A stretch of DNA of 64,000 bases from NCBI RefSeq assembly GCF_900107765.1, contig NZ_FNQY01000020.1, positions 1-64,000 of the forward strand. The letters are read 5' to 3'. The stretch is from Arachidicoccus rhizosphaerae (GTDB lineage: Bacteria; Bacteroidota; Bacteroidia; Chitinophagales; Chitinophagaceae). Shown piece after piece: positions 1 to 64,000 of this stretch. Made by a program: the position numbers and the translations under genes. The notes under the pieces were generated by a model. That model was not told the origin of the DNA, searched no databases, and was given only the letters and a program-made list of their open reading frames with translations. Within the stretch, counting starts at the first letter, position 1. The number at the start of each line of letters is the position of its first letter.

Positions 1-1
1 G

Positions 2-175
2 GTCCTGGAAGGAAGTTTTGGCAATGAGAAAAATCACTATCATTTAAATAAAATCAAAGCCAGGAACCAGTCTACCGAGACCTGCTGGATCTTCTTTGGC
101 ATCCTTACAGCAAACGCATCCATTATCAGCAAAAGAATGCAACAGGCCGCACAGATTAAAAGCACAGCGGCCTAG
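2..175 (+). CDS. Transposase, C-terminal fragment (5' end outside window)
   Basis: An open frame enters from the left edge and stops with TAG at 173-175, giving 57 residues. It contains a segment reading LEGSFGNEKNHYHLNKIKAR followed by WIFFGILTANA. From memory, this 'GSFGN-K-HY' block followed by 'WIFFG-TANA' matches the last conserved part of DDE transposases of the ISNCY type; the exact family is uncertain. The glutamate in the LEGSFG block would be the last acidic residue of a DDE triad. The gene is cut by the window, so whether the element is intact cannot be judged. No clear terminal inverted repeat was found after it. Confidence 0.55.
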   Translation, partial: VLEGSFGNEKNHYHLNKIKARNQSTETCWIFFGILTANASIISKRMQQAAQIKSTAA

Positions 176-247
176 AATTAACACGCTTATCTTATCCAAC
201 CGGGCTAAATAACAGCTCCGATGGTCTTGCTATGTCCCGTCTACAAA

Positions 248-291
248 AAATCCTCTCTTTAATTCCGTTTTATGGAAAAAAGAGAGGATTT
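248..291. terminator. Perfect 13-bp hairpin after transposase fragment
   Basis: Bases 248-260 (AAATCCTCTCTTT) are exactly complementary to 279-291, with an 18-base loop. An A-run precedes the left arm and a T-rich stretch follows the right arm, so it could end transcription from either side: the transposase on the plus strand or lnt on the minus strand. The rest of 176-470 shows no convincing gene. Confidence 0.5.
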
Positions 292-470
292 ATTAGTTTA
301 ATATTTAATATGTGGCAACTCCTTTTAAGAGTTTACAGGAACACCCTACGTATATATTTAAATCCAGCGTCTAGTGTTAGATTGTTTAGCGCTGGTCATC
401 TTTGCTGTACTTATAAATGGTGGCTGGCTCTTTATGGAAGGGAAGCCTTATTTTAACCATTAGCCGTCCG

Positions 471-2147
471 CTATATGCCTTTTTTAATGGCAGTAAAGGG
501 AATACATAGCACTGTAAGTAATAGCAAGGCATAAAAATATAAGGGCAGGTGGGGGTATCTACTGATAAAGGGTTTGATTTGATTGGGAGACACGTCTACT
601 TGATAGACCCTGGGGGCCGCACTCTTTTGCTTTAGCTGGATAGCGCCGGATGCCTGAATCAGGCCGCAATAGCCCATATTGCTATTAATGGCTAAATCTT
701 TTCTACAGCTAACGGCTCTAAGTCTTGCATGGTAAAAATGCATAGGCATTAAATAGGTATGACTAAACCACCCGTCGTTGCTTAAATTACATAAAAACTG
801 AGCACCCTTTTGGACAGCTTTGTATGCCAGTTTGGGATCAGTGGACTCATTGCAAATAAGAATGCCTGCCTGGCCATAGGGTGTAGGTAACGGGCTATTT
901 TCTTTGCTGCTGACAGCCATAAAGCCATCGCTGCTTCTAAAGGGCATAGCAAGTCCTAAAAACGAGTCTTCAATGACCGATAATAATGTCTGTTTGTCAT
1001 ATCTGCCAATTACCTGTGCATCTGGCAATATGCTATAGACTGAATTATGGACAATACGCATATCAGCAGTGGCTGTATTGATGCCAAGTAAATGGGTAAT
1101 ATGCGCTGAAGCTGTGTTTTGTAATATTGCATTAACCAGGTCGTCATTTTTGCTGTAGGTCCAGGGAATAGCAGATTCTGACCAAAGGGCCAGACCTGGT
1201 TTTGCCTGCGCGGCTTTTTTACTTAAATCTAATAACCGCTGCGCCAGGGCATTGCCCGTATGGTCATCCCATTTTGTTGCAGGGGAGATATTTTCTGACA
1301 GTAGCGCAATTTTAATGACCGGTGTAACGGCACGCTTATTAACGGCTTGCAGCATACCATAACCTATACAAAAATAAAGAAAAATATTGCCCAGTGATAA
1401 CAGGCCCAATTGCCAGCTTTTATTCAGTAAGCATTCAGCCAATAGAAAATTTATCAGAATTACCATAAATGATAATCCGCTTTGCCCCGTTAAAGAGGTA
1501 GGCTGAATCAAATAAATATTTTTAGCAAGCGGCAAGCCAGCGATAAAATTAAACCAGGGAAACCCTGAGCTCACACTACAAAGCGCTGATTCCCAAAGGC
1601 AATACAGGCTGGCTACGGCTAAGGCATTCAAAAAAACGAACCGTAGGTTTTTATCTGTTCCGGTAGTTCTCCGTCTTAATACCACCAGGCTTATAGTGGC
1701 TACGAGTAAAGCGAAGCTTATTGCAAGAATAACCGTTGACAGCAGATACGCTATCCAGCCATAAAGACTACTATTGCCTGTAAAGCGCGCAGCCCCGGCT
1801 ACCATCCAGTTAAAAAGGCATAATCCTATAACAGCGCCAAACAAGGCGCCCGTTTTTGCGCCTTGACAGGCAGCTGTTTTATAATCTTGCTTTGCTTTTT
1901 TGCGATTAGCCGGTAGCAGTTGTCCACCTTTAAGTACGGCGATAAATAAGGGGGCAAATGCCCCCCATATAAATACCTGATTTAACTGACTAAAGCTGTA
2001 AGCAGTGAGCAAGCCTGATAGTACAGTAAGACCTGTGACCGGATGACTAAGATTATAAGGCTTTGCCCGTCCAGCACTTTGCCCATATTGTTCGGGTTTC
2101 GTTTGCTGCCCCCTTAAACCGGGTTTATGGCTACTTTGTCTAGTCAT
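471..2147 (-). CDS. lnt: Apolipoprotein N-acyltransferase (Lnt)
   Basis: Lnt transfers an acyl chain to the amino group of the N-terminal cysteine of lipoproteins, the last step of their maturation in the inner membrane. The 558-residue protein has several hydrophobic segments in residues 40-270, a nitrilase-type domain at about 280-510, and a final hydrophobic segment near the C terminus (about 530-550). The nitrilase triad can be placed: Glu324 (LWSESAIPW), Lys385 (GRYDKQTLL) and Cys432 (LICNEST). The spacing resembles that of the E. coli enzyme (267/335/387, from memory). The N terminus has a polar extension of about 30 residues. It lies 38 bases downstream of the T9SS protein gene on the same strand and may be cotranscribed. 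The many SusD-type lipoproteins in this window would be substrates of the pathway. Confidence 0.88.
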   Translation of the reverse strand: MTRQSSHKPGLRGQQTKPEQYGQSAGRAKPYNLSHPVTGLTVLSGLLTAYSFSQLNQVFIWGAFAPLFIAVLKGGQLLPANRKKAKQDYKTAACQGAKTGALFGAVIGLCLFNWMVAGAARFTGNSSLYGWIAYLLSTVILAISFALLVATISLVVLRRRTTGTDKNLRFVFLNALAVASLYCLWESALCSVSSGFPWFNFIAGLPLAKNIYLIQPTSLTGQSGLSFMVILINFLLAECLLNKSWQLGLLSLGNIFLYFCIGYGMLQAVNKRAVTPVIKIALLSENISPATKWDDHTGNALAQRLLDLSKKAAQAKPGLALWSESAIPWTYSKNDDLVNAILQNTASAHITHLLGINTATADMRIVHNSVYSILPDAQVIGRYDKQTLLSVIEDSFLGLAMPFRSSDGFMAVSSKENSPLPTPYGQAGILICNESTDPKLAYKAVQKGAQFLCNLSNDGWFSHTYLMPMHFYHARLRAVSCRKDLAINSNMGYCGLIQASGAIQLKQKSAAPRVYQVDVSPNQIKPFISRYPHLPLYFYALLLLTVLCIPFTAIKKGI

Positions 2148-2185
2148 CAGTCATTCATTAAAAATATGTTATTGTATACATCAGG

Positions 2186-5062
2186 TTAGGGCACGATTAG
2201 TTTAACTGCCTGACGTACATTATCTGCCGATACTGCTAAAAAGTAAATGCCACTGCTTGGGTAATGATCTAATTGGTAATACCCATTCGCGTTTACAGTT
2301 AATCTTTTTTGCTCCAGTATGCTTCCAGACATATTTATTAAGCGAACGTTAAATGAGGTGCCGGTGTAATTTTTTAAGGAAAACCGGATGGCGTCTTTGG
2401 CGGGGTTAGGACTGACCAGCAACCGGATGGCATTATCCTCCAACAAACCCATTCGTATTGACCGAACCTGCGATTTAGTTACGGCTATGCCCTCATGATA
2501 ACTTAGCCGGTAATAATTAAGGCCGCTGGCGGGCGCCTTATCCACAAATTGATAAGTAGCAGTAGCAGAACTACGGTCTGCTGCCATAACACTACCTATG
2601 GAAACAAAGTTTTTATTATCCGTGCTTCTTTCAATGATGAACGTCTCATTCGCTGTATTTTGAGCCATTTGCCAGCTTAGTTTTACATTTGATGCACCAT
2701 ATTTTTGCGCCTTGAAATACGTTAGTCCAACGGGAAGTGCGGCAGAGGTATTTACCTGAACGGCATCTGTATAACGAAGCTGGTTGTCCATATTATAAAT
2801 ACCAACCCTATAGTAGTTAAGACCGGTCGCTGGAGTTAGATCTGTGGCTTCATAATGGGCCAGACGGGTCGAGTCTGTACCCGGAACGGACGTAAAAGTG
2901 GACCAGTTGATCCCATCTGTGCTGCGCTGAAGATCAAAAGATAAATTGGTTGAGGTGGCAGTAGTCCAGTTTAACGCCACCGTTGAATGAACCAACTGTC
3001 CGGTGAGGCTTACCAGTGAATCGGGGGAAGACAGATTGGAGTAAGGGGAGAGCGCTAATAGTTTTGCCCTGGCATATATGGGTAAGTAGGTGGATTTTAC
3101 GGCCATCTGCATCGCCACAGAGCCTGAACTTCCATTGGATTCATTGACAAATGGATAAACAGAGTAAGTGAAAGTATAATAGCCGTCTTTTGGACTGGGG
3201 TCCAAATGACCTTCATAAGCCAATATGCCTTCCTGTGCAGGGATATTATAAATGACCGTTTTATTCCCCCAAGGGCCATATGGTGTAGGGGCAAACCAGG
3301 CATCGATCTCGTTGCTTAGATTAGGTACCCCTGACATCACATAGTTGCCTCGTGCTAACTTAAGCACATTACCTGCAGCTACGCCTGCTACTATTTGTTT
3401 AGCCTGGCTGTAATCAGTAGACCAGCTGTCATCTGTCTGTAAGTATTCCCAGGGAGTCTGTGAATCAAATTGTCCAATGGGCACTCTGGCTACAATGGTA
3501 TGCATTTCATAGGTGCCGCTGGACTGCCCAAAATAGATATAATTATATAAGCTGTCGCTTATTATACAATTAGGGCTCACGTCTATGGTGGCTGGTAGTT
3601 TGGTTAATCCTGTCGGCGTTAAGTCTGGCAGAGAAAGTGTTCCTACATAACTATTACCCGTATAGTTGCCGCCACTGATTTCTATTAATAAAACCTTTAA
3701 GCTGCCATTTTCAATAATGCCGCCACTTTGCCAAAATAGGTTACCATTGCCTGGACTAAAAAGGGAAGTGCTATTAGGGGCTGTGCCTCCATATATGGAT
3801 TGAAGCTGATTATTTTCTTGTTTTACAATTAAATTATTGATAATATGGCCTGAACTGATAACGTTCGTATTGGGGTTAATATCTCCCATGAAGGAGTCGT
3901 TATATACCCAGGCCACAGATCCGTCTGGCAGCAGCACCGGATTATTATTGTCTCCGGATAGCCAGCCATAGGTTTCATTGAAATTATTTTGCCAGTTATA
4001 GGTTTGTTGCACATCAATATTGGGGTTTGTTTTTTGATTAATCAGCTCAATATCATCCAGGTAATAAGTAGCCGTGGAATTAAACTGAAACTTTATATTT
4101 AACTGATTTTCTGTTATATGAAAAGCATATTGATACATTTGCCAACCGTTGCTGTTGTCATCAAACCTGTCATAAATTTGATAATGATTGGTAACACTTG
4201 TCGTATTGGTACTTAAATTAAGGTCTAGCTGGGCATTTCGGGTATCACTGATGGCCCAGAATCTGAGAATATATATTCCGGTATCTTGTAATGTTACAGG
4301 AGCCGCTTCCAGGGAAACACTGTTCGCGTTACCAGGGTTGGTTACCTGGACGGCCAAGGCCTTAGCTCCTGTGTGGTACTGTAAATCAGTTTGTGTAATG
4401 GCTATAGAAGCTGCGCTGCCGGCACCTATAGTGGAGCTCCAGTTATTTAGATCGTTTTCAAAACCTCCATTTGTAAGTAAGGCGGCAGGTGCAGCCTTAA
4501 ATGCCGTTCCTGTTGTTGTAAGAGCGGGCAGGGTAGAAGGCGGATCGCCTGCGCTGGATTTAAAGTAATAGGTTGTTCCAGCAAGGATTTGCTCTGTTGG
4601 CTTTATACACCATTCGTATTCTCTTTTGGTATCATCTAAGACGGTATCTGTTAGCTGGTCTTGACGGGTAATGATGATGCCTGGCACAAAACTTTGGCTG
4701 GTTCCCGTCATTTGCTCCGTCGTTGGATCGCCATGCGATATATAGGCATTATCACCTCCCAGGACAAAAGCATTAATGGCAGAATTATCGGTAATGGTAT
4801 ACCATGGCCCGTCAGTAGAAGTAGCATACTTCAGCGTATGGTCCATGGTTTTGGTATCTCCTGTAGTATTGGCAAATTCTATGCGAAGCCTAATGGCCTT
4901 ATAATCACTAATACTGACAGCGTTATCCTGGTCAGCCTTCCAGGTAGCGCTGGCCTCAGATCCGTCATTATTATGCCAGCGCCAGTGAGTTTGCGTTAGA
5001 TTGGCAAAGCTGTAATGAATAGAAATTAAAATAAGTACAATGCAAAGCAGGAACTTTTTCAT
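2186..5062 (-). CDS. Secreted multidomain protein: CBM-like, DUF4185/DUF5005-type propeller, T9SS sorting domain
   Basis: The start at 5062 (958 residues) is preferred over 5098 because it opens a clean signal peptide (MKKFLLCIVLILIS...) ending near SFA. Then follow an N-terminal domain (about 21-180) opening with THWRWHNNDGSE, an opening I associate with secreted Bacteroidota proteins; a jelly-roll CBM4/9-like segment (about 195-340, 'LLTNGGFENDLNNW'); a beta-propeller-like region (about 355-665, 'GWLSGDNNNPVLLPDGS', 'WVYNDSFMGD') resembling DUF4185/DUF5005; two fibronectin-like repeats (about 690-875, each with 'NYYR'); and a type A T9SS sorting domain (about 880-958, 'VSPNPAKDAIRFSL' to 'GIYFLAV'). 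It should be exported and attached to the cell surface or released. Activity is unproven. DUF4185 relatives include endo-D-arabinanases (GH183), so a glycanase role is possible. Confidence 0.8.
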   Translation of the reverse strand: MKKFLLCIVLILISIHYSFANLTQTHWRWHNNDGSEASATWKADQDNAVSISDYKAIRLRIEFANTTGDTKTMDHTLKYATSTDGPWYTITDNSAINAFVLGGDNAYISHGDPTTEQMTGTSQSFVPGIIITRQDQLTDTVLDDTKREYEWCIKPTEQILAGTTYYFKSSAGDPPSTLPALTTTGTAFKAAPAALLTNGGFENDLNNWSSTIGAGSAASIAITQTDLQYHTGAKALAVQVTNPGNANSVSLEAAPVTLQDTGIYILRFWAISDTRNAQLDLNLSTNTTSVTNHYQIYDRFDDNSNGWQMYQYAFHITENQLNIKFQFNSTATYYLDDIELINQKTNPNIDVQQTYNWQNNFNETYGWLSGDNNNPVLLPDGSVAWVYNDSFMGDINPNTNVISSGHIINNLIVKQENNQLQSIYGGTAPNSTSLFSPGNGNLFWQSGGIIENGSLKVLLIEISGGNYTGNSYVGTLSLPDLTPTGLTKLPATIDVSPNCIISDSLYNYIYFGQSSGTYEMHTIVARVPIGQFDSQTPWEYLQTDDSWSTDYSQAKQIVAGVAAGNVLKLARGNYVMSGVPNLSNEIDAWFAPTPYGPWGNKTVIYNIPAQEGILAYEGHLDPSPKDGYYTFTYSVYPFVNESNGSSGSVAMQMAVKSTYLPIYARAKLLALSPYSNLSSPDSLVSLTGQLVHSTVALNWTTATSTNLSFDLQRSTDGINWSTFTSVPGTDSTRLAHYEATDLTPATGLNYYRVGIYNMDNQLRYTDAVQVNTSAALPVGLTYFKAQKYGASNVKLSWQMAQNTANETFIIERSTDNKNFVSIGSVMAADRSSATATYQFVDKAPASGLNYYRLSYHEGIAVTKSQVRSIRMGLLEDNAIRLLVSPNPAKDAIRFSLKNYTGTSFNVRLINMSGSILEQKRLTVNANGYYQLDHYPSSGIYFLAVSADNVRQAVKLIVP

Positions 5063-5925
5063 GGATAATCCAGGTTTTGAAAGTTGATAATAGCGCATCG
5101 GTAGCAGGCTTAATAGATATAAGGTTACAGTTTAAGTTGGGGCGGCTCGGAAAATAGCGCTTGAATTGAATATGAAATGCACCGATGCTATTTATACAAG
5201 GACACATCTTATACTGTCTACCGCCATTTAGCCCCGGTTATTTTTTTTCGTTTTTTTTAAACAGCCGTTTATAATTGGAAGCAAATTCTGTTTTTCCTGG
5301 GTTTGTTTTTGCCTTGCTGAATCCGTGGGAGGCGAGGGGATAAGCCTGGTTACATGTCTTGGACAAATATCTGAAAATTTAATGAAGGATGATCAACCGT
5401 TGCCATTTGTGCATCTGACATATTGCCTGGCTAAAAGTGTCACGGTGGGATGTTGTAATTGTTGGAAGTCTGCTAGCCCGTTCTGGTACCTAATGATCGA
5501 AGCAGGATTAATTGGCTGGATTTTACTTGGTTTTTTTCATTGGCTTTTAATCGATGTTGACGTTGATATTAATTGGCAGATAATGGCCTGGTCGTGATAA
5601 ATTTGCAGCCAAATTTTCAGATGCTGCCTGGAACATTCCCCATATTATCAGAGGCAAAAAGCTCAATCGGAAATTTTCAATTATTTTTCTATCTAACTCG
5701 CTTTATGTTAACAAAATAAAAAATAAATTTAAAAATTTTTAGATAAATTGTTTGCTAAATCGATTTAATGGCCTAATATTGTTCAGGCTTTCAATAATAC
5801 CATCAGGATCTGATAAAATAATCAAGGTAAATTAACAATACTTTTATAAAGCAAATGATTAATATTTGCACCATATTTTCTTAAAATAATAAAACTTTTG
5901 CTTTCACTAACTAAATGTCTAAGTA
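5063..5925. other. Intergenic, no supported gene
   Basis: About 860 bases between the divergent T9SS-protein gene and the ECF sigma gene. It becomes AT-rich toward the right. An open frame at 5325-5597 exists, but its protein has no recognisable domain or ribosome site and is probably chance. No exact TAnnTTTG promoter element was found for the sigma gene; the closest is TAATATTTG near 5858, with one base too many. Confidence 0.6.
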
Positions 5926-6486
5926 ATGAACACTTTTAAGATATGTACGGATTTGGAACTGTTTGATGCATTCAAAACAGGCGACAATTTGGCTTTTGAA
6001 CAAATTTATAACCGGTATTGGAATAGTTTGCTTAGTGAAGCTTACCGGCTTACCGGCTCCAAGGCATTATCCAAAGACCTGGTACAGGATATATTTGTGG
6101 CGATTTATCAGAAGGCTGCCAGAATTGAAATTAAATATTCTTTTAAAGCTTATTTATTTCAGACGCTCAGATATAAAATTATTAATGCCAGAAGAGATTA
6201 TTTAATCCATGACCATTGTCATCAGGATATCTATTATAGATCGATAAGCGAAAACGTTTTTCCAAGTCCGCTTGAAACCAAAGAATTACATCAACATGTC
6301 AGGTCTGCCGTCGCAGAGCTTCCCAAAAAATGTAAGCAAGTATTTTTATTAAGCAGGGAGGAGCAGTATTCACATAAGGCTATATCCAGACAACTAAATA
6401 TTTCTACTTCTACCGTAGAAAAGCATATCGTTAAGGCCCTTAAGATTTTGAAAGTCAAACTTAATTACCAGCAGATCAGATGCTAG
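5926..6486 (+). CDS. ECF-family RNA polymerase sigma factor
   Basis: 186 residues, the usual size for an ECF sigma factor. Region 2 is at about 20-95 ('DNLAFEQIYNRYW', 'DLVQDIFVAIYQK', 'YSFKAYLFQTLRYKI') and region 4 at about 125-178 ('ELPKKCKQVFLLSREE', 'HKAISRQLNISTSTVEKHI', a helix-turn-helix). In Bacteroidota such sigma factors often sit with a FecR-type anti-sigma gene and a SusC receptor carrying a signalling (STN) domain. Neither is seen here: the next gene is a GH92 enzyme 68 bases downstream, and the SusC proteins of the locus begin with a carboxypeptidase-regulatory-like domain instead. It is the only regulator gene in the locus, so it is the best candidate to control the genes up to 27692, but its own control is unknown. 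Confidence 0.9.
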   Translation: MNTFKICTDLELFDAFKTGDNLAFEQIYNRYWNSLLSEAYRLTGSKALSKDLVQDIFVAIYQKAARIEIKYSFKAYLFQTLRYKIINARRDYLIHDHCHQDIYYRSISENVFPSPLETKELHQHVRSAVAELPKKCKQVFLLSREEQYSHKAISRQLNISTSTVEKHIVKALKILKVKLNYQQIRC

Positions 6487-6554
6487 TGATTGACCATACT
6501 GCCGACTATTACGGATCCTTAAAAAAATGAATCATCTACAATACGTACTCTGTC

Positions 6555-8876
6555 ATGAAGTCTTTATCCTTATTTAGATATACCGGTTTATTATTTGCAT
6601 GTGTACTGCTGGGCATGATATGTAGCTCCGTATATGCGCAACAGACAGAAGCTGATTTAGTGCAATATGTCAATACCCTGCAGGGGACTGCCTCCAGCCC
6701 CGGATATTCTACTGGCAATGTCTACCCAACGGTAGCCCTGCCTTTTGGGGTTAATTTTTGGTCTCCACAAACCGGCCATAACGGGGATGGCTGGAAATAC
6801 CGGTACGATGAGCTGTCTATCAGGGGATTTGGACAGACACATCAGTGTAGTCCCTGGATGAACGATTATGGTGTTTTTACCTTGATGCCCATAACGGGGC
6901 AGTTGATTGTAAATGAAGATAAAAGAGCCAGCAGCTTTACCCACAAAAATGAAAAAGCTGCTCCAGATAGTTATGAGGTTCGTTTTGATAATGGTATAAA
7001 AGCTGGCGTTACGCCTACTGAAAGAGGAGCTGTATTTCAGTTTGATTACCCTAAAAATAACCAGGCCTATCTTTTACTAGACGGGTATACGGGTTTAAGC
7101 GATTTTCATATAGATCAAAAAAGAAAAGAAATTACAGGCTTTGTGAGAAACGGTCTATTTATCCCGGGCAATTTTAAAAATTACGTGGTTGTACGTTTTA
7201 ATGTACCCTTTGAATCCTTTGGTAGTTGGGACGGTAAAACGGGCGAAATAACAAAGGGCGCCCTTCAGGTCAATGGGGAGAAAAAAGGTCTTTTTTTAGG
7301 TTTTAAAAAGGGAACAAAACTGGAAGTAAAAGTTGCTTCTTCCTATATCAGCCTGGACCAGGCTAAGTTAAATCTGGACAGAGAGATCGGTGTCCAATCC
7401 TTTCAGCAAATTAAAAAAGAGGCGCATAAAATCTGGAATGAAAAGCTGGGGCAAATTGAGGTCAAGGGCAAAAGTGAGCCAGATTTGCAGACCTTTTATA
7501 GTTGTTTATTCAGATCCAGTCTTTTTCCCTGCAAGTTCTATGACCTGGACGCTAAGGGAAATCCTTATTATTACAGTCCAAACGACGGAAAGCTTCATCA
7601 GGGGTATTTTTATACGGACGACGGTTACTGGGATACCTTCCGGGCGAAATTTCCGCTCTATAATATTTTGCAACCTACGATGCAGGGCCGTTATATGAAG
7701 GCCATTTTAGCCGTCAAAAGAGAATGTGGCTGGTTGCCGTCCTGGTCTTTCCCGGGAGAAACGGGTGGCGTAATGATTGGCAATCACGCTATTTCTGTTT
7801 TAACGGACGCCTGGATGAAAGGCATTCACAGTTTTAACCCGGATACTGCACTGGCCTATTATCTGCACGAGGTCAGCGGTTCCGCTCCTGACGGCAGGTA
7901 TGGTAGAAAAGAATCTGCCGATTATTTTAAACTGGGTTTTGTGCCTTATAAGTCTGGCGAAGTAGGGTCTACGGCAAAAACCTTGGAATATTGTTATGAT
8001 GATTTTTGTGCCTACCAACTGGCAAAAGCAACAGGTAACCGTTTTTATGAACAGATTTTTGCCCGTCAACTCTATAACTATAAAAAGGTCTTTAACCCTG
8101 CCACTGGTTTTATGGAAGGCAGAGATAGTCTGGGCAGGTTTGATCCAGATTTTAATCCGTTTAGCTGGGGTGGACCTTTTGTGGAAGGTAATAGCTGGCA
8201 TTATAGCTGGTCTGTTTTTCATGATGTGGCAGGGCTGATTCAGTTAATGGGCGGCAATAAAGCCTTTATTCAAAAAATAGACCATTTATTTAATGGGCCA
8301 GATAGCATTATTGTGGGTAGTTATAGAGATACCATCCATGAAATGCGGGAAATGGTGACAGCTAAAATGGGACAGTATGCCCAGGGCAATGAACCTATTG
8401 AACATTTACCTTATTTATATAGCTATGCTGGTGCACCCTGGAAAACACAGCTGCATGTGAGAGCTATTATGCGAAAGCTCTTTAATGCAGGTCCCGAGGG
8501 CTATCCCGGAGATGAAGATCAGGGCCAGATGTCTGCCTGGTATGTGTTAAATGCGCTGGGATTATATAGTGTGTGTCCAGGGACTAGCCAGTATGTAATT
8601 GGCAGCCCTTTATTTGATAAGGCCACGATTCATCTGGAAAATGGCCATGATTTTATCATTGAGACCCACCATAACAGTGCTGAGAATATTTATATCCAGT
8701 CTGCCTTGCTTAATGGAGAACCTTTTACAGCGAATTATCTGGATTACAACACACTTATGGAAGGAGGGACCCTGGTTTTTGAAATGGGGCCGCTGCCAAA
8801 TAAACAAAGAGGAACTGGCACACAGGATTTGCCATATTCTTTGTCAGACCTTAAGCCGCAGGTGGAGAAAAAGTAG
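6555..8876 (+). CDS. GH92 family alpha-mannosidase
   Basis: 773 residues with a signal peptide (about 1-29, ending VYA-QQ). GH92 enzymes are calcium-dependent exo-alpha-mannosidases that invert configuration. Family blocks seen: 'GNVYPTVALPFGVNFWSPQTG' (about 54-74), 'GYWDTFRAKFPLYN' (357-370), 'VEGNSWHYSW' (543-552), 'GNEPIEHLPYLYSYAGAPWKTQ' split around Glu613, the expected general acid, and 'GDEDQGQMSAWY' (652-663), the acidic motif that supplies the base. Length and block order fit a complete enzyme. It follows the ECF sigma gene and precedes the SusD gene at 9221 by 344 bases, so it may be a separate transcript. The product probably acts in the periplasm or on the outer surface; no lipobox is seen. 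Confidence 0.92.
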   Translation: MKSLSLFRYTGLLFACVLLGMICSSVYAQQTEADLVQYVNTLQGTASSPGYSTGNVYPTVALPFGVNFWSPQTGHNGDGWKYRYDELSIRGFGQTHQCSPWMNDYGVFTLMPITGQLIVNEDKRASSFTHKNEKAAPDSYEVRFDNGIKAGVTPTERGAVFQFDYPKNNQAYLLLDGYTGLSDFHIDQKRKEITGFVRNGLFIPGNFKNYVVVRFNVPFESFGSWDGKTGEITKGALQVNGEKKGLFLGFKKGTKLEVKVASSYISLDQAKLNLDREIGVQSFQQIKKEAHKIWNEKLGQIEVKGKSEPDLQTFYSCLFRSSLFPCKFYDLDAKGNPYYYSPNDGKLHQGYFYTDDGYWDTFRAKFPLYNILQPTMQGRYMKAILAVKRECGWLPSWSFPGETGGVMIGNHAISVLTDAWMKGIHSFNPDTALAYYLHEVSGSAPDGRYGRKESADYFKLGFVPYKSGEVGSTAKTLEYCYDDFCAYQLAKATGNRFYEQIFARQLYNYKKVFNPATGFMEGRDSLGRFDPDFNPFSWGGPFVEGNSWHYSWSVFHDVAGLIQLMGGNKAFIQKIDHLFNGPDSIIVGSYRDTIHEMREMVTAKMGQYAQGNEPIEHLPYLYSYAGAPWKTQLHVRAIMRKLFNAGPEGYPGDEDQGQMSAWYVLNALGLYSVCPGTSQYVIGSPLFDKATIHLENGHDFIIETHHNSAENIYIQSALLNGEPFTANYLDYNTLMEGGTLVFEMGPLPNKQRGTGTQDLPYSLSDLKPQVEKK

Positions 8877-9220
8877 ATGATCCAATACTTGTAGGGCAAT
8901 ATCAGACAGGTCTTGCAAAAAAATGATAAAAATATAATGGCGGCAATCTATAATAAATGTGTCCTTATTTTAATAACTGAAGTCTGATTAAAAAGAAAAA
9001 TCAGGTAAGCAGTAAGCTGCACCGGTCCAACGAAAGGAAAGTTGAGAAAAGTAAGTGACAATTATATATAAGATTTTGAGAATCTTATTGGCTTGTAACG
9101 GTTTATGGAATTTATGGGTTGCAAACGTAATGGATATTTTAAAAGGAGGAGTAAAAAGCCAATCCTCAAGGAACTAACTGATGAATTTTTAATATTTATA
9201 GGTTCATAATAATAACGAAT
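8877..9220. other. Intergenic before SusD gene
   Basis: 344 bases without a supported gene. A short hairpin (AAGATT...AATCTT, about 9069-9085) is followed by ordinary sequence. A purine-rich AAAAGGAGGAG occurs at about 9140-9150, but it is some 70 bases ahead of the SusD start and is not followed by a start codon in a supported frame. No exact TTTG/TAnnTTTG promoter was found. Confidence 0.5.
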
Positions 9221-10969
9221 ATGAAAAGACAGTGCATGTATAGGATTTTATCCATTGTCGGCTTTTTGGTGATCTTTCAAGCCTGTCAGAAATCCGGATT
9301 CCTGGACCAAACGACAACAACGAGTCTGAACGAGGAGTCTACATTTTCTGACAGCGCCAATGCGATGGCCTTTTTAAATAATATTTATTCCAATATGGGC
9401 TTCGCCAGTGATCCTAAACGCTTTAATGGAGGAAGCTACGCAGCAGGCCTGGAGGCGAGCTGTGACGAGGCAGAAGGGCCCAACGCCTCTAGTTCCAATG
9501 GATTTATTCAATTTGCTACCGGAACGGTCAACCCGACAGTGGTGCCGGATGACGCCTGGCGGGCATCTTATAATAATATTCGGGCCGCCAATCAGTTTTT
9601 AAAGCATCTACCGGTGATTCCATTTTCTAATTCCCTGAAACAAACCAGTAAGGCAGAAGCACATTTTTTAAGAGGCTGGTATTATTTTATGCTGCTGGAA
9701 CATTATGGCGGGGTTCCCATTATTGGCGATTCCATTTATACCACTGAAGATCAAATGCCCCAAACCAGAAATGCTTTTAGCAGTGTTGTGAATTACATCC
9801 TTGATGAATGCGATTCAGCGGCGGCTTATTTACCGGTAACCCAAACGGGTTCAAATTACGGCAGGGCCAGTAAAGGGGCAGCATTAGCTTTAAAATCCAG
9901 ACTTCTATTATATGCAGCCAGCCCTTTATTTAATGATGGTGGCATAGCTAAGGGGATAGATGGCCTGGATTCTATTGTGGCATATCCCGATACGGATCCT
10001 ACCCGTTGGGCTAAGGCGGCTGAAGCCGCTAGAAATGTAATTGCATTAAATGCCTACTCGCTTTATGTAGATTCCACTACGGTTTCCGGGCAGCTTGGGT
10101 ATGGATTTATGGATCTGTTTACCAAACGCTATAATACAGAGTATATTCTGGCGCATATGATGGAGAGTAATAAGTATCTGGAATCTTTATGGGACGTTCC
10201 CTCCAGAGGTGGGTCTGGCGGTCCGGTTCCATATCAGGAAATGGTGGATGCTTTTCCGATGGCTAATGGATTGCCGATTACGGATCCTAATTCTGGATAT
10301 GACCCTCAAAATCCATATAAAAATAGAGATCCAAGATTAGATTACAGCATTATCCATGATTCCACACTTCGTATTACCTATGGTGCCAACCAGCCCACAC
10401 CGGTTACCTTATACTGGAATACGAAAGTATCTCCCGCGGTGGCTGCCAGTGGCGACGCTGTTCACAAGGGCACTGCAACCGGATATTATATATTCAAAAT
10501 GATAGATCCAGATATAATCAATAATGGCATTGGTACATCGCCGCGCTGTTTACCGCTGATTCGGTATGCAGAAATACTGCTGAATTACGCAGAGGCCCAA
10601 AATGAATCAGTCGGTCCGGATAATTCGGTTTATCAGGCAATTGAAGCAATTAGGCAAAGGGCAGGTCTCCGGCCTTACACCTTGCCAGAGGGCATGGATC
10701 AAGGCCAGATGCGGGAGGCCATTAGAAGGGAAAGGCGTGTGGAACTGGCTTTTGAAGGTTTCAGGTTCTTTGATGTACGCAGATGGATGATTGCGGACTC
10801 TACCGATAATCAGATGATGCACGGAATGGAGGTAGACAGAGGCACAACGGTAAGTTATAACGAGTTCAATGTCCGTAAACACAATTTTAAAAAAGCAATG
10901 TATCTGTGGCCCTTACCCTTGTCTGAGATTTCTAAACTCCCCGGTTTAAAACAAAATCCACTTTATTAA
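9221..10969 (+). CDS. SusD/RagB-type glycan-binding lipoprotein
   Basis: 582 residues. The N terminus has a lipoprotein signal with Cys22 as likely lipidation site ('VIFQACQKSGFLDQ'), so the protein should be anchored on the outer membrane surface. An N-terminal SusD-like tetratricopeptide region ('NNIRAANQFLKHLP', 'KAEAHFLRGWYYFMLLEHYGGVP') and the C-terminal RagB/SusD block ('RYAEILLNYAEA', 'IRQRAGL', 'RRERRVELAFEGFRFFDVRRW') are both present. SusD proteins act as substrate lids on SusC transporters. Oddly, no SusC gene precedes it: the order is SusD, two small lipoproteins, then SusC. Its partner could be the receptor at 12569 or the unpaired one at 17676. Confidence 0.93.
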   Translation: MKRQCMYRILSIVGFLVIFQACQKSGFLDQTTTTSLNEESTFSDSANAMAFLNNIYSNMGFASDPKRFNGGSYAAGLEASCDEAEGPNASSSNGFIQFATGTVNPTVVPDDAWRASYNNIRAANQFLKHLPVIPFSNSLKQTSKAEAHFLRGWYYFMLLEHYGGVPIIGDSIYTTEDQMPQTRNAFSSVVNYILDECDSAAAYLPVTQTGSNYGRASKGAALALKSRLLLYAASPLFNDGGIAKGIDGLDSIVAYPDTDPTRWAKAAEAARNVIALNAYSLYVDSTTVSGQLGYGFMDLFTKRYNTEYILAHMMESNKYLESLWDVPSRGGSGGPVPYQEMVDAFPMANGLPITDPNSGYDPQNPYKNRDPRLDYSIIHDSTLRITYGANQPTPVTLYWNTKVSPAVAASGDAVHKGTATGYYIFKMIDPDIINNGIGTSPRCLPLIRYAEILLNYAEAQNESVGPDNSVYQAIEAIRQRAGLRPYTLPEGMDQGQMREAIRRERRVELAFEGFRFFDVRRWMIADSTDNQMMHGMEVDRGTTVSYNEFNVRKHNFKKAMYLWPLPLSEISKLPGLKQNPLY

Positions 10970-11007
10970 AAACATTAGGCCCATAACTAATAAAGAAATC
11001 ATGTATT

Positions 11008-11448
11008 ATGAAAAGAAACTATTTATTATACCTGTTGCTTTTTTTGCTGGCAGGCTCCATTTTGGGGCTGGCCTGCAAAAGGGAAGTCAATATAGTGCCT
11101 AAAGAGGCCAGTAAAACATTAAATGGCAGTTGGCAAATCGTAAAAGCCACCAGAAACGGTACTGATCTGACGGACCGGTTTGATTTTTCAAAGTTCAGGA
11201 TTGTCTTTAAGGATAGTAGTTATACTTTGGAAAATCCTGTTCCGTTCCCGGTATCAGATAATGGATCTTTTTACCTGGATGATCCTAAATATCCCTTTAA
11301 AATTAACCTGGAGCAGACGGGTGGTAATAATCAGGCGCTGGATATGCAATTTCCAATTACTGGTGGAGTCCGAAGTATTATCATCGATTTTTCTCCGGGA
11401 TGTTCTGAGAATACTTATGAATACACCCTTCAACAAGTAAAACAGTAA
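11008..11448 (+). CDS. Small lipoprotein, DUF5004-like (lipocalin-like)
   Basis: 146 residues. A lipoprotein signal ends at Cys23 ('GSILGLACKRE'). The rest is a small all-beta domain beginning 'LNGSWQIVKATRNGTDLTDRF', an arrangement typical of lipocalin-like DUF5004 proteins of PULs. Assignment to that family is from recalled patterns. It sits 38 bases after the SusD gene and 10 bases before the next lipoprotein gene, so the three are probably cotranscribed. A role as surface glycan-binding or accessory protein is inference from position only. Confidence 0.75.
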   Translation: MKRNYLLYLLLFLLAGSILGLACKREVNIVPKEASKTLNGSWQIVKATRNGTDLTDRFDFSKFRIVFKDSSYTLENPVPFPVSDNGSFYLDDPKYPFKINLEQTGGNNQALDMQFPITGGVRSIIIDFSPGCSENTYEYTLQQVKQ

Positions 11449-11458
11449 AACCAAGATA

Positions 11459-12448
11459 ATGCAATTAATTCAGCAAATTAAAACCGCTAAATGGTGGAAA
11501 GTAACCTTACTGATGGCGCTCACCGTGCTGATCATTATCAGCTGTAGTACTTCCATTGACAGCATAGATATGCCAGATAGCGTCAATGCAGGAGAGAGCT
11601 TCACATCGACCATTCACGTTACCATACAGACCAATGACAGTCGTAGTAATACTAAATTTATGGTGGCTTTATTAGTGCCTAAAGTGTGGAATGTTACTAA
11701 AAACTCCAAAATTACCTTTACCAGCAGTATTACTACAGGCACCCAGACCATGAGTGCCATTGCGACCGGTACAGCTGCGCCACAAGCGAACGGCAGTGAC
11801 TGGCCCACTATTTTAGCAGCTAAAATTGGGCACGGTGGCAATCTGCTGGCAGGCTGGGAGTGGGTGGCTTTTTACTCTGACAAAGCTTATGATGTTAATT
11901 CCAACGATAATATTACCGTTACCATTACTGTAAATACAAAGGTCAGCAGTGATAACCTGTCTTTCAAACTGGGCTATGTCGTAGCCAATAGTTCTGACGG
12001 GCTCTCTGACGCCCAATATTATGCCTCTTCATTCCCGGGTTGCTTCCGGGTTTTTGGAGACGGGGATTTAATGGATTATTGTAATCCTCAGTTAGGAACG
12101 GTAGATCCGCTTGATGCCCTGGATAACGATATCATTACTTTGGGTTTTGATGCGGGCGTGATTGATACGGGCCTCTCGGATGCAGATGAAGTATATCTCT
12201 GCTTAAAAGGGGTAACTGCTACCGGAGACACCCTGGACTTTTGTGGCCAGACGGGCCAGACCAGACTTAGTACTTATGCACTCAAAAAATGGCGCATCGA
12301 TATCTGGCCCCGTGGTTTTTTCCAATTAACTAAAGACCAGGAGTTAAGCAGTCTTGTCTATTATTTTACAGATAAGACGGGTCAGGTAGTTGTTGGAAAG
12401 GACGGGACCCCCGCTGTACCATTTACTTACACGTTTAAATGTCAGTAA
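11459..12448 (+). CDS. Lipoprotein, DUF4961-like PUL accessory protein
   Basis: 329 residues. Signal segment 'VTLLMALTVLIIISCS' gives Cys29 as likely lipidation site. Next comes an immunoglobulin-like beta domain ('MPDSVNAGESFTSTIHVTI'). The C-terminal half contains 'YVVANSSDGLSDAQYYAS', 'CFRVFGDGDLMDYCNP' and a segment starting 'DEVYLCLKGVTATGDT', which resembles the C-terminal part of DUF4961 proteins as I recall them. These are found next to DUF5004 genes in Bacteroidota PULs, as here. It may hold glycan at the cell surface in the manner of SusE/SusF; no activity can be read from the sequence. A 120-base gap separates it from the SusC gene. Confidence 0.72.
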   Translation: MQLIQQIKTAKWWKVTLLMALTVLIIISCSTSIDSIDMPDSVNAGESFTSTIHVTIQTNDSRSNTKFMVALLVPKVWNVTKNSKITFTSSITTGTQTMSAIATGTAAPQANGSDWPTILAAKIGHGGNLLAGWEWVAFYSDKAYDVNSNDNITVTITVNTKVSSDNLSFKLGYVVANSSDGLSDAQYYASSFPGCFRVFGDGDLMDYCNPQLGTVDPLDALDNDIITLGFDAGVIDTGLSDADEVYLCLKGVTATGDTLDFCGQTGQTRLSTYALKKWRIDIWPRGFFQLTKDQELSSLVYYFTDKTGQVVVGKDGTPAVPFTYTFKCQ

Positions 12449-12568
12449 TATTTAAAGGAGCGGCCCATTATGGAGCTCACTGACTTTAAAGTGATATATA
12501 TACATCCAATAAATGTCTGACAAACTATTCGGGTAACAACCAGACAATCATCTTGAATCTAATTTATT

Positions 12569-15500
12569 ATGTATAAACAGTATTTTCGGTTTTCTATAAA
12601 TAGATTTTTAACTAAAAAGGCCATAACAACCTCATTTGTTGTACTGGTGATTTTGGGCAGTTCACCGCTGGTAACCAAGGCGCAACCAGAACTGACTGCC
12701 CAAAACAATAAAAATAGTATTGCCAGTACAGATCAGAGAACCGGTAAGGTAACAGATGCTTATAACAAACCTTTGCCCGGTGTTGTTATTAAAACATTGA
12801 ACGGCCAGGCCTTAGGTGTGACAGATGAAACAGGAGCATTCTACCTGGAGATGACCCCGGAAATGGGAAAGGGGGGTAAGTTAGTTTTTTCTCTTAGGGG
12901 ATATCAGCAGCAGGTAGTCACGCTTAACAAAACTCAAGGCAATCTGATTCGACTGGAATTGAGCTTTTTACCTGGAAGTAACATACAAAATGGGGAGAAG
13001 CAAGCAATCACAGATACGAACCTGGTGGTCCTGGAAAGCGCTACTGCCCAGAAAGGAGAGATGGACGCATTGTATGGCGCTGTACCTGCCTATCGTTTTT
13101 TAGGGTCAGCGGCCACTACTACGCATAACGAGCTCAGTTATACCCCGGCTCCAGCATACAGCTACGCCTTACCTGGCAGGCTTGCCGGACTGAATGTGAT
13201 ACAAACCGAGGGCTTTTATATGCCATCATTAGCCGCACAGACTGATGTGGATATTTTTGTGGGTAATATCCCCAGTAATAGCAGCGGCACAGGGCCCACA
13301 GATAATAACCAGTTTACCATTCAGCTGCGCGGTCACAGTTCCTCTCAAGGGCAGTCTCCAGTCGTTATAATTGATGGCATTCAAAGAGAAATTTACTCAC
13401 TGGACCCCGATCAGATTGAGTCTGTCACGGTATTAAAAGACGCCTTGTCTACCATATTGCTAGGGCAGAACAGCGCCAGGGGAGCCCTGGTGGTGAACAC
13501 ATTAAAGCCTAAGGCCGGACCGCCACGCATTGGATTTACGGCCCAAACAGCTATTCAACAGTCCTTACAACTACCGAAACCGTTGAGCGCTGCCAAATAT
13601 GCTTATTTACTCAATGAAGCCTTGCTTAATGATGGTAAAAAGGCAGCTTATACGGACGCTGACTTTCAGGCCTACTTAACGGGTTCTGATCCATACGGGC
13701 ACCCGGATGTGAACTGGTATGACGCCCTTATTAAAGATAACCCGCTCATGACACGCTACAACCTGAATATTACAGGGGGCGGCAAAAAGGCAAGCTATCT
13801 GGTGGATTTAGGCTATTTGGATCAAGATGGCATGTTTAAGGGATCAAACGATCATACCTATAAGACCAATACCAGTGAGAAGCGCTACAGTATCAATTCT
13901 AAAATTAATTTTGAGGTTAACAAGGATTTCAATCTTGGTCTGAACTTAATTGGCCGGATCATCGATAATAACCAGCCGGGCGTGGGTACTTCTACTATTT
14001 TAAGTAATTTACTAACAACACCTAATAATGCTTATCCTATTTATAACCCTGACGGTTCCTTTGGTGGGACTTCCAATTACACCAATAACCTGATGGCACA
14101 GGTATTGGAATCCGGGTATTTGACCGAGCAGGAAAGGGATATCATGGTAAATCTTGATATGCGTTATAAATTGGACAAATGGCTACCCGGTTGGTGGGTA
14201 AAATTAAATGGGAATGTTTCTGTTGAGTCCGCTAGCTTTATTAATCGCAGTAAACAAGTGCCGATCTTCCAGATGAGTTTGGGAGAAGACGGGGATACGA
14301 CTTATAACCGGTTCGGAAGCACTGTGAATCAAAATAATACCTTTCAGTCGACTTCCTGGGCCAGATATTGGTACGCGCAAGCTTCTACAGGATATGATAA
14401 GACCATTGGTCTAAATAGCTTTGGCGCCAAGCTGTTTTATGACCAAAAACAAACGCTTTTTAATTTTGATCTGCCTGCCGTCCTTAGTAATTATGCCTTT
14501 CAGGGGAATTATAATTATGCCAGAAAATATTTTGTAGAAGGCGCGTTAAACTATAGCGGATACAGCCGCTATCAAAAGGGCCATCAATACGGACTATTTT
14601 ACGCCGGAGGTCTTGGATGGGACCTGGCTCAGGAAAACTTCATTAAAAATAATGCACATTGGATTAACCAGTTAAAACTCAGGGGCACTTATGGCAGGAC
14701 CGGTAATGCCAATGTGGATAAATACGGTTACTATATCTGGAATGCACATTTTGAGAATGTCAATCTTTCTTATCCTATTGGCAGTGAATACCCGGGGCCA
14801 ATTGGTGTACAGGAAGGACAAACGCTGGCCAATGTTAATGCGACCTGGGAAAAGGCCGATAAACTAGATCTAGGACTGGATATAGACTTATTTAATCACC
14901 ATTTGCAGGGAAGCTTTGATTACTATCATGAGAAGTATAGCGATATCATGCAAAACAGGGGCAAGAGTATTGCCTTAATCGGCCTTAACTATCCGGCAGA
15001 AAATATAGGCCGTGCATTATATAAAGGATTTGAAGGCAGTCTGACTTATCAGAATGCAGCCCATAATTTCAATTACTATATCACTGGTAATGCATCGCTT
15101 CAGTATACCAAGGTCTTGTTCATGGATGAGCAGCAGCAGCCATATCCCTGGAATGTACATACCGGCTTACCGGTTGGACAGCGATTTGGTTTGATTGCAG
15201 ACGGATTTATAGCGTCTGCTGACGAGGCCGCAACCTATGCCACAATTCCTGGGTATACTTTAAGGGTAGGGGACGTGAAATATAAGGATCTCAATGGCGA
15301 CGGGGTCATTGATCAGTTTGACGCGACAGCCCTTGGCAAAACCGGACCGTTACTGTACTATGGACTAAGTGCGGGATTTTCCATAAAAGGCTTTGAGTTT
15401 AATTTTTTAATCCAAGGGGTTCAAAACCGGGATATATACGTGGATAATTTAGTAATGGACGCTGGATTTCAGGGGCAGAATAATGGATATGGCCAGGCCT

Positions 15501-15844
15501 ATGAGCAGATTCAAAACCGCTGGACGCCAGAAACAGCCGGGACTTCACAGGTTGTGTATCCTGCATTAAATGCAGGAGGGAACGGTTATAATTATAATCC
15601 GCTTTATTTATCCAGCTCACTTTTTTTACATAATGGGAATTATCTTAGGTTAAAAAATGTAGGGGTTGCGTATAACCTGCCTGCAGTATGGACGGAGCGT
15701 TTAAAACTAGGTAGTGTTAAAATATTTATCAATGCGCTGAATCTATGGACCTGGGCAGCTTATGACCAGGTGGATCCCGAGATTTCTTTACCTAGTTACC
15801 CTATGCAGCGCATAATTAATACAGGCATCAACATTAAACTTTAA
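12569..15844 (+). CDS. SusC/RagA-type TonB-dependent outer-membrane transporter
   Basis: 1091 residues. A signal peptide ends near 'TKAQPE' (about 39). A carboxypeptidase-regulatory-like domain follows (about 55-130, 'GKVTDAYNKPLPGVVIKTLNG'), then a plug domain (about 185-310, 'QLRGHSSSQGQSPVVIIDGI', 'DPDQIESVTVLKDALST') and a long beta-barrel. The usual 'GxRGANGVI' plug motif reads 'GQNSARGALVV', a divergent form. The last residues are 'NTGINIKL', ending in leucine where most outer-membrane barrels, including the other three SusC here, end in phenylalanine. It is followed after 3 bases by a SusD gene, the normal SusC-SusD pairing. It imports oligosaccharides into the periplasm using TonB energy. 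Confidence 0.93.
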   Translation: MYKQYFRFSINRFLTKKAITTSFVVLVILGSSPLVTKAQPELTAQNNKNSIASTDQRTGKVTDAYNKPLPGVVIKTLNGQALGVTDETGAFYLEMTPEMGKGGKLVFSLRGYQQQVVTLNKTQGNLIRLELSFLPGSNIQNGEKQAITDTNLVVLESATAQKGEMDALYGAVPAYRFLGSAATTTHNELSYTPAPAYSYALPGRLAGLNVIQTEGFYMPSLAAQTDVDIFVGNIPSNSSGTGPTDNNQFTIQLRGHSSSQGQSPVVIIDGIQREIYSLDPDQIESVTVLKDALSTILLGQNSARGALVVNTLKPKAGPPRIGFTAQTAIQQSLQLPKPLSAAKYAYLLNEALLNDGKKAAYTDADFQAYLTGSDPYGHPDVNWYDALIKDNPLMTRYNLNITGGGKKASYLVDLGYLDQDGMFKGSNDHTYKTNTSEKRYSINSKINFEVNKDFNLGLNLIGRIIDNNQPGVGTSTILSNLLTTPNNAYPIYNPDGSFGGTSNYTNNLMAQVLESGYLTEQERDIMVNLDMRYKLDKWLPGWWVKLNGNVSVESASFINRSKQVPIFQMSLGEDGDTTYNRFGSTVNQNNTFQSTSWARYWYAQASTGYDKTIGLNSFGAKLFYDQKQTLFNFDLPAVLSNYAFQGNYNYARKYFVEGALNYSGYSRYQKGHQYGLFYAGGLGWDLAQENFIKNNAHWINQLKLRGTYGRTGNANVDKYGYYIWNAHFENVNLSYPIGSEYPGPIGVQEGQTLANVNATWEKADKLDLGLDIDLFNHHLQGSFDYYHEKYSDIMQNRGKSIALIGLNYPAENIGRALYKGFEGSLTYQNAAHNFNYYITGNASLQYTKVLFMDEQQQPYPWNVHTGLPVGQRFGLIADGFIASADEAATYATIPGYTLRVGDVKYKDLNGDGVIDQFDATALGKTGPLLYYGLSAGFSIKGFEFNFLIQGVQNRDIYVDNLVMDAGFQGQNNGYGQAYEQIQNRWTPETAGTSQVVYPALNAGGNGYNYNPLYLSSSLFLHNGNYLRLKNVGVAYNLPAVWTERLKLGSVKIFINALNLWTWAAYDQVDPEISLPSYPMQRIINTGINIKL

Positions 15845-15847
15845 GTC

Positions 15848-17617
15848 ATGCAACTCATTACTGAATATACGAAAGGATTACATCGGCATTATAAATTAGG
15901 AAGCCTTGTGCTGATTTCTGCCATGCTGTTTTGTTCCTGCGCTAAGGACTATGAAAATGTTCCCTTAGGGCAACAACAGACCCTGGATCTGACTTTTGAT
16001 ACAAAAGACTCCGCAGGAACCTATGCGATTCGTTACCTGAATCAGGTGTATAGCGATGCCTTGGTAAATGGACATAACCGCGTCTCCGGAGATTATTTAG
16101 ATGCAGCTACTGACGACGCTCTATCTTCATCCTCAAGTTTATCGGATGTTGAGAAAATTGCCAATGGTGCGTACACATCTACAAATACGAATGCAGATGA
16201 CTGTTGGGCAAGCGCTTATGCTGCTATCCGGTCAGCCACTGTATTTATTGTGAATATAGATAGAGTTCCATTATTAGAGCAGCTTCCTGACGGCAGGCCT
16301 GCAAGGTCGGCCTATAAGGCGGAGGCCCGTTTTTTAAGGGCCTGGAGCTATTTTAGGTTAGTTCGACGTTATGGAGGGGTTCCTTTGTTAGGAGATCAGG
16401 TTTATCAATTAACGGACGATATGGAGCTGCCCAGAAGTTCTTTTGGGGATTGTATTGACTATATTGTCAGTCAACTAGACTTAGCTGCTGATTCTCTGCG
16501 TTCCCAGACCGAAGTAAATAGTACCAGTTATGGACGCATTACCAAAGAAGCGGCAATGGCTGTCAAGGCAAAGGTATTGCTTCTGGCTGCCAGTCCGCTG
16601 TATAATGGAGAGAATGTTGATCCTTCCAATAACTTGACGGGTTATGCCAGTTATGATAAAAATAGATGGCAATTGGCAGCAGACGCTGCTAAAAAGATCA
16701 TTGATCTTGGATATTACGCATTAATGCCTTCCTTTAGTTCCGTCTTTTTAAACCAGAACCAACCTGTTGGTAGTAATACGGAGAATATATTCTGGAGGCA
16801 AGTAGGCAATAATCAAGATGTTGAAAAAAATAATGCCCCAATAGGCTATACGACGGCTGGTGGCAATGGGCGAACAAGCCCTTCTGAAAATCTGGTGGAA
16901 GCTTTCCCAATGATTAGTGGACTATCTATAAATGACAATGGTAGTGGGTACAATCAAAGTGATCCCTATGTTAATAGGGACCCTAGATTAGCTGCCACCG
17001 TATTTTTTGACGGTCAAAGCTGGATTAACCGGTACGTTGAACTTTTTGAAGGAGGACTGGATAGGCCAGGAGGCACTGTTCAGCAGACGAAGACTGGTTA
17101 CTATATGCGTAAGTTTATGGGTGATTTTTCCAGTGTCTCTGGGAGCCAGTATTCCAACACTTTACATGACTGGGTGTATATCCGCTATGCCGGGATATTA
17201 CTGGATTATGCGGAGGCCTTAAATGAACTAGGTGGCCCCTCATCCGATGTTTACCAGATTTTGTTTGACTTAAGGCATCGTGCAGGCATTGAGCCTGGTG
17301 ATAACGGTTACTACGGATTGTCTACTTCTTTAGATCAGACCAGTATGCGGGCCGCTATTCATAATGAACGCCGAATAGAAATGGCCTTTGAAGAGCAGCG
17401 TTACTGGGATTTAAGACGCTGGAAGGAGGCTTCAACAGTTTATAGCCAACCTGTTTGGGGGATGGATATTCAGAAGACGGGCAGTGGCCAGCTATATTAT
17501 AATCCGGAAATAGTATTTACCCCTTCATTTGACGCTTCAAAAATGTATTTCTATCCCATACCTTATAACGAAGTGGTGAAAGATGAGCAAATGATACAAA
17601 ATCCTGGCTGGAAATAA
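15848..17617 (+). CDS. SusD/RagB-type glycan-binding lipoprotein
   Basis: 589 residues. The start is 3 bases after the stop of the SusC gene, so translation is probably coupled. The lipoprotein signal has Cys29 and Cys31 ('AMLFCSCAKDY'); Cys31 is the likelier lipid site. SusD blocks are present: 'SAYKAEARFLRAWSYFRLVRRYGGVPLL', the central repeat region, and 'IRYAGILLDYAEALNELGG' followed by 'NERRIEMAFEEQRYWDLRRW'. It should form the surface lid of the transporter encoded just upstream. It is not closely similar to the SusD at 9221, so the two probably bind different parts of the glycan or different oligomers. Confidence 0.93.
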   Translation: MQLITEYTKGLHRHYKLGSLVLISAMLFCSCAKDYENVPLGQQQTLDLTFDTKDSAGTYAIRYLNQVYSDALVNGHNRVSGDYLDAATDDALSSSSSLSDVEKIANGAYTSTNTNADDCWASAYAAIRSATVFIVNIDRVPLLEQLPDGRPARSAYKAEARFLRAWSYFRLVRRYGGVPLLGDQVYQLTDDMELPRSSFGDCIDYIVSQLDLAADSLRSQTEVNSTSYGRITKEAAMAVKAKVLLLAASPLYNGENVDPSNNLTGYASYDKNRWQLAADAAKKIIDLGYYALMPSFSSVFLNQNQPVGSNTENIFWRQVGNNQDVEKNNAPIGYTTAGGNGRTSPSENLVEAFPMISGLSINDNGSGYNQSDPYVNRDPRLAATVFFDGQSWINRYVELFEGGLDRPGGTVQQTKTGYYMRKFMGDFSSVSGSQYSNTLHDWVYIRYAGILLDYAEALNELGGPSSDVYQILFDLRHRAGIEPGDNGYYGLSTSLDQTSMRAAIHNERRIEMAFEEQRYWDLRRWKEASTVYSQPVWGMDIQKTGSGQLYYNPEIVFTPSFDASKMYFYPIPYNEVVKDEQMIQNPGWK

Positions 17618-17675
17618 GCAGCGGACTAGCACGAAAAAAATTATTACCACAGAATTTATAAATATAAGTAGATTC

Positions 17676-20600
17676 ATGAAGAAATTATTATTTATCCTTT
17701 TACTGGCAGCATTTCAAATTGGCTTGTGTTATGGCCAGGGCAAAACCGTAAGGGGCATTGTCAGGGATTCGCTGGGGCCGGTACTGGGTGCAACGGTTAA
17801 TGAGCTATCCTTTCCTACCAATATGGTGACGACAGATTCAGCAGGTGCATTCCAGCTAACACTGAAGTCATCCTCAGATTCTATTATGGTCTCCTTGGTT
17901 GGTTATGAAAGCCAGCAAATTGCTTTACAGGGAAGAAGTTCAGTAAATATCACATTACATCAGACACCCACTGCCTTAAATGAGGTGATTGTCATAGGAT
18001 TTGGCAAAACCAACCGTATTACCAATACAGGGTCTGTCGCTACTATTAAAGCCGAAGAAATAAGAAGAATACCCACATCAAGCGTTCAAAATACACTGGC
18101 AGGACGTATGCCTGGCTTTTTTGCCCAGCAGCGTTCTGGTCAACCAGGAAAAGATGCTTCTGATTATTTTATCCGTGGTGTCAGTTCACTGAATTCAGAA
18201 GGTAATAAACCTTTAATTATTGTAGATGATATTGAGTATACCTATGAACAGTTGGCTCAGATCAACGCCAATGAGATTGAGAGTATCTCCATTTTAAAGG
18301 ATGCGTCTACAACGGCTATTTATGGCATCAAAGGAGCCAACGGGGTATTAATTGTAACGACCAGAAGAGGGGCGCTGGGACGTCCGCAATTTAATTTCAG
18401 GGTGGAGACAGGTCTTCAGACCCCAGTTAGAAAACCTGACTTTTTAAATGCGTATCAGACGGCACAATTAGTGAACGAAGCCTACGAAAATGATGGTTTA
18501 AATCCCCAGTTTACCGATGAGGATCTGCAACATTTTAAATCAGGAGATGATCCTTACGGTCATCCAGATATTAACTGGTATGATAAGATAATCCGCCCTT
18601 CTTCCTTGCAACATAATGCTAATTTGGATATTTCCGGGGGCTCTCAGGCTGTCAAATACTTTGTTTCTGGTGGTGTATTTAGTCAAAACGGGAATATTCA
18701 GGATTTTTCCACGGGAGAAGACGGCGTGAATACCAATTATTTTTACAGAAGATATGACCTGAGAAGTAATCTGGATATCCAGGCTACACAGAATTTCAGC
18801 CTTAGATTAGATGTTACGGCCAGATTCGGGGATATTAATTCGCCCTATAATCAGAACGTCACCAGTAATCTATATGATTTTTCTAAATATCATCCTTATT
18901 CAGCGCCTTATATCAATCCTAACGGCACTTATGCCTATGCCTATGATACGGAGGATCAACTGCCAACGCTGAATGCGATGCTGGCTACGGGCGGGTACAG
19001 CCGTCAGCGGAGCACTGACTATAATGCGCTGATAGGATTCAAAGAAAAAATGGACTTTATTACAAAGGGTTTGTCTTTGACAGGCAGATTGGCTTACGCC
19101 GGCGTTGAGGTCAATTCTTTAAACCTGGCCAGACCTTACGCCTTTCCGCCTTCTTATCACTATGATCCACTCACGGATTCCTATAGTTTAAATACGGGAA
19201 CTAGTTCTGGAGGATATACACTGACTGAGTACCGTACAATAGGCAATACAGATAAAAAGGACCAGAGGGTAAATATGCAGCTTTATCTAAATTATGTACG
19301 TAATTTTGGTAAGCACCATTTTAATTCTTTGCTGCTATATAATCAGGAGAACTATACGAATTACCAGAGTGCAGCTGCACCGCAGAAATTCAGGGGCTTC
19401 TCTTATAAAATAGGTTATGATTATGATCAGAAATACCTCATCGATTTTAATGTGGGTTATAATGGATCAGACAGGTTTGATTCAGATAAACGTTATGGCC
19501 TATTCCCGGCCATTGGTGTGGGTTGGAATTTAAAACAGGAAAAGTTATTTGAACATATGTTAAAAAACTTCAGCCTGTTTAAACTACGGGCTTCATATGG
19601 GGTAGTCGGGTCAGATGTGGCTCCTGGGGATCAATACCTGTATCAACAGGTATATGTACAGGGCTCAGGTTATAGCTTTGGGCAATCGCCTCAGTCTCAA
19701 TCTACAGTATATGAAGGCTCTTTAGGCAATCCTAATGTAACCTGGGAGAAAAAAAGGAGCTTTGATGTAGGGCTTGATATCAATACTTTAAATAATAAGC
19801 TTTCTATTACAGCCGATTATTTTCATGACTACCGCTATGATCAGCTGGTCACCAGAAACGATATCCCTTTAATACTGGGCATTGGCGTTTCTCCAACCAA
19901 CGTAGCCAGAACGGTCAACCGCGGCTTTGATGGACAGGCTACTTATCATGATAAGGCCGGCCAGGTGGACTATAGTATTGGTATTGTCTGGTCCTACGCC
20001 AAAAACAAGATTTTATATGAGGCGGAAGCCTCGCCAACCTACCCTTGGCTGGCAGTCACAGGGCATTCTATTGACCAACCGTTCGGCTACAAAACCCTTG
20101 GTTTTTATACCCAGGCTGATATTGATAATCCAGATGTTGCTAAACCCACTACCGCCATCCCAGTCCAGGCAGGTGATTTACGCTATAAAGACTTAAATGA
20201 GGACGGCGTTATTGATGAAAATGATAGAACCGCTATAGGAAGACCTAATTTGCCTAATACCACATTTGGGCTACCTATTAAAATCGGATATAAAGGACTG
20301 GACATCAGTATATTATTTCAGGGGGCTTTTAATTATAGTCTGTATTTAACAGGTACCGCTATAGAGCCTTTTCAAAGTCAGTTTCAGCCCATTCACCTAA
20401 AAAGGTGGACGCCTGAAACGGCGGCTTCGGCCGAGTTTCCCAGACTTACCAGTAACCCGACCACGGTCAATAGCCCAGCGGTCTATGCTTCTGACTTTTG
20501 GCTAATTAATGCTTATTATGTGCGGCTAAAGACTGTTGAACTGGGGTATCAGTTTCCTAAAAAATTATTGCCGTTTAAAATCAATAATGCCAGACTATAT

Positions 20601-20738
20601 TTAAGTGCTTATAATCTGGCAACAAAAAGCAATATCAGCAAAAAATACCAACAGGATCCGGAAGTACAATCTAATAGTGCGGGGGATGCCTATCAAAACC
20701 AAAGGGTCGTAAATTTGGGGCTTCAGATAGGATTTTAG
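17676..20738 (+). CDS. SusC/RagA-type TonB-dependent outer-membrane transporter (no SusD directly downstream)
   Basis: 1020 residues. A signal peptide ends at 'GLCYGQG' (about 21). A carboxypeptidase-regulatory-like domain (about 24-100, 'RGIVRDSLGPVLGATV') is followed by a TonB-box-like 'EVIVIGFGKTNRITNTGSV', a plug domain with 'FIRGVSSLNSEGNKPLIIVD' and 'SILKDASTTAIYGIKGANGV', and a barrel ending 'NLGLQIGF'. It lies 58 bases after a SusD gene, but the next gene (48 bases on) is a propeller protein and not a SusD. It is therefore an unpaired SusC within this locus, or the partner of the SusD at 9221. It imports oligosaccharides across the outer membrane. Confidence 0.93.
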   Translation: MKKLLFILLLAAFQIGLCYGQGKTVRGIVRDSLGPVLGATVNELSFPTNMVTTDSAGAFQLTLKSSSDSIMVSLVGYESQQIALQGRSSVNITLHQTPTALNEVIVIGFGKTNRITNTGSVATIKAEEIRRIPTSSVQNTLAGRMPGFFAQQRSGQPGKDASDYFIRGVSSLNSEGNKPLIIVDDIEYTYEQLAQINANEIESISILKDASTTAIYGIKGANGVLIVTTRRGALGRPQFNFRVETGLQTPVRKPDFLNAYQTAQLVNEAYENDGLNPQFTDEDLQHFKSGDDPYGHPDINWYDKIIRPSSLQHNANLDISGGSQAVKYFVSGGVFSQNGNIQDFSTGEDGVNTNYFYRRYDLRSNLDIQATQNFSLRLDVTARFGDINSPYNQNVTSNLYDFSKYHPYSAPYINPNGTYAYAYDTEDQLPTLNAMLATGGYSRQRSTDYNALIGFKEKMDFITKGLSLTGRLAYAGVEVNSLNLARPYAFPPSYHYDPLTDSYSLNTGTSSGGYTLTEYRTIGNTDKKDQRVNMQLYLNYVRNFGKHHFNSLLLYNQENYTNYQSAAAPQKFRGFSYKIGYDYDQKYLIDFNVGYNGSDRFDSDKRYGLFPAIGVGWNLKQEKLFEHMLKNFSLFKLRASYGVVGSDVAPGDQYLYQQVYVQGSGYSFGQSPQSQSTVYEGSLGNPNVTWEKKRSFDVGLDINTLNNKLSITADYFHDYRYDQLVTRNDIPLILGIGVSPTNVARTVNRGFDGQATYHDKAGQVDYSIGIVWSYAKNKILYEAEASPTYPWLAVTGHSIDQPFGYKTLGFYTQADIDNPDVAKPTTAIPVQAGDLRYKDLNEDGVIDENDRTAIGRPNLPNTTFGLPIKIGYKGLDISILFQGAFNYSLYLTGTAIEPFQSQFQPIHLKRWTPETAASAEFPRLTSNPTTVNSPAVYASDFWLINAYYVRLKTVELGYQFPKKLLPFKINNARLYLSAYNLATKSNISKKYQQDPEVQSNSAGDAYQNQRVVNLGLQIGF

Positions 20739-20786
20739 ATTGGGAAAAGGCCTTTTTAAGGCAATAGCATATAAGGGATGTAAACT

Positions 20787-22718
20787 ATGAATGAAAATCA
20801 GCGAGAAATAATTAGTCCACAAAAAATATATTTTTTAAGTCACAACTGGTTTAAACTAATAAGCCAAAGCTTAATAGCTGTCATTGTTAGTATGCCAGTT
20901 ACGCTTAAGGCAAATGGAAATGACGGCTATAAAATAGAGCGCAATGACAGTTTGTGTCAATATGTGAATAATCAGACTCCAAGCCCGGCCTTACCTGATT
21001 ACGGAGCTTTTAGCTTACAATTAACCGGTTATATTATTAACAAAAAAAGGTCTAGTGTCCAACCCGGCAATCGTCAAAAGGAATTTTTAAGTGTTTCTGG
21101 CAGCCTCTTGCAAAATGAGAAATACAAAGCCCTGCAAAAAGTTTCGGTAGACCTGCTATCGGAGAACAGCTCTGTTGATAATAGTAGCATACAACCAGCT
21201 GATCTCAATATAGTCACTACATACCCAAAAACTCAGTTAGCGGACTGGCAAAAATGGCATATTATTTATAAGAGCAGCACTGGTGGGCAGCGCTTTTACC
21301 AGATCCGTAACGCTTTTAGTGGGCAGATGCTTGGTATCTCTAAAGCCTACAGCAGCGGCAGCGCTAATAACAGCAGTAATAATGGCCAGGAATTACAATT
21401 AGTCCAGACCCGTGTCACCGCGCAAGCTGCTGATAGCAGCTTATGGCAAATATTACCTTACCCTGCAGCAAAAAGTCAGGACAACCCCGACGGATATATA
21501 CTGATTAATAAAGCCACGGGGCTCGCTATAGGAACAGACCATAAAATAATCCATAGTGAACAAAATAAAACAGCACCCTTAGCCTTTAGCTTTGTAAATC
21601 CTGGCGATGCGACTAGTCAGATAGCTATTTGGAAATTATCCCCATTAGGCGCTACTGCATACAGGGATGACGCTGTCGTTGGCTTTTTTGAGCGAAATGA
21701 AAAGAGTCTGGGCTCAGTGGCCTTCGATCAGGGAAATACCATCCAGTTGAACTGGGGCCCTAATAAGGGTAAAGTACTCTGGATAACAGAAGATGCCTGG
21801 GATGGGGAGCAGTTACAAGATAACCATCAGTTTAGTTGTAAGGATTTTTTCAGGTATCGTAATTCGGTATTGATTCAGCCATCGGCTTCTGACTGGAACC
21901 CGAATCATACTTTAAACATTACCAGAAATGATAGCAGGCAACATATGCCCAGGCAAATTTGTGATTTAATTGAAGGATCGGAATTTGCATGGCCGTCTGT
22001 GGGCATTGAGTTGGGAAATAAAGTGTATTTGCAATGTGCAGAGGGAGACGGGCTTGGCCCATTAAAATCTCAATCACTGTATGAACTGAGCGAGACGGGC
22101 GGGCTAGAGTGGCCGGTTAAAAGACTTATGCCAGGCCAGATGACCATCGAAACAAGAATTAATTATTCTGCAGGAATGATAGATGGTGGCGATGGATTTG
22201 TATATGTTTTTGGTTTTCAGGGAAAGGGGTATGGATATAGCTTAAATCTTCATGTTGCCCGTTTTCTAAAAACGGATCCCATGCAATGGCGTTTCTGGAA
22301 TGGCAGAGCCTGGGCGCAAAAACCTGCAGTAGGAAGTGACGCCAGCATTGCTACAGGCAAGGCTACCGTGTCCGTTGCCAAGGTAAATGGTAAATACGTA
22401 ATGATGACCATGGATCAGGGTTTTGTCTGTGATTCTATCCGTAATATTTATTTGGCGACAGCCGATAGTCCTACAGGGCCTTTTACACCACTTAAAAAAG
22501 TGTATGCAATCAGAGAGTTTCTCTATGGCAAATTTGCCAGGTATTATACACCTGTTATCCATCCGGAATTTGATAATGGCCGCAAGGAATTACTTTTAAC
22601 CTATTGCCTGAACTTTTCCGGATGCGGGGTTCCCGATTGCAAGGACGGCTATCTGGATCCTTATTTTTACCGGATAAAAGGCATCCGGATTCCTTATTCG
22701 ATCTTTGGCCTTCCGTAA
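20787..22718 (+). CDS. Secreted protein: ricin-type lectin-like domain plus DUF4185/DUF5005-type propeller
   Basis: 643 residues. The N terminus has a long polar stretch and then a hydrophobic segment (about 20-42, 'WFKLISQSLIAVIVSMPV') serving as signal peptide. Residues about 150-285 look like a ricin-type beta-trefoil ('FYQIRNAFSGQMLGIS', 'NGQELQLVQ', 'SLWQILPY', 'GYILINKATGLAIGT'). Residues about 300-643 look like a five-bladed propeller with conserved acidic patches ('VLWITEDAWDGEQL', 'EFAWPSVGIEL', 'YSAGMIDGGDGFVYVFG', 'YYTPVIHPEFDNGRKELLLTY'). The C-terminal layout resembles that of GH43/GH183-like folds and of DUF5005/DUF4185. Its place between a SusC and a GH78 gene implies it acts on or binds the same glycan. 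Function is not established. Confidence 0.78.
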   Translation: MNENQREIISPQKIYFLSHNWFKLISQSLIAVIVSMPVTLKANGNDGYKIERNDSLCQYVNNQTPSPALPDYGAFSLQLTGYIINKKRSSVQPGNRQKEFLSVSGSLLQNEKYKALQKVSVDLLSENSSVDNSSIQPADLNIVTTYPKTQLADWQKWHIIYKSSTGGQRFYQIRNAFSGQMLGISKAYSSGSANNSSNNGQELQLVQTRVTAQAADSSLWQILPYPAAKSQDNPDGYILINKATGLAIGTDHKIIHSEQNKTAPLAFSFVNPGDATSQIAIWKLSPLGATAYRDDAVVGFFERNEKSLGSVAFDQGNTIQLNWGPNKGKVLWITEDAWDGEQLQDNHQFSCKDFFRYRNSVLIQPSASDWNPNHTLNITRNDSRQHMPRQICDLIEGSEFAWPSVGIELGNKVYLQCAEGDGLGPLKSQSLYELSETGGLEWPVKRLMPGQMTIETRINYSAGMIDGGDGFVYVFGFQGKGYGYSLNLHVARFLKTDPMQWRFWNGRAWAQKPAVGSDASIATGKATVSVAKVNGKYVMMTMDQGFVCDSIRNIYLATADSPTGPFTPLKKVYAIREFLYGKFARYYTPVIHPEFDNGRKELLLTYCLNFSGCGVPDCKDGYLDPYFYRIKGIRIPYSIFGLP

Positions 22719-22787
22719 CACGAAGGATTCTTCTTAATAATTTTAATTACCGGGAGCTATCACAACACTTCAACTTTAAATTTAACT

Positions 22788-25238
22788 ATGAAAAACCGGA
22801 CTGTTATAAATACAAAAATTATTTACTGTTTTTGCCTGGCAGCATTAATAATGGGAGCTATCAGCGTTGTAGGTGCACAGGAGACGAAGACCAATGAAAA
22901 TGGGCTATCAATATATGGTAATCAACCTTGGGCAGCTAAATGGATTGCTCCGGCCGGAATCACAGGCCATGAATACGGGGTCTATCACTTTAGAAAAGTC
23001 ATAGAACTTGCCGCAAAACCTGACGCTTTCCCTATCAACGTATCTGCAGATAACCGCTATAAACTCTTTGTCAACGGACACCTGGTTTCTCTAGGACCTG
23101 CCAGAGGGGATCTGCATTATTGGAACTATGAAAAAGTGGACTTGGCCCTTTATTTAAAAGCAGGAAAAAATGTGCTGACGGCACTGGTCTGGAACGAAGC
23201 GGAATACAGTAATGAAGCCCAAATGACCAACCGGACAGGATTTATTATGCAGGGCAGCGATAAAAATGCCACTATCTGTAATACAGATAATTCCTGGCGT
23301 TGTGTAAAGGATCCGGCCTACAGTCTACTGCGACAATTTTTTATTGCAGGTCCTGGTCAACTGGTAGATATGCACCTTGTCATTAAAGGCTGCGATGAAC
23401 CTGACTTTGATGACTCCAGCTGGCCTACAGCACAAGAGATAGCTAATGGGAATCCTAAAGGGAGCTCTGATGGAGGCTGGATGCTGGTGCCGTCCATTAT
23501 CCCGCAAATGGAACTACGCTATCAAAGAATACCTGAACTCAGAAAAGTAACCGGGATGGATAAAAATAGGACTACTGCATTGGAAGGTTTCCCTGAGAAG
23601 AAAAGAAGTATCACCATTCCTGCCCATAGTACGGTTACTTTATTGTTGGATCAGAGTTATCTGACAAACGCCTATTTTACCTTGAACTTTTCAAAGGGCA
23701 ACAACGCCAATATTGCTATCGGTTATGCTGAGACGCTTTATCTTAATCCGGATCCAGACAGAGATCGAAATAGTCTGTCCAGCCATCCGGCCAAAGGCAA
23801 CAGAAATGAGATTAGTGGTAAGTTTTTTACCGGAATGACAGATAGCACCATATCTGATGGCAGTAATAATCAAAACTTTACCACGCTGTTTTGGCGCACC
23901 TACCGTTATGTGGAGCTGAGGATTTACACCAAGGATGAGCCATTAGTCATTGAAGATGTATATGGGACTTTTACAGGGTATCCATTTAAGCAAAATGCCC
24001 GTTTTAGCTCAAACGTTGATAGCTTACACCAAATCTTAGATATTGGCTGGCGTACCGCCAGGCTAGACGCCATGGAAACTTATATGGATTGCCCTTATTA
24101 TGAACAACTTCAATATATTGGCGATACCCGTATACAGGCAGAAGTTTCTTATTTTAATAGTGGAGATGACCGCCTGGCCCGTAATGCGCTTAATCTGATG
24201 GATCATTCCAGGCTGCCGGAAGGAGTTACCATGAGCCGCTGGCCGAGTCATGGTACGCAGATTATTTCTACTTTTTCGCTCTGGTATATCGGCATGCTCC
24301 ACGACTATTGGATGTATAGGCCTGATAGCAGTTTTGTGCAGCAAAAATTACCTGGTACCAGGCAGGTGCTGTCGTTTTTCCATCAGTTTGAGGGCAAGGA
24401 TGGCTCATTGGTTAATTTACCTTACTGGAAATTTGTGGATTGGGTAGGAGGGCCTGGATGGATGATGGGTGAGGCTCCTAAAGGATCAGACGGCTGTTCT
24501 GCCATGTTGGATCTGCAGCTGTTAAAAGCTTATCAGTGGGCCAGCGCTATGGAAGACAGGTTGGGAATGAAGGCTTACGCCGATTTATATCAAGATAGGG
24601 CAAAGCGATTAATCCAGACAATTAAAATCAAATACTATAATAAAGAAAAAGGCTTATTTGCCGATACCAAAGAACAAAATACCTATTCACAACACGTAAA
24701 TGCCCTGGCCATATTAGCTGGACTGGTAGATAAAGCTGATCTAAAGGCCTTTGGTAACAAGGTATTAAAGGACAACAGCCTGGTACAATGCACCATTTAT
24801 TTTAAATATTACCTGAATCAGGCGCTGGTAAAAGCTGGATTAGGCGACGATTATTTAAATTGGCTGGGTATCTGGTGGGATAATATTAAACTGGGACTAA
24901 CTACCTGGGCGGAGGATTCTAATTTACAATATGCCCGTTCTGATTGTCACGCCTGGGGCGCTAGCCCAAATATAGAATTCTACCGCACTGTGCTAGGCAT
25001 TGACTCGGATAGCCCCGGTTTTAAAACAGTTCGTATCACGCCTCATTTAGGGAAGTTAACCCAGGCCGGAGGTGAGATTCCCCATCCGGCAGGCACCATT
25101 AAAGTGGCCTATCATTTAAAAGCGAATGCCAATAAGTGGCAGGCCGATATTGAACTTCCTCAAGGTATTACCGGTCACTTTGTATGGGCAGGCAAGAAAA
25201 TGAGCTTAAAATCAGGAACAAACCATTTTGATCTCTAG
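22788..25238 (+). CDS. GH78-like alpha-L-rhamnosidase
   Basis: 816 residues with signal peptide (cleavage near 'VVGA-QE', residue 30). An N-terminal carbohydrate-binding-like beta domain (about 45-155, 'ADNRYKLFVNGHLVSLGPARGD') is typical of GH78. The (alpha/alpha)6 catalytic barrel spans about 400-740. The motif 'DCPYYEQLQYIGDTR' (434-448) corresponds to the GH78 'DCPxRDERLGW-GD' block, with Glu439 at the general-acid position. 'TTWAEDSN' (705-712, Glu709) and 'SDCHAWGASP' match the later catalytic region. It would release rhamnose from rhamnosides. The variant acid block, without the usual Arg/Asp residues, suggests a subgroup with a changed substrate. It lies in the same run of genes as SusC at 17676. 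Confidence 0.85.
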   Translation: MKNRTVINTKIIYCFCLAALIMGAISVVGAQETKTNENGLSIYGNQPWAAKWIAPAGITGHEYGVYHFRKVIELAAKPDAFPINVSADNRYKLFVNGHLVSLGPARGDLHYWNYEKVDLALYLKAGKNVLTALVWNEAEYSNEAQMTNRTGFIMQGSDKNATICNTDNSWRCVKDPAYSLLRQFFIAGPGQLVDMHLVIKGCDEPDFDDSSWPTAQEIANGNPKGSSDGGWMLVPSIIPQMELRYQRIPELRKVTGMDKNRTTALEGFPEKKRSITIPAHSTVTLLLDQSYLTNAYFTLNFSKGNNANIAIGYAETLYLNPDPDRDRNSLSSHPAKGNRNEISGKFFTGMTDSTISDGSNNQNFTTLFWRTYRYVELRIYTKDEPLVIEDVYGTFTGYPFKQNARFSSNVDSLHQILDIGWRTARLDAMETYMDCPYYEQLQYIGDTRIQAEVSYFNSGDDRLARNALNLMDHSRLPEGVTMSRWPSHGTQIISTFSLWYIGMLHDYWMYRPDSSFVQQKLPGTRQVLSFFHQFEGKDGSLVNLPYWKFVDWVGGPGWMMGEAPKGSDGCSAMLDLQLLKAYQWASAMEDRLGMKAYADLYQDRAKRLIQTIKIKYYNKEKGLFADTKEQNTYSQHVNALAILAGLVDKADLKAFGNKVLKDNSLVQCTIYFKYYLNQALVKAGLGDDYLNWLGIWWDNIKLGLTTWAEDSNLQYARSDCHAWGASPNIEFYRTVLGIDSDSPGFKTVRITPHLGKLTQAGGEIPHPAGTIKVAYHLKANANKWQADIELPQGITGHFVWAGKKMSLKSGTNHFDL

Positions 25239-25286
25239 CATGGGGTTAACCTAATTACAGGGCAATACTAAAGCAAAACTTAAGGG

Positions 25287-25318
25287 TTTGCCGGGAAACG
25301 CAGTGCCTGTTATTTTTG
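25287..25318 (+). promoter_or_regulatory. Bacteroidota-type promoter ahead of second GH92 gene
   Basis: TTTG at 25287-25290 and TATTTTTG at 25311-25318 are separated by exactly 20 bases, matching the Bacteroidota housekeeping consensus (TTTG, 19-21 bases, TAnnTTTG). Transcription would start near 25325 and give a leader of about 170 bases. This suggests the GH92 gene can be transcribed apart from the upstream run. Confidence 0.5.
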
Positions 25319-25496
25319 ATGGGTACTATTGGCCTGGGAGATTTTGGGCGTATTGATATAAAATAGGACCGTTTGATTAGGATAGAGGGTAAGCCGTAAA
25401 ATTTTAAGAAAAATAATGCATTGTAAACAACAGTTGATTAATATTGGTGTAAGAGCAAAGCTACACCTGATAAATTTGAATAATAAAATTGGGAAT

Positions 25497-27692
25497 ATGG
25501 AAGTATTCAGTAAGTCTGTACAGCTCTTACTGGGCGTATGCTTAATAGGGGGGAGTTTGCCGGCTCAAAATACCCACCAGTCAAATCAACAAGTCCCGGC
25601 TTCCAATACAATAAATTATGCCAGCTTAGTCAACACCAGGCTTGGGAATGCAAATGCAGGTAATACCTATCCGGGCGCTACCTATCCGTTTGGGATGGTG
25701 CAGTTTACCAGGACTTACTTTGATAAACAGCAGGGGTTTATTGTAAATCAGCTCAGTGGTGCCGGCTGTGATCATATGGGGAATTTTCCCGTACTACCTT
25801 TAAATGGGCGGTTAAGCATCTCTCCAGACAATATTAAAGACCTAAGGGCGGATATTCAAAAGGAAAAAGGTTCGGCAGGTTATTATGAGGCGACCGTTAA
25901 TAAGAATATTGATGTAAAGCTGACTGTTACCCCCAGAACAGGGTTTGCCCGGTTTGTTTTTGACGCAGACAGTACGACGGCTACCATTATTATTGGTGGC
26001 GGCGTAGCCTCCACACCACTTGCAGCTTCCGCTCTTGCCATAAGAGGTAAAAACAGCGTGGAAGGTTATGCCGATGGGGGCTCTTTTTGCGGGATAAAAT
26101 CGGCATATAAGGTCTATTTTGTAGCAGAATTTAACCAGGACGCCACAGCGGTAGGTACCTGGAAGGGGAACGAACTAAATCCTGGGGCAAGATTTGTGGA
26201 AGGACAGCATACGGGTGCTTATTTTAGTTTTGATATTAAAAACAGTAAGGAAATATGTTATAAAATAGGCATTTCCTATGTTTCGGTAGAGAATGCCAGA
26301 GAGAATCTTACAGCAGAGAGTGCGGGCTGGGATTTTAATAGTTTTAAGCATCATGCAGAAGCTGCCTGGAATCATTACCTGTCCAAAATTGAAATTGAAC
26401 AGGATGAGCAGGATGATCCAAGCCGTAAACAGCAGTTTTATACCCATCTTTATCATAGTTTTATCCATCCAAATATCTGCTCTGATGTAAACGGAGAATA
26501 CATGGGGGCTGACAATAAAGTCCACCGCTCTAATCGTCCAGAATATACATCCTTTAGCAATTGGGATACTTACAGAACACAGATCCAACTGTTAAGTATC
26601 CTGGCGCCGGAGGAAACTTCTGATATGGTCTATTCCCTGGGAGAGTTTGCTGAACAGGCGGGTGGCGGCATGCCACGTTGGGTACTGGCCAATAGAGAAA
26701 CAGGGGTCATGCAAGGAGATCCGTCTTCTATATTAGTAGCCAACGCCTACGCCTTTGGGGCCAGGAATTATGATGCCCGGAAACTACTACGGATTATGGT
26801 GCATGGCGCAACAGATTCCACGGCTCATGCACAGGGCTTTTTAACCAGGCCCGGATTAAAGCAGTATCTGGAAAAAGGCCATTATGACGCCTCGATTCAG
26901 CTGGAATATAATAGTGCTGATTTTGCCATTTCAAGGTTTGCGCTGGGCGCAACGGATGACCAGTATCTAAGCGGAAGCTTACAGGGTAGGGCTCAGAGTT
27001 GGAAAAACTTGTTTAATCCTGCCAGAGGATGGCTGCAGTCCAGAAATCCGGATGGTAGCTGGAAGCCGTATTATGAGGACTGGCGGGAATCTACCTTTAA
27101 AAACTACTTTTGGATGGTTCCATTTAATTTACGGGGGCTTATCGATATTATTGGCGGTGATAAAGTGGCTGAAGCCAGACTGGATTCTTTATTTGTCAGG
27201 CTAGACGCCAATTATGGGCAAGAGTGGTTTGCCAGTGGCAATGAGCCTAGTTTTGCCATTCCCTGGGTATATAACTGGGCCGGAGCTCCGTATAAGGCGC
27301 AAAATGTCGTACACCGGATAATTAAGGAGTGTTATTTTAATGGTCCGGGCGGATTACCAGGCAATGACGATTTAGGCGCTATGGGCGCGTACTATGTTTT
27401 CTGCACAATAGGTTTATATCCAGAAGTGCCCGGCGTGGGTGGCTTTTCAATCAATAGTCCCTTTTTTAAAGCCGTTAAACTGCATTTACCCGGTGGGACA
27501 ATCAGTATTAGTGGCGGTAGTTCTGCAAAACCTTATATTCAGTCTTTAAAAATTGATGGTAAGCCTTATTATAGCACCTGGATTCCATGGAAGCTGTTAA
27601 AGGGTGGTGCAAATCTGCAGTATCAGCTGGGAAGTAAGCCTGATAAAAAATGGGGAATAGCAGGCAAACCAACGCCGCCTTCTTTTGATTAG
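25497..27692 (+). CDS. GH92 family alpha-mannosidase (second copy in the PUL)
   Basis: The start at 25497 (731 residues) is preferred over an upstream ATG at 25416 because it opens directly on a signal peptide ('MEVFSKSVQLLLGVCLIGG', cleavage near LPA-QN). GH92 blocks: 'GNANAGNTYPGATYPFGMVQFTR', here split across about 50-72; 'FSNWDTYRTQIQLL' (about 353-366); 'ASGNEPSFAIPWVYNWAGAPYK' around Glu583, the predicted general acid; and 'PGNDDLGAMGAYYVF' (about 621-635), the acidic base motif. It is only distantly similar to the GH92 at 6555, so it probably cuts a different mannosidic linkage. A decayed copy of its 3' third lies at 33100-33833. Confidence 0.92.
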   Translation: MEVFSKSVQLLLGVCLIGGSLPAQNTHQSNQQVPASNTINYASLVNTRLGNANAGNTYPGATYPFGMVQFTRTYFDKQQGFIVNQLSGAGCDHMGNFPVLPLNGRLSISPDNIKDLRADIQKEKGSAGYYEATVNKNIDVKLTVTPRTGFARFVFDADSTTATIIIGGGVASTPLAASALAIRGKNSVEGYADGGSFCGIKSAYKVYFVAEFNQDATAVGTWKGNELNPGARFVEGQHTGAYFSFDIKNSKEICYKIGISYVSVENARENLTAESAGWDFNSFKHHAEAAWNHYLSKIEIEQDEQDDPSRKQQFYTHLYHSFIHPNICSDVNGEYMGADNKVHRSNRPEYTSFSNWDTYRTQIQLLSILAPEETSDMVYSLGEFAEQAGGGMPRWVLANRETGVMQGDPSSILVANAYAFGARNYDARKLLRIMVHGATDSTAHAQGFLTRPGLKQYLEKGHYDASIQLEYNSADFAISRFALGATDDQYLSGSLQGRAQSWKNLFNPARGWLQSRNPDGSWKPYYEDWRESTFKNYFWMVPFNLRGLIDIIGGDKVAEARLDSLFVRLDANYGQEWFASGNEPSFAIPWVYNWAGAPYKAQNVVHRIIKECYFNGPGGLPGNDDLGAMGAYYVFCTIGLYPEVPGVGGFSINSPFFKAVKLHLPGGTISISGGSSAKPYIQSLKIDGKPYYSTWIPWKLLKGGANLQYQLGSKPDKKWGIAGKPTPPSFD

Positions 27693-27937
27693 TTATTTGG
27701 AACTTAACTAAAAATTTTAAAGGATTATGTATTCCAACGCAAACGGCATAGTTTAAGTTCTTCATAATTGCGAAAGAAGGATTGCCGAAAAGATGATCCA
27801 TAAAAGGCTGCTACATTTGCATAGCGATATATAAAACACCTGTTATATATCGCAGGCTGTTACTATATATGCCTGATCTGGACTCCAGCCAATCATTTGT
27901 ATAGCCTGATTAACGATCTTACCGCCATCAGATATTG
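26946..27937 (+). repeat. Long direct repeat, left copy (GH92 3' end plus flank)
   Basis: This stretch, covering the last 750 bases of the GH92 gene and about 245 bases beyond its stop, aligns with 33162-34030 in the same orientation. Long exact runs are shared (for example GGCGCAACGGATGACCAGTA at 26946). The flank match includes 'AATC-TTTG-ATAGCCT-ATTAACGA' at 27891-27935. The left copy is coding and intact; the right one is degraded. Confidence 0.85.
27824..27853. terminator. Hairpin downstream of GH92 gene
   Basis: GCGATATATA at 27824-27833 is exactly complementary to 27844-27853, and A27834/T27843 add one more pair. It lies 130 bases after the GH92 stop. No T-run follows, so termination by this hairpin alone is uncertain. 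Confidence 0.35.
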
Positions 27938-27974
27938 CATGATACTGACTGTATCAGGCTTCGCAGGTGCGAAT

Positions 27975-28013
27975 AAAAAAGCCTCTAAATATACACATAT
28001 GTGGATTAGAGGC
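27975..28013 (-). terminator. Rho-independent terminator of the nrdJ transcript
   Basis: GCCTCTAA (27981-27988) pairs with TTAGAGGC (28006-28013), with an inner palindrome CACATATGTG. On the minus strand the stem is followed by TTTTTT (complement of 27975-27980). It sits about 90 bases after the nrdJ stop codon. Confidence 0.8.
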
Positions 28014-28104
28014 TCCCGGACGTTTCACTCAAATGGATGACACTATGTGTTTAAAGTGAGGAATCTTTTCTCCAAAGTTGAAATGCGCTGCATGTAATTA
28101 GTTT

Positions 28105-29706
28105 TTATTCGCATTTGGAATGACCGCAATCCTGACAGATTAAACAACCTTCCCGGTATTGTAGATGATGTCCCCCGCACTGTTGACATTGGCCCCCCAT
28201 GATTTGAGTATGATTAGGTATAAATCTTCTGAGTGCTCTGGCTATACCATTTTTCCAGGTATTTATATTGTCGTCCTTTAACTGTAATCCATTTACCAGC
28301 TTTACGACCTTTTCTATTGACATGCCATGTCGTAAAATGCCTGAAATAAGTTTTGCGTAATTCCAGTACTCAGGGTTGAATTTATGAGACAGGCCCTGAA
28401 TGGTGATTTTGTAGCCTTGTTGATTTTCGTATTGAAAATCATATCTGGATGGGCCGTCTGTCTGGTGGACTTTAATAATAACGCCTTGTTTTACCCACTT
28501 TGGAAGCAGTATGCCTAGGGTGTCATCAGCAATACCTGTAAATATTTCATAAGGTTTTTGATCGATTAGTCCGATAAAGGCAATCCATTTTTCTTCTTTG
28601 TTTTTAAAGTGTATGACTGCAGCCTGAATTATTTCAGGGCGTTGCAAGGGAAAACCGGGTGAAGTCTTGGGCGAAATATGGGCAGTAGGGGGATTAGGGG
28701 AGGTAGCTGCCATGCTATTGGGAGGGTGACCGCCGGTAGCTGCTGCTACTTCTTTTTTCTCCTCTTCTGCCTCTTCTTCCTTTTTCTTATTATTATCAAT
28801 ACCCATGAGCACCCCATAGCGGCTCCCTTCCCTGTAAACAGTGATGCCTTTACATCCAAACTGCCAGGCTTCCATATATAAATCGCCAACGAGCTCTTCA
28901 TTCACAGTTTGCGGCATATTGATGGTAACGCTGATGCTATGATCCACCCATTTTTGGATGGCCCCCTGAAGTCTTACTTTGGCCTTGTAATCTACGTCAC
29001 TGGAGGTAGATTTATAATAGGGAGATTGGCTGACCAGATTGTCCAGTTCTTGCTGACTATAGTTTTTATTAGTGTCATGACCGGATATCATCATCCAGTC
29101 TTTAAATTTATGATGAAAGACCCTGTAGGTTTCCCAATAGTCGCCAAGTTCGTCTTTAAAGTGCGTGATGGTGTTTTTGTCACCAGGATTGACTTTCCTG
29201 CGCCTTTGGTAAACAGGCATAAAAATGGGCTCTATACCAGAGGACGTCTGGGCCATAAGGCTGGTAGTGCCTGTTGGGGCAATGGTGAGTAAGGCTATAT
29301 TTCTGCGCCCGAACTGGCACATTTGTTCATATAAGGATGGGGCTTCTATTTTTAAGCGATTTATAAATGGGTTTTCGCTTTCACGGCTGCTGTCATAAAT
29401 GGGAAAGGCCCCCCTTTGCTTAGCTAACTCAACGGAGCTGGTGTATGCATTAAGGGCTAATAGCCTGTGGATTTTGGTCGAAAAAACAATACTCTGCTCA
29501 CTGCCGTATCGCAGGTCGAGGGCGGCTAACATATCCGCCTCTGCGGTTATACCAAGACCTGTTCTGCGCCCCTGCATAGCTTTTAACTGAATGGTTTCCC
29601 ATAATTGTTGCTCCACCTGTTTAACTGCTGTCGGTTCTGGATCTTCTTTTATTTTCTCCAAAATAGCGGCTATTTTTTCCAGTTCAAGGTCTATAAGATC
29701 ATCCAT
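28105..29706 (-). CDS. nrdJ: Class II (B12-dependent) ribonucleotide reductase, C-terminal part after in-frame stop
   Basis: 533 residues from the first ATG after the amber codon; the open frame actually continues back to 29784 in the same frame as the upstream part. It contains 'LTIAPTGTTSLMAQTSSGIEPIF', here given as two blocks, LTIAPTGTTSLMAQ and SSGIEPIF, which form the phosphate-binding and barrel region of class II reductases, and 'ITVYREGSRYGVL'. A Lys/Glu-rich low-complexity linker (about 308-328) follows. The extreme C terminus is a cysteine-rich zinc-finger-like tail ('CQQCGGHHLQYREGCLICQDCG') expected of NrdJ, here 22 residues with six cysteines counting the final one after it. Without the N-terminal half this fragment lacks the catalytic cysteine and cannot act alone unless the two chains associate. 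Confidence 0.85.
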   Translation of the reverse strand: MDDLIDLELEKIAAILEKIKEDPEPTAVKQVEQQLWETIQLKAMQGRRTGLGITAEADMLAALDLRYGSEQSIVFSTKIHRLLALNAYTSSVELAKQRGAFPIYDSSRESENPFINRLKIEAPSLYEQMCQFGRRNIALLTIAPTGTTSLMAQTSSGIEPIFMPVYQRRRKVNPGDKNTITHFKDELGDYWETYRVFHHKFKDWMMISGHDTNKNYSQQELDNLVSQSPYYKSTSSDVDYKAKVRLQGAIQKWVDHSISVTINMPQTVNEELVGDLYMEAWQFGCKGITVYREGSRYGVLMGIDNNKKKEEEAEEEKKEVAAATGGHPPNSMAATSPNPPTAHISPKTSPGFPLQRPEIIQAAVIHFKNKEEKWIAFIGLIDQKPYEIFTGIADDTLGILLPKWVKQGVIIKVHQTDGPSRYDFQYENQQGYKITIQGLSHKFNPEYWNYAKLISGILRHGMSIEKVVKLVNGLQLKDDNINTWKNGIARALRRFIPNHTQIMGGQCQQCGGHHLQYREGCLICQDCGHSKCE

Positions 29707-29784
29707 CAGTCTTTGGGCCTTTTGGACATGGTCGCTAAATAAGTTTTCATTAAAAGAGGCTTTTTGGGTAAATGGATGCTCGAC

Positions 29785-29787
29785 CTA
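29785..29787 (-). other. In-frame amber (TAG) codon 328 inside nrdJ
   Basis: Codons before it read Met-Ala-Ile-Asn-Leu-Tyr-Ser and codons after it read Val-Glu-His-Pro-Phe-Thr, the continuous sequence expected of a NrdJ at this point. No base is gained or lost, so this is a substitution and not a frameshift. TAG is used as an ordinary stop by at least five other genes here (for example those ending at 6486, 8876, 20738, 25238 and 27692), which argues against reassignment of TAG. Confidence 0.9.
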
Positions 29788-30768
29788 GCTGTATAAGTTG
29801 ATGGCCATTAACCGGCAGGAATCATAAGCGCATAAGGGTATTTCTCCACAAGGGTTGGTGCTGAGTGTTTTAAACCCTAAATCAGCATAGCAATCTGGAA
29901 TTGATTCCTTTATTATAGTATCCCAAAAAAGGATACCCGGCTCAGCACTCTGCCAGGCGTTATGGACGATTTTCTGCCAGAGCATGCCGGCATCAATTTC
30001 TTGTCGGCAAACCGGTGTCTTTGCGTTTACGGGATATTGTTGCGTAAAGGAAGTCTTGTTTTTTACGGCCTGCATAAATTCATCTGTTATGCGTACAGAA
30101 ATATTAGCGCCCGTAATTTTTTCCAGGTCTGTCTTGGTATCTATAAATGCTTCGCTGTCAGGATGTTTAATTGAAATCGATAGCATTAAGGCGCCTCGCC
30201 TGCCATCCTGAGCCACTTCTTTTGTAGAATTTGAATAGCGTTCCATATACGGGACGACACCTGTGGAGGTGAGGGCGGCATTTTTCACACGGCTTCCCTT
30301 TGGCCGGATGCAGGAGAGGTCATGGCCTACGCCACCTCGGCGTTTCATTAACTGCACCTGCTGCTGGTCTGTTTGTAGTATAGCACCATAGGAGTCGGCG
30401 TGGGTATCACTGCCGATGACAAAACAGTTAGATAATGAACTAATTTGAAAAAGATTACCGATACCTGCCATGGGGCTGCCTTGCGGGATAATGTACTTGA
30501 AATGGGAAAACAGATGAAAGATTTGCTCTTCCGTCATGGGGTTAGGGTATTTTTGTTCAATGCGGGCAAACTCAGCGGCCATCCGGTGGTGCATATCATC
30601 CGGTGATTTTTCATAAAGATGACCCATTGAGTCTTTGATGGCATATTTATTTATCCAAACCCTTGCGGCTAATTCGTCCCCTTTAAAATAAGCTAAGGTG
30701 TTTTCAAATACCTGCTGATGGGTATAAATGTTGCGTTGCTTTGCTGCTTCTGAGATATCTGTACTCAT
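29785..30768 (-). CDS. nrdJ: Class II (B12-dependent) ribonucleotide reductase, N-terminal part ending at in-frame TAG
   Basis: 327 residues. The enzyme reduces ribonucleotides to deoxyribonucleotides using adenosylcobalamin to make a thiyl radical. Key residues are visible: Cys115 ('SLSNCFVIGSD'), Cys307 and Glu309 in 'STNPCGEIPLC', and Cys318 in 'AYDSCRLM'. Cys307 and Cys318 are 11 apart, as are the thiyl Cys408 and redox Cys419 of the Lactobacillus enzyme (recalled). The chain stops at 'MAINLYS' with TAG; the same frame then continues without interruption to 28105. Read through, the protein would be 887 codons long, a normal NrdJ length. So this is either a recent nonsense mutation or a codon that is sometimes read through. 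It lies 108 bases downstream of the 618-residue gene. Confidence 0.85.
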   Translation of the reverse strand: MSTDISEAAKQRNIYTHQQVFENTLAYFKGDELAARVWINKYAIKDSMGHLYEKSPDDMHHRMAAEFARIEQKYPNPMTEEQIFHLFSHFKYIIPQGSPMAGIGNLFQISSLSNCFVIGSDTHADSYGAILQTDQQQVQLMKRRGGVGHDLSCIRPKGSRVKNAALTSTGVVPYMERYSNSTKEVAQDGRRGALMLSISIKHPDSEAFIDTKTDLEKITGANISVRITDEFMQAVKNKTSFTQQYPVNAKTPVCRQEIDAGMLWQKIVHNAWQSAEPGILFWDTIIKESIPDCYADLGFKTLSTNPCGEIPLCAYDSCRLMAINLYS

Positions 30769-30876
30769 GTATAATTAATTTAATATGAAGGGTATTACAG
30801 AGAAGGAGTTGGTGATAATGATGTTAGCGGTCTCTGGTGTAAATAGAAAAGTAATTGGTCATTTCCTCTATGCTGG

Positions 30877-32733
30877 CTAAGCCTGCAGAACTGAAGATGT
30901 CGAGGGCATACTCGGGCCACAATGCTTAATTGATTGAGTAAGTTCCGCAGCAGCGATATCTAATTGGATGATAAAAGCCGCTATCTGAGACTCATTGTAG
31001 TCATTTATGATCGTTGCTTTTTTTCGGTAATAGGTAATAGCCTCCTGAATTTGCATATAGAAATGCTGGATAAATTTTTTCCTTTTTTTGTCCGGGCTTT
31101 GGAGCTCTTTTACTTGGTTCCTTAAATACTCAATATAAATATATAGTTCGTTAATAAAGAAATGCGGTCTATTTACTTCTGTAATTATATTTGTTTTTCC
31201 ATAGATATGACCTACCATTTGCTGTAAGGAAACGACTTTAGAAAAATAAATAATATTGGGCCCGGGACAGATGGCTACAGCCGTCAGATTATTTAAAAAA
31301 GGTTGTTGATATTGGATTGGCGCAGCGTTGCTTAATCCAATACACAGGCATTCCTTATCCATTATCGATTTTTTGGCGGTCTCATACTCCTGGGAAGGAA
31401 GATGTAAGCTTTTTAATTGGTTGAGCTTCAGCTGCTGGTATTTTACCGATGCTGTGCAGATGGGTAATTTTGTAAATTCTGTATTATTAACTAAATGCCT
31501 TTCTGTACAGGGGCTACCTGGACGCTTTTGGGTTATTCTGCTATGTTTTTCCAAATCGGAACTAGTGCCTTTTAAATAATAAAAGGGTACTCCCAGCGGG
31601 GAATTCGGGCTGATTTGTATGGAAGATTTTTGCGCCTTTTGTAATAAGGTAAGGGTGGGCAGATCGACCGTTGTAGCTTCGGGAACGAGTAGGAAGGGGG
31701 TGCCCCAACCTGCAGCGTCTAAACCGTAATGGTTTTGAACAAACAGATGCTCTTTATTTGTGGCAATGCCGCCCTGATAGGTTATTTTTATTGGATGTGG
31801 AGTCTGGTAAGTCGGACAAGATTTTGCTGCTAAGGCTTTATTATATAGGTCAAACAAGGTGGCACATAGCTCACTGCGTTTGCTTTTAAACTCCTCCAGC
31901 GTTGGCCCTATTAGGTTGCCATCGCCCACAAAGGCGTGACCGCCGCAGTTTAATCCGGATTCAATCCTGAACTCACTGACCCAGACGCCTTTTTTAGCAA
32001 GATATTTCCCCTGAATTAATGCAGATCTGTAATCACTGACTTTAAGTGCTATTTTTTTATCAAATTTACCTGGGGCTTTAGCATCAAATTGTCTGCATTT
32101 TTCCAGGTAATTAAATAATCTCGGGTTGAGCCCTGCTGAGAAGATTATAGTAGAGTTGGTCAAATCACTTTTTGCGTAGCCTCTTAACGCTGATACGGCG
32201 TCTGAGCTGTCTTCTATGACCGCACCGTCCTTGGTATAATTATCCTTATCCACTTTGGTCATAATATTTACATCAATGCTGCCTGCTCTGACATTGGCCT
32301 TTAATATTTGTTTGAGCCCCTCTTTTTCCAAGGTGTCGTTTGAGGCTTGCATATAGCTATATAACATACTTAAGTCGCTTTTGTTAGGCAGCATTTCAAA
32401 ATATTTGACAAGATCAGAGCCTGCCTCGAAGATTGATTTTTTGATTTTGTCAATTTGATTATTGACGACTCTGTTGATAAGGTTTAGATAATCTGTAATT
32501 CTATTTTCCCGGCTATTTCCCTGTTTGGTAGGGATGGGGATAAAGGGCTCTTCTATGGCGTTGTAATAATATTTACGCATGGTTTCGATGAGTCTGTCCT
32601 CCATAATGGATATCGCGGAACTAATACCGAACTTGGCTACTTTTAATGGTGAATCTATGGTGAAGGCCAGACCCATAACTGGAATATAGAATTGGTGTGG
32701 TGGAAGTTGCATTTTGTATATAGGTTGTTGCAT
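30877..32733 (-). CDS. Conserved protein of unknown function, TIM-barrel-like, upstream of nrdJ
   Basis: 618 residues, no signal peptide, so cytoplasmic. I do not recognise a named family with certainty. The first 370 residues have features of FMN-binding TIM barrels related to nitronate monooxygenases: 'MGLAFTIDSPLKVAKFGIS' near the start, 'ESGLNCGGHAF' (258-268), and 'ITYQGGIATNKEHLF' then 'GLDAAGWGTPFLLVPEA' (about 317-353), like the glycine-rich loop and phosphate site of that fold. The C-terminal part has several cysteines ('SPCTERHL', 'LPICTAS', 'KECLCIG', 'ICPGP') that could bind metal or an iron-sulfur cluster. The gene is upstream of nrdJ in the same direction, so a linked metabolic or redox role is possible. 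Confidence 0.7.
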   Translation of the reverse strand: MQQPIYKMQLPPHQFYIPVMGLAFTIDSPLKVAKFGISSAISIMEDRLIETMRKYYYNAIEEPFIPIPTKQGNSRENRITDYLNLINRVVNNQIDKIKKSIFEAGSDLVKYFEMLPNKSDLSMLYSYMQASNDTLEKEGLKQILKANVRAGSIDVNIMTKVDKDNYTKDGAVIEDSSDAVSALRGYAKSDLTNSTIIFSAGLNPRLFNYLEKCRQFDAKAPGKFDKKIALKVSDYRSALIQGKYLAKKGVWVSEFRIESGLNCGGHAFVGDGNLIGPTLEEFKSKRSELCATLFDLYNKALAAKSCPTYQTPHPIKITYQGGIATNKEHLFVQNHYGLDAAGWGTPFLLVPEATTVDLPTLTLLQKAQKSSIQISPNSPLGVPFYYLKGTSSDLEKHSRITQKRPGSPCTERHLVNNTEFTKLPICTASVKYQQLKLNQLKSLHLPSQEYETAKKSIMDKECLCIGLSNAAPIQYQQPFLNNLTAVAICPGPNIIYFSKVVSLQQMVGHIYGKTNIITEVNRPHFFINELYIYIEYLRNQVKELQSPDKKRKKFIQHFYMQIQEAITYYRKKATIINDYNESQIAAFIIQLDIAAAELTQSIKHCGPSMPSTSSVLQA

Positions 32734-32769
32734 CTGCAGATAAGAAATTTAACTTTAGTGATTGAAAAG

Positions 32770-32777
32770 CAAAACTA
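32770..32777 (-). promoter_or_regulatory. Possible -7 element for the 618-residue protein/nrdJ transcript
   Basis: On the minus strand this reads TAGTTTTG, matching TAnnTTTG, 36 bases ahead of the start codon. The expected upstream TTTG is not found at 19-21 bases; a TTG is present at only 15 bases (32793-32795). Confidence 0.3.
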
Positions 32778-33099
32778 TTAAAAAAGGATATCCAAGTCTT
32801 TTATTAAGATATGATTTTGGTCATATGGTTGATTTTATCCAGAGCGGTTGCGTTGGAGTTGCTACATGGAGATTAAAAGTCTTTTTGTGTCTTTAGTAAT
32901 GCGTAGTGATCTTGGGATTTCCAGTGTTCGGCTTCTGCCTGTAATCCATTCAGATGCTGGAAAAAGGAGGAAAATGTTGCAAATCAGTTGTCGCTCAGAC
33001 CCCATGAGGCTGAATAAACATGCGAAGCGTTGCTGGTATATTGCTTTAATGGGCCTCAATTTAAAAGTGCATGGCAATGTTTTGTATCGGGAAATTAAA

Positions 33100-33833
33100 A
33101 CGACTAAGTCAGGTATATATATTGCTGTTTTTGCAATGTTTCGATTTCCGGGTTTGCTATAGGCGCAACGGATGACCAGTATCTATACGGAAACATACAG
33201 GGGAGGGCTCAGAGTTGGAAAAATTTATTTAATCCTGCCAGAGGGTGCAACAGTCCAGAAATCCGGATGGCAGCTGGAAGCCGTGTTACGAGCACTGGAG
33301 GGAATCTATCTTTAAAAACAACTTTTGGATGAACCCGATTAATTTATGGGGGCTTATTGATATTATTGGGCATGCGTAGTTTGCCAGTGGCAATGAGCCT
33401 AGTTATGCCGTTCATCGGGTATATAACTGGGTCGGATTACCGTAAAAAACATAAAATATCGTCCAAAGTATTATTAAGAAATGCTATTTTAATGGTCAGG
33501 ACGGATTATCAGGCAATGATGATTTAGGCGATATGGATTCTTACTATATTTTTTTCACGATAGGGAAGTACCTGATGTTGGTTGATTTTTTATAAATAGT
33601 CCTTTTTTTTAAGCCATTAAACAGCCTTTATCCGACGGAACAATAAGCATTGCTGGCGGTAGTTCCACAAATCCATTTGTTCAGTCTTTAAAAATTGATG
33701 GTAAGCCTTTCATAGTACCTGGATTCCATGGGAGCTGTTAAAGGGCGGTACAAATTTGCAATATCAGCTGGGAAGTAAGCCTTATCAAAAGTGGGGAATA
33801 GCAGGCAAACCAGTTCCGCCGCCATTTGATTAA
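33100..33833 (+). pseudogene. Decayed GH92 mannosidase gene (3' part only)
   Basis: This stretch aligns with the 3' third of the GH92 gene at 25497-27692, with strong matching from 33162 (GGCGCAACGGATGACCAGTA) through the homologous stop TAA at 33831-33833. The reading frame is broken by several small insertions and deletions and internal stops, and about 70 bases corresponding to 27155-27225 are missing. Still readable are the acid motif 'SGNEPS' (around 33372-33400) and 'GNDDLGD' (around 33510-33530). Homology to the left of 33162 fades; weak similarity can be followed to about 33050. No intact 5' half exists: it would fall where the nrdJ block's upstream region lies. It is a fossil of a gene duplication and is unlikely to make protein. 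Confidence 0.88.
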
Positions 33834-34030
33834 GTGGTCAGGCATTTATTGTTGAATGGCGTATTTCCCCTTATATGGTGCGATGCGACCCAACTATGGC
33901 CAAGGGGGCCGTCCAAAATGATTGCAGTCAATTTGAATAGTATCTGCCACTGTATTATTAAGCCCCGTCTTTGAACACAAATCAATCGTTTGCATAGCCT
34001 TATTAACGACATTGCCGCCAAAAAATATCA
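33162..34030 (+). repeat. Long direct repeat, right copy (degraded)
   Basis: Counterpart of 26946-27937. Beyond the pseudogene stop, 33834-34030 still matches the downstream flank of the intact GH92 gene; the best run is 33983-34028 against 27890-27935 (about 80 percent identical by eye). The copies are in the same orientation about 6 kb apart and bracket the nrdJ block. Confidence 0.82.
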
Positions 34031-34110
34031 CTGTGAATAAAGGTTCATCTTGTTTTTTTAACCTTCCTTTTATTTTAGTAGCTTGTTTGGGTAGTTTTCC
34101 TGTTTAATTA

Positions 34111-34147
34111 AAATCGGGACCTCTTATTAAAAAGAGTGTCCCGATTT
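34111..34147 (-). terminator. Terminator of the SusC/SusD transcript
   Basis: AAATCGGGACCTCTT (34111-34125) pairs with AAGAG-GTCCCGATTT (34132-34147) with one bulged T. On the minus strand the stem is followed by T-rich sequence (TTTTAATTAAA). It is 50 bases after the SusD stop and may work in both directions. Confidence 0.7.
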
Positions 34148-34195
34148 CCATTTTCATATAATAAACTAGTCCTTTGACAAGTCATTTTCTTACCC

Positions 34196-35926
34196 TTACT
34201 GACCTGCAATATTTTGGATTAAGACACCACCTGAGCGGTCGATTTGCTCCTGCGGTATCGGGAAGATCTCATCCTTGTCCTCAAAAGTAATGGTCTGAGA
34301 GGCAGAGACATATTCCTTCTCAAAATTCTGATAGCTTTCTATTACAGATTTTGCCAGGCCCCAACGAACCAGGTCATAGAAACGGTGACCTTCCAGCGCT
34401 AATTCTAATCTTCGTTCTGTCTCGATGGCAGACATGGCATAGTCTTTACTGGCAAAACTGGGGTAGGGTTTTATCAAGTAATTAGCAGCGTTTTTGCCGT
34501 CTATTTTAAGTGCCGGCAGTGAAGCGGCTCTGTTGCGAACGTCATTTACCCGGTCAAGTGCGTATCCTAAGTCGCCTGTTTGGGCGGCACATTCAGCTGC
34601 CATCAGATAAACGTCTGCCAAACGAATGATATTAACATTTAGGCTGGTGATTTCTTCAGTACCTGATACTGTATTGCCGCCAAAATCAGCTTTGTCAATC
34701 ATTTGTTTTTTAGAGACAAACGGTCCTCCAAAGGCTGCTTCACGAATCCATGCATCTCCGGGAAAGATGCCCCAGTCTTTATAAGGAACCCCTCTTCTTC
34801 CTACGGTATAATCCAAGCGAGGGTCAACTCTAAGTGTCTGATCCACCTTGTAGTTTTCCTTAGCTGCTCCCGATAGCCCTAAATCAGAGACATATGGATC
34901 GGTCCTATAAGCAGTTACACTTAACGGCAAACCATCGGCTCCAGTTCTATAGGCATTTACCAGATCAACAGATGGTTGGAAAAATCCACAGCAACTAATG
35001 GGAGCTGTACCGTATAATCCAGAAAGCATATCACCGACATTGCCATTATCTCCCGAACCGTCTGGATTGATAATATGCTGAGCGGCAAAAATACTACCAG
35101 GTCCATTTTCTTTGTTCACATCAAAATTATCAGTAAAGGCAATGGTACTCAGTGCTGGTTTCTTGGAGATAACATCTTTAAATAGCACTAAAGCTTCACT
35201 GTATTTTTCTTCATACAGATACAATTTACCTAGATAGGATTCTGCTGCGTATTTATCTACTCTTCCGGCTTCGCCATTGGGTTTGTCGAAGCTTAAATTG
35301 TCTACTGCAAACTGAAAATCTGCCTCAATTTTTGGCGTGACGTCTACGTCATTGGCAACTTTTGCCGCTTCCGCTGTTTCGGTAATAGATTCATCTATGT
35401 AAGGAATTTCGTTGCCGAATACCCTGGTTAAGAAGAAATAATAATGTCCTCTTAGAAATTTGGCCTGGGCTTCAATTAATTTAGCCTCGTCATCAGTAAA
35501 CTTATCATTTTGATCAGTAGCCTGAAGGGCAGTTAATAATTTAAGTGTCAGGTTACAACGGATTATTCCTTCATAATAATTGGTCCACATGGTTGGTAAA
35601 TTGTCATTACTAGGAATAACCTTGTGTAACTCAATGTCATTCATTGGAGATTGGTCTGCATTGCTACTGCCTTTATGAGCATCATCAGCCGCAACTTCAC
35701 CGAATAGCCATTGGCTGGGAGCAGAGGAATAATTGCCCCAGGTTCCGTTAATATTGCCATTTACCAAGCCATAGGCACCTATCAAAGCACTATTGACGGC
35801 ATTTGTTGTCAATAACTGATCTTCGGTAATCTGCGCCTTAGGCGTTGTTTCCAAAAAGCCCTTTCCGCAACCAAAAAGTGCGAATAGGAGGCAAAGTGGA
35901 AGGATTATTTGATTGATCTTTTTCAT
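34196..35926 (-). CDS. SusD/RagB-type glycan-binding lipoprotein
   Basis: 576 residues. Lipoprotein signal with Cys20 ('LLFALFGCGKGFLETTP'). SusD blocks: 'LIEAQAKFLRGHYYFFLTRVFG' in two parts (EAQAKFLRGHYYFF, LTRVFG), and near the C terminus 'IRLADVYLMAAECAAQTGD', 'VNDVRNRA', 'ETERRLELALEGHRFYDLVRWG'. It lies 34 bases downstream of its SusC gene on the same strand and ends before a strong hairpin. It should be the surface lid of that transporter. The locus also holds GH2, GH29 and SGNH genes, so the ligand is probably a galactose- and fucose-bearing glycan (inference). Confidence 0.94.
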   Translation of the reverse strand: MKKINQIILPLCLLFALFGCGKGFLETTPKAQITEDQLLTTNAVNSALIGAYGLVNGNINGTWGNYSSAPSQWLFGEVAADDAHKGSSNADQSPMNDIELHKVIPSNDNLPTMWTNYYEGIIRCNLTLKLLTALQATDQNDKFTDDEAKLIEAQAKFLRGHYYFFLTRVFGNEIPYIDESITETAEAAKVANDVDVTPKIEADFQFAVDNLSFDKPNGEAGRVDKYAAESYLGKLYLYEEKYSEALVLFKDVISKKPALSTIAFTDNFDVNKENGPGSIFAAQHIINPDGSGDNGNVGDMLSGLYGTAPISCCGFFQPSVDLVNAYRTGADGLPLSVTAYRTDPYVSDLGLSGAAKENYKVDQTLRVDPRLDYTVGRRGVPYKDWGIFPGDAWIREAAFGGPFVSKKQMIDKADFGGNTVSGTEEITSLNVNIIRLADVYLMAAECAAQTGDLGYALDRVNDVRNRAASLPALKIDGKNAANYLIKPYPSFASKDYAMSAIETERRLELALEGHRFYDLVRWGLAKSVIESYQNFEKEYVSASQTITFEDKDEIFPIPQEQIDRSGGVLIQNIAGQ

Positions 35927-35960
35927 AATTAATACGAGTTTAATGGTAATTCAATTAAGC

Positions 35961-38900
35961 TTAGAAAGTGACATTCAGACCAAAAATGAACTGACGAGAA
36001 GCGGGATATACCCCTAAGTCAACACCTGGTGCAGAGAATGTGCTGGAGAACTGGCTAACTTCTGGGTCCAGGCCAGAATAACCGGTAATGGTAAACAGGT
36101 TGCTGGCACTGATATAAGCCCTGAGGCTTTTAACCTCTTTGTTTTTAAACCAGTTTTCTGTTGGGAATGTATAGCCTAACTGAATATTTTTCATCCTAAA
36201 ATAACTGCCGTCCTGGATATAATAACTGTTGGATTCTAGCTCCATGGCAGAAGGGTTTCTGTAGGGAGCAGGAACATGACTTCCAGTATTTGTTGGGCTC
36301 CAGGCATTAAGAAGTCTTGTGGAGACAGCTCCGTCAAAGGCGCTGAAGTCCGTATAGTACCTGGTAGCATCAAATATATCGTTACCCTGAGATGCATTAA
36401 AGAACATGGACAAATCCCAGCGTTTCCAGGTGGCATTAAAAGATAAAGAGTAAATGAAATCCGGATGTGGGTTTCCAATTATTGTTCGGTCATTCGCATC
36501 AATTACTCCGTCGTTATTAATGTCTGCATATTTCTGACCACCAACTCTGGCTCCGTCATAAGAAGGGGTGTTGGCAATGTCTTCCGTACTTTGATAAATG
36601 CCTGTTACCTTATAACCATAAAATGCTCCAAATACTTCCCCTGCTCTGAGAATAGAAGTGTTGATGCTTCTAAAGGAACCATAAATCTGTTCCGTGACTG
36701 TGGGAGCTAGCTCTACGAGTTTATTGATATTTTTGGATATATTAAAACCAAGGTCAAATTTAAATTCATCTTTTCTGGCATTTTGATGGTAATGATAGTT
36801 TACGCCAAGTTCAACCCCTTTATTGGTCATGGAACCAATGTTTACATATGGAGATGATCCGCCTCCAACGGCTTGAGCCGGTTGTGGAACAGGATATAGC
36901 ATATCGGACGTCTTCCTGTTATAGAAATCTAATGATCCATCAAAACTATGGTCTAATATGGTAAAGTCCAGACCTGCATTCCAACTTTTAAGCTCCTCCC
37001 ATTTAACATCCGGGTTACTATAGCTATTCGACCAGATACCGCTTGCCAGGCTAGTACCTTCGACTGGATAAGAGGATGTGTTTTGAGATGCTTGGAAGGT
37101 TGTTAGATACTGAAAGGATGGGATACTTTGGTTACCAGTAGCGCCATATCCAACACGCAGTTTTAGGTCGTTGATCCAATCTGCACCTTTCATAAAGTTT
37201 TCATTGGAGATTCTCCAGGCCAGACTGGCTGCCGGAAAATTTCCGTAGCGGTGATTGGGGCCAAAATTTGATGATCCGTCCCTGCGAATGGTGGCACTCA
37301 GTAAATACTTATCTGCGTAATCGTAATCTGCTCTGGCGAATAAGGAGTATAAGGAAGATTCATAACCACTAGATCCACTGGATTTGTTCGTACTTGCGGC
37401 ATCCAGATAATAATAATTGATATCGCCGAATATAAAGAAACTGTTTCCTGAACCGCTAAGAACTCTGCCTGTACTGTTGACAGCTTCGGTACCCGCAAGT
37501 AATGTCAAATCATTTTTTTCGGCAAAAGTATGCTTATACGTGAGTGTATTTGTCCAGGTCCATTCAGTTGCATAACCTTGTGACTCATTCAATGGGTTAT
37601 TGGTATAGTTACCCTCGGAAAATTCTGGGTTGGGATATCCAATACTAAGATTGGTGTAGTTGTCATAACGCAGACCATAGGTAGTCTTTAAATTTAATCC
37701 TTTTAGGATTTCTAAATCGGCGTATGCGCTACCAAAGAATTGATTATCGGTATTAATGTTGTCTTTAGCTCTGTATAATACGGCCAGCGGGTTTTCTGCA
37801 TTTCCCAGCATGGAACCTTTAGTGCCGGCAAAATTGCCCTGGATGTCATAGACGGGGATTATGGTCTGGATGCGATAAGCCCAACCAATAGGAGAGCCTT
37901 CTCCCTGGTAGCTGCCTGCAGTATTGGTGTTTGTTGAAAAACCATTAAATTTCGAGCGTGAATACTGCATGTTTTCTCCAATGGTTAAATGGTCATTTAA
38001 TGTCTTAAATTGCGAGTTTGCCCTAACCTGTGCTCTTTCGAAACCTGTATAACGAATCGTACCGTCTTGCTTAAAATAACCTCCACTGATTGCATAATTA
38101 GCGTTTTCTCCACCACCCAAAATGCTAATCTCATGACTTTGCATAGGTGCTTTATGGGTAATTACGTCAAACCAGTTAGTTCCCTGCTGATTAGCTTTGG
38201 TTATCTGGTAAAATGTAGAGGCATCCTGAGAATAACGATATTTGGAAGGATCGGCGTCTGCGGCTGTAACTTCCTGGCCTGTTTTTGAACCTGCCAGCAA
38301 ATATTCAGGCAAAGTAGGTTGGTCCCCAGTTCCATAATTAGTACCTACAGATTTTCCATCAATAGCGATACCTGCATTTTTAACGGCAGCAAAAAGATAA
38401 TCTGCATACTGTTGCGGATTCATATAATCAGGGAAGGTTCCCTTGTTGGGCGACTGAATCCCATAATAAGAAGTGATTGAAATTCTAGGGGGACCCGTTT
38501 TCCCTTTTTTGGTTGTGATGATTACAACGCCGTTATTTGCTCTGGAACCATAAATAGAAGCAGCGGATGCATCTTTCAAAACCTGCATGGATTCAATGTC
38601 CTCAGCACTTAACCAACTGAGTTTTCCTGTATAGGGCATACCATCAATGATGAATAGCGGGTCATTGTTGTTAATGGTACTAAAACCACGAATGCGAATC
38701 TGCGGAGTAGCGCCAGGGGAACCGTCATTAATGATTTGGACACCAGCAGCCTTACCCTGCATCGCTTCTACAGGGCTGGCTGCGGGCTGATCCTTAACTT
38801 CATTCATGTCAACTACCGCCACTGAACCTGTCAGGTCTTTTTTCTGCATGGTTCCATAACCAACCACAATGACATCGCTTAGGTCAGAATTTGTGGGCGT

Positions 38901-39197
38901 AAGTTGCATGTTGATTACCGGATCATTGCCGACGGTAAAACTGGCTTTTTTATAACCTACAGATGAAAATTGCAGCACATCACCTGTTGCTGCCTGGATA
39001 CTGTACTGACCATTTTCGTCTGTGGTCGTACCTTGATTCTTGCCCAGTAATTCTACTGAGGCGTTGGGAAGGGGAGCTCCCTTTTCTGATGTTACCTTTC
39101 CTGAAACGGTTTTGCTTTGCCCAAATGCCTGGAGGCTAATGGCAAAACAAAAGGTTAGTAGGAAAAGTAACATGGCAGTGGGGTTAAATCTTTTCAT
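35961..39197 (-). CDS. SusC/RagA-type TonB-dependent outer-membrane transporter
   Basis: 1078 residues. A signal peptide of about 27 residues ends 'LQAFGQ'. A carboxypeptidase-regulatory-like domain follows (about 30-105, 'SGKVTSEKGAPLPNASVEL'), then the SusC hallmark 'DVIVVGYGTMQKKDLTGSV', a plug with 'IRIRGFSTINNNDPLFIIDG' and 'MQVLKDASAASIYGSRANNGVV', here cited in parts, and a barrel that ends 'IFGLNVTF' with the usual terminal phenylalanine. It heads a two-gene unit with the SusD at 34196, and is divergent from the GH2 gene across a 435-base AT-rich region. Confidence 0.95.
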   Translation of the reverse strand: MKRFNPTAMLLFLLTFCFAISLQAFGQSKTVSGKVTSEKGAPLPNASVELLGKNQGTTTDENGQYSIQAATGDVLQFSSVGYKKASFTVGNDPVINMQLTPTNSDLSDVIVVGYGTMQKKDLTGSVAVVDMNEVKDQPAASPVEAMQGKAAGVQIINDGSPGATPQIRIRGFSTINNNDPLFIIDGMPYTGKLSWLSAEDIESMQVLKDASAASIYGSRANNGVVIITTKKGKTGPPRISITSYYGIQSPNKGTFPDYMNPQQYADYLFAAVKNAGIAIDGKSVGTNYGTGDQPTLPEYLLAGSKTGQEVTAADADPSKYRYSQDASTFYQITKANQQGTNWFDVITHKAPMQSHEISILGGGENANYAISGGYFKQDGTIRYTGFERAQVRANSQFKTLNDHLTIGENMQYSRSKFNGFSTNTNTAGSYQGEGSPIGWAYRIQTIIPVYDIQGNFAGTKGSMLGNAENPLAVLYRAKDNINTDNQFFGSAYADLEILKGLNLKTTYGLRYDNYTNLSIGYPNPEFSEGNYTNNPLNESQGYATEWTWTNTLTYKHTFAEKNDLTLLAGTEAVNSTGRVLSGSGNSFFIFGDINYYYLDAASTNKSSGSSGYESSLYSLFARADYDYADKYLLSATIRRDGSSNFGPNHRYGNFPAASLAWRISNENFMKGADWINDLKLRVGYGATGNQSIPSFQYLTTFQASQNTSSYPVEGTSLASGIWSNSYSNPDVKWEELKSWNAGLDFTILDHSFDGSLDFYNRKTSDMLYPVPQPAQAVGGGSSPYVNIGSMTNKGVELGVNYHYHQNARKDEFKFDLGFNISKNINKLVELAPTVTEQIYGSFRSINTSILRAGEVFGAFYGYKVTGIYQSTEDIANTPSYDGARVGGQKYADINNDGVIDANDRTIIGNPHPDFIYSLSFNATWKRWDLSMFFNASQGNDIFDATRYYTDFSAFDGAVSTRLLNAWSPTNTGSHVPAPYRNPSAMELESNSYYIQDGSYFRMKNIQLGYTFPTENWFKNKEVKSLRAYISASNLFTITGYSGLDPEVSQFSSTFSAPGVDLGVYPASRQFIFGLNVTF

Positions 39198-39632
39198 ACA
39201 TTACAATGTTTTAAAGTGTACTGATTTTGATGCAAATGCATCTCTAAGGTATGTTAACATTATGTGTTAATGAAAAATAAAAATAATAGGCGCTGTGTAA
39301 AATGTGCTTAATAAAAAAATCATTTATTGCTTAAAATAGTTGTTTTAGATATAATTAAAAAATGTAATATAAGTAATGCATTCTTGATTATACTTTAATT
39401 TACTTGTTATTATTTAACAATTGCATTGCTTTAATAAGTCTGATTTATCTGCTTAATAATTGTTAATTTTCCCAAGAATTATTGTGGAAAAAAAGATGAT
39501 TTTTGTTTTTATGACTTTCAGAAATTTTCATGAATTGTAAATAAAATATCAATAATCTGATAAAAAGTATAGATTTTTTAACTTGCCTGACATTTCTATT
39601 TTTTATCATTGATTTTAAAAATAAAAGCTAGC
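39198..39632. other. Divergent intergenic region between SusC and GH2 genes
   Basis: 435 AT-rich bases that must carry promoters in both directions. No exact TTTG/TAnnTTTG pair was found. The nearest minus-strand match is TGCATTTG (complement of 39232-39239), one base off the -7 element. This may point to use of an alternative (ECF) sigma factor or an activator. Confidence 0.4.
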
Positions 39633-42600
39633 ATGCATTCAACTTTCTTGAAATTATCAGGCTCAGGGGGAGGCTCTTTAAACAGGTTTTATAACAAGCT
39701 TTCTAAATTAAGCTCTGTCTTTGTCTGGGGCTGTTTATTATTTCCAAGTATTCATTTAATGGCTCAAAATACTTCTTCAGCAGGGAGTCATCTATTTTCC
39801 AGTTCAGATACGGCAGCTGTGCCATCCGAAATTCAGGATCCGGAATGTTTAGGTATTAATAAAGAACCTTACCATGCAACTTTAATGCCTTATAAAACCA
39901 CCACAGAGGCATTAAATGCGAATAGAATGGCCTCAAGTTATGCCTTGAGTCTGAATGGAATCTGGAAGTTTAATTGGGTAGATTGGCCTCAGAAAAGACC
40001 AGTTGATTTTTATAAGGAAGATTATGATGTGTCAAAATGGGCTGATATCCCGGTACCTTCAAACTGGCAAGTTCAAGGATATGGGACACCTAATTACAGT
40101 AATTATAATTATATCTTTCAAAAGGATTTTCCAAATGTTATGTCAACACCATCAGTAAGTTTTACTACTTATGAGAAAAGAAATCCAGTAGGAAGCTACC
40201 GCAGAGTTTTTGAATTACCGGATAATTGGGATGGCAGAGAAATATTTGTAACATTTGATGGGGTGGACGCAGGCTTTTTTCTTTGGGTGAATGGTAAAAA
40301 GGTTGGTTATAGCGTTAATAGCCGTAATGCTGCTGAATTTAACCTGACAAAGTTTGTTCATCCCGGGAAAAATATGATTGCAGTAGAAGTTTATCGTTTC
40401 ACAACTGGCAGCTATCTGGAAGATCAGGATATGTGGCGTTTGAGCGGCATCTTTAGAAATGTTACCCTTTGGAGTAGCCCTAAGGTGCATGTCAGAGATT
40501 TTTTTATAAAAACAAAACTGGATAAAAATTATCAGAATGCAACTTTGGATTTAACGGCAACGGTAAAAAATTACAGTGATAACCAAATGAGCTCCAGAAA
40601 GCTCTCCTTAAGCTTATTTGAAGGAGATATATTAGTAAAAGGAGTAAATGCCACAATCGATGTTCCTCAGTTAGCTCCGGGAGAGGAAGTGCAATTGCAT
40701 TCAACAGTATCTGTCAACCGTCCTAAAAAATGGACCGCGGAGACGCCGATATTATATACTTCAGTTTTAAGGCTGTCTACAAAGGAAAAATCTGACAAGA
40801 ATAGTAAAACAGATGGCGGAAATGGTGAAATTTTGTCTGCCAGAACTGGATTCAGGGATATTAAAATTCAAGGACGCGAGTTATTGGTTAACGGGGTGCC
40901 AATCAAACTTAAAGGAGTGAATCGTCATGAAAATTGGCCAGATGATGGTCATGCTGTGACAGAAGCGCAGATGATCCGAGATATTGAGCTCATTAAGCAA
41001 GCGAATTGTAATCATGTAAGGACCTGTCATTATAGTGATGATCCTAGATGGTATGAACTTTGTGACCAGTATGGTTTGTATCTGGTTGCAGAGGCTAATT
41101 TAGAATGTCATGGTGCGTGGGACGAGTTTAATGAGGACCCAAGAATTAAGGCTGCCATTATTGATCGGAATGTAGCCAATGTTGAGAATTTTAAAAATCA
41201 CCCTAGTGTTATTATCTGGTCACTGGGAAATGAGTGTGGAAGCGGCGGTACAAATTTCAGAGCAGTGCTTTCAAAAATCAGAGAAATCGACCCGACCCGA
41301 CCTACACATTATCAAGGCTTTGGTATTGGGGATAAAAATCCCGCAGATATTGACAGCGAAATGTATACAAGCATTGACGGAGTAGAAAATCATGCAAAGG
41401 ATAAAACGCTGACTAAACCATTTTACCTTTGCGAATATGCTCATGCCATGTTCAATTCTATGGGATCAGTAGATTTATATAATGACCTGTTTGATAAATA
41501 TCCTGCACTATTGGGTGGTGCTATCTGGGAATGGCAGGATCAAGGAATTTATAATAACAGAGATCCTAAACATCCCATAACTGCTTATGGAGGTGGTTTT
41601 GGGGAAGTACCCAATGATCATTATTTTATTCACAAAGGGGTTGTATTCTCAGATCGGAGTCCTAAGCCACATTACCCTGAACTGAAACATGCTTATCAAT
41701 GGGTAACGATCAAGCTAAAAGATACATCCAAACAGCTTATTACGATTAAAAATCGTTATCAGTTTACCAATCTGGATCAACTGACTGCAACATGGTCTGT
41801 TGCTGAGGATGGTAAGCAAATAGCCAGTGGCCCTTTAAATATAGGGAATCTTGAACCAGGTAATGAAAAAGAAATAAAGGTTCCTTATCAGTTGGAACCA
41901 ATTCCAGGTAAAGAATATTTTGTCCGAGTGGCTTTTCAACTTAGTAAAAACGAGTTGTGGGCAAAGAAAGGGTATGAGGTTGCCAGTCAGCAATTTGAGT
42001 TGGGGATTCTTAAGCAACCAATTAACAGGTTAATCTCCGGACAGTTAAAAGTTCATGAGGATGATCAAAATATTACAGTCAATGGTCCTGATTTTGGCCT
42101 GATGTTGGATAAAAAATTAGGGGTATTTACTCAAATGCAAAGTCATGGAGAGGACCTGTTAGAGGCGGATGCCAAAGGTCCTTATCTACATTTGTGGCGT
42201 GCACCACATAGAAAAGATGATATGTGGGCTTATCCTGAGTGGCAAAAATATGGTCTGGATGATTTAAGATGGTCTGCCTCTGATGTTAATGTCACTGAGA
42301 TCGGCGCGGGAAAAATAAAACTCGATGTAATGCTGCTCGGAAAAGGAAAAAGAGATTTTACAGTTACACATCATGTTATTTATACGGTTACTGCTAATGG
42401 AAAACTTACTGTTGAAAATCAGGTTCATTTCAGTAAGCAGGATATTCCTCTTGGAAGGTTGGGCATCCGTTTATTTTTAAACAAAAAACTGGATAATGTA
42501 GAGTATCTGGGCCGTGGGCCAATGGAGAATTATGCAGACCGTAAATCTGGTTTTGATATAGGTGATTACAGTAGTTCCGTTATGGAGCAAATGACAGGTT

Positions 42601-42932
42601 ATGAAAAGCCTATGGACTGTGGAAATCATGAAGATGTAAGATGGGTATGCCTAACCGGTAAAGCTCTACATAATGGTTATGGCTTAAAAGTTTTCCATGT
42701 CGGTGAGGATTATTTACAGTTTACGGCTTTACCCTACAGTGATGAACAGATGACGCCTGTAGAGTATAAAATAGACCTTCCTAAATCCAATGCAACCGTG
42801 CTGGTAATTGCGCATAAAACGCTAGGGGTAGGTTCCTATGGATGCGGTCCTAAGCCCTTGGATAGATTTATTCCGAATTCACAGGATGCCAGTTTTAGCT
42901 ATGGTTTGGATTTAGTTAATCCTGTGAAGTAA
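39633..42932 (+). CDS. GH2 beta-galactosidase (LacZ-type)
   Basis: The ATG at 39633 is chosen (1099 residues); a TTG at 39609 in the same frame is less likely. A signal peptide runs to about residue 44 ('VWGCLLFPSIHLMAQ'). The full LacZ order is present: sugar-binding jelly roll (about 80-285), Ig-like domain, TIM barrel (about 415-690), a further Ig-like domain, and the small-chain domain (about 815-1090). The acid/base is Glu534 in 'IIWSLGNECGSGG' and the nucleophile Glu601 in 'FYLCEYAHAM'; 'GVNRHENWPDDGH' and 'VRTCHYSDDPRWYELCD' also match. It removes terminal beta-galactose in the periplasm. It is divergent from the SusC/SusD pair and ends at a clear terminator. Confidence 0.95.
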   Translation: MHSTFLKLSGSGGGSLNRFYNKLSKLSSVFVWGCLLFPSIHLMAQNTSSAGSHLFSSSDTAAVPSEIQDPECLGINKEPYHATLMPYKTTTEALNANRMASSYALSLNGIWKFNWVDWPQKRPVDFYKEDYDVSKWADIPVPSNWQVQGYGTPNYSNYNYIFQKDFPNVMSTPSVSFTTYEKRNPVGSYRRVFELPDNWDGREIFVTFDGVDAGFFLWVNGKKVGYSVNSRNAAEFNLTKFVHPGKNMIAVEVYRFTTGSYLEDQDMWRLSGIFRNVTLWSSPKVHVRDFFIKTKLDKNYQNATLDLTATVKNYSDNQMSSRKLSLSLFEGDILVKGVNATIDVPQLAPGEEVQLHSTVSVNRPKKWTAETPILYTSVLRLSTKEKSDKNSKTDGGNGEILSARTGFRDIKIQGRELLVNGVPIKLKGVNRHENWPDDGHAVTEAQMIRDIELIKQANCNHVRTCHYSDDPRWYELCDQYGLYLVAEANLECHGAWDEFNEDPRIKAAIIDRNVANVENFKNHPSVIIWSLGNECGSGGTNFRAVLSKIREIDPTRPTHYQGFGIGDKNPADIDSEMYTSIDGVENHAKDKTLTKPFYLCEYAHAMFNSMGSVDLYNDLFDKYPALLGGAIWEWQDQGIYNNRDPKHPITAYGGGFGEVPNDHYFIHKGVVFSDRSPKPHYPELKHAYQWVTIKLKDTSKQLITIKNRYQFTNLDQLTATWSVAEDGKQIASGPLNIGNLEPGNEKEIKVPYQLEPIPGKEYFVRVAFQLSKNELWAKKGYEVASQQFELGILKQPINRLISGQLKVHEDDQNITVNGPDFGLMLDKKLGVFTQMQSHGEDLLEADAKGPYLHLWRAPHRKDDMWAYPEWQKYGLDDLRWSASDVNVTEIGAGKIKLDVMLLGKGKRDFTVTHHVIYTVTANGKLTVENQVHFSKQDIPLGRLGIRLFLNKKLDNVEYLGRGPMENYADRKSGFDIGDYSSSVMEQMTGYEKPMDCGNHEDVRWVCLTGKALHNGYGLKVFHVGEDYLQFTALPYSDEQMTPVEYKIDLPKSNATVLVIAHKTLGVGSYGCGPKPLDRFIPNSQDASFSYGLDLVNPVK

Positions 42933-43043
42933 ATGGATTAGGAAAGAACAGTGAAGGGAGATTTTTAGTAAGGTTACCATCTGGACAATTTAAATGTCTT
43001 TGACCTGAATATTAATTATTATACATCTGTAAAGAAAACAAAG

Positions 43044-43082
43044 AGCCAGTGTAAGTTCGAAAATTCAAACCTTGCACTGGCT
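43044..43082 (+). terminator. Rho-independent terminator of the GH2 gene
   Basis: AGCCAGTGTAAG (43044-43055) pairs with CTTGCACTGGCT (43071-43082) with one G-U pair, followed by TTTATTTA. It lies about 110 bases after the GH2 stop and 65 bases before the convergent GH29 gene ends. Confidence 0.75.
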
Positions 43083-43147
43083 TTTATTTAGTAAATATTG
43101 CTGATTTATATATTACTTATTCCGTTTATAACAAGTATCTTAAATGA

Positions 43148-44506
43148 TTATTGCAAAAATAATTCAACTACCGGAATATCATATGGAGGACGTACTTTGG
43201 GCATATTGAGTATTAAGTCCTGTCCCTGCTGCGTGTATGTTAATTCTGAAGCGTCATTTAGGAGCTGGGCATATTTGATTTTACCGGTATAACCGGTTAG
43301 TTTCAGTTTGCCGTTTTCTGGAATATCGTATAAGCAAATATATAGCCTCTTTGTAGTAGGATTGTAAGTGAGTTTTGTGCCATCTGGGACCTGGTAGCTA
43401 TCCGGTGCAAATGTGCAGCCATAAATGGCTCTGTTATTAGCATGCATCCAGTAGGCTATACTGTCCAAATGGCTGACCGCGCGATAATCGAATTCTCCCC
43501 TTGCCGTCGGACCCACATTTAATATCAAATTTCCTCCATTTGAAACTGATGATATTAATAAATCCAATAATTGATGATTCGTTTTCCATGATGTCTCATC
43601 CCTATAATAACCCCAGGAGCCAGAAAAGGTCTGACAAGTTTCCCAGACCTTGCCTCTGTATTTCGCCAAGGTTTGTGCACTAACTTGTTCAGGCGTTTCA
43701 AAATCGTAACCATCGCTATAGTCATTCAAATCCAGTCTATTGTCCACTATAATTTCCGGTTGAAGTTGACGAATCATTTTAAGAAGTTCTTTGGAATGCC
43801 AATCTTGATGCCCTTTACCGTTTTTACCAGGGAAAGAAAAATCTAACCAGAGAATATCAATTTTTCCATAATTCGTAAGAAGCTCTCTGACTTGATTAAA
43901 AAGGTACTTGCGGTACTTTTCCATATCGCGGCCCTGATTAATCTTAGCATAAGCCAGGCTATCCCCATTGTCAATGCGTTGCGGATGGTTCCTGTCAATC
44001 GTATAGTCGGGATAATGCCAATCCAGCAAAGAATAATAAAATCCTACCTTAATCCCTTCCGCTCTAAATGCATCAACGAACTCCCGGACTAAATCTCTGT
44101 GCGCTGGCGTATTAGTTGCTTTATAATCAGTGTATTTGGAATCAAACAAGCAAAATCCTTCATGGTGTTTAGTGGTAAGAACTGCGTATTTCATGCCAGC
44201 AGCTTTTGCTTCTTTAGCCCATTTTTTTGGTTCAAAATGATCTGGATCAAAATTGTCAAAATATTTTTGATATTGTTGAGTAGTTAGTCTTTCTCTGTTT
44301 TTAACCCATTCATGCCTGGCTGCTTCAGAATATAACCCCCAATGAATGAACATGCCAAATCGAGCATCGGTCCACCATTGCAAACGGTGGGACTTTTGTT
44401 GAGCAGTTTCATTGAATAGCTGTTTGGTCGTGTTTTGAGCTCGACTAATAAAAGAGACTGTCAATAAGAAGGCAATTAGGATACAAGGAATATTCTTTTT
44501 TTGCAT
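43148..44506 (-). CDS. GH29 alpha-L-fucosidase
   Basis: 452 residues with a signal peptide (about 1-23, 'LIAFLLTVSFISRAQ'). GH29 blocks: 'WWTDARFGMFIHWGLYS' (44-60), 'GMKYAVLTTKHHEGFCLFDS' (104-123), 'GFYYSLLDWHYPDY' (155-168), and the nucleophile Asp222 in 'DILWLDFSFPG'. 'WETCQTFSGSWGYYRDE' and 'GGNLILNVGPTARGEF' follow. The enzyme removes alpha-L-fucose with retention; a C-terminal beta domain follows at about 370-452. It is convergent with the GH2 gene. Together with the SusC/SusD and GH2 it suggests a fucosylated, galactosylated glycan such as xyloglucan side chains or mucin-like chains (inference). Confidence 0.93.
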   Translation of the reverse strand: MQKKNIPCILIAFLLTVSFISRAQNTTKQLFNETAQQKSHRLQWWTDARFGMFIHWGLYSEAARHEWVKNRERLTTQQYQKYFDNFDPDHFEPKKWAKEAKAAGMKYAVLTTKHHEGFCLFDSKYTDYKATNTPAHRDLVREFVDAFRAEGIKVGFYYSLLDWHYPDYTIDRNHPQRIDNGDSLAYAKINQGRDMEKYRKYLFNQVRELLTNYGKIDILWLDFSFPGKNGKGHQDWHSKELLKMIRQLQPEIIVDNRLDLNDYSDGYDFETPEQVSAQTLAKYRGKVWETCQTFSGSWGYYRDETSWKTNHQLLDLLISSVSNGGNLILNVGPTARGEFDYRAVSHLDSIAYWMHANNRAIYGCTFAPDSYQVPDGTKLTYNPTTKRLYICLYDIPENGKLKLTGYTGKIKYAQLLNDASELTYTQQGQDLILNMPKVRPPYDIPVVELFLQ

Positions 44507-45038
44507 ACGAGTTTTGATTAATTAATTAAATAATATTGTTTTTATATCCAAGTTTTTATTAAAACCAACAGGTTCTAACATTCGTGTAGGCGAGATGATA
44601 CTCAAGTTTTCTGTATAGGGTTCTGATCAATTATAATCCAGAGTCTTGTATTGAACCCAATAGCTTAAAAGAACCAAATAAAAATAGGGTATATTATTAT
44701 GTTCAGATGATGATAAATTGGCTTTCAATTAAGTTATTTTAACCAATTTCCTTTAGCGTGGTTATCGAAATGTAGAATATCGCTTTGCTAAGAGAAAACG
44801 ATTGTGGAATTTGGAGCTGCAATTACAATGATTTGTTAATGATAGGAGAACTTGCGGGAAAATAATTATTTTAATGTTTCAAAACAGGCGATTTGTGCTT
44901 CATTTTTTTGGAGTTTCAATTACTTGTTTTGAAAATTTGAGGAAATTAAAATTTTATAAAATTAACCGGAAACAGTGTGCTCAATTTCTATCAGCGTATA
45001 TGCAACTTTAATGAAATTGAGTGAACCTATCTTCAAAA
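44507..45038. other. Divergent intergenic region between GH29 and SGNH genes
   Basis: About 530 AT-rich bases with no supported gene. No exact Bacteroidota promoter pair was found. Near-matches on the plus strand are TTTTTTTG (about 44904-44911) and TTGTTTTG (about 44924-44932), each one base from TAnnTTTG. Confidence 0.4.
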
Positions 45039-45794
45039 ATGATGGCAATGATTAAAACAAAGAAATCAATTTTTATCGCCGAAAGTCAAAAGGCTTCTCT
45101 TTCATTTGCAAAGTTGTTGGCTTTTGGTATGCTGACACTCGGACTAGGTCTATTTAATGGAAAGCTCCTGGCTCAAAAAGGGGACTGGGCAAATTTTCAT
45201 AAGTATGAGGCTTCTAATCAAATTTTAAAGACGCAACCTAAAAGTGAAAGGAGCGTTGTTTTTTTAGGTAATTCTATTACGGAAGGTTGGTATAATACGG
45301 ATAGCAGTTTTTTTAAAAGTAATCATTTTATTGGGAGGGGTATAAGTGGACAGACAACTTCTCAAATGCTGATCCGTTTTAGAAAAGACGTTATTGATTT
45401 AGCTCCCAAGGCGGTGGTTATACTGGCAGGAACGAATGATATTGCTGGAAATACCGGAGATATTACACTTGAGAATATCCTTGGTAACCTTGCATCAATG
45501 GCAGAATTAGCCAAAGCTCATGGCATTAAGGTCTTTTTGTGCTCATTGACACCTGCCTTTGACTATCCATGGAGTAGAGGGAAGGACCCTAACGTAAAAA
45601 TTCCTAAGCTGAATAAAATGATTCAGGATTATGCCAATAAAAATCATTTTACCTATGTCGATTATTTCTCCAAACTAGCGGATAGTCGTAACGGACTACC
45701 TGAAAATCTAGCAAAAGATGGGGTGCATCCGACTCTAGAAGGTTATAAAATTATGGAAAATATTGTGACTCAATCACTTGGGAAAGTGCGTTAG
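45039..45794 (+). CDS. SGNH/GDSL-family esterase, secreted
   Basis: 251 residues from the ATG at 45039; a GTG at 45021 and ATGs at 45042 and 45048 are alternatives. A signal segment ('LLAFGMLTLGLGLFNGKLLAQ') is followed by a single SGNH hydrolase domain. The four family blocks are present: 'VVFLGNSITEGW' with Ser79, 'GRGISGQTT' with the oxyanion glycine, 'ILAGTNDIAGN' with Asn133, and 'KDGVHPTLEGY' with Asp227 and His230. Enzymes of this kind in PULs often remove acetyl groups from sugars. Its position beside GH29 and GH2 genes supports a carbohydrate esterase role, but the substrate is inferred. Confidence 0.85.
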   Translation: MMAMIKTKKSIFIAESQKASLSFAKLLAFGMLTLGLGLFNGKLLAQKGDWANFHKYEASNQILKTQPKSERSVVFLGNSITEGWYNTDSSFFKSNHFIGRGISGQTTSQMLIRFRKDVIDLAPKAVVILAGTNDIAGNTGDITLENILGNLASMAELAKAHGIKVFLCSLTPAFDYPWSRGKDPNVKIPKLNKMIQDYANKNHFTYVDYFSKLADSRNGLPENLAKDGVHPTLEGYKIMENIVTQSLGKVR

Positions 45795-45844
45795 CAGGAT
45801 TCATGATGTTTGATTCTGTAATAAATTAATAATCAGAGATTTTA

Positions 45845-45875
45845 GCCAGCATTAAATAAGTTTTATTTTGCTGGC
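45845..45875 (+). terminator. Terminator of the SGNH gene
   Basis: GCCAGC (45845-45850) pairs with GCTGGC (45870-45875), followed by ATTTTTGTA. It lies about 50 bases after the stop codon. Confidence 0.55.
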
Positions 45876-45955
45876 ATTTTTGTATTATTTATTTCGGGCT
45901 ATTTAGGCATTATAAAGTCCAAAGCCATAATTAAGGTTACAAAGTCGACTTGTTG

Positions 45956-45963
45956 TACTTTTG
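45956..45963 (+). promoter_or_regulatory. Possible -7 element for xseA
   Basis: TACTTTTG matches TAnnTTTG and lies 80 bases ahead of the xseA start. A matching TTTG at 19-21 bases upstream is not present, so support is partial. Confidence 0.3.
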
Positions 45964-46042
45964 TAATAAGAAGCACATGAGTATGGGAGACTCCTTTATT
46001 TTGTAATAACCAGCAAATTGTGCCTGAATTTAAGTAGAAGTC

Positions 46043-47548
46043 ATGCATGATATCCTTGACAATGGCGGAAGATTGCCAAAAAAAAATGGTCCTGATACCA
46101 CCGCACAAAACGGTGGGGTGAGTTTTATCAGACTGTCTGATCTGGCAGCTATTGTAGGTCAGGTCCTGGATATGCGGTTTAGCCAGACGAGTTATTGGGT
46201 CTTAGCAGAAGTCTCGGGGCATCAATATAAATCACAGAAAAATTATCATAGTTTTGAACTAATTGAAAAAAAAGAGGATTCTGATGGATTGATGGCTAAG
46301 TTTTCGGCGAAGGCGTGGGGGGTGGGAGCTTCAAAGATTCAGGAATTTGAACAAAAGACTGGCCAACGATTCACAAGTAATATACAGGTGCTAGCCAAAG
46401 TTAAAGTAGTCTATCATCAGCAGTATGGACTTGCTCTAGATCTAATAGATCTGGATGCAGCTTATACTGTTGGTAAATTATACGAAGCTAGACATTTAAC
46501 TCTTTTAAAACTGGTTACAGAAAATGATTTTATTGAAAAAACGTCGGAAGGCTATTGGTCAAAAAACAAGTCCATGCCGCTTCCTGTCGTCATACAAAGA
46601 CTAGCCATTATTTCTTCCTTAACATCAGCTGGGATGGAAGATTTTATACATACTCTTGAAAAGAACCCTGAAGGGTATACTTTTAAAATCGATAAATATT
46701 TGACAGTGGTTCAAGGGGTAGATAATGCAGATCAGGTTGTCGATCAACTAGTTCAGATTTTTAAATCCAGCAAATCCTATGATGTCGTTTTATTGTTAAG
46801 GGGTGGAGGTGCTCAGACTGATTTTATTTTATTTGATCATTATTCATTGGCAAGGGCTATTGCTAAATTTCCTATTCCGATTATTACAGGTATTGGTCAT
46901 CAGAAGAATGAAACTTTGGCAGATTTGATGGCTCACACTGCGACCAAGACCCCCACCCAGGCAGCTGAATTTATCTTGCATAATAATCGTCTTTTTGAAA
47001 GAACATTATTAGAATTTCGCCAAGATATCGTATTAAAGTCCCAGGTAATAACTTCTTTTGCAGGCAGACAACTAATTCAATTAAATAGTAAAATAATAAA
47101 TAGGACAACTGAATATTTACAAAGACAAGAAAGGCTGCTGTTTAAATGTCAGTCCAATTTTACTCAATCAGTAACTACAATCACTCACAATCGAAGTCAG
47201 CTTTTGCAGCAAAGGAAGTTGAATATCTTCAATGCGGCCAGATCAATTTTGAATTTTCAAAATCAGCAACTAGTCAGGCAACAGGAGAAAATAAGATCTT
47301 GGCCTAATTTAATCTTTAAAAATGAGCAAAATAAGATAAAATTTCTGCAAAACAGCATTGCATTAATGAGCCCAGAGCGGATACTTCAAAAAGGTTTTGC
47401 TTTGCTCAAAGTGGATGGCAAGATCGTCACTGATTCAAGTAAATTGCAAATAGGTCAATTAATAGAAATTAAAACCAGCCAAGTAAGTCTGAAGGCTATT
47501 GTTCAACAAAAAAATGAAAATCAGGATGGAACAGAATTTAACCTATAG
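46043..47548 (+). CDS. xseA: Exodeoxyribonuclease VII large subunit
   Basis: 501 residues, cytoplasmic. It joins several small subunits to digest single-stranded DNA in repair and recombination. An N-terminal OB-fold (about 30-145, 'YWVLAEVSGHQYKSQKNYHSFEL') is followed by the catalytic region: 'ISSLTSAGMEDFIHTL' (about 192-207), 'LLRGGGAQTDFILFD' (about 251-265), and 'ITGIGHQKNETLADLMAHT' then 'KTPTQAAEFIL'. The GH-x-x-x-E-x-x-x-D-x-x-A-H pattern is a form I associate with Bacteroidota. A long coiled-coil region (about 315-445) and a beta tail follow. The first 20 residues (rich in Asn, Gly and Lys) are poorly conserved, so a later start is possible. The 3' end overlaps xseB. Confidence 0.93.
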   Translation: MHDILDNGGRLPKKNGPDTTAQNGGVSFIRLSDLAAIVGQVLDMRFSQTSYWVLAEVSGHQYKSQKNYHSFELIEKKEDSDGLMAKFSAKAWGVGASKIQEFEQKTGQRFTSNIQVLAKVKVVYHQQYGLALDLIDLDAAYTVGKLYEARHLTLLKLVTENDFIEKTSEGYWSKNKSMPLPVVIQRLAIISSLTSAGMEDFIHTLEKNPEGYTFKIDKYLTVVQGVDNADQVVDQLVQIFKSSKSYDVVLLLRGGGAQTDFILFDHYSLARAIAKFPIPIITGIGHQKNETLADLMAHTATKTPTQAAEFILHNNRLFERTLLEFRQDIVLKSQVITSFAGRQLIQLNSKIINRTTEYLQRQERLLFKCQSNFTQSVTTITHNRSQLLQQRKLNIFNAARSILNFQNQQLVRQQEKIRSWPNLIFKNEQNKIKFLQNSIALMSPERILQKGFALLKVDGKIVTDSSKLQIGQLIEIKTSQVSLKAIVQQKNENQDGTEFNL

Positions 47549-47747
47549 TGCCGCGTATGCGGAATTGGAAAATATTGCTCAGGCAATGGAAAATGATTCC
47601 ATTTCTATTGACGAACTAGCAGTGAAGGTCAAAAGAGCGGCCGAGTTAATAGAATTTTGTCAAAATAAGCTTCGTTCCACAGAAAAAGAAGTGGCGACGG
47701 TTATGTCCAGTATGGAAGAAGGGAAAAGTCATCCTTTATCTAAATGA
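47526..47747 (+). CDS. xseB: Exodeoxyribonuclease VII small subunit
   Basis: 73 residues from the ATG at 47526; the ATG at 47514 would add four residues (MKIR). The protein begins 'MEQNLTYSAAYAELENIAQ' and continues 'MENDSISIDELAVKVKRAAEL', which is the standard XseB helical hairpin. It overlaps the last 23 bases of xseA in another frame, so the two are translationally coupled. The small subunits coat the helical region of XseA and are needed for the active complex. Confidence 0.93.
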   Translation: MEQNLTYSAAYAELENIAQAMENDSISIDELAVKVKRAAELIEFCQNKLRSTEKEVATVMSSMEEGKSHPLSK

Positions 47748-47862
47748 CAACCGGGACATTAATGTAAGAAGGTTGCCATTAAACTATATAACCAATCATC
47801 TCCTTTGTTGCGATCTTTTTGAAATAATGTAATTACTCATCGAAATAATTTGTTATCCGAAG

Positions 47863-47893
47863 TGCATAACAATTACGGAAGAATTGTTATGCA
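47863..47893. terminator. Hairpin between convergent xseB and GH51 genes
   Basis: TGCATAACAATT (47863-47874) is exactly complementary to 47882-47893, with a 7-base loop. It sits between two gene ends and could serve both strands, though no T-run follows on either side. Confidence 0.5.
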
Positions 47894-47926
47894 TCACCAA
47901 AAGCAATGCTTCTTTCCTGGTTTGTC

Positions 47927-50623
47927 TTATGGTATGTTTTGAATACGAATTATGTTTATAGAACAGGCAGGTATGCTAATTATGGGATTGCTTGACTTTA
48001 TATCTATAATTTTACTGTGGGGTATAAATTCAGTAGGCTGATTAAGAGAATTTTCAGCGTCCAAATCTGGAGCCGATAAAGTAGTTAATCTTGCTGATTT
48101 GGGTAATCTTTTAATCCTGGACAGTTCCAATTGAACCGTTTTAATCGATGCATCTGCATTTACTAATTTGATAATTAGGTCCCCGCTAGCATTATCCTTG
48201 CCCGCCAGGGCAAACATCTTTTTAGGTTCCTGGTAGGTCATTAAGAGCTTTCCATCTAGATAGCAAGAAACGGAATCTGGCATGACTTTCAGTTGGATAT
48301 TATACCATTGTCCAGCTTTTATTGGATCAGACAAAGGTTGTTGGGTGATTAAATCTGCCACGTCATATCCATTTGTTACTTTTTCAATAGTGGCATGCGA
48401 ATTAACCCAGGATCCAATATGTGCTCTGTAAAAACTATTTGAATCTTTTATTCCAAAAGGTATAATAAATGCGTTCGTCCCACTTAATTTTCTTGCATTG
48501 ACGTCTAGTGTATAGGTGTCAAAACTATGATTTTTTAAAAATGCTAATGTTTGCGGTCCTTGAGCTGTTTCACTAAGGGAACTGTCTGATATGTCCCATT
48601 GTCCTCTTAATAAATTCCATTCTGTCGGCCTATTTTTAAAGTCACTTTGATAGAGAATATGTTGATTTTTATCTTTAATAACAAGATCTTTATATTCTGT
48701 CTGGGTATCCCAGGTGGCAAAGCCAATGGAGCCTTTAAACAAAGATTTGGATGCAGAATTTGATTTGCTGACAAATTCAGGTGTTAAGTTCAATTCTGTC
48801 TTCAGGTTATAACTTGGCCTGTTCTGTTCAAAGAGTTGCAAGGCATAATATGAAATTCTTGCGAAACTATTACCTCCATTAAAATTGATCAGATTGACTG
48901 GCCAGTTGTCATCATGGACATCTGCAAGCAGAGGCGCATAGCTGCTCATGGTGATCAAGTCCCCATTTTTTTCCATACCCATCATATACACTGCATCGGA
49001 GAGCGCCGCACCCATATTTCCTTTACCAACGCCACTATTAGTTGCAAATTCTCCAACATAGATCTGGTATCCTTTTCTTGGGTATTGATCAAAATGATCA
49101 TAATGACTCATAGACCAATTAATAGCCTTATAAGCATGTTCATCAGCAATATCCAAATGTTGCATGCTGTCTGTTGTGTAGTGGTTCATATCGCCCAGTC
49201 CCATGGAGGCAATAATTTGAATATTTGGGTACTCTTTATGGATTGCCTTATAAAAAAGGTTATAACGTTTAGCATATCTGGGTCCGGCTTGTTCATTTCC
49301 GATTTCCACATATTCTAATGGGTAAGCAGCAGGATGACCATTTTTAGCACGGAGGCTTCCCCAACGACTGGTAGTTGACCCTATTGCATATTCTATGGCA
49401 TCCAATACATTTTGGATATAATGTTGTAAGCTATCATCTGGAGCAAACGTGCCACTGCGCATTTCACAAGATACGCCAACATTGGCTACAAACAGGCCCT
49501 TAGCGCCAATCTGTTCGCAAAATCTCAGATATTCGTCATACCCAAAACCGTTAGTACTCCAATAACCCCATGGACTAAAAGTCTGCGGCCGATTAATTAA
49601 AGGTCCAATGGTGTTTTTCCAATCAAATGCACTTTCTATATTCATTCCTTCCACGTAACATCCCCCCGGCCATCTTAAAAAGGCGGGATGCAGATCGGCA
49701 ATTTTTTGAGCAAGATCCTTTCTTAATCCCCCTGGAATATTTTTATATGTATCACGAGGGAAAAGGGATACAAAGTCAAGCAGGAGATGTCCCGGATTAT
49801 CAAATAATAAAGCAAAATAACCATTGTTTACTGTTTGATCGGAAAATAAATTACAGTTGTATGATTGCCATCCATTTGTTTCTGGGTTGATCTGGATCTC
49901 CTTTTTTGCTACTAATTGACTATCCTGACTAAACAGACATGCCGTTATTTTTCCTGCATAATGAAGGTCTGAGAGTTGATTGCCAATTGATTCTCCATTT
50001 AATTTCGTGCATGCATAAAAACTTAAGTTATAAGAGGCTCCTTTTTGAAGATAAATTCCGTGATAACCATTATTTATTATCCCAGGTAAAGAAGTTGGCG
50101 ATACTCCATTCAATTTCGAAATTTGTATTTCCATATTATGTGCAGAGCCTGCACTAAGCGGATTGTTTGTTGAAAGCCTGATTTGTATTGCTGATCCAAA
50201 TGGTTGTTGTAAAAGCCATCCGGGAAATTCTCCTTTAGCAGGGTAGGGTAGTTTCCAATCCGATACTGCACCATCTCGCATGCCAAAATGTGGCGTTCTA
50301 TTAGGCACAATGTATCCATCCTCATAGGTACAACCTGCTGGAATTTGTGCATCTTCAAAACCTCTGTTCTGAAGCATTTCTGCATATAACCCGCCGTCAC
50401 CTCCATGTGAGATTTCCTCAAAAAAAGCACCATATAAATTTGGAGAGATTTTATGCAATTTCTGTGATAAATCAATATGTAAGGTTGCATCGACCTTTTG
50501 TCCATTTGCTTTATTTATATGACAAAACATTTGAAGAAACACCAGCGCAGGAACAAATCCATATTTGAATGTAGTGTTTATAATTAGATTGAAATATTTG
50601 TTGATTATTATTGATGTTCTCAT
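47927..50623 (-). CDS. GH51 alpha-L-arabinofuranosidase with CBM-like and C-terminal LamG/DUF1080-like domain
   Basis: The start at 50623 (898 residues) is preferred; 50710 would add 29 polar residues before the signal segment ('YGFVPALVFLQMFCHI', cleavage near ANG-QK). GH51 blocks: 'NLYGAFFEEISHGGDGGLYAEM' in two parts around residues 62-83, 'LRWPGGCYVEG' (about 316-326), and 'EIGNEQAGPRY' with Glu444 as acid/base. 'YVGEFATNSG' follows with Glu525 as nucleophile. A CBM4-like segment lies between about 110 and 285, and a LamG or DUF1080-like jelly roll at about 640-800. It releases arabinofuranose from arabinan, arabinoxylan or arabinogalactan. It is divergent from a SusC/SusD operon that is probably its partner. 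Confidence 0.9.
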   Translation of the reverse strand: MRTSIIINKYFNLIINTTFKYGFVPALVFLQMFCHINKANGQKVDATLHIDLSQKLHKISPNLYGAFFEEISHGGDGGLYAEMLQNRGFEDAQIPAGCTYEDGYIVPNRTPHFGMRDGAVSDWKLPYPAKGEFPGWLLQQPFGSAIQIRLSTNNPLSAGSAHNMEIQISKLNGVSPTSLPGIINNGYHGIYLQKGASYNLSFYACTKLNGESIGNQLSDLHYAGKITACLFSQDSQLVAKKEIQINPETNGWQSYNCNLFSDQTVNNGYFALLFDNPGHLLLDFVSLFPRDTYKNIPGGLRKDLAQKIADLHPAFLRWPGGCYVEGMNIESAFDWKNTIGPLINRPQTFSPWGYWSTNGFGYDEYLRFCEQIGAKGLFVANVGVSCEMRSGTFAPDDSLQHYIQNVLDAIEYAIGSTTSRWGSLRAKNGHPAAYPLEYVEIGNEQAGPRYAKRYNLFYKAIHKEYPNIQIIASMGLGDMNHYTTDSMQHLDIADEHAYKAINWSMSHYDHFDQYPRKGYQIYVGEFATNSGVGKGNMGAALSDAVYMMGMEKNGDLITMSSYAPLLADVHDDNWPVNLINFNGGNSFARISYYALQLFEQNRPSYNLKTELNLTPEFVSKSNSASKSLFKGSIGFATWDTQTEYKDLVIKDKNQHILYQSDFKNRPTEWNLLRGQWDISDSSLSETAQGPQTLAFLKNHSFDTYTLDVNARKLSGTNAFIIPFGIKDSNSFYRAHIGSWVNSHATIEKVTNGYDVADLITQQPLSDPIKAGQWYNIQLKVMPDSVSCYLDGKLLMTYQEPKKMFALAGKDNASGDLIIKLVNADASIKTVQLELSRIKRLPKSARLTTLSAPDLDAENSLNQPTEFIPHSKIIDIKSSNPIISIPACSINIIRIQNIP

Positions 50624-51486
50624 TTTTGATAGGTGTAGACAACTATTTATTCTTGTTTCAGAAGGATTGTTAAAGCATGAATTTGTTGTGGTTTTATGAG
50701 CTTGCATCATAGTTGTTGTTTTTTGAGGATAGTTGGAAGGTATTATTTCCCCATTTGGCAGCCATTATAACTAATGGTTGGCTAAGATTTTAATTGCTAT
50801 GAAATCTATTTTTTGGGAGATACTTATTCAAAAATAGGACAAATTTTTTATTGACAAAATAATTGTTGTGCGATATTTAATGAATAGTTGTTTTTTATAC
50901 AACTAATTGCAACAGGGGGATTTTATTAAAAAAAATAGGCTGTATTTATGCTGTTTTATTTTTTCAACAATCAATTTACGGTTTCAAATAATGGTTCAGT
51001 TTTTATTCTTTTTTCTTCATTTATAGTAACCCAGTGGTTTGTTTCTTTTGCAATTGGTTTACAATTATATAGGGGAAATCGCCAACCATTAGTGATAACG
51101 TTTACACATATAATGAACTGGAATTCAGTTTGTTGATAAAAGTCTATCAATTTTATAGGTTGTTATTTGCCAGCATATTTTTATTATAAAAGGTTAATAT
51201 CTGTTGACTTGTAGTTAAAAATCGAGAATGCTGTTAAAGATAATAAAACCAATTTTGAAGTATTATTAAATGTAAATAATACATATAAAGAGAGAATATT
51301 TTGAGCCGTCTCTTTTTATTTTATACCGAATCATCATGAGAATTAAACCGAAAAATGAATTATTTATTTATATGAGGATCCAGAAGTTCAAGCAGTTTTA
51401 TTGAATGTGATAATGTTTGTTTCAGGAATTGTTTCTGCTTTTACCGGTTTGCCATTTATTATATCATTAAAAAAATTTAGGAGCAT
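50624..51486. other. Divergent intergenic region between GH51 and SusC genes
   Basis: About 860 AT-rich bases with no supported gene. It holds a minus-strand promoter candidate (50829-50858). A purine-rich AGGAG at about 51479-51483 sits just ahead of the SusC start and is one of the few clear ribosome-binding sites here. No exact plus-strand TTTG/TAnnTTTG pair was found; the closest -7 form is TAATGTTTG near 51412. Confidence 0.45.
50829..50858 (-). promoter_or_regulatory. Bacteroidota-type promoter ahead of GH51 gene
   Basis: On the minus strand TTTG (complement of 50855-50858) is followed after 18 bases by TATTTTTG (complement of 50829-50836). The spacing is one base short of the usual 19-21. 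The leader to the start at 50623 would be about 200 bases. Confidence 0.42.
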
Positions 51487-54400
51487 ATGAGCACAAAATT
51501 ATTGTCCAATTTTTTCAAACAGCGGATCCAGCTAGCGCTACTTCCGATTTTGTTTTTGATGTTTTTTGCGCTACCTGCCTGGTCTCAGCAGCAACGAACG
51601 ATTTTTGGGACAGTTCATTCATTAACAGGGGATCCACTTGTGGGAGTTTCTGTGGTGATTGTTGGTGAAAGGGAAGGAACGCAGACCGATGAACGTGGCC
51701 AATTTTCTATTTCGGTTAAACCGGAAGCGAGACTGGTTATTACTCATGTAGGATATGATAAAAAAGAAGTAATCGCTAAGGATGGAATGGATATACAGCT
51801 AGTGGCCAATAGCTCAGATCTTTCTCAGGTTATGGTAGTGGGATATGGTACACAATCCAGAAAAAAGGTTACTGGTGCAATCTCTACAGTGAATGGAGAT
51901 GATATTAAAAATACACCAGCAGTAAGCTTTGATGCAATGCTGCAAGGCCGGATCCCGGGGGTCACCGTTCAAAACAGCTCAGGAGAGCCAGGATCAAAAT
52001 CCAATATTGTTATCAGGGGGTCCACGAATATGGACTATGGTAACCTAAATGGAGGCAACACGCAGCCTTTATATATAATTGATGGGGTTATTTATGATTT
52101 GAATAATATGCAGGGCTCTTATGATCTGGCCAATCCATTGAGTGTAATTGATCCCAATAGTATTGAATCAATTGAGGTTTTAAAGGATGCTTCAGCTGCA
52201 GCTATTTATGGCGCAAGAGGGGGTAATGGGGTTATTATCGTTAAAACAAGGAGGTCTCAAGCCAAACATCCCATGGTGACGTTAAATGTATATGGCGGTG
52301 CAACAACTGGTCCGCGTTTAATAGATGTGATTACAGGCAATGCTGAACGTAGTTTGAAATTGGGTCTCTTAAATGACCAGCTTCCTTATACAGATATTTA
52401 TAACGGTTCAATACCTATTCAGTTGACAGACAGTCTAAATACTGCCTTCAATAATGATGTAGATTGGCAGGGAATGATGCTTAGGAAGAATGCTTACGTT
52501 AATAATGAAGAATTAACCGTTTCCGGTTCTTTTGATAATAAAAATACCTATCGTTTCGGATTGAGTCATTATAATGAACAAGGAGCAGTAAGGGGGTATC
52601 AGGTGGAGAGAATAGCACCTAATTTAGATCTTCAATTAAATCCGGTTGCCAAACTTTCTGTCGGACTGTCTTTGCAAATGTCTAAGGAAAAGCGGCAGCA
52701 TGGTGGTAATATCAGTGGCAATCCTTATTATTTTTCCACTTGGTCTTTCCCTACTTCTTTTGCTTATTTGTCTGATGAAACTGTTGCCTTGTATAATGGG
52801 ACTGCCAATCGTTTTGATGATAATAATATTTTTATATATAATGCTAATTTGCGTCTGACTGATACTTTAACCAAGGATTTGCACCTGACTACCACAATGG
52901 GATTGAATAGTTATCAGGATAAATATGCCTATTTTTCTCCGGTAGAGCTTAATGGCGTCCAAAATACTGCATATGATATTAGCGCCAATAATCCCAATTG
53001 GACCTGGGAAACATTTGCACAATATGATAAACATTTTAAGGGGAATAATCTAACATTGGTTGGCGGATTTTCTGCTTATCAAGCCAAACAATATTATGCG
53101 TACATGGATGCTGCGGGGATTAATGTTTCTGGAATTTACACCTTGCAAACCGTACCCCCAGGATCTAATCTTTATGCATATTCTACTATTCAGACAAAAA
53201 CCACCCAGTCTTATTACGGCAGGCTTAACTATGACTATAATAGTAAATATCTATTTACGGCTTCTTTTAGAAGAGACGCAAGCTCTATATATAGCCAGGA
53301 TTATAGGTGGGGAACTTTCTATGCGTTGTCTGGTGGATGGAATGTATCGGATGAAAAATTTTTTGAACCTTTAAAGAAAACCATTAATTCCTTAAAATTG
53401 AGAGCGAGCTATGGTGTGACTGGTCAGGACCCGGGTAGTTGGTATGCTAAATACCAACAGCTGTATGCTGATGCGAGTTTCCTGGGTGCTACTACAGGTA
53501 GTGTTGGCGGATCTTCAGATTGGTCATATCTGACCGGAACACCTTCCACTTATAATGGTACTACTGTGGTAACTCCGTTTCCCTATAATGACAATTTTGC
53601 GAGTAGCTCATACAAATCCAGTTCTGAGGTAAGGTGGGAAAAATACCCGCAATTGGATTTGGGTATTGACTGGTCTATGTTTAACAACCGGATTAATTTT
53701 GTATTAGACTGGTATCAAAAAGATGCCATAGATAAATACTTATGGGCAGTCCCTGCTGAATCTACCACCGGTTATGCTTACTATTCAGGGAACTATGCTA
53801 ATGTTCGCAATCAGGGGTTGGAGTTAGCTATTAATTCTACTAACATGAGTCCAAAGGCAGCCTTTCAGTGGAATACCAATTTTAATATCTCCTTTAATAA
53901 AGGTTGGGTAACAAAACTACCTAATGAGGGAAAAGACATGCTTTTCGGAGAGTCATGGTGGTATAAAACCCTGTCAATGGGCGAACCGCTGTTTACGTAC
54001 AGGGATTATGTAACAGACGGGGTATATGCGACGGAGGATGATGTGCCCACTGACCCTATAACAGGTAATAAAATGACTTATTTTGGCGCTACAGTTCATG
54101 CGGGAGATTCCAAAATTATCGATCAGAATGGAGATTATAATATTAATCTGGATGATAAAGTTAATACGGGCAAATCAATGATGCCTACCGTTACTGGAGG
54201 GATAACCAATACTTTTTCGTATAAAGGGTTTAGCCTTTCTGTATTTGCTAATTATGCTTATAGAAATTATCTGATTAACGGAACAATGTCGGATGCCCTA
54301 AATGGCAGTGGTTATGCATCTTGGGGTGCTGTCGCTGGTCCTGCAGGCTTGTATAGCCAGATTCTGAATCAATTCTGGATGAAAAATGGGGATCAGACAA

Positions 54401-54714
54401 CATATCCCAGATTAGTCTATGGGTCTGGTTCCAGCTCTTTGGATCCATGGAATGTCGCAAGGGACTATTTTCTTTACAAAGGAGGCTATTTTAAAATACA
54501 GCAAATTCGATTAGGATATACTTTACCGAGTAAATTTGTGCAGCGATTGCATATGAGGAGTGTCAATGTATATTCAGTATTTGATAATGTTCACACATTT
54601 AAACAGTCCAAAGGGCTAGTAGATCCAACCGTATTTGATTATACTACCGGGTCAAGCAACGCAACTTATCCGACGAGTTTAAAATTTACCCTGGGCTTAT
54701 ATCTTAATTTCTAA
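51487..54714 (+). CDS. SusC/RagA-type TonB-dependent outer-membrane transporter
   Basis: 1075 residues. An AGGAG ribosome site precedes the ATG. The signal peptide ends 'LPAWSQQQ' (about 34). Next are a carboxypeptidase-regulatory-like domain ('FGTVHSLTGDPLVGVSVVI'), the hallmark 'VMVVGYGTQSRKKVTGAIS', a plug with 'IVIRGSTNMDYG' and 'IEVLKDASAAAIYGARGGNGV', and a barrel ending 'FTLGLYLNF'. It heads a four-gene run with SusD and two lipoproteins at short spacing (47, 11 and 63 bases), most likely one operon. Its divergent neighbour is a GH51 arabinofuranosidase, so the substrate is probably arabinose-containing. Confidence 0.95.
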   Translation: MSTKLLSNFFKQRIQLALLPILFLMFFALPAWSQQQRTIFGTVHSLTGDPLVGVSVVIVGEREGTQTDERGQFSISVKPEARLVITHVGYDKKEVIAKDGMDIQLVANSSDLSQVMVVGYGTQSRKKVTGAISTVNGDDIKNTPAVSFDAMLQGRIPGVTVQNSSGEPGSKSNIVIRGSTNMDYGNLNGGNTQPLYIIDGVIYDLNNMQGSYDLANPLSVIDPNSIESIEVLKDASAAAIYGARGGNGVIIVKTRRSQAKHPMVTLNVYGGATTGPRLIDVITGNAERSLKLGLLNDQLPYTDIYNGSIPIQLTDSLNTAFNNDVDWQGMMLRKNAYVNNEELTVSGSFDNKNTYRFGLSHYNEQGAVRGYQVERIAPNLDLQLNPVAKLSVGLSLQMSKEKRQHGGNISGNPYYFSTWSFPTSFAYLSDETVALYNGTANRFDDNNIFIYNANLRLTDTLTKDLHLTTTMGLNSYQDKYAYFSPVELNGVQNTAYDISANNPNWTWETFAQYDKHFKGNNLTLVGGFSAYQAKQYYAYMDAAGINVSGIYTLQTVPPGSNLYAYSTIQTKTTQSYYGRLNYDYNSKYLFTASFRRDASSIYSQDYRWGTFYALSGGWNVSDEKFFEPLKKTINSLKLRASYGVTGQDPGSWYAKYQQLYADASFLGATTGSVGGSSDWSYLTGTPSTYNGTTVVTPFPYNDNFASSSYKSSSEVRWEKYPQLDLGIDWSMFNNRINFVLDWYQKDAIDKYLWAVPAESTTGYAYYSGNYANVRNQGLELAINSTNMSPKAAFQWNTNFNISFNKGWVTKLPNEGKDMLFGESWWYKTLSMGEPLFTYRDYVTDGVYATEDDVPTDPITGNKMTYFGATVHAGDSKIIDQNGDYNINLDDKVNTGKSMMPTVTGGITNTFSYKGFSLSVFANYAYRNYLINGTMSDALNGSGYASWGAVAGPAGLYSQILNQFWMKNGDQTTYPRLVYGSGSSSLDPWNVARDYFLYKGGYFKIQQIRLGYTLPSKFVQRLHMRSVNVYSVFDNVHTFKQSKGLVDPTVFDYTTGSSNATYPTSLKFTLGLYLNF

Positions 54715-54761
54715 TTTTTATTACCAGGGTCACATTATTTGAATCTCTAAAAAAAACTACA

Positions 54762-56291
54762 ATGAAACTTAAAAATATTTTAATCGCAACAATCCTTTCA
54801 GGGAGTTTAATAACATTGACATCCTGTCATAAGTTTTTAGACCAGGATCCCATCAGTACAGTAACGGATGCGACTTCCTGGAAGAGCGATAACGATGCTA
54901 ATTCTCAGGTAGCAGGATGTTATTCCCTGATCCGGTCTGCGTTAAATGCAGCCTGCTCATTTTATAGTTACGGGGATCTCCCAACAGATTATTGGGGTAC
55001 AATTAATGATTATGATTATAATCAATTGTATCAGATGAATTGGGCCATCTCTGTGTCCTCTGCCAATACTTATGATCCTAAATTAAAACTGAGGATCTGG
55101 ACTCCTTTTTATTCCAGTATTCAACAATCTAATCGATGTATCTATTTTTTAAACCAGATGTCAGATGATGCATTTGATGGTGATAATGCAACAGAAAAAA
55201 TGGCTAGAAAAAACAAATACATTGCGGAAGCGAAGTTTTGCAGGGCCTTTAATTATTTTTATATGGCTAGAATCTGGGGAGACGTGCCGCTGGACACTAC
55301 CTATGAGGCAGATATCTCCAATATTAGTTCTGACCCAAGGGTCGCCCAGGCGGATGTACTAGCTTCTGCAATCAGTGATTTGGATTATGCAAGGCAATGG
55401 CTGGATTATAAGGATGCCTCCTCAACAGATAGAGTGGTCCGAGCAGATAAAGGGGCTGTTTTTGCCTTGCTTGCCCATATTTATGCCTGGCAAGGTGATT
55501 ATGCAAATTGCAAACTGGCCTGTGACTCTGTTATACAAAATGGAGGTTATGCCTTAATAGGAGGGAATAATTTGGATCAAATCTATAAAGGGCAGTCTAA
55601 TGAAGGAATCTTTGAAATAGCTCAAAATACAAGTGCTGAAGCGATGAATGCAACTTCATACAGCTCAAGTATCGCCTATTATACGCTTGCAACCCCGTAT
55701 ATTGAAACACAGGCGACTCCAAACTGGCAAATCAACACCAGCACTTTATTTAAATTGTTTGCTGATACCTTGGATGCGCGGTTTACTAATGAGTTTACCT
55801 ATGTTAATTCAGGGTCTACCAAATATTATTTTAGTAAAAAATATTCTAATGTATCCACTGTTTCTGCCAATGGGGTTAATTATTATCTATTGGAAAACAA
55901 TATAGTTGTATTTAGGTTAGCTGATATTTATTTACTGAGGGCGGAGGCCTACGCTGCGGGTACAACGCCTAACTTTAGTATGGCCCTGGCCGATGTTAAT
56001 GCCATTCGTTCCAGAGCTGATATTGAACCACTGCAGGCCAGTGCCGTTACAACTCAAAATGCCTTGTTAGATTCTGTGACCGCAGAAAGGGGAAGAGAAC
56101 TGTTTTTGGAAGGAAGTCGGTTTTACGACCTTGTACGAAATGAAAGAATTACCGGGGAGAGTAAATTTCCTTATATATCTAAAGCTGATTTTAAAGCGGG
56201 TAAATATTACTGGCCTATTGATCCATCCCTTATGACTTTAAATCCTGCCTTGCAACAGACAGCATTCTGGAAACAACTATTAACTTATTAA
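54762..56291 (+). CDS. SusD/RagB-type glycan-binding lipoprotein
   Basis: 509 residues. Lipoprotein signal with Cys22 ('SLITLTSCHKFLDQDP'). SusD blocks: 'KYIAEAKFCRAFNYFYMARIWG' in two parts (AEAKFCRAFNYFY, MARIWGDVPL), 'FRLADIYLLRAEAYAAG' and 'VNAIRSRADI'. The C-terminal block is 'ERGRELFLEGSRFYDLVRNE'. It lies 47 bases after its SusC gene and would form the surface lid of that transporter. Confidence 0.95.
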   Translation: MKLKNILIATILSGSLITLTSCHKFLDQDPISTVTDATSWKSDNDANSQVAGCYSLIRSALNAACSFYSYGDLPTDYWGTINDYDYNQLYQMNWAISVSSANTYDPKLKLRIWTPFYSSIQQSNRCIYFLNQMSDDAFDGDNATEKMARKNKYIAEAKFCRAFNYFYMARIWGDVPLDTTYEADISNISSDPRVAQADVLASAISDLDYARQWLDYKDASSTDRVVRADKGAVFALLAHIYAWQGDYANCKLACDSVIQNGGYALIGGNNLDQIYKGQSNEGIFEIAQNTSAEAMNATSYSSSIAYYTLATPYIETQATPNWQINTSTLFKLFADTLDARFTNEFTYVNSGSTKYYFSKKYSNVSTVSANGVNYYLLENNIVVFRLADIYLLRAEAYAAGTTPNFSMALADVNAIRSRADIEPLQASAVTTQNALLDSVTAERGRELFLEGSRFYDLVRNERITGESKFPYISKADFKAGKYYWPIDPSLMTLNPALQQTAFWKQLLTY

Positions 56292-56302
56292 AACAAAGAG
56301 AC

Positions 56303-57406
56303 ATGAATAACCGAACAAATCAAAAAAGCAGCCTGTTAATTTGGCTTTTAATGCTAGGTATGGCTTGTGCATTGCTAGGGGTCTCCTGTAAAAAAGATAC
56401 CTATATTACGGACGGCGGATTAGCAGAAGCAAATAGCCCTTTATCCACCTATGATTACCTGGCTGCAAATCAATATCATTATTTTGATACCTTAATTCAG
56501 ATTATTGATCATTTAGGGTTAAAAGATTCTGTTAATCAGGCAGGTACTTTCTTTGCCCCCACGGATTTTGCCATAAACCGCGTAATGCAGGCTAATAATA
56601 TGGCATCGCTAGATGATTTATACAGTAAAATTACCTCCAAGTTTTTAACACAATATATGTCCAGCGATAACAATCTGACTTTAGATAATGCATCAACCTC
56701 CGTTACAACTTTTTCCAATTGGGCAGGGAGCACTGCAGGATTTTCTAAAGTAGCCGGATCTTATTATGTGGCGAACTCTACGTTGACCTATTATACTTTG
56801 GAATATATAAAAATTAACGGAGCTCTGGACGGCTCAAGTGCGGCTGAACAGGACGATGAAGCTGATGCGGTATTAACCTGTCAGACTACTGGTATTAAGA
56901 CAGCATCCGGAACTAATTTGAATGTACTAGCTAATTCAGTGGCTTTAGACCTGGCATTACCTGCCCAGCCATCTAAAACTTTTAAATTTAATCTGGATGT
57001 GGTACAGAATGGAGATTATTCATCCACGGCATTGCAGCTAGATAGTGCAGCCATCGCCAGTTATTTCGGAGTTCCTGCCAATAAGATTAGTGATATGCTG
57101 GTTTCTGGTACAGATAGTATTGCCTATTATAATCTGCAGTCAGATGGAACTTATAGTAATGAATATACTGCAAATATGCCCGGATTTTGGATGGGTAGTA
57201 ATGGAGACGTTGTAAACTGGGGTGATGATGCATTTCTATATGGAGAGCTTGACCCTTATGCTTATATTCTTAGTGTGGGAGCCTACCCGGATAACCCAGT
57301 AGTAGGGGATACTTATACAATCCGCCCTGCAATAGTGTTGACAAAGGCAGATGGGTCTACCCAGGCGGCTATCTTTAAAATTAAAATAACGATTGTATCT
57401 CCTTGA
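56303..57406 (+). CDS. Lipoprotein with fasciclin (FAS1)-like and DUF4859-like domains
   Basis: 367 residues. The lipoprotein signal gives Cys29 ('LLGVSCKKDTY'). The N-terminal part (about 40-175) looks like a FAS1 domain: 'STYDYLAANQYHYFDTLIQI', 'GTFFAPTDFAINRVM' and a matching end strand. The C-terminal part (about 225-365) resembles DUF4859: 'YFGVPANKISDMLVSG', 'GFWMGSNGDVVNWGDDAFLYG' and 'GDTYTIRPAIVLT'. It lies 11 bases after SusD and precedes a DUF5007-like gene, so it probably fills the SusE/SusF place as a surface glycan-binding protein. Family names are from recalled patterns; binding is not shown. Confidence 0.75.
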   Translation: MNNRTNQKSSLLIWLLMLGMACALLGVSCKKDTYITDGGLAEANSPLSTYDYLAANQYHYFDTLIQIIDHLGLKDSVNQAGTFFAPTDFAINRVMQANNMASLDDLYSKITSKFLTQYMSSDNNLTLDNASTSVTTFSNWAGSTAGFSKVAGSYYVANSTLTYYTLEYIKINGALDGSSAAEQDDEADAVLTCQTTGIKTASGTNLNVLANSVALDLALPAQPSKTFKFNLDVVQNGDYSSTALQLDSAAIASYFGVPANKISDMLVSGTDSIAYYNLQSDGTYSNEYTANMPGFWMGSNGDVVNWGDDAFLYGELDPYAYILSVGAYPDNPVVGDTYTIRPAIVLTKADGSTQAAIFKIKITIVSP

Positions 57407-57469
57407 TAATGTTTCTATTATAAAACAAAATTGGACGATACAATTTTCCACCATCATAAACAACGAAAA

Positions 57470-58513
57470 ATGTTTAAGAGAATAAGAAACGGTTTAAAAA
57501 AGGGTATACCCAGACAAGAAGGTCTCTTGAAGGGTAAAATTAAATATATGGCTATTGTTTTGGCAGGGAGCCTGGCGGCAATTGCCGGTTGCCAGAAAGT
57601 CGTGCATGGCTATTTAAGTGATGATATATACTATCAGGTGAATCCTTTTGATGTACAACAGGGAGTGACCACTGTTTCAGCCGCATTGGTTCTCAATGGT
57701 TCGACCGCACCACTTCATGTAGATTTACTGGCATTAAGGGATGCTGATGGTAATGATGCAGACAGTGTTTTTACAACGCCAAGAAAGATCGTCACCTATA
57801 AATCTTCTGTAAATTATACAGATACGACCTTAGAAATGCTGGAGGCCAAGCTTAATGATAGTCTGGTTAGCCCATTTAATTTGGGTGAAATAGGAGGGAG
57901 ATTACAGTTTACGGCCGCAACTGCCTATGTGCCAACAGGAACTTATAATATGGATATTAAAGTTTCTAATGTCAACGGATCCAAAATTATAAAAAATGCC
58001 TGTGCGATTAATATCACAGGACTAGCTACGCCATATAGTATTGGCTATTTTAGCTATCGTCCTTATGATGATGAAGATAATATGATATTCAGAACTGAAT
58101 CGGATCCTTATTATTCTACTGTGGATATAGATTTTGATGCAGAAAGTGAAAATCAGATTATCCTAAAGTTTGTTGATAAAAACGGAGTGGCCTTTAATCC
58201 CAATAAAGGAGAGGTTAAGGATTTTTCCAATGAAAGTGCTGCCACTACTTATTTTCCCACCCTGCACATGTGGGCGCCTTTTTACAGCCAGGTCTATACT
58301 GATTCGTCCATTATTCAGAAACTTCCTGATGTAAACCTGTCTTTCCCTTATTTTTCATTACCTAATTACGCTGCGGGAGGTGGCGTAAGAATTGATAATA
58401 AGATATCCGGCATGAAGGGCTATGCCTACGTACAAATGGCTACCTATTTCGCCTTAAACACCAGGGGGACTTACACGATTACCGTTCATTTGTTACAGGA
58501 TACACATAAGTAA
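57470..58513 (+). CDS. Lipoprotein, DUF5007-like, PUL accessory
   Basis: 347 residues from the ATG at 57470; a TTG at 57431 in the same frame is unlikely. A lysine/arginine-rich start precedes the hydrophobic segment 'YMAIVLAGSLAAIAGCQK' (Cys41 as lipid site), which is unusually far from the start. The ATG at 57548 (residue 27) could also be the true start. The rest is all-beta, with an N-terminal Ig-like part ('YYQVNPFDVQQGVTTVSAAL') and a C-terminal part typical of DUF5007 as I recall it. It is the last gene of the SusC-SusD run and probably a surface-exposed binding protein. Confidence 0.72.
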   Translation: MFKRIRNGLKKGIPRQEGLLKGKIKYMAIVLAGSLAAIAGCQKVVHGYLSDDIYYQVNPFDVQQGVTTVSAALVLNGSTAPLHVDLLALRDADGNDADSVFTTPRKIVTYKSSVNYTDTTLEMLEAKLNDSLVSPFNLGEIGGRLQFTAATAYVPTGTYNMDIKVSNVNGSKIIKNACAINITGLATPYSIGYFSYRPYDDEDNMIFRTESDPYYSTVDIDFDAESENQIILKFVDKNGVAFNPNKGEVKDFSNESAATTYFPTLHMWAPFYSQVYTDSSIIQKLPDVNLSFPYFSLPNYAAGGGVRIDNKISGMKGYAYVQMATYFALNTRGTYTITVHLLQDTHK

Positions 58514-58841
58514 GATAGCAGGGGGAAATGGAAGCTATATTATCGCCAGTTATCTAATAGGTGTCTTATCTGGGTGAATAATTGTTTAAATTTAGGAGTT
58601 GTCATTAAGGGCAAATTTTGGAAACCGGTGAAGCTCTTGATAGTTTTAAAGGGGTCTGGAAATTTTAATAGCATAACGAATTGTTTTTGTGAGGTTATGA
58701 TTGTTTCATGAGATCCAGGCATTTGAATAAATTAGACATGGAATTTAGCAATACAAAGATATTGGATCACCAATTATCAGTTCGGCACTATGTTAATTGA
58801 TAACTATTTGTTGATTTTGCCTGTTTAAAGTATGTTGAGTT
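58514..58841. other. Intergenic between convergent genes
   Basis: 328 bases between the ends of the DUF5007-like gene and the ABC-F gene. I see no gene and no strong terminator hairpin. Confidence 0.5.
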
Positions 58842-60539
58842 TTAGGAGGCAAAGGGTACTATTTTGCCTCCTTCGTTTATAAGTAAACGGTCTGTCATGT
58901 TTATTTCTTCGAGAAATTGAATATCGTGACTACTAACAAGTAATGTTCCTTTATAGGATTTTATAGCTGTAGTAAGTATTTCTAAATGGGCCAGGTCAAG
59001 GTTATTGGTGGGCTCATCCAGAATTAGGATATCGGGAGCCTGCTTTCTCAGTTGTAATGTACATAATGCCAGTCGCATGCGTTCTCCTCCACTTAAATTT
59101 AGACATCTCCTGTCCCAATAGTCCACAGTAAATAAGAATCGGGTCAAAATAATACCAACTTCACTGGGGAGGCATTCAGGTGATTTATAGGACATGGCCT
59201 GCTCGAAAATAGTTAAATTATTATTGATCAGGGTATAATCCTGGTCTAGTGTTAAAATGGTAAGGGGTTGCGGCTTTCCTATTTGTTTATCCTGGCTGTT
59301 CCAATACCGAAAATGTCCTTGGTCTGGCTGTAGTTTTTCTGCTATTAGTGCAAATAAAGTGGATTTTCCACTGCCATTCTTTCCTTCTATAATACAGCGA
59401 ATACCACTTGGGATTTTAAAAGTAAGTGGTATGCTCCAAATTGGTCTTTGACCCGGTATTGGCTTTGAATGGTTAGGATAAGAAAAATTAAGATCTGTAG
59501 CCTCCAATAATATTTTGCCAATTGGACGCTTACTGTCTTCTACTTCAAAGCGCATCGCCTCTTTTCTTCGTTGCTGATTACGCAATTCACTTAGATCAGC
59601 CTTTATTCCACTCAGTTTCTTATGGTGACTTTCTAATAGGTCTGCTCTGCTGTTTTCTGCCTTTCCTTGAAGACTGTGCTGTAATATGGTAGGCAGGCCA
59701 GCTTTTTGCTGCTTCTGCTTTCCACGGCTATCTTGTTTTTGTTTACGTTCTAAGGCTTGCCTTTGCGTCCTTTCTGCTGCTTTAAGGATCTGGGACTTTG
59801 TGCTTAACTGTCTTTCTAGTGCCGCTTCGTGTTTAGCTTGTTCCATAAGGAAAAAATCGTAATTGCCTCCATATAAAGTAAGCCCTTGATTATCAAGTTG
59901 AAGTATGTGTTGCATTCTGTCTAAGAGCGCCCGGTCATGAGTTACAATGAGTGCGGTTCCTGAAAATCCCTGCAGGTAATCGTAAAGTCTGCTTCTGGAT
60001 TCCAAGTCCAGATGGTTAGTTGGCTCATCTAATAAGATAAATGATGGGTTGTGTAGACTTAAACCGCTAAGTAAAACCTTGGTTTTCATTCCGCCACTTA
60101 ACTTGGACAGGAAGGTACCGGGCGCTACCTGACCTTGAGCAGTGATGTTTCCTGATTTAAGTCCCCATTTATTTAAAGCTATTATAAGGCGCTCCTCCAG
60201 ATCCCATTGGTCGGCCAGAATTTCAAAATTATGAGGAGAAGTGTTCCCATTTAGAATTTCGTACAAGGCTTGTAGTGCAGGTTGAATTTCCAGGACTTCC
60301 GCCACAGTTAACTGGTCAAACTGTCCATAATGCTGGGGGACATAATGGAGTGGTTCTTGGCAAGTTATTTTGCCTAACGTAGGTTGAAGTTTGCCTGCAA
60401 TAAGCTGCAGCAGCGTAGATTTGCCGCTTCCATTGGCGCCGACCACCCCAGTAAGGCCTGGAGGAAGACTTAAATTTAAATCTTTTAATAAAACAGGACA
60501 GTTTGGATGGCTATAGGTCAGCTGATCTAGATGTAACAT
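58842..60539 (-). CDS. ABC-F family ATPase (ribosome-associated type)
   Basis: 565 residues, cytoplasmic, with two ABC ATPase domains and no membrane segments. First domain: Walker A 'GANGSGKST' (34-42), signature 'LSGGMKT' (147-153), 'DEPTNHLDLE' (171-180). A basic, Gln/Lys-rich linker (about 230-330) joins the domains. Second domain: 'GKNGSGKST' (386-394), 'LSGGERMRL' (482-490), 'DEPTNNLDL' (508-516). ABC-F proteins act on the ribosome, some rescuing stalled translation and some giving resistance to antibiotics that bind the large subunit. Which type this is cannot be told from sequence alone. The long leader and strong promoter upstream are reminiscent of drug-inducible ABC-F genes. Confidence 0.9.
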   Translation of the reverse strand: MLHLDQLTYSHPNCPVLLKDLNLSLPPGLTGVVGANGSGKSTLLQLIAGKLQPTLGKITCQEPLHYVPQHYGQFDQLTVAEVLEIQPALQALYEILNGNTSPHNFEILADQWDLEERLIIALNKWGLKSGNITAQGQVAPGTFLSKLSGGMKTKVLLSGLSLHNPSFILLDEPTNHLDLESRSRLYDYLQGFSGTALIVTHDRALLDRMQHILQLDNQGLTLYGGNYDFFLMEQAKHEAALERQLSTKSQILKAAERTQRQALERKQKQDSRGKQKQQKAGLPTILQHSLQGKAENSRADLLESHHKKLSGIKADLSELRNQQRRKEAMRFEVEDSKRPIGKILLEATDLNFSYPNHSKPIPGQRPIWSIPLTFKIPSGIRCIIEGKNGSGKSTLFALIAEKLQPDQGHFRYWNSQDKQIGKPQPLTILTLDQDYTLINNNLTIFEQAMSYKSPECLPSEVGIILTRFLFTVDYWDRRCLNLSGGERMRLALCTLQLRKQAPDILILDEPTNNLDLAHLEILTTAIKSYKGTLLVSSHDIQFLEEINMTDRLLINEGGKIVPFAS

Positions 60540-60757
60540 AATTTCTTTTCTTGGGAATTAGCAACCAGACTTAAAAAGGATTTCTAAATCCGATAAGCTT
60601 GGATAAACTAACGATAATAAAAATAAAATGAGAATTTTAATCGCTAAGTATAAATTGTACAGTTAGGCCATGTACAACTCAACTCGTCCTTTTGGGAATA
60701 AGGATTACAGATTATTATTGGAAAAGAAACTATAATTTCATCGGAGTATTTTTCTCT
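60540..60757 (-). promoter_or_regulatory. Long 5' leader of ABC-F gene, possible attenuator
   Basis: If transcription starts near 60758, the leader is about 218 bases. On the minus strand it holds TTGTACA (complement of 60672-60678) pairing with TGTACAA (complement of 60655-60661), and later GGATT-TAGA-AATCC followed by TTTTT (complement of about 60574-60592), a small terminator-like hairpin. An upstream AATCC (complement of about 60701-60705) could pair instead with the GGATT arm. Two tiny frames, ATG-AAA-TTA-TAG and ATG-GCC-TAA, also occur. Regulation is inferred, not shown. Confidence 0.35.
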
Positions 60758-60764
60758 TAGAGTG

Positions 60765-60797
60765 CAAAGGTATAAATTTTTATTTTAAATGTTCAAA
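60765..60797 (-). promoter_or_regulatory. Consensus Bacteroidota promoter for ABC-F gene
   Basis: On the minus strand TTTG (complement of 60794-60797) is followed after 21 bases by TACCTTTG (complement of 60765-60772), an exact match to the housekeeping consensus. It is the best promoter match in the window. Confidence 0.62.
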
Positions 60798-62229
60798 AAA
60801 ATAAATCAGAATTTTATAATGAAATAAATTTGAGAGAATAAGCCTTCATTTAACAAATTTATTGTTATGATGCTATTTTGCTGTTTATTAAAATTGGAAT
60901 CCTAATGAAAATGTATTTCTTTTAAACTGGAACTGTACCGCCTAAATGACTAATTACGAGATATTAGTATATATCTGTTTCAGTATTTTGAAGAAAATTA
61001 TCATTTCATAAGATACTGTAATATTGTAAAACTGATTAGTTTGTTATTTCATGAAAGATCATTCCTTCCTTGCCTATATAATTGCAATAGTAAAATAAAC
61101 GGATTGATTGGGAATCGTACTGCATAAGTTTAAATTTTCTTGCTTCAATTATTAAAAATATCAGCTATGTTGGTAATAAAATATAAAACCTTTTGTATTA
61201 GTTATTTTTCAATAATATTATCAAAAACAATCCTGTTGCTGATAAATATTCAAATTAACTGGTGCATTCATAAAGGAAGGTATAGCTCTTGAAAACCTTG
61301 ATATGCTTGTTGGTGAAATATTGGTTCATCTAAGCAACGCACTCGAGGAGGCGACTCGAATTATTACTTGGTTTGTAGACTGAACAACCTGTGTTAATTG
61401 TTGTTGTTTATGAATTGCAAAGTTTTACTGTCATGCAAAATAAGACGCTTCCGGTTAATCGAGTTTTTTTTTCAATCCAATTTTTTAAGCACTGAACAGA
61501 CAATTGTGAAGTGTTGGGGATAACACGTGACCTGAAAACTGTCTGGATAAGATTGGAATCAACGGTATAGTGTATAATAAGAGGGTAAACTATGATTGAA
61601 TGGTCTAACTTGGGCTATTTATCTAAAAAAGTTCTAATTGCGGCTACGTGGTATATTAATGCATAGTTTGCAGAACCAGAACTTTTGCTTTTTATCATGC
61701 CCATCATTAAAGACGAATCGCAAAATATATTAGCCAAATAAGGTGGAAATTTCGATTGAATTAAACGTTGGAGAAAGTGCTAAATGATGGAAGATTAAGA
61801 AACCTTTTGAGTTTCAATTGTTTTAATAAATCCTTTTTTCAAGGTTGGGCTTAATAGGCTAAGTGAGATTCATTGAACTTTGATTCTAAAAGTTGTACAT
61901 TCTGCCAATTTGCTATCATTTCCTCTGAAATTCAATAGGAGTAAAGGTTTAAAGCTGTACGCCGATTGTGAATTATTTTTAAAATAATTACTGGTTGCAG
62001 GAGTAATTGTCATTAAAAAAGGGTGTTATTTCTATTAAATGTTTGCTAATATGAAAATATATTTGAATTATTTCAGTTATTGAAAAATAAAATAGTATCT
62101 TTCGTCCTCAATTATGAATTATTGTTATTAGTATGTCTTTCTGAACAGAATGCGTGTATATCTAGGAATTAATTTTATACACTTAAAGATAAGACAGTCA
62201 ATCATTTTGGCAATTATTCAAGTCTACCT
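60798..62229. other. Gene-poor AT-rich region
   Basis: About 1.4 kb with stops in all frames I followed. The longest suggestive stretch (61240-61380) gives about 44 codons ending at 61381 with no family resemblance. A TATATTTG (-7-like) at 62058-62065 lies 165 bases ahead of the next gene but lacks a correctly spaced TTTG. No tRNA, repeat array or terminator was recognised. It may be decayed coding sequence. Confidence 0.4.
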
Positions 62230-63495
62230 ATGAAAATTGATTTTGCGAAAGCATCTTTTAAAGATTTTGAAAATATAGAACATTATAGTGTATGGCAAAG
62301 AGCAGATATTCACTATGAGTTCCTGGAATACATGAAACGAAATGGACACCTCAATTATCGCCTTTTAGGCAATAGTGGTTGTGGTCCTGTCTTGGAATTG
62401 GAAAGGGCGGATTTAACTGGTAAAAATCAATATATCAGTCTGGTCTCGAATGATTATCTGGGATTTACACAGCATCCCAAAGTCAAAGAGGCATCCATAA
62501 AAGCTATTGAGCAGTATGGAACTGGTGCAGGGGCATCTCCGCTTATTGGTGGATATTATAGTTATCATAAGGAAATTGAAGATACGCTGTGTGAGTTCTT
62601 TAACAGAGAGCCAGGGTCTGCCATCATATATAATACTGGTTATACAGCCAATAGCTCCTCATTAATGAGTCTATTGCAAAAAGAAGATATTGCTATTGTT
62701 GATATGGCAGTTCATGCAAGCGTATATGAGGGAATTCAGCTTACAAATACCAAACGTTTTTTGCATAATAATCTGGATGACTTGGAAAGGATTCTTAAAA
62801 TGGTTCAGGACAAGTACCGAACAAAACTGATTATTGTTGATGGGATCTATTCGCAGGATGGTGATATGGTTAAGTTGCCTGATATTTATCAATTGGCACG
62901 TAAATACGATGCTTTAATTATGGTAGATGATGCGCACGGAATAGGGGTAATTGGTGAAAAGGGTAAGGGTGTATTGAAGCATTATGAAATGATGGATAAA
63001 GTCGATTTTATTACGGGTACTTTCTCTAAAACATTCGCAAACATTGGCGGATTTGTCATTTCAAATCCTCATATGTCTGCATTTTTGCAATATCAGTCCA
63101 GACAAAATGCTTTTTCAGCTACTTCATCACCTGCTGTGGCGGGTGTAAGTGTTGCTATTCGCTTATTGGAACAAGAGCCTGAATGGCAGGCTAAATTATG
63201 GGAAAATATTAATCATCTAAAAAAAGGCTTAAAGGTTCTGGGTTTGGATGTAGGAAATAGCCAATCTGCTATTGTTCCTGTAAAAATAGGAAATCCACAT
63301 ACAACCAGTGAACTGGGTAATATATTATTGGATCACGGTATCTATACAAATCCAATTCTCTATCCCGCGGTTTCTAAAAAGGACGCACGTATTAGAATGA
63401 GTATCATGGCAACTCATACAATAGCGCAACTTGATAAGGTTCTGGAAGGATTTGAGCATGCGGATAAAAAATTAAAAATTTCAAAAAATAAATAG
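62230..63495 (+). CDS. Alpha-oxoamine synthase family PLP enzyme (AONS/KBL/SPT-like)
   Basis: 421 residues, cytoplasmic. It belongs to the fold-type I enzymes that join an amino acid to an acyl-CoA or acyl carrier protein thioester with loss of CO2. Visible motifs: 'ISLVSNDYLGFTQHPKV' (69-85), 'GTGAGASPLIGGYYSYH' (97-113), His162 in 'AVHASVYEG' stacking on PLP, 'VDDAHGIGVIG' (232-242) with Asp234 and His236, and the PLP lysine Lys267 in 'GTFSKTFANIGGF'. The N-terminal 60 residues are an extension not found in BioF. It is not beside biotin genes, so BioF activity is not assumed. A TetR-type regulator gene begins 14 bases after it. Confidence 0.88.
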   Translation: MKIDFAKASFKDFENIEHYSVWQRADIHYEFLEYMKRNGHLNYRLLGNSGCGPVLELERADLTGKNQYISLVSNDYLGFTQHPKVKEASIKAIEQYGTGAGASPLIGGYYSYHKEIEDTLCEFFNREPGSAIIYNTGYTANSSSLMSLLQKEDIAIVDMAVHASVYEGIQLTNTKRFLHNNLDDLERILKMVQDKYRTKLIIVDGIYSQDGDMVKLPDIYQLARKYDALIMVDDAHGIGVIGEKGKGVLKHYEMMDKVDFITGTFSKTFANIGGFVISNPHMSAFLQYQSRQNAFSATSSPAVAGVSVAIRLLEQEPEWQAKLWENINHLKKGLKVLGLDVGNSQSAIVPVKIGNPHTTSELGNILLDHGIYTNPILYPAVSKKDARIRMSIMATHTIAQLDKVLEGFEHADKKLKISKNK

Positions 63496-63509
63496 TAAAA
63501 ATTTAAATC

Positions 63510-64000
63510 ATGGCAAGAAAGGTAACAGACGGCCCCATCAGGAATAAAGAAAGAACCAAGGGGAAGATTTTGGAAGCAGTTGGCAAAATCATTCGTACTG
63601 AAGGATATAAAGGTTTAATTGTAAACCGTATTGGTAAAGCCTCTAGATTGGATAACAAGCTGATCTACCTTTATTTCGGAAATGTGGATCGTTTGGTTGA
63701 ATTGTATGTTAAGAGTAAAGATTACTGGAATAACATCCCACAAGATTTAATTGATGAGGTGAATGCAAATCCGATTTTAGAAAAAGAATCTGTGATTTCC
63801 ATTATGGAACATCAGATGGATTTTATCTTTAATTCGGAAGAATTACAAAAGATATTACTCTGGGAAATTAGTGAAGAAAGCCAATTGATGCGCGAAATTG
63901 CGGATGGCAGAGAAGAGTTTGGGGAAACTTTGTTTAAAAAATCTAAATCCACTTTCAGAAATACTGATGTGAATTTCAGAGCTACGGAAGCACTGCTTAT
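63510..64000 (+). CDS. TetR/AcrR-family transcriptional regulator (3' end outside window)
   Basis: 163 complete codons before the window edge, starting at ATG 63510. The N terminus holds a TetR-type DNA-binding domain: 'KERTKGKILEAVGKIIRTEG', 'LIVNRIGKASRLDNKLIYLY' and 'FGNVDRLVELYV'. The helix-turn-helix is at about residues 36-58. The rest is helical, as expected for the ligand-binding domain. The 14-base gap to the PLP-enzyme gene implies cotranscription, so it may control that operon in response to a small molecule. The frame is open to position 64000. Confidence 0.85.
   Translation, partial: MARKVTDGPIRNKERTKGKILEAVGKIIRTEGYKGLIVNRIGKASRLDNKLIYLYFGNVDRLVELYVKSKDYWNNIPQDLIDEVNANPILEKESVISIMEHQMDFIFNSEELQKILLWEISEESQLMREIADGREEFGETLFKKSKSTFRNTDVNFRATEALL

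Follow-up and report, generated by a model that had tools for sequence, protein, structure and literature searches.

Nonsense pseudogenes of redundant bacterial genes are a known kind of locus. Among class II ribonucleotide reductases (NrdJ), the Thermotoga maritima enzyme (TIGR02504; PDB 1XJE, 1XJK) is like the gene reported here in near end-to-end coverage of the model and in its active-site and redox cysteine residues; counted from the alignment, the amber codon described below takes the position equivalent to its Phe343. A second arrangement comes from Pseudomonas aeruginosa, where, according to the available portions of the sources, the reductase is encoded by two genes in one operon: NrdJa has 734 residues and NrdJb 229 (PMC4520616), the second being the cysteine-rich domain, and both chains are needed (PMC4520616, PMC5704485).

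The window analysed, the whole 64,000-nucleotide stretch at positions 1 to 64,000 of Arachidicoccus rhizosphaerae contig NZ_FNQY01000020.1, contains an nrdJ frame with one stop codon in its interior. We consider this locus to be an accessory class II ribonucleotide reductase gene that was inactivated recently, that is, a recent nonsense pseudogene, with a probability of about 0.72. Its features, and the gene beside it, are as follows.

29785..30768, minus strand: N-terminal open frame of nrdJ, 327 codons and then TAG; contains Cys115, Asn305, Cys307, Glu309 and Cys318
29785..29787, minus strand: in-frame amber TAG, nrdJ codon 328; a Tyr/Phe position in aligned relatives
29704..29706, minus strand: ATG at codon 355, earliest in-frame candidate for a restart, 26 codons past the nrdJ stop
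28105..29784, minus strand: in-frame C-terminal remainder of nrdJ, with 559 codons and a final TAA; remaining barrel and cysteine-rich domain
28108..28191, minus strand: C-terminal tail of NrdJ with six Cys; resembles the cysteine-rich domain that many class II reductases have
30877..32733, minus strand: 618-aa protein of an unnamed family, just upstream of nrdJ

One reductase frame with an internal stop

Positions 28105-30768 of the minus strand form one class II (AdoCbl-dependent) ribonucleotide reductase frame whose sole interruption is the TAG at 29785-29787. The coding part (28108-30768) comprises 887 codons with this one internal stop, and the terminal TAA lies at 28105-28107. Residues 1-327 match positions 2-301 of the TIGR02504 NrdJ_Z profile and residues 329-887 match positions 310-603 of 606, the two halves together covering the profile over nearly its whole length. 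Their scores (255.6 and 262.6 bits) each fall below the whole-protein cut-off of 399.95, as expected of halves. The same division is seen with Pfam PF02867, of which the halves match positions 1-235 and 275-523 of 523. As they match successive stretches of the profile, the halves are consecutive parts of one enzyme, and the initial annotation was right in reading a single in-frame amber that splits NrdJ. What the locus encodes is neither one continuous chain nor a proven functional split, owing to the TAG at codon 328.

The protein was aligned in 56 rows, consisting of 48 loci (L019-L066) of 80, seven close family relatives and the window protein; the 32 more distant loci of the 80 were omitted. 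The Asn, Cys and Glu of the active site and the redox cysteine pair, which we take to be Asn305, Cys307 and Glu309 and Cys115 and Cys318, respectively, are all present, and each is identical in 54 of the 55 aligned relatives, with a gap in the remaining row. Six cysteines fall within the last 28 residues, a tail like the class II cysteine-rich domain in the accessible part of PMC5704485. Both the catalytic set Cys307/Glu309/Cys318 and the cysteine-rich tail are thus as intact as first described. The usual residue at codon 328, for which an alignment of relatives had been proposed, proved to be Tyr (40 of 55) or Phe (14), the one other row (L066, where the region is missing) being misaligned. 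Three metagenome-assembled relatives have irregularities of their own: a frame change near residue 746 in L044, a stop at residue 494, near a contig end, in L059, and the absence of residues 326-424 in L066.

Same-frame stops flanked on each side by 150 or more open codons occur four times in 110,613 bases of the genome. Two of the other three are the ends of listed window ORFs with another ORF after them, and one lies between efflux-pump and HlyD-type frames, leaving the nrdJ TAG as the only one of the four to split a single protein. A chance open frame is no concern for this observation. The window gave no Rfam match at the gathering score, and no tRNAs were found in it.

Class I reductase and the distribution of nrdJ

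The initial annotation had reasoned that, if the cell had no other reductase, readthrough or suppression of the stop would be essential for DNA synthesis, and had pointed to a genome-wide search for other classes. This search was informative. The genome (4,867,350 bases in 54 contigs, listed as 99.99% complete) contains a second PF02867 locus, an intact NrdA-type open frame of 575 aa that scores above the curated cut-offs for class I alpha subunits in three models (NF006577, TIGR02510 and TIGR02506). An adjoining 324-aa frame is of NrdB type and scores 228.2 bits against PF00268 (Pfam cut-off 33.6); its subtype is unsure because it lies below the cut-offs of all NCBIfam models matched (best 173.3 versus 237). 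The class III family PF13597 had no match in the genome. A cobalamin adenosyltransferase gene is retained. NrdJ as the cell's sole reductase is therefore ruled out by the class I frames.

The other members of the genus give a similar picture. Among the matches listed, no NrdJ was found in the five other genus genomes, making this the only one of six to have it; each of the five has one PF02867 locus, and the tested stretch of each has class I alpha models as its best matches. With class I present in its own genome and NrdJ absent from the sister genomes, NrdJ counts as accessory in this genome and its loss can be tolerated, the cell's need for a reductase most likely being met by class I. The class I genes and the sister-genome absence together suggest that nrdJ is dispensable, and the claim that readthrough would be essential finds no support. 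In its place stands something less striking than an essential reductase dependent on amber readthrough, namely the early loss of a redundant one.

The class I genes of the genus are themselves of two lengths. Siblings G002 (L007) and G004 (L006) have a long class I alpha subunit, with open frames of 805 and 809 codons and TIGR02506 as the best model, and the other four genus genomes have a short one of 575-580 codons with NF006577 as the best model. Within this one genus, the type of reductase is swapped.

In sibling G005, the flanking SusC/SusD genes (87% and 83% identity) and the GH92 gene (72%) occur in the same order and orientation, the interval from SusD to GH92 containing approximately 14 kb of other genes but lacking nrdJ (L192); sibling G001 has other genes after SusD. 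The SusD-GH92 interval is a variable site, occupied in the present genome by the 618-aa gene and nrdJ (window positions 27692-34196, compared with L192).

A scan of 394 family genomes, this one included, identified at least seven others with a full-length close NrdJ relative (63-67% identity), and among the matches listed none of these seven carries a stop. The disabling change is hence absent from the full-length relatives and class I is present, as expected of a pseudogene whose product the cell can probably do without; the counterpoint is that there is a single disabling change and decay is not otherwise visible. An eighth family genome (G160, L112, contig 41) has an isolated stretch of 148 residues that matches NrdJ residues 704-851 at 64% identity, and its 3,450-base locus contains no further NrdJ sequence. 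The stretch is either what remains of an nrdJ gene or a domain standing by itself, and it fits repeated loss of nrdJ. In the NrdJ tree, family genome G126 groups with genus g31 (support 99), and in the RpoB tree it stands beside the genus studied here. The gene may have been gained in the present lineage or lost in the other members of the genus. Two plasmid records from Bacteroidales (OY725985.1 and NZ_OY725752.1; approximately 62% identity) also carry NrdJ sequences, as does a phage-collection record named Bacteriophage sp. (MT835965.1, 61%).

The 618-aa protein encoded just upstream of nrdJ had no match in Pfam or NCBIfam at E 0.001. Relatives were found in at least 54 of 195 family genomes (this one included; a few as fragments only), and it would appear to belong to a widespread unnamed family; among the matches listed, three sibling genomes lack it. 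An operon link with nrdJ was considered and rejected: the two genes are near one another in only two of 54 NrdJ-relative loci (L028 and L054, both from distant Bacteroidota), and G126 carries them on different contigs, so there is no fixed link between them.

Age of the stop and rate of evolution

Of all single changes possible in the nrdJ frame, 374 of 7,974 (4.7%) create a stop, so that 106-125 new stops would be expected for each unit of neutral divergence. As no second stop is present, the time since loss is bounded to approximately 0.024-0.028 substitutions per site, or about 2-3% neutral divergence; including indels, assumed at 10% of substitutions, lowers this to approximately 0.008. 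This bound and the single disabling change agree with the view first put forward that the stop is either very recent or a sequencing error. With regard to stops and frameshifts, the accompanying statement that the gene shows no other sign of decay is correct; it does not extend to the protein sequence, whose branch is unusually long and which deviates at seven of the 259 columns with at least 95% conservation, where the seven close family relatives deviate at none or one.

Branch lengths were taken from an NrdJ tree of 46 of the 56 rows, after dropping those shorter than 820 residues and L044, L066, L036 and L055. The branch leading to the present genome is 2.6-3.2 times as long as its sister branch. 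For comparison, RpoB was taken from 14 genomes, one of which had no RpoB match: the ratio is 1.3-1.6 with two outgroups (via L020 and L021) and 1.6-2.3 with G344 as the outgroup, lying at 2.1-2.3 in four of five comparisons. The terminal branch of the present genome is also the longest in the tree of the 618-aa protein. Since the RpoB ratios rise with G344 and the 618-aa branch is longest as well, acceleration of NrdJ is weak evidence of decay.

Private changes and branch ratios were analysed in 37 of the 46 tree rows, the nine distant ones being omitted. Relative to branch length, private changes at invariant sites amount to 13.9 in the window NrdJ, 15.0 in L039 and 5.4-40.0 in the next five. 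A concentration of decay in the part beyond the stop, the C-terminal part, was not seen: 24 private residues lie N-terminal and 62 C-terminal to the stop, and the other 36 sequences together have 209 and 500 (Fisher p 0.80). With private changes within the range of long branches and no C-terminal accumulation, NrdJ has been under constraint during most of its evolution. Constraint may have been weaker already before the stop arose, and the protein would seem to have evolved somewhat fast under constraint until a recent break.

Readings of the stop and comparison with known systems

In the favoured reading, a single nonsense change at codon 328 would truncate NrdJ translation inside the catalytic barrel, and the resulting 327-residue fragment, without the remaining barrel or the cysteine-rich tail, would yield no NrdJ enzyme. 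The cell would then rely on class I NrdA/NrdB, whose genes are intact and presumably active, as the sister species appear to do. Class I reductase chemistry requires oxygen, and what the change would probably have cost the cell is a B12-dependent backup that works without oxygen. On this reading the locus is a case of ordinary gene loss, seen early.

The foremost alternative, although an unlikely one, is that the TAG is a consensus base-calling error in the 54-contig draft and the living gene is intact. That there is just one disabling change in 2.66 kb, that all catalytic residues are retained and that the neutral-time bound is small are what an error would produce. However, only 4.7% of single changes in this frame yield a stop, and the 110,613 bases contain no other split gene of this kind, although a lone split gene in that length cannot by itself separate error from mutation. 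Substitution errors are rare in deep short-read consensus, and in well-covered drafts real nonsense pseudogenes are more numerous per genome than such errors, which favours a real stop.

It is improbable that nonsense suppression or programmed readthrough yields some full-length NrdJ. The frame is open on either side of the TAG, and a near-cognate Tyr tRNA could conceivably supply the residue usual in relatives. Against this, all 41 tRNAs found in the genome have sense anticodons and none has CUA, in a set that is incomplete (150 of 274 candidates scored), as no Ile-GAU or Ala-UGC is in the list; the amber suppressor tRNA suggested at the outset did not appear among them. Reassignment of TAG was ruled out, since it terminates 10 of 27 other window ORFs (those left of the 35 listed once six short, overlapping ORFs and both nrdJ halves are set aside) and is thus a working stop. 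A recoding structure after the stop was likewise discarded, the RNA there folding no better than shuffled sequence (z -1.22, with 22 of 200 shuffles as good). Among the matches listed, no close family relative shares the stop at codon 328, and with class I present readthrough is unnecessary. The idea that the stop is tolerated by readthrough, also raised by the initial annotation, is therefore not supported. Less probable again is its weaker form, in which low-level amber readthrough with no dedicated suppressor tRNA would keep the oxygen-independent class II backup at low dose. A literature search on stop codon readthrough with amber in Bacteroidetes surfaced nothing but termination-codon evolution.

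The idea of a two-chain enzyme, made of residues 1-327 and a second chain restarted at the codon 355 ATG, is the least credible of all: a split class II reductase does work in P. aeruginosa, but the break here cuts the barrel 21 residues past the active-site Cys, a restart would omit 26 residues, and the codon 355 Met is kept in all 55 aligned relatives, present for protein reasons and so not an evolved start.

The likeness to NrdJa/NrdJb goes as far as a class II reductase in two consecutive open frames. In the portions of PMC4520616 that describe it, the P. aeruginosa split frees the redox part while catalysis and B12 binding stay together in NrdJa, and because these sit in one chain it is no good model for the nrdJ break. 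In contrast to that boundary between catalytic and cysteine-rich parts, each with its own start, the stop in the window lies within the barrel and inside PF02867, has no start codon at the break (the first possible restart being codon 355) and does not occur in the aligned relatives.

No literature was found on an nrdJ ribonucleotide reductase with a premature stop codon or as a pseudogene. With nonsense pseudogenes of redundant bacterial genes in general, the locus shares a single stop, an accessory gene, an intact substitute and absence from sister species; it differs from them in nothing of note, and has been caught very early.
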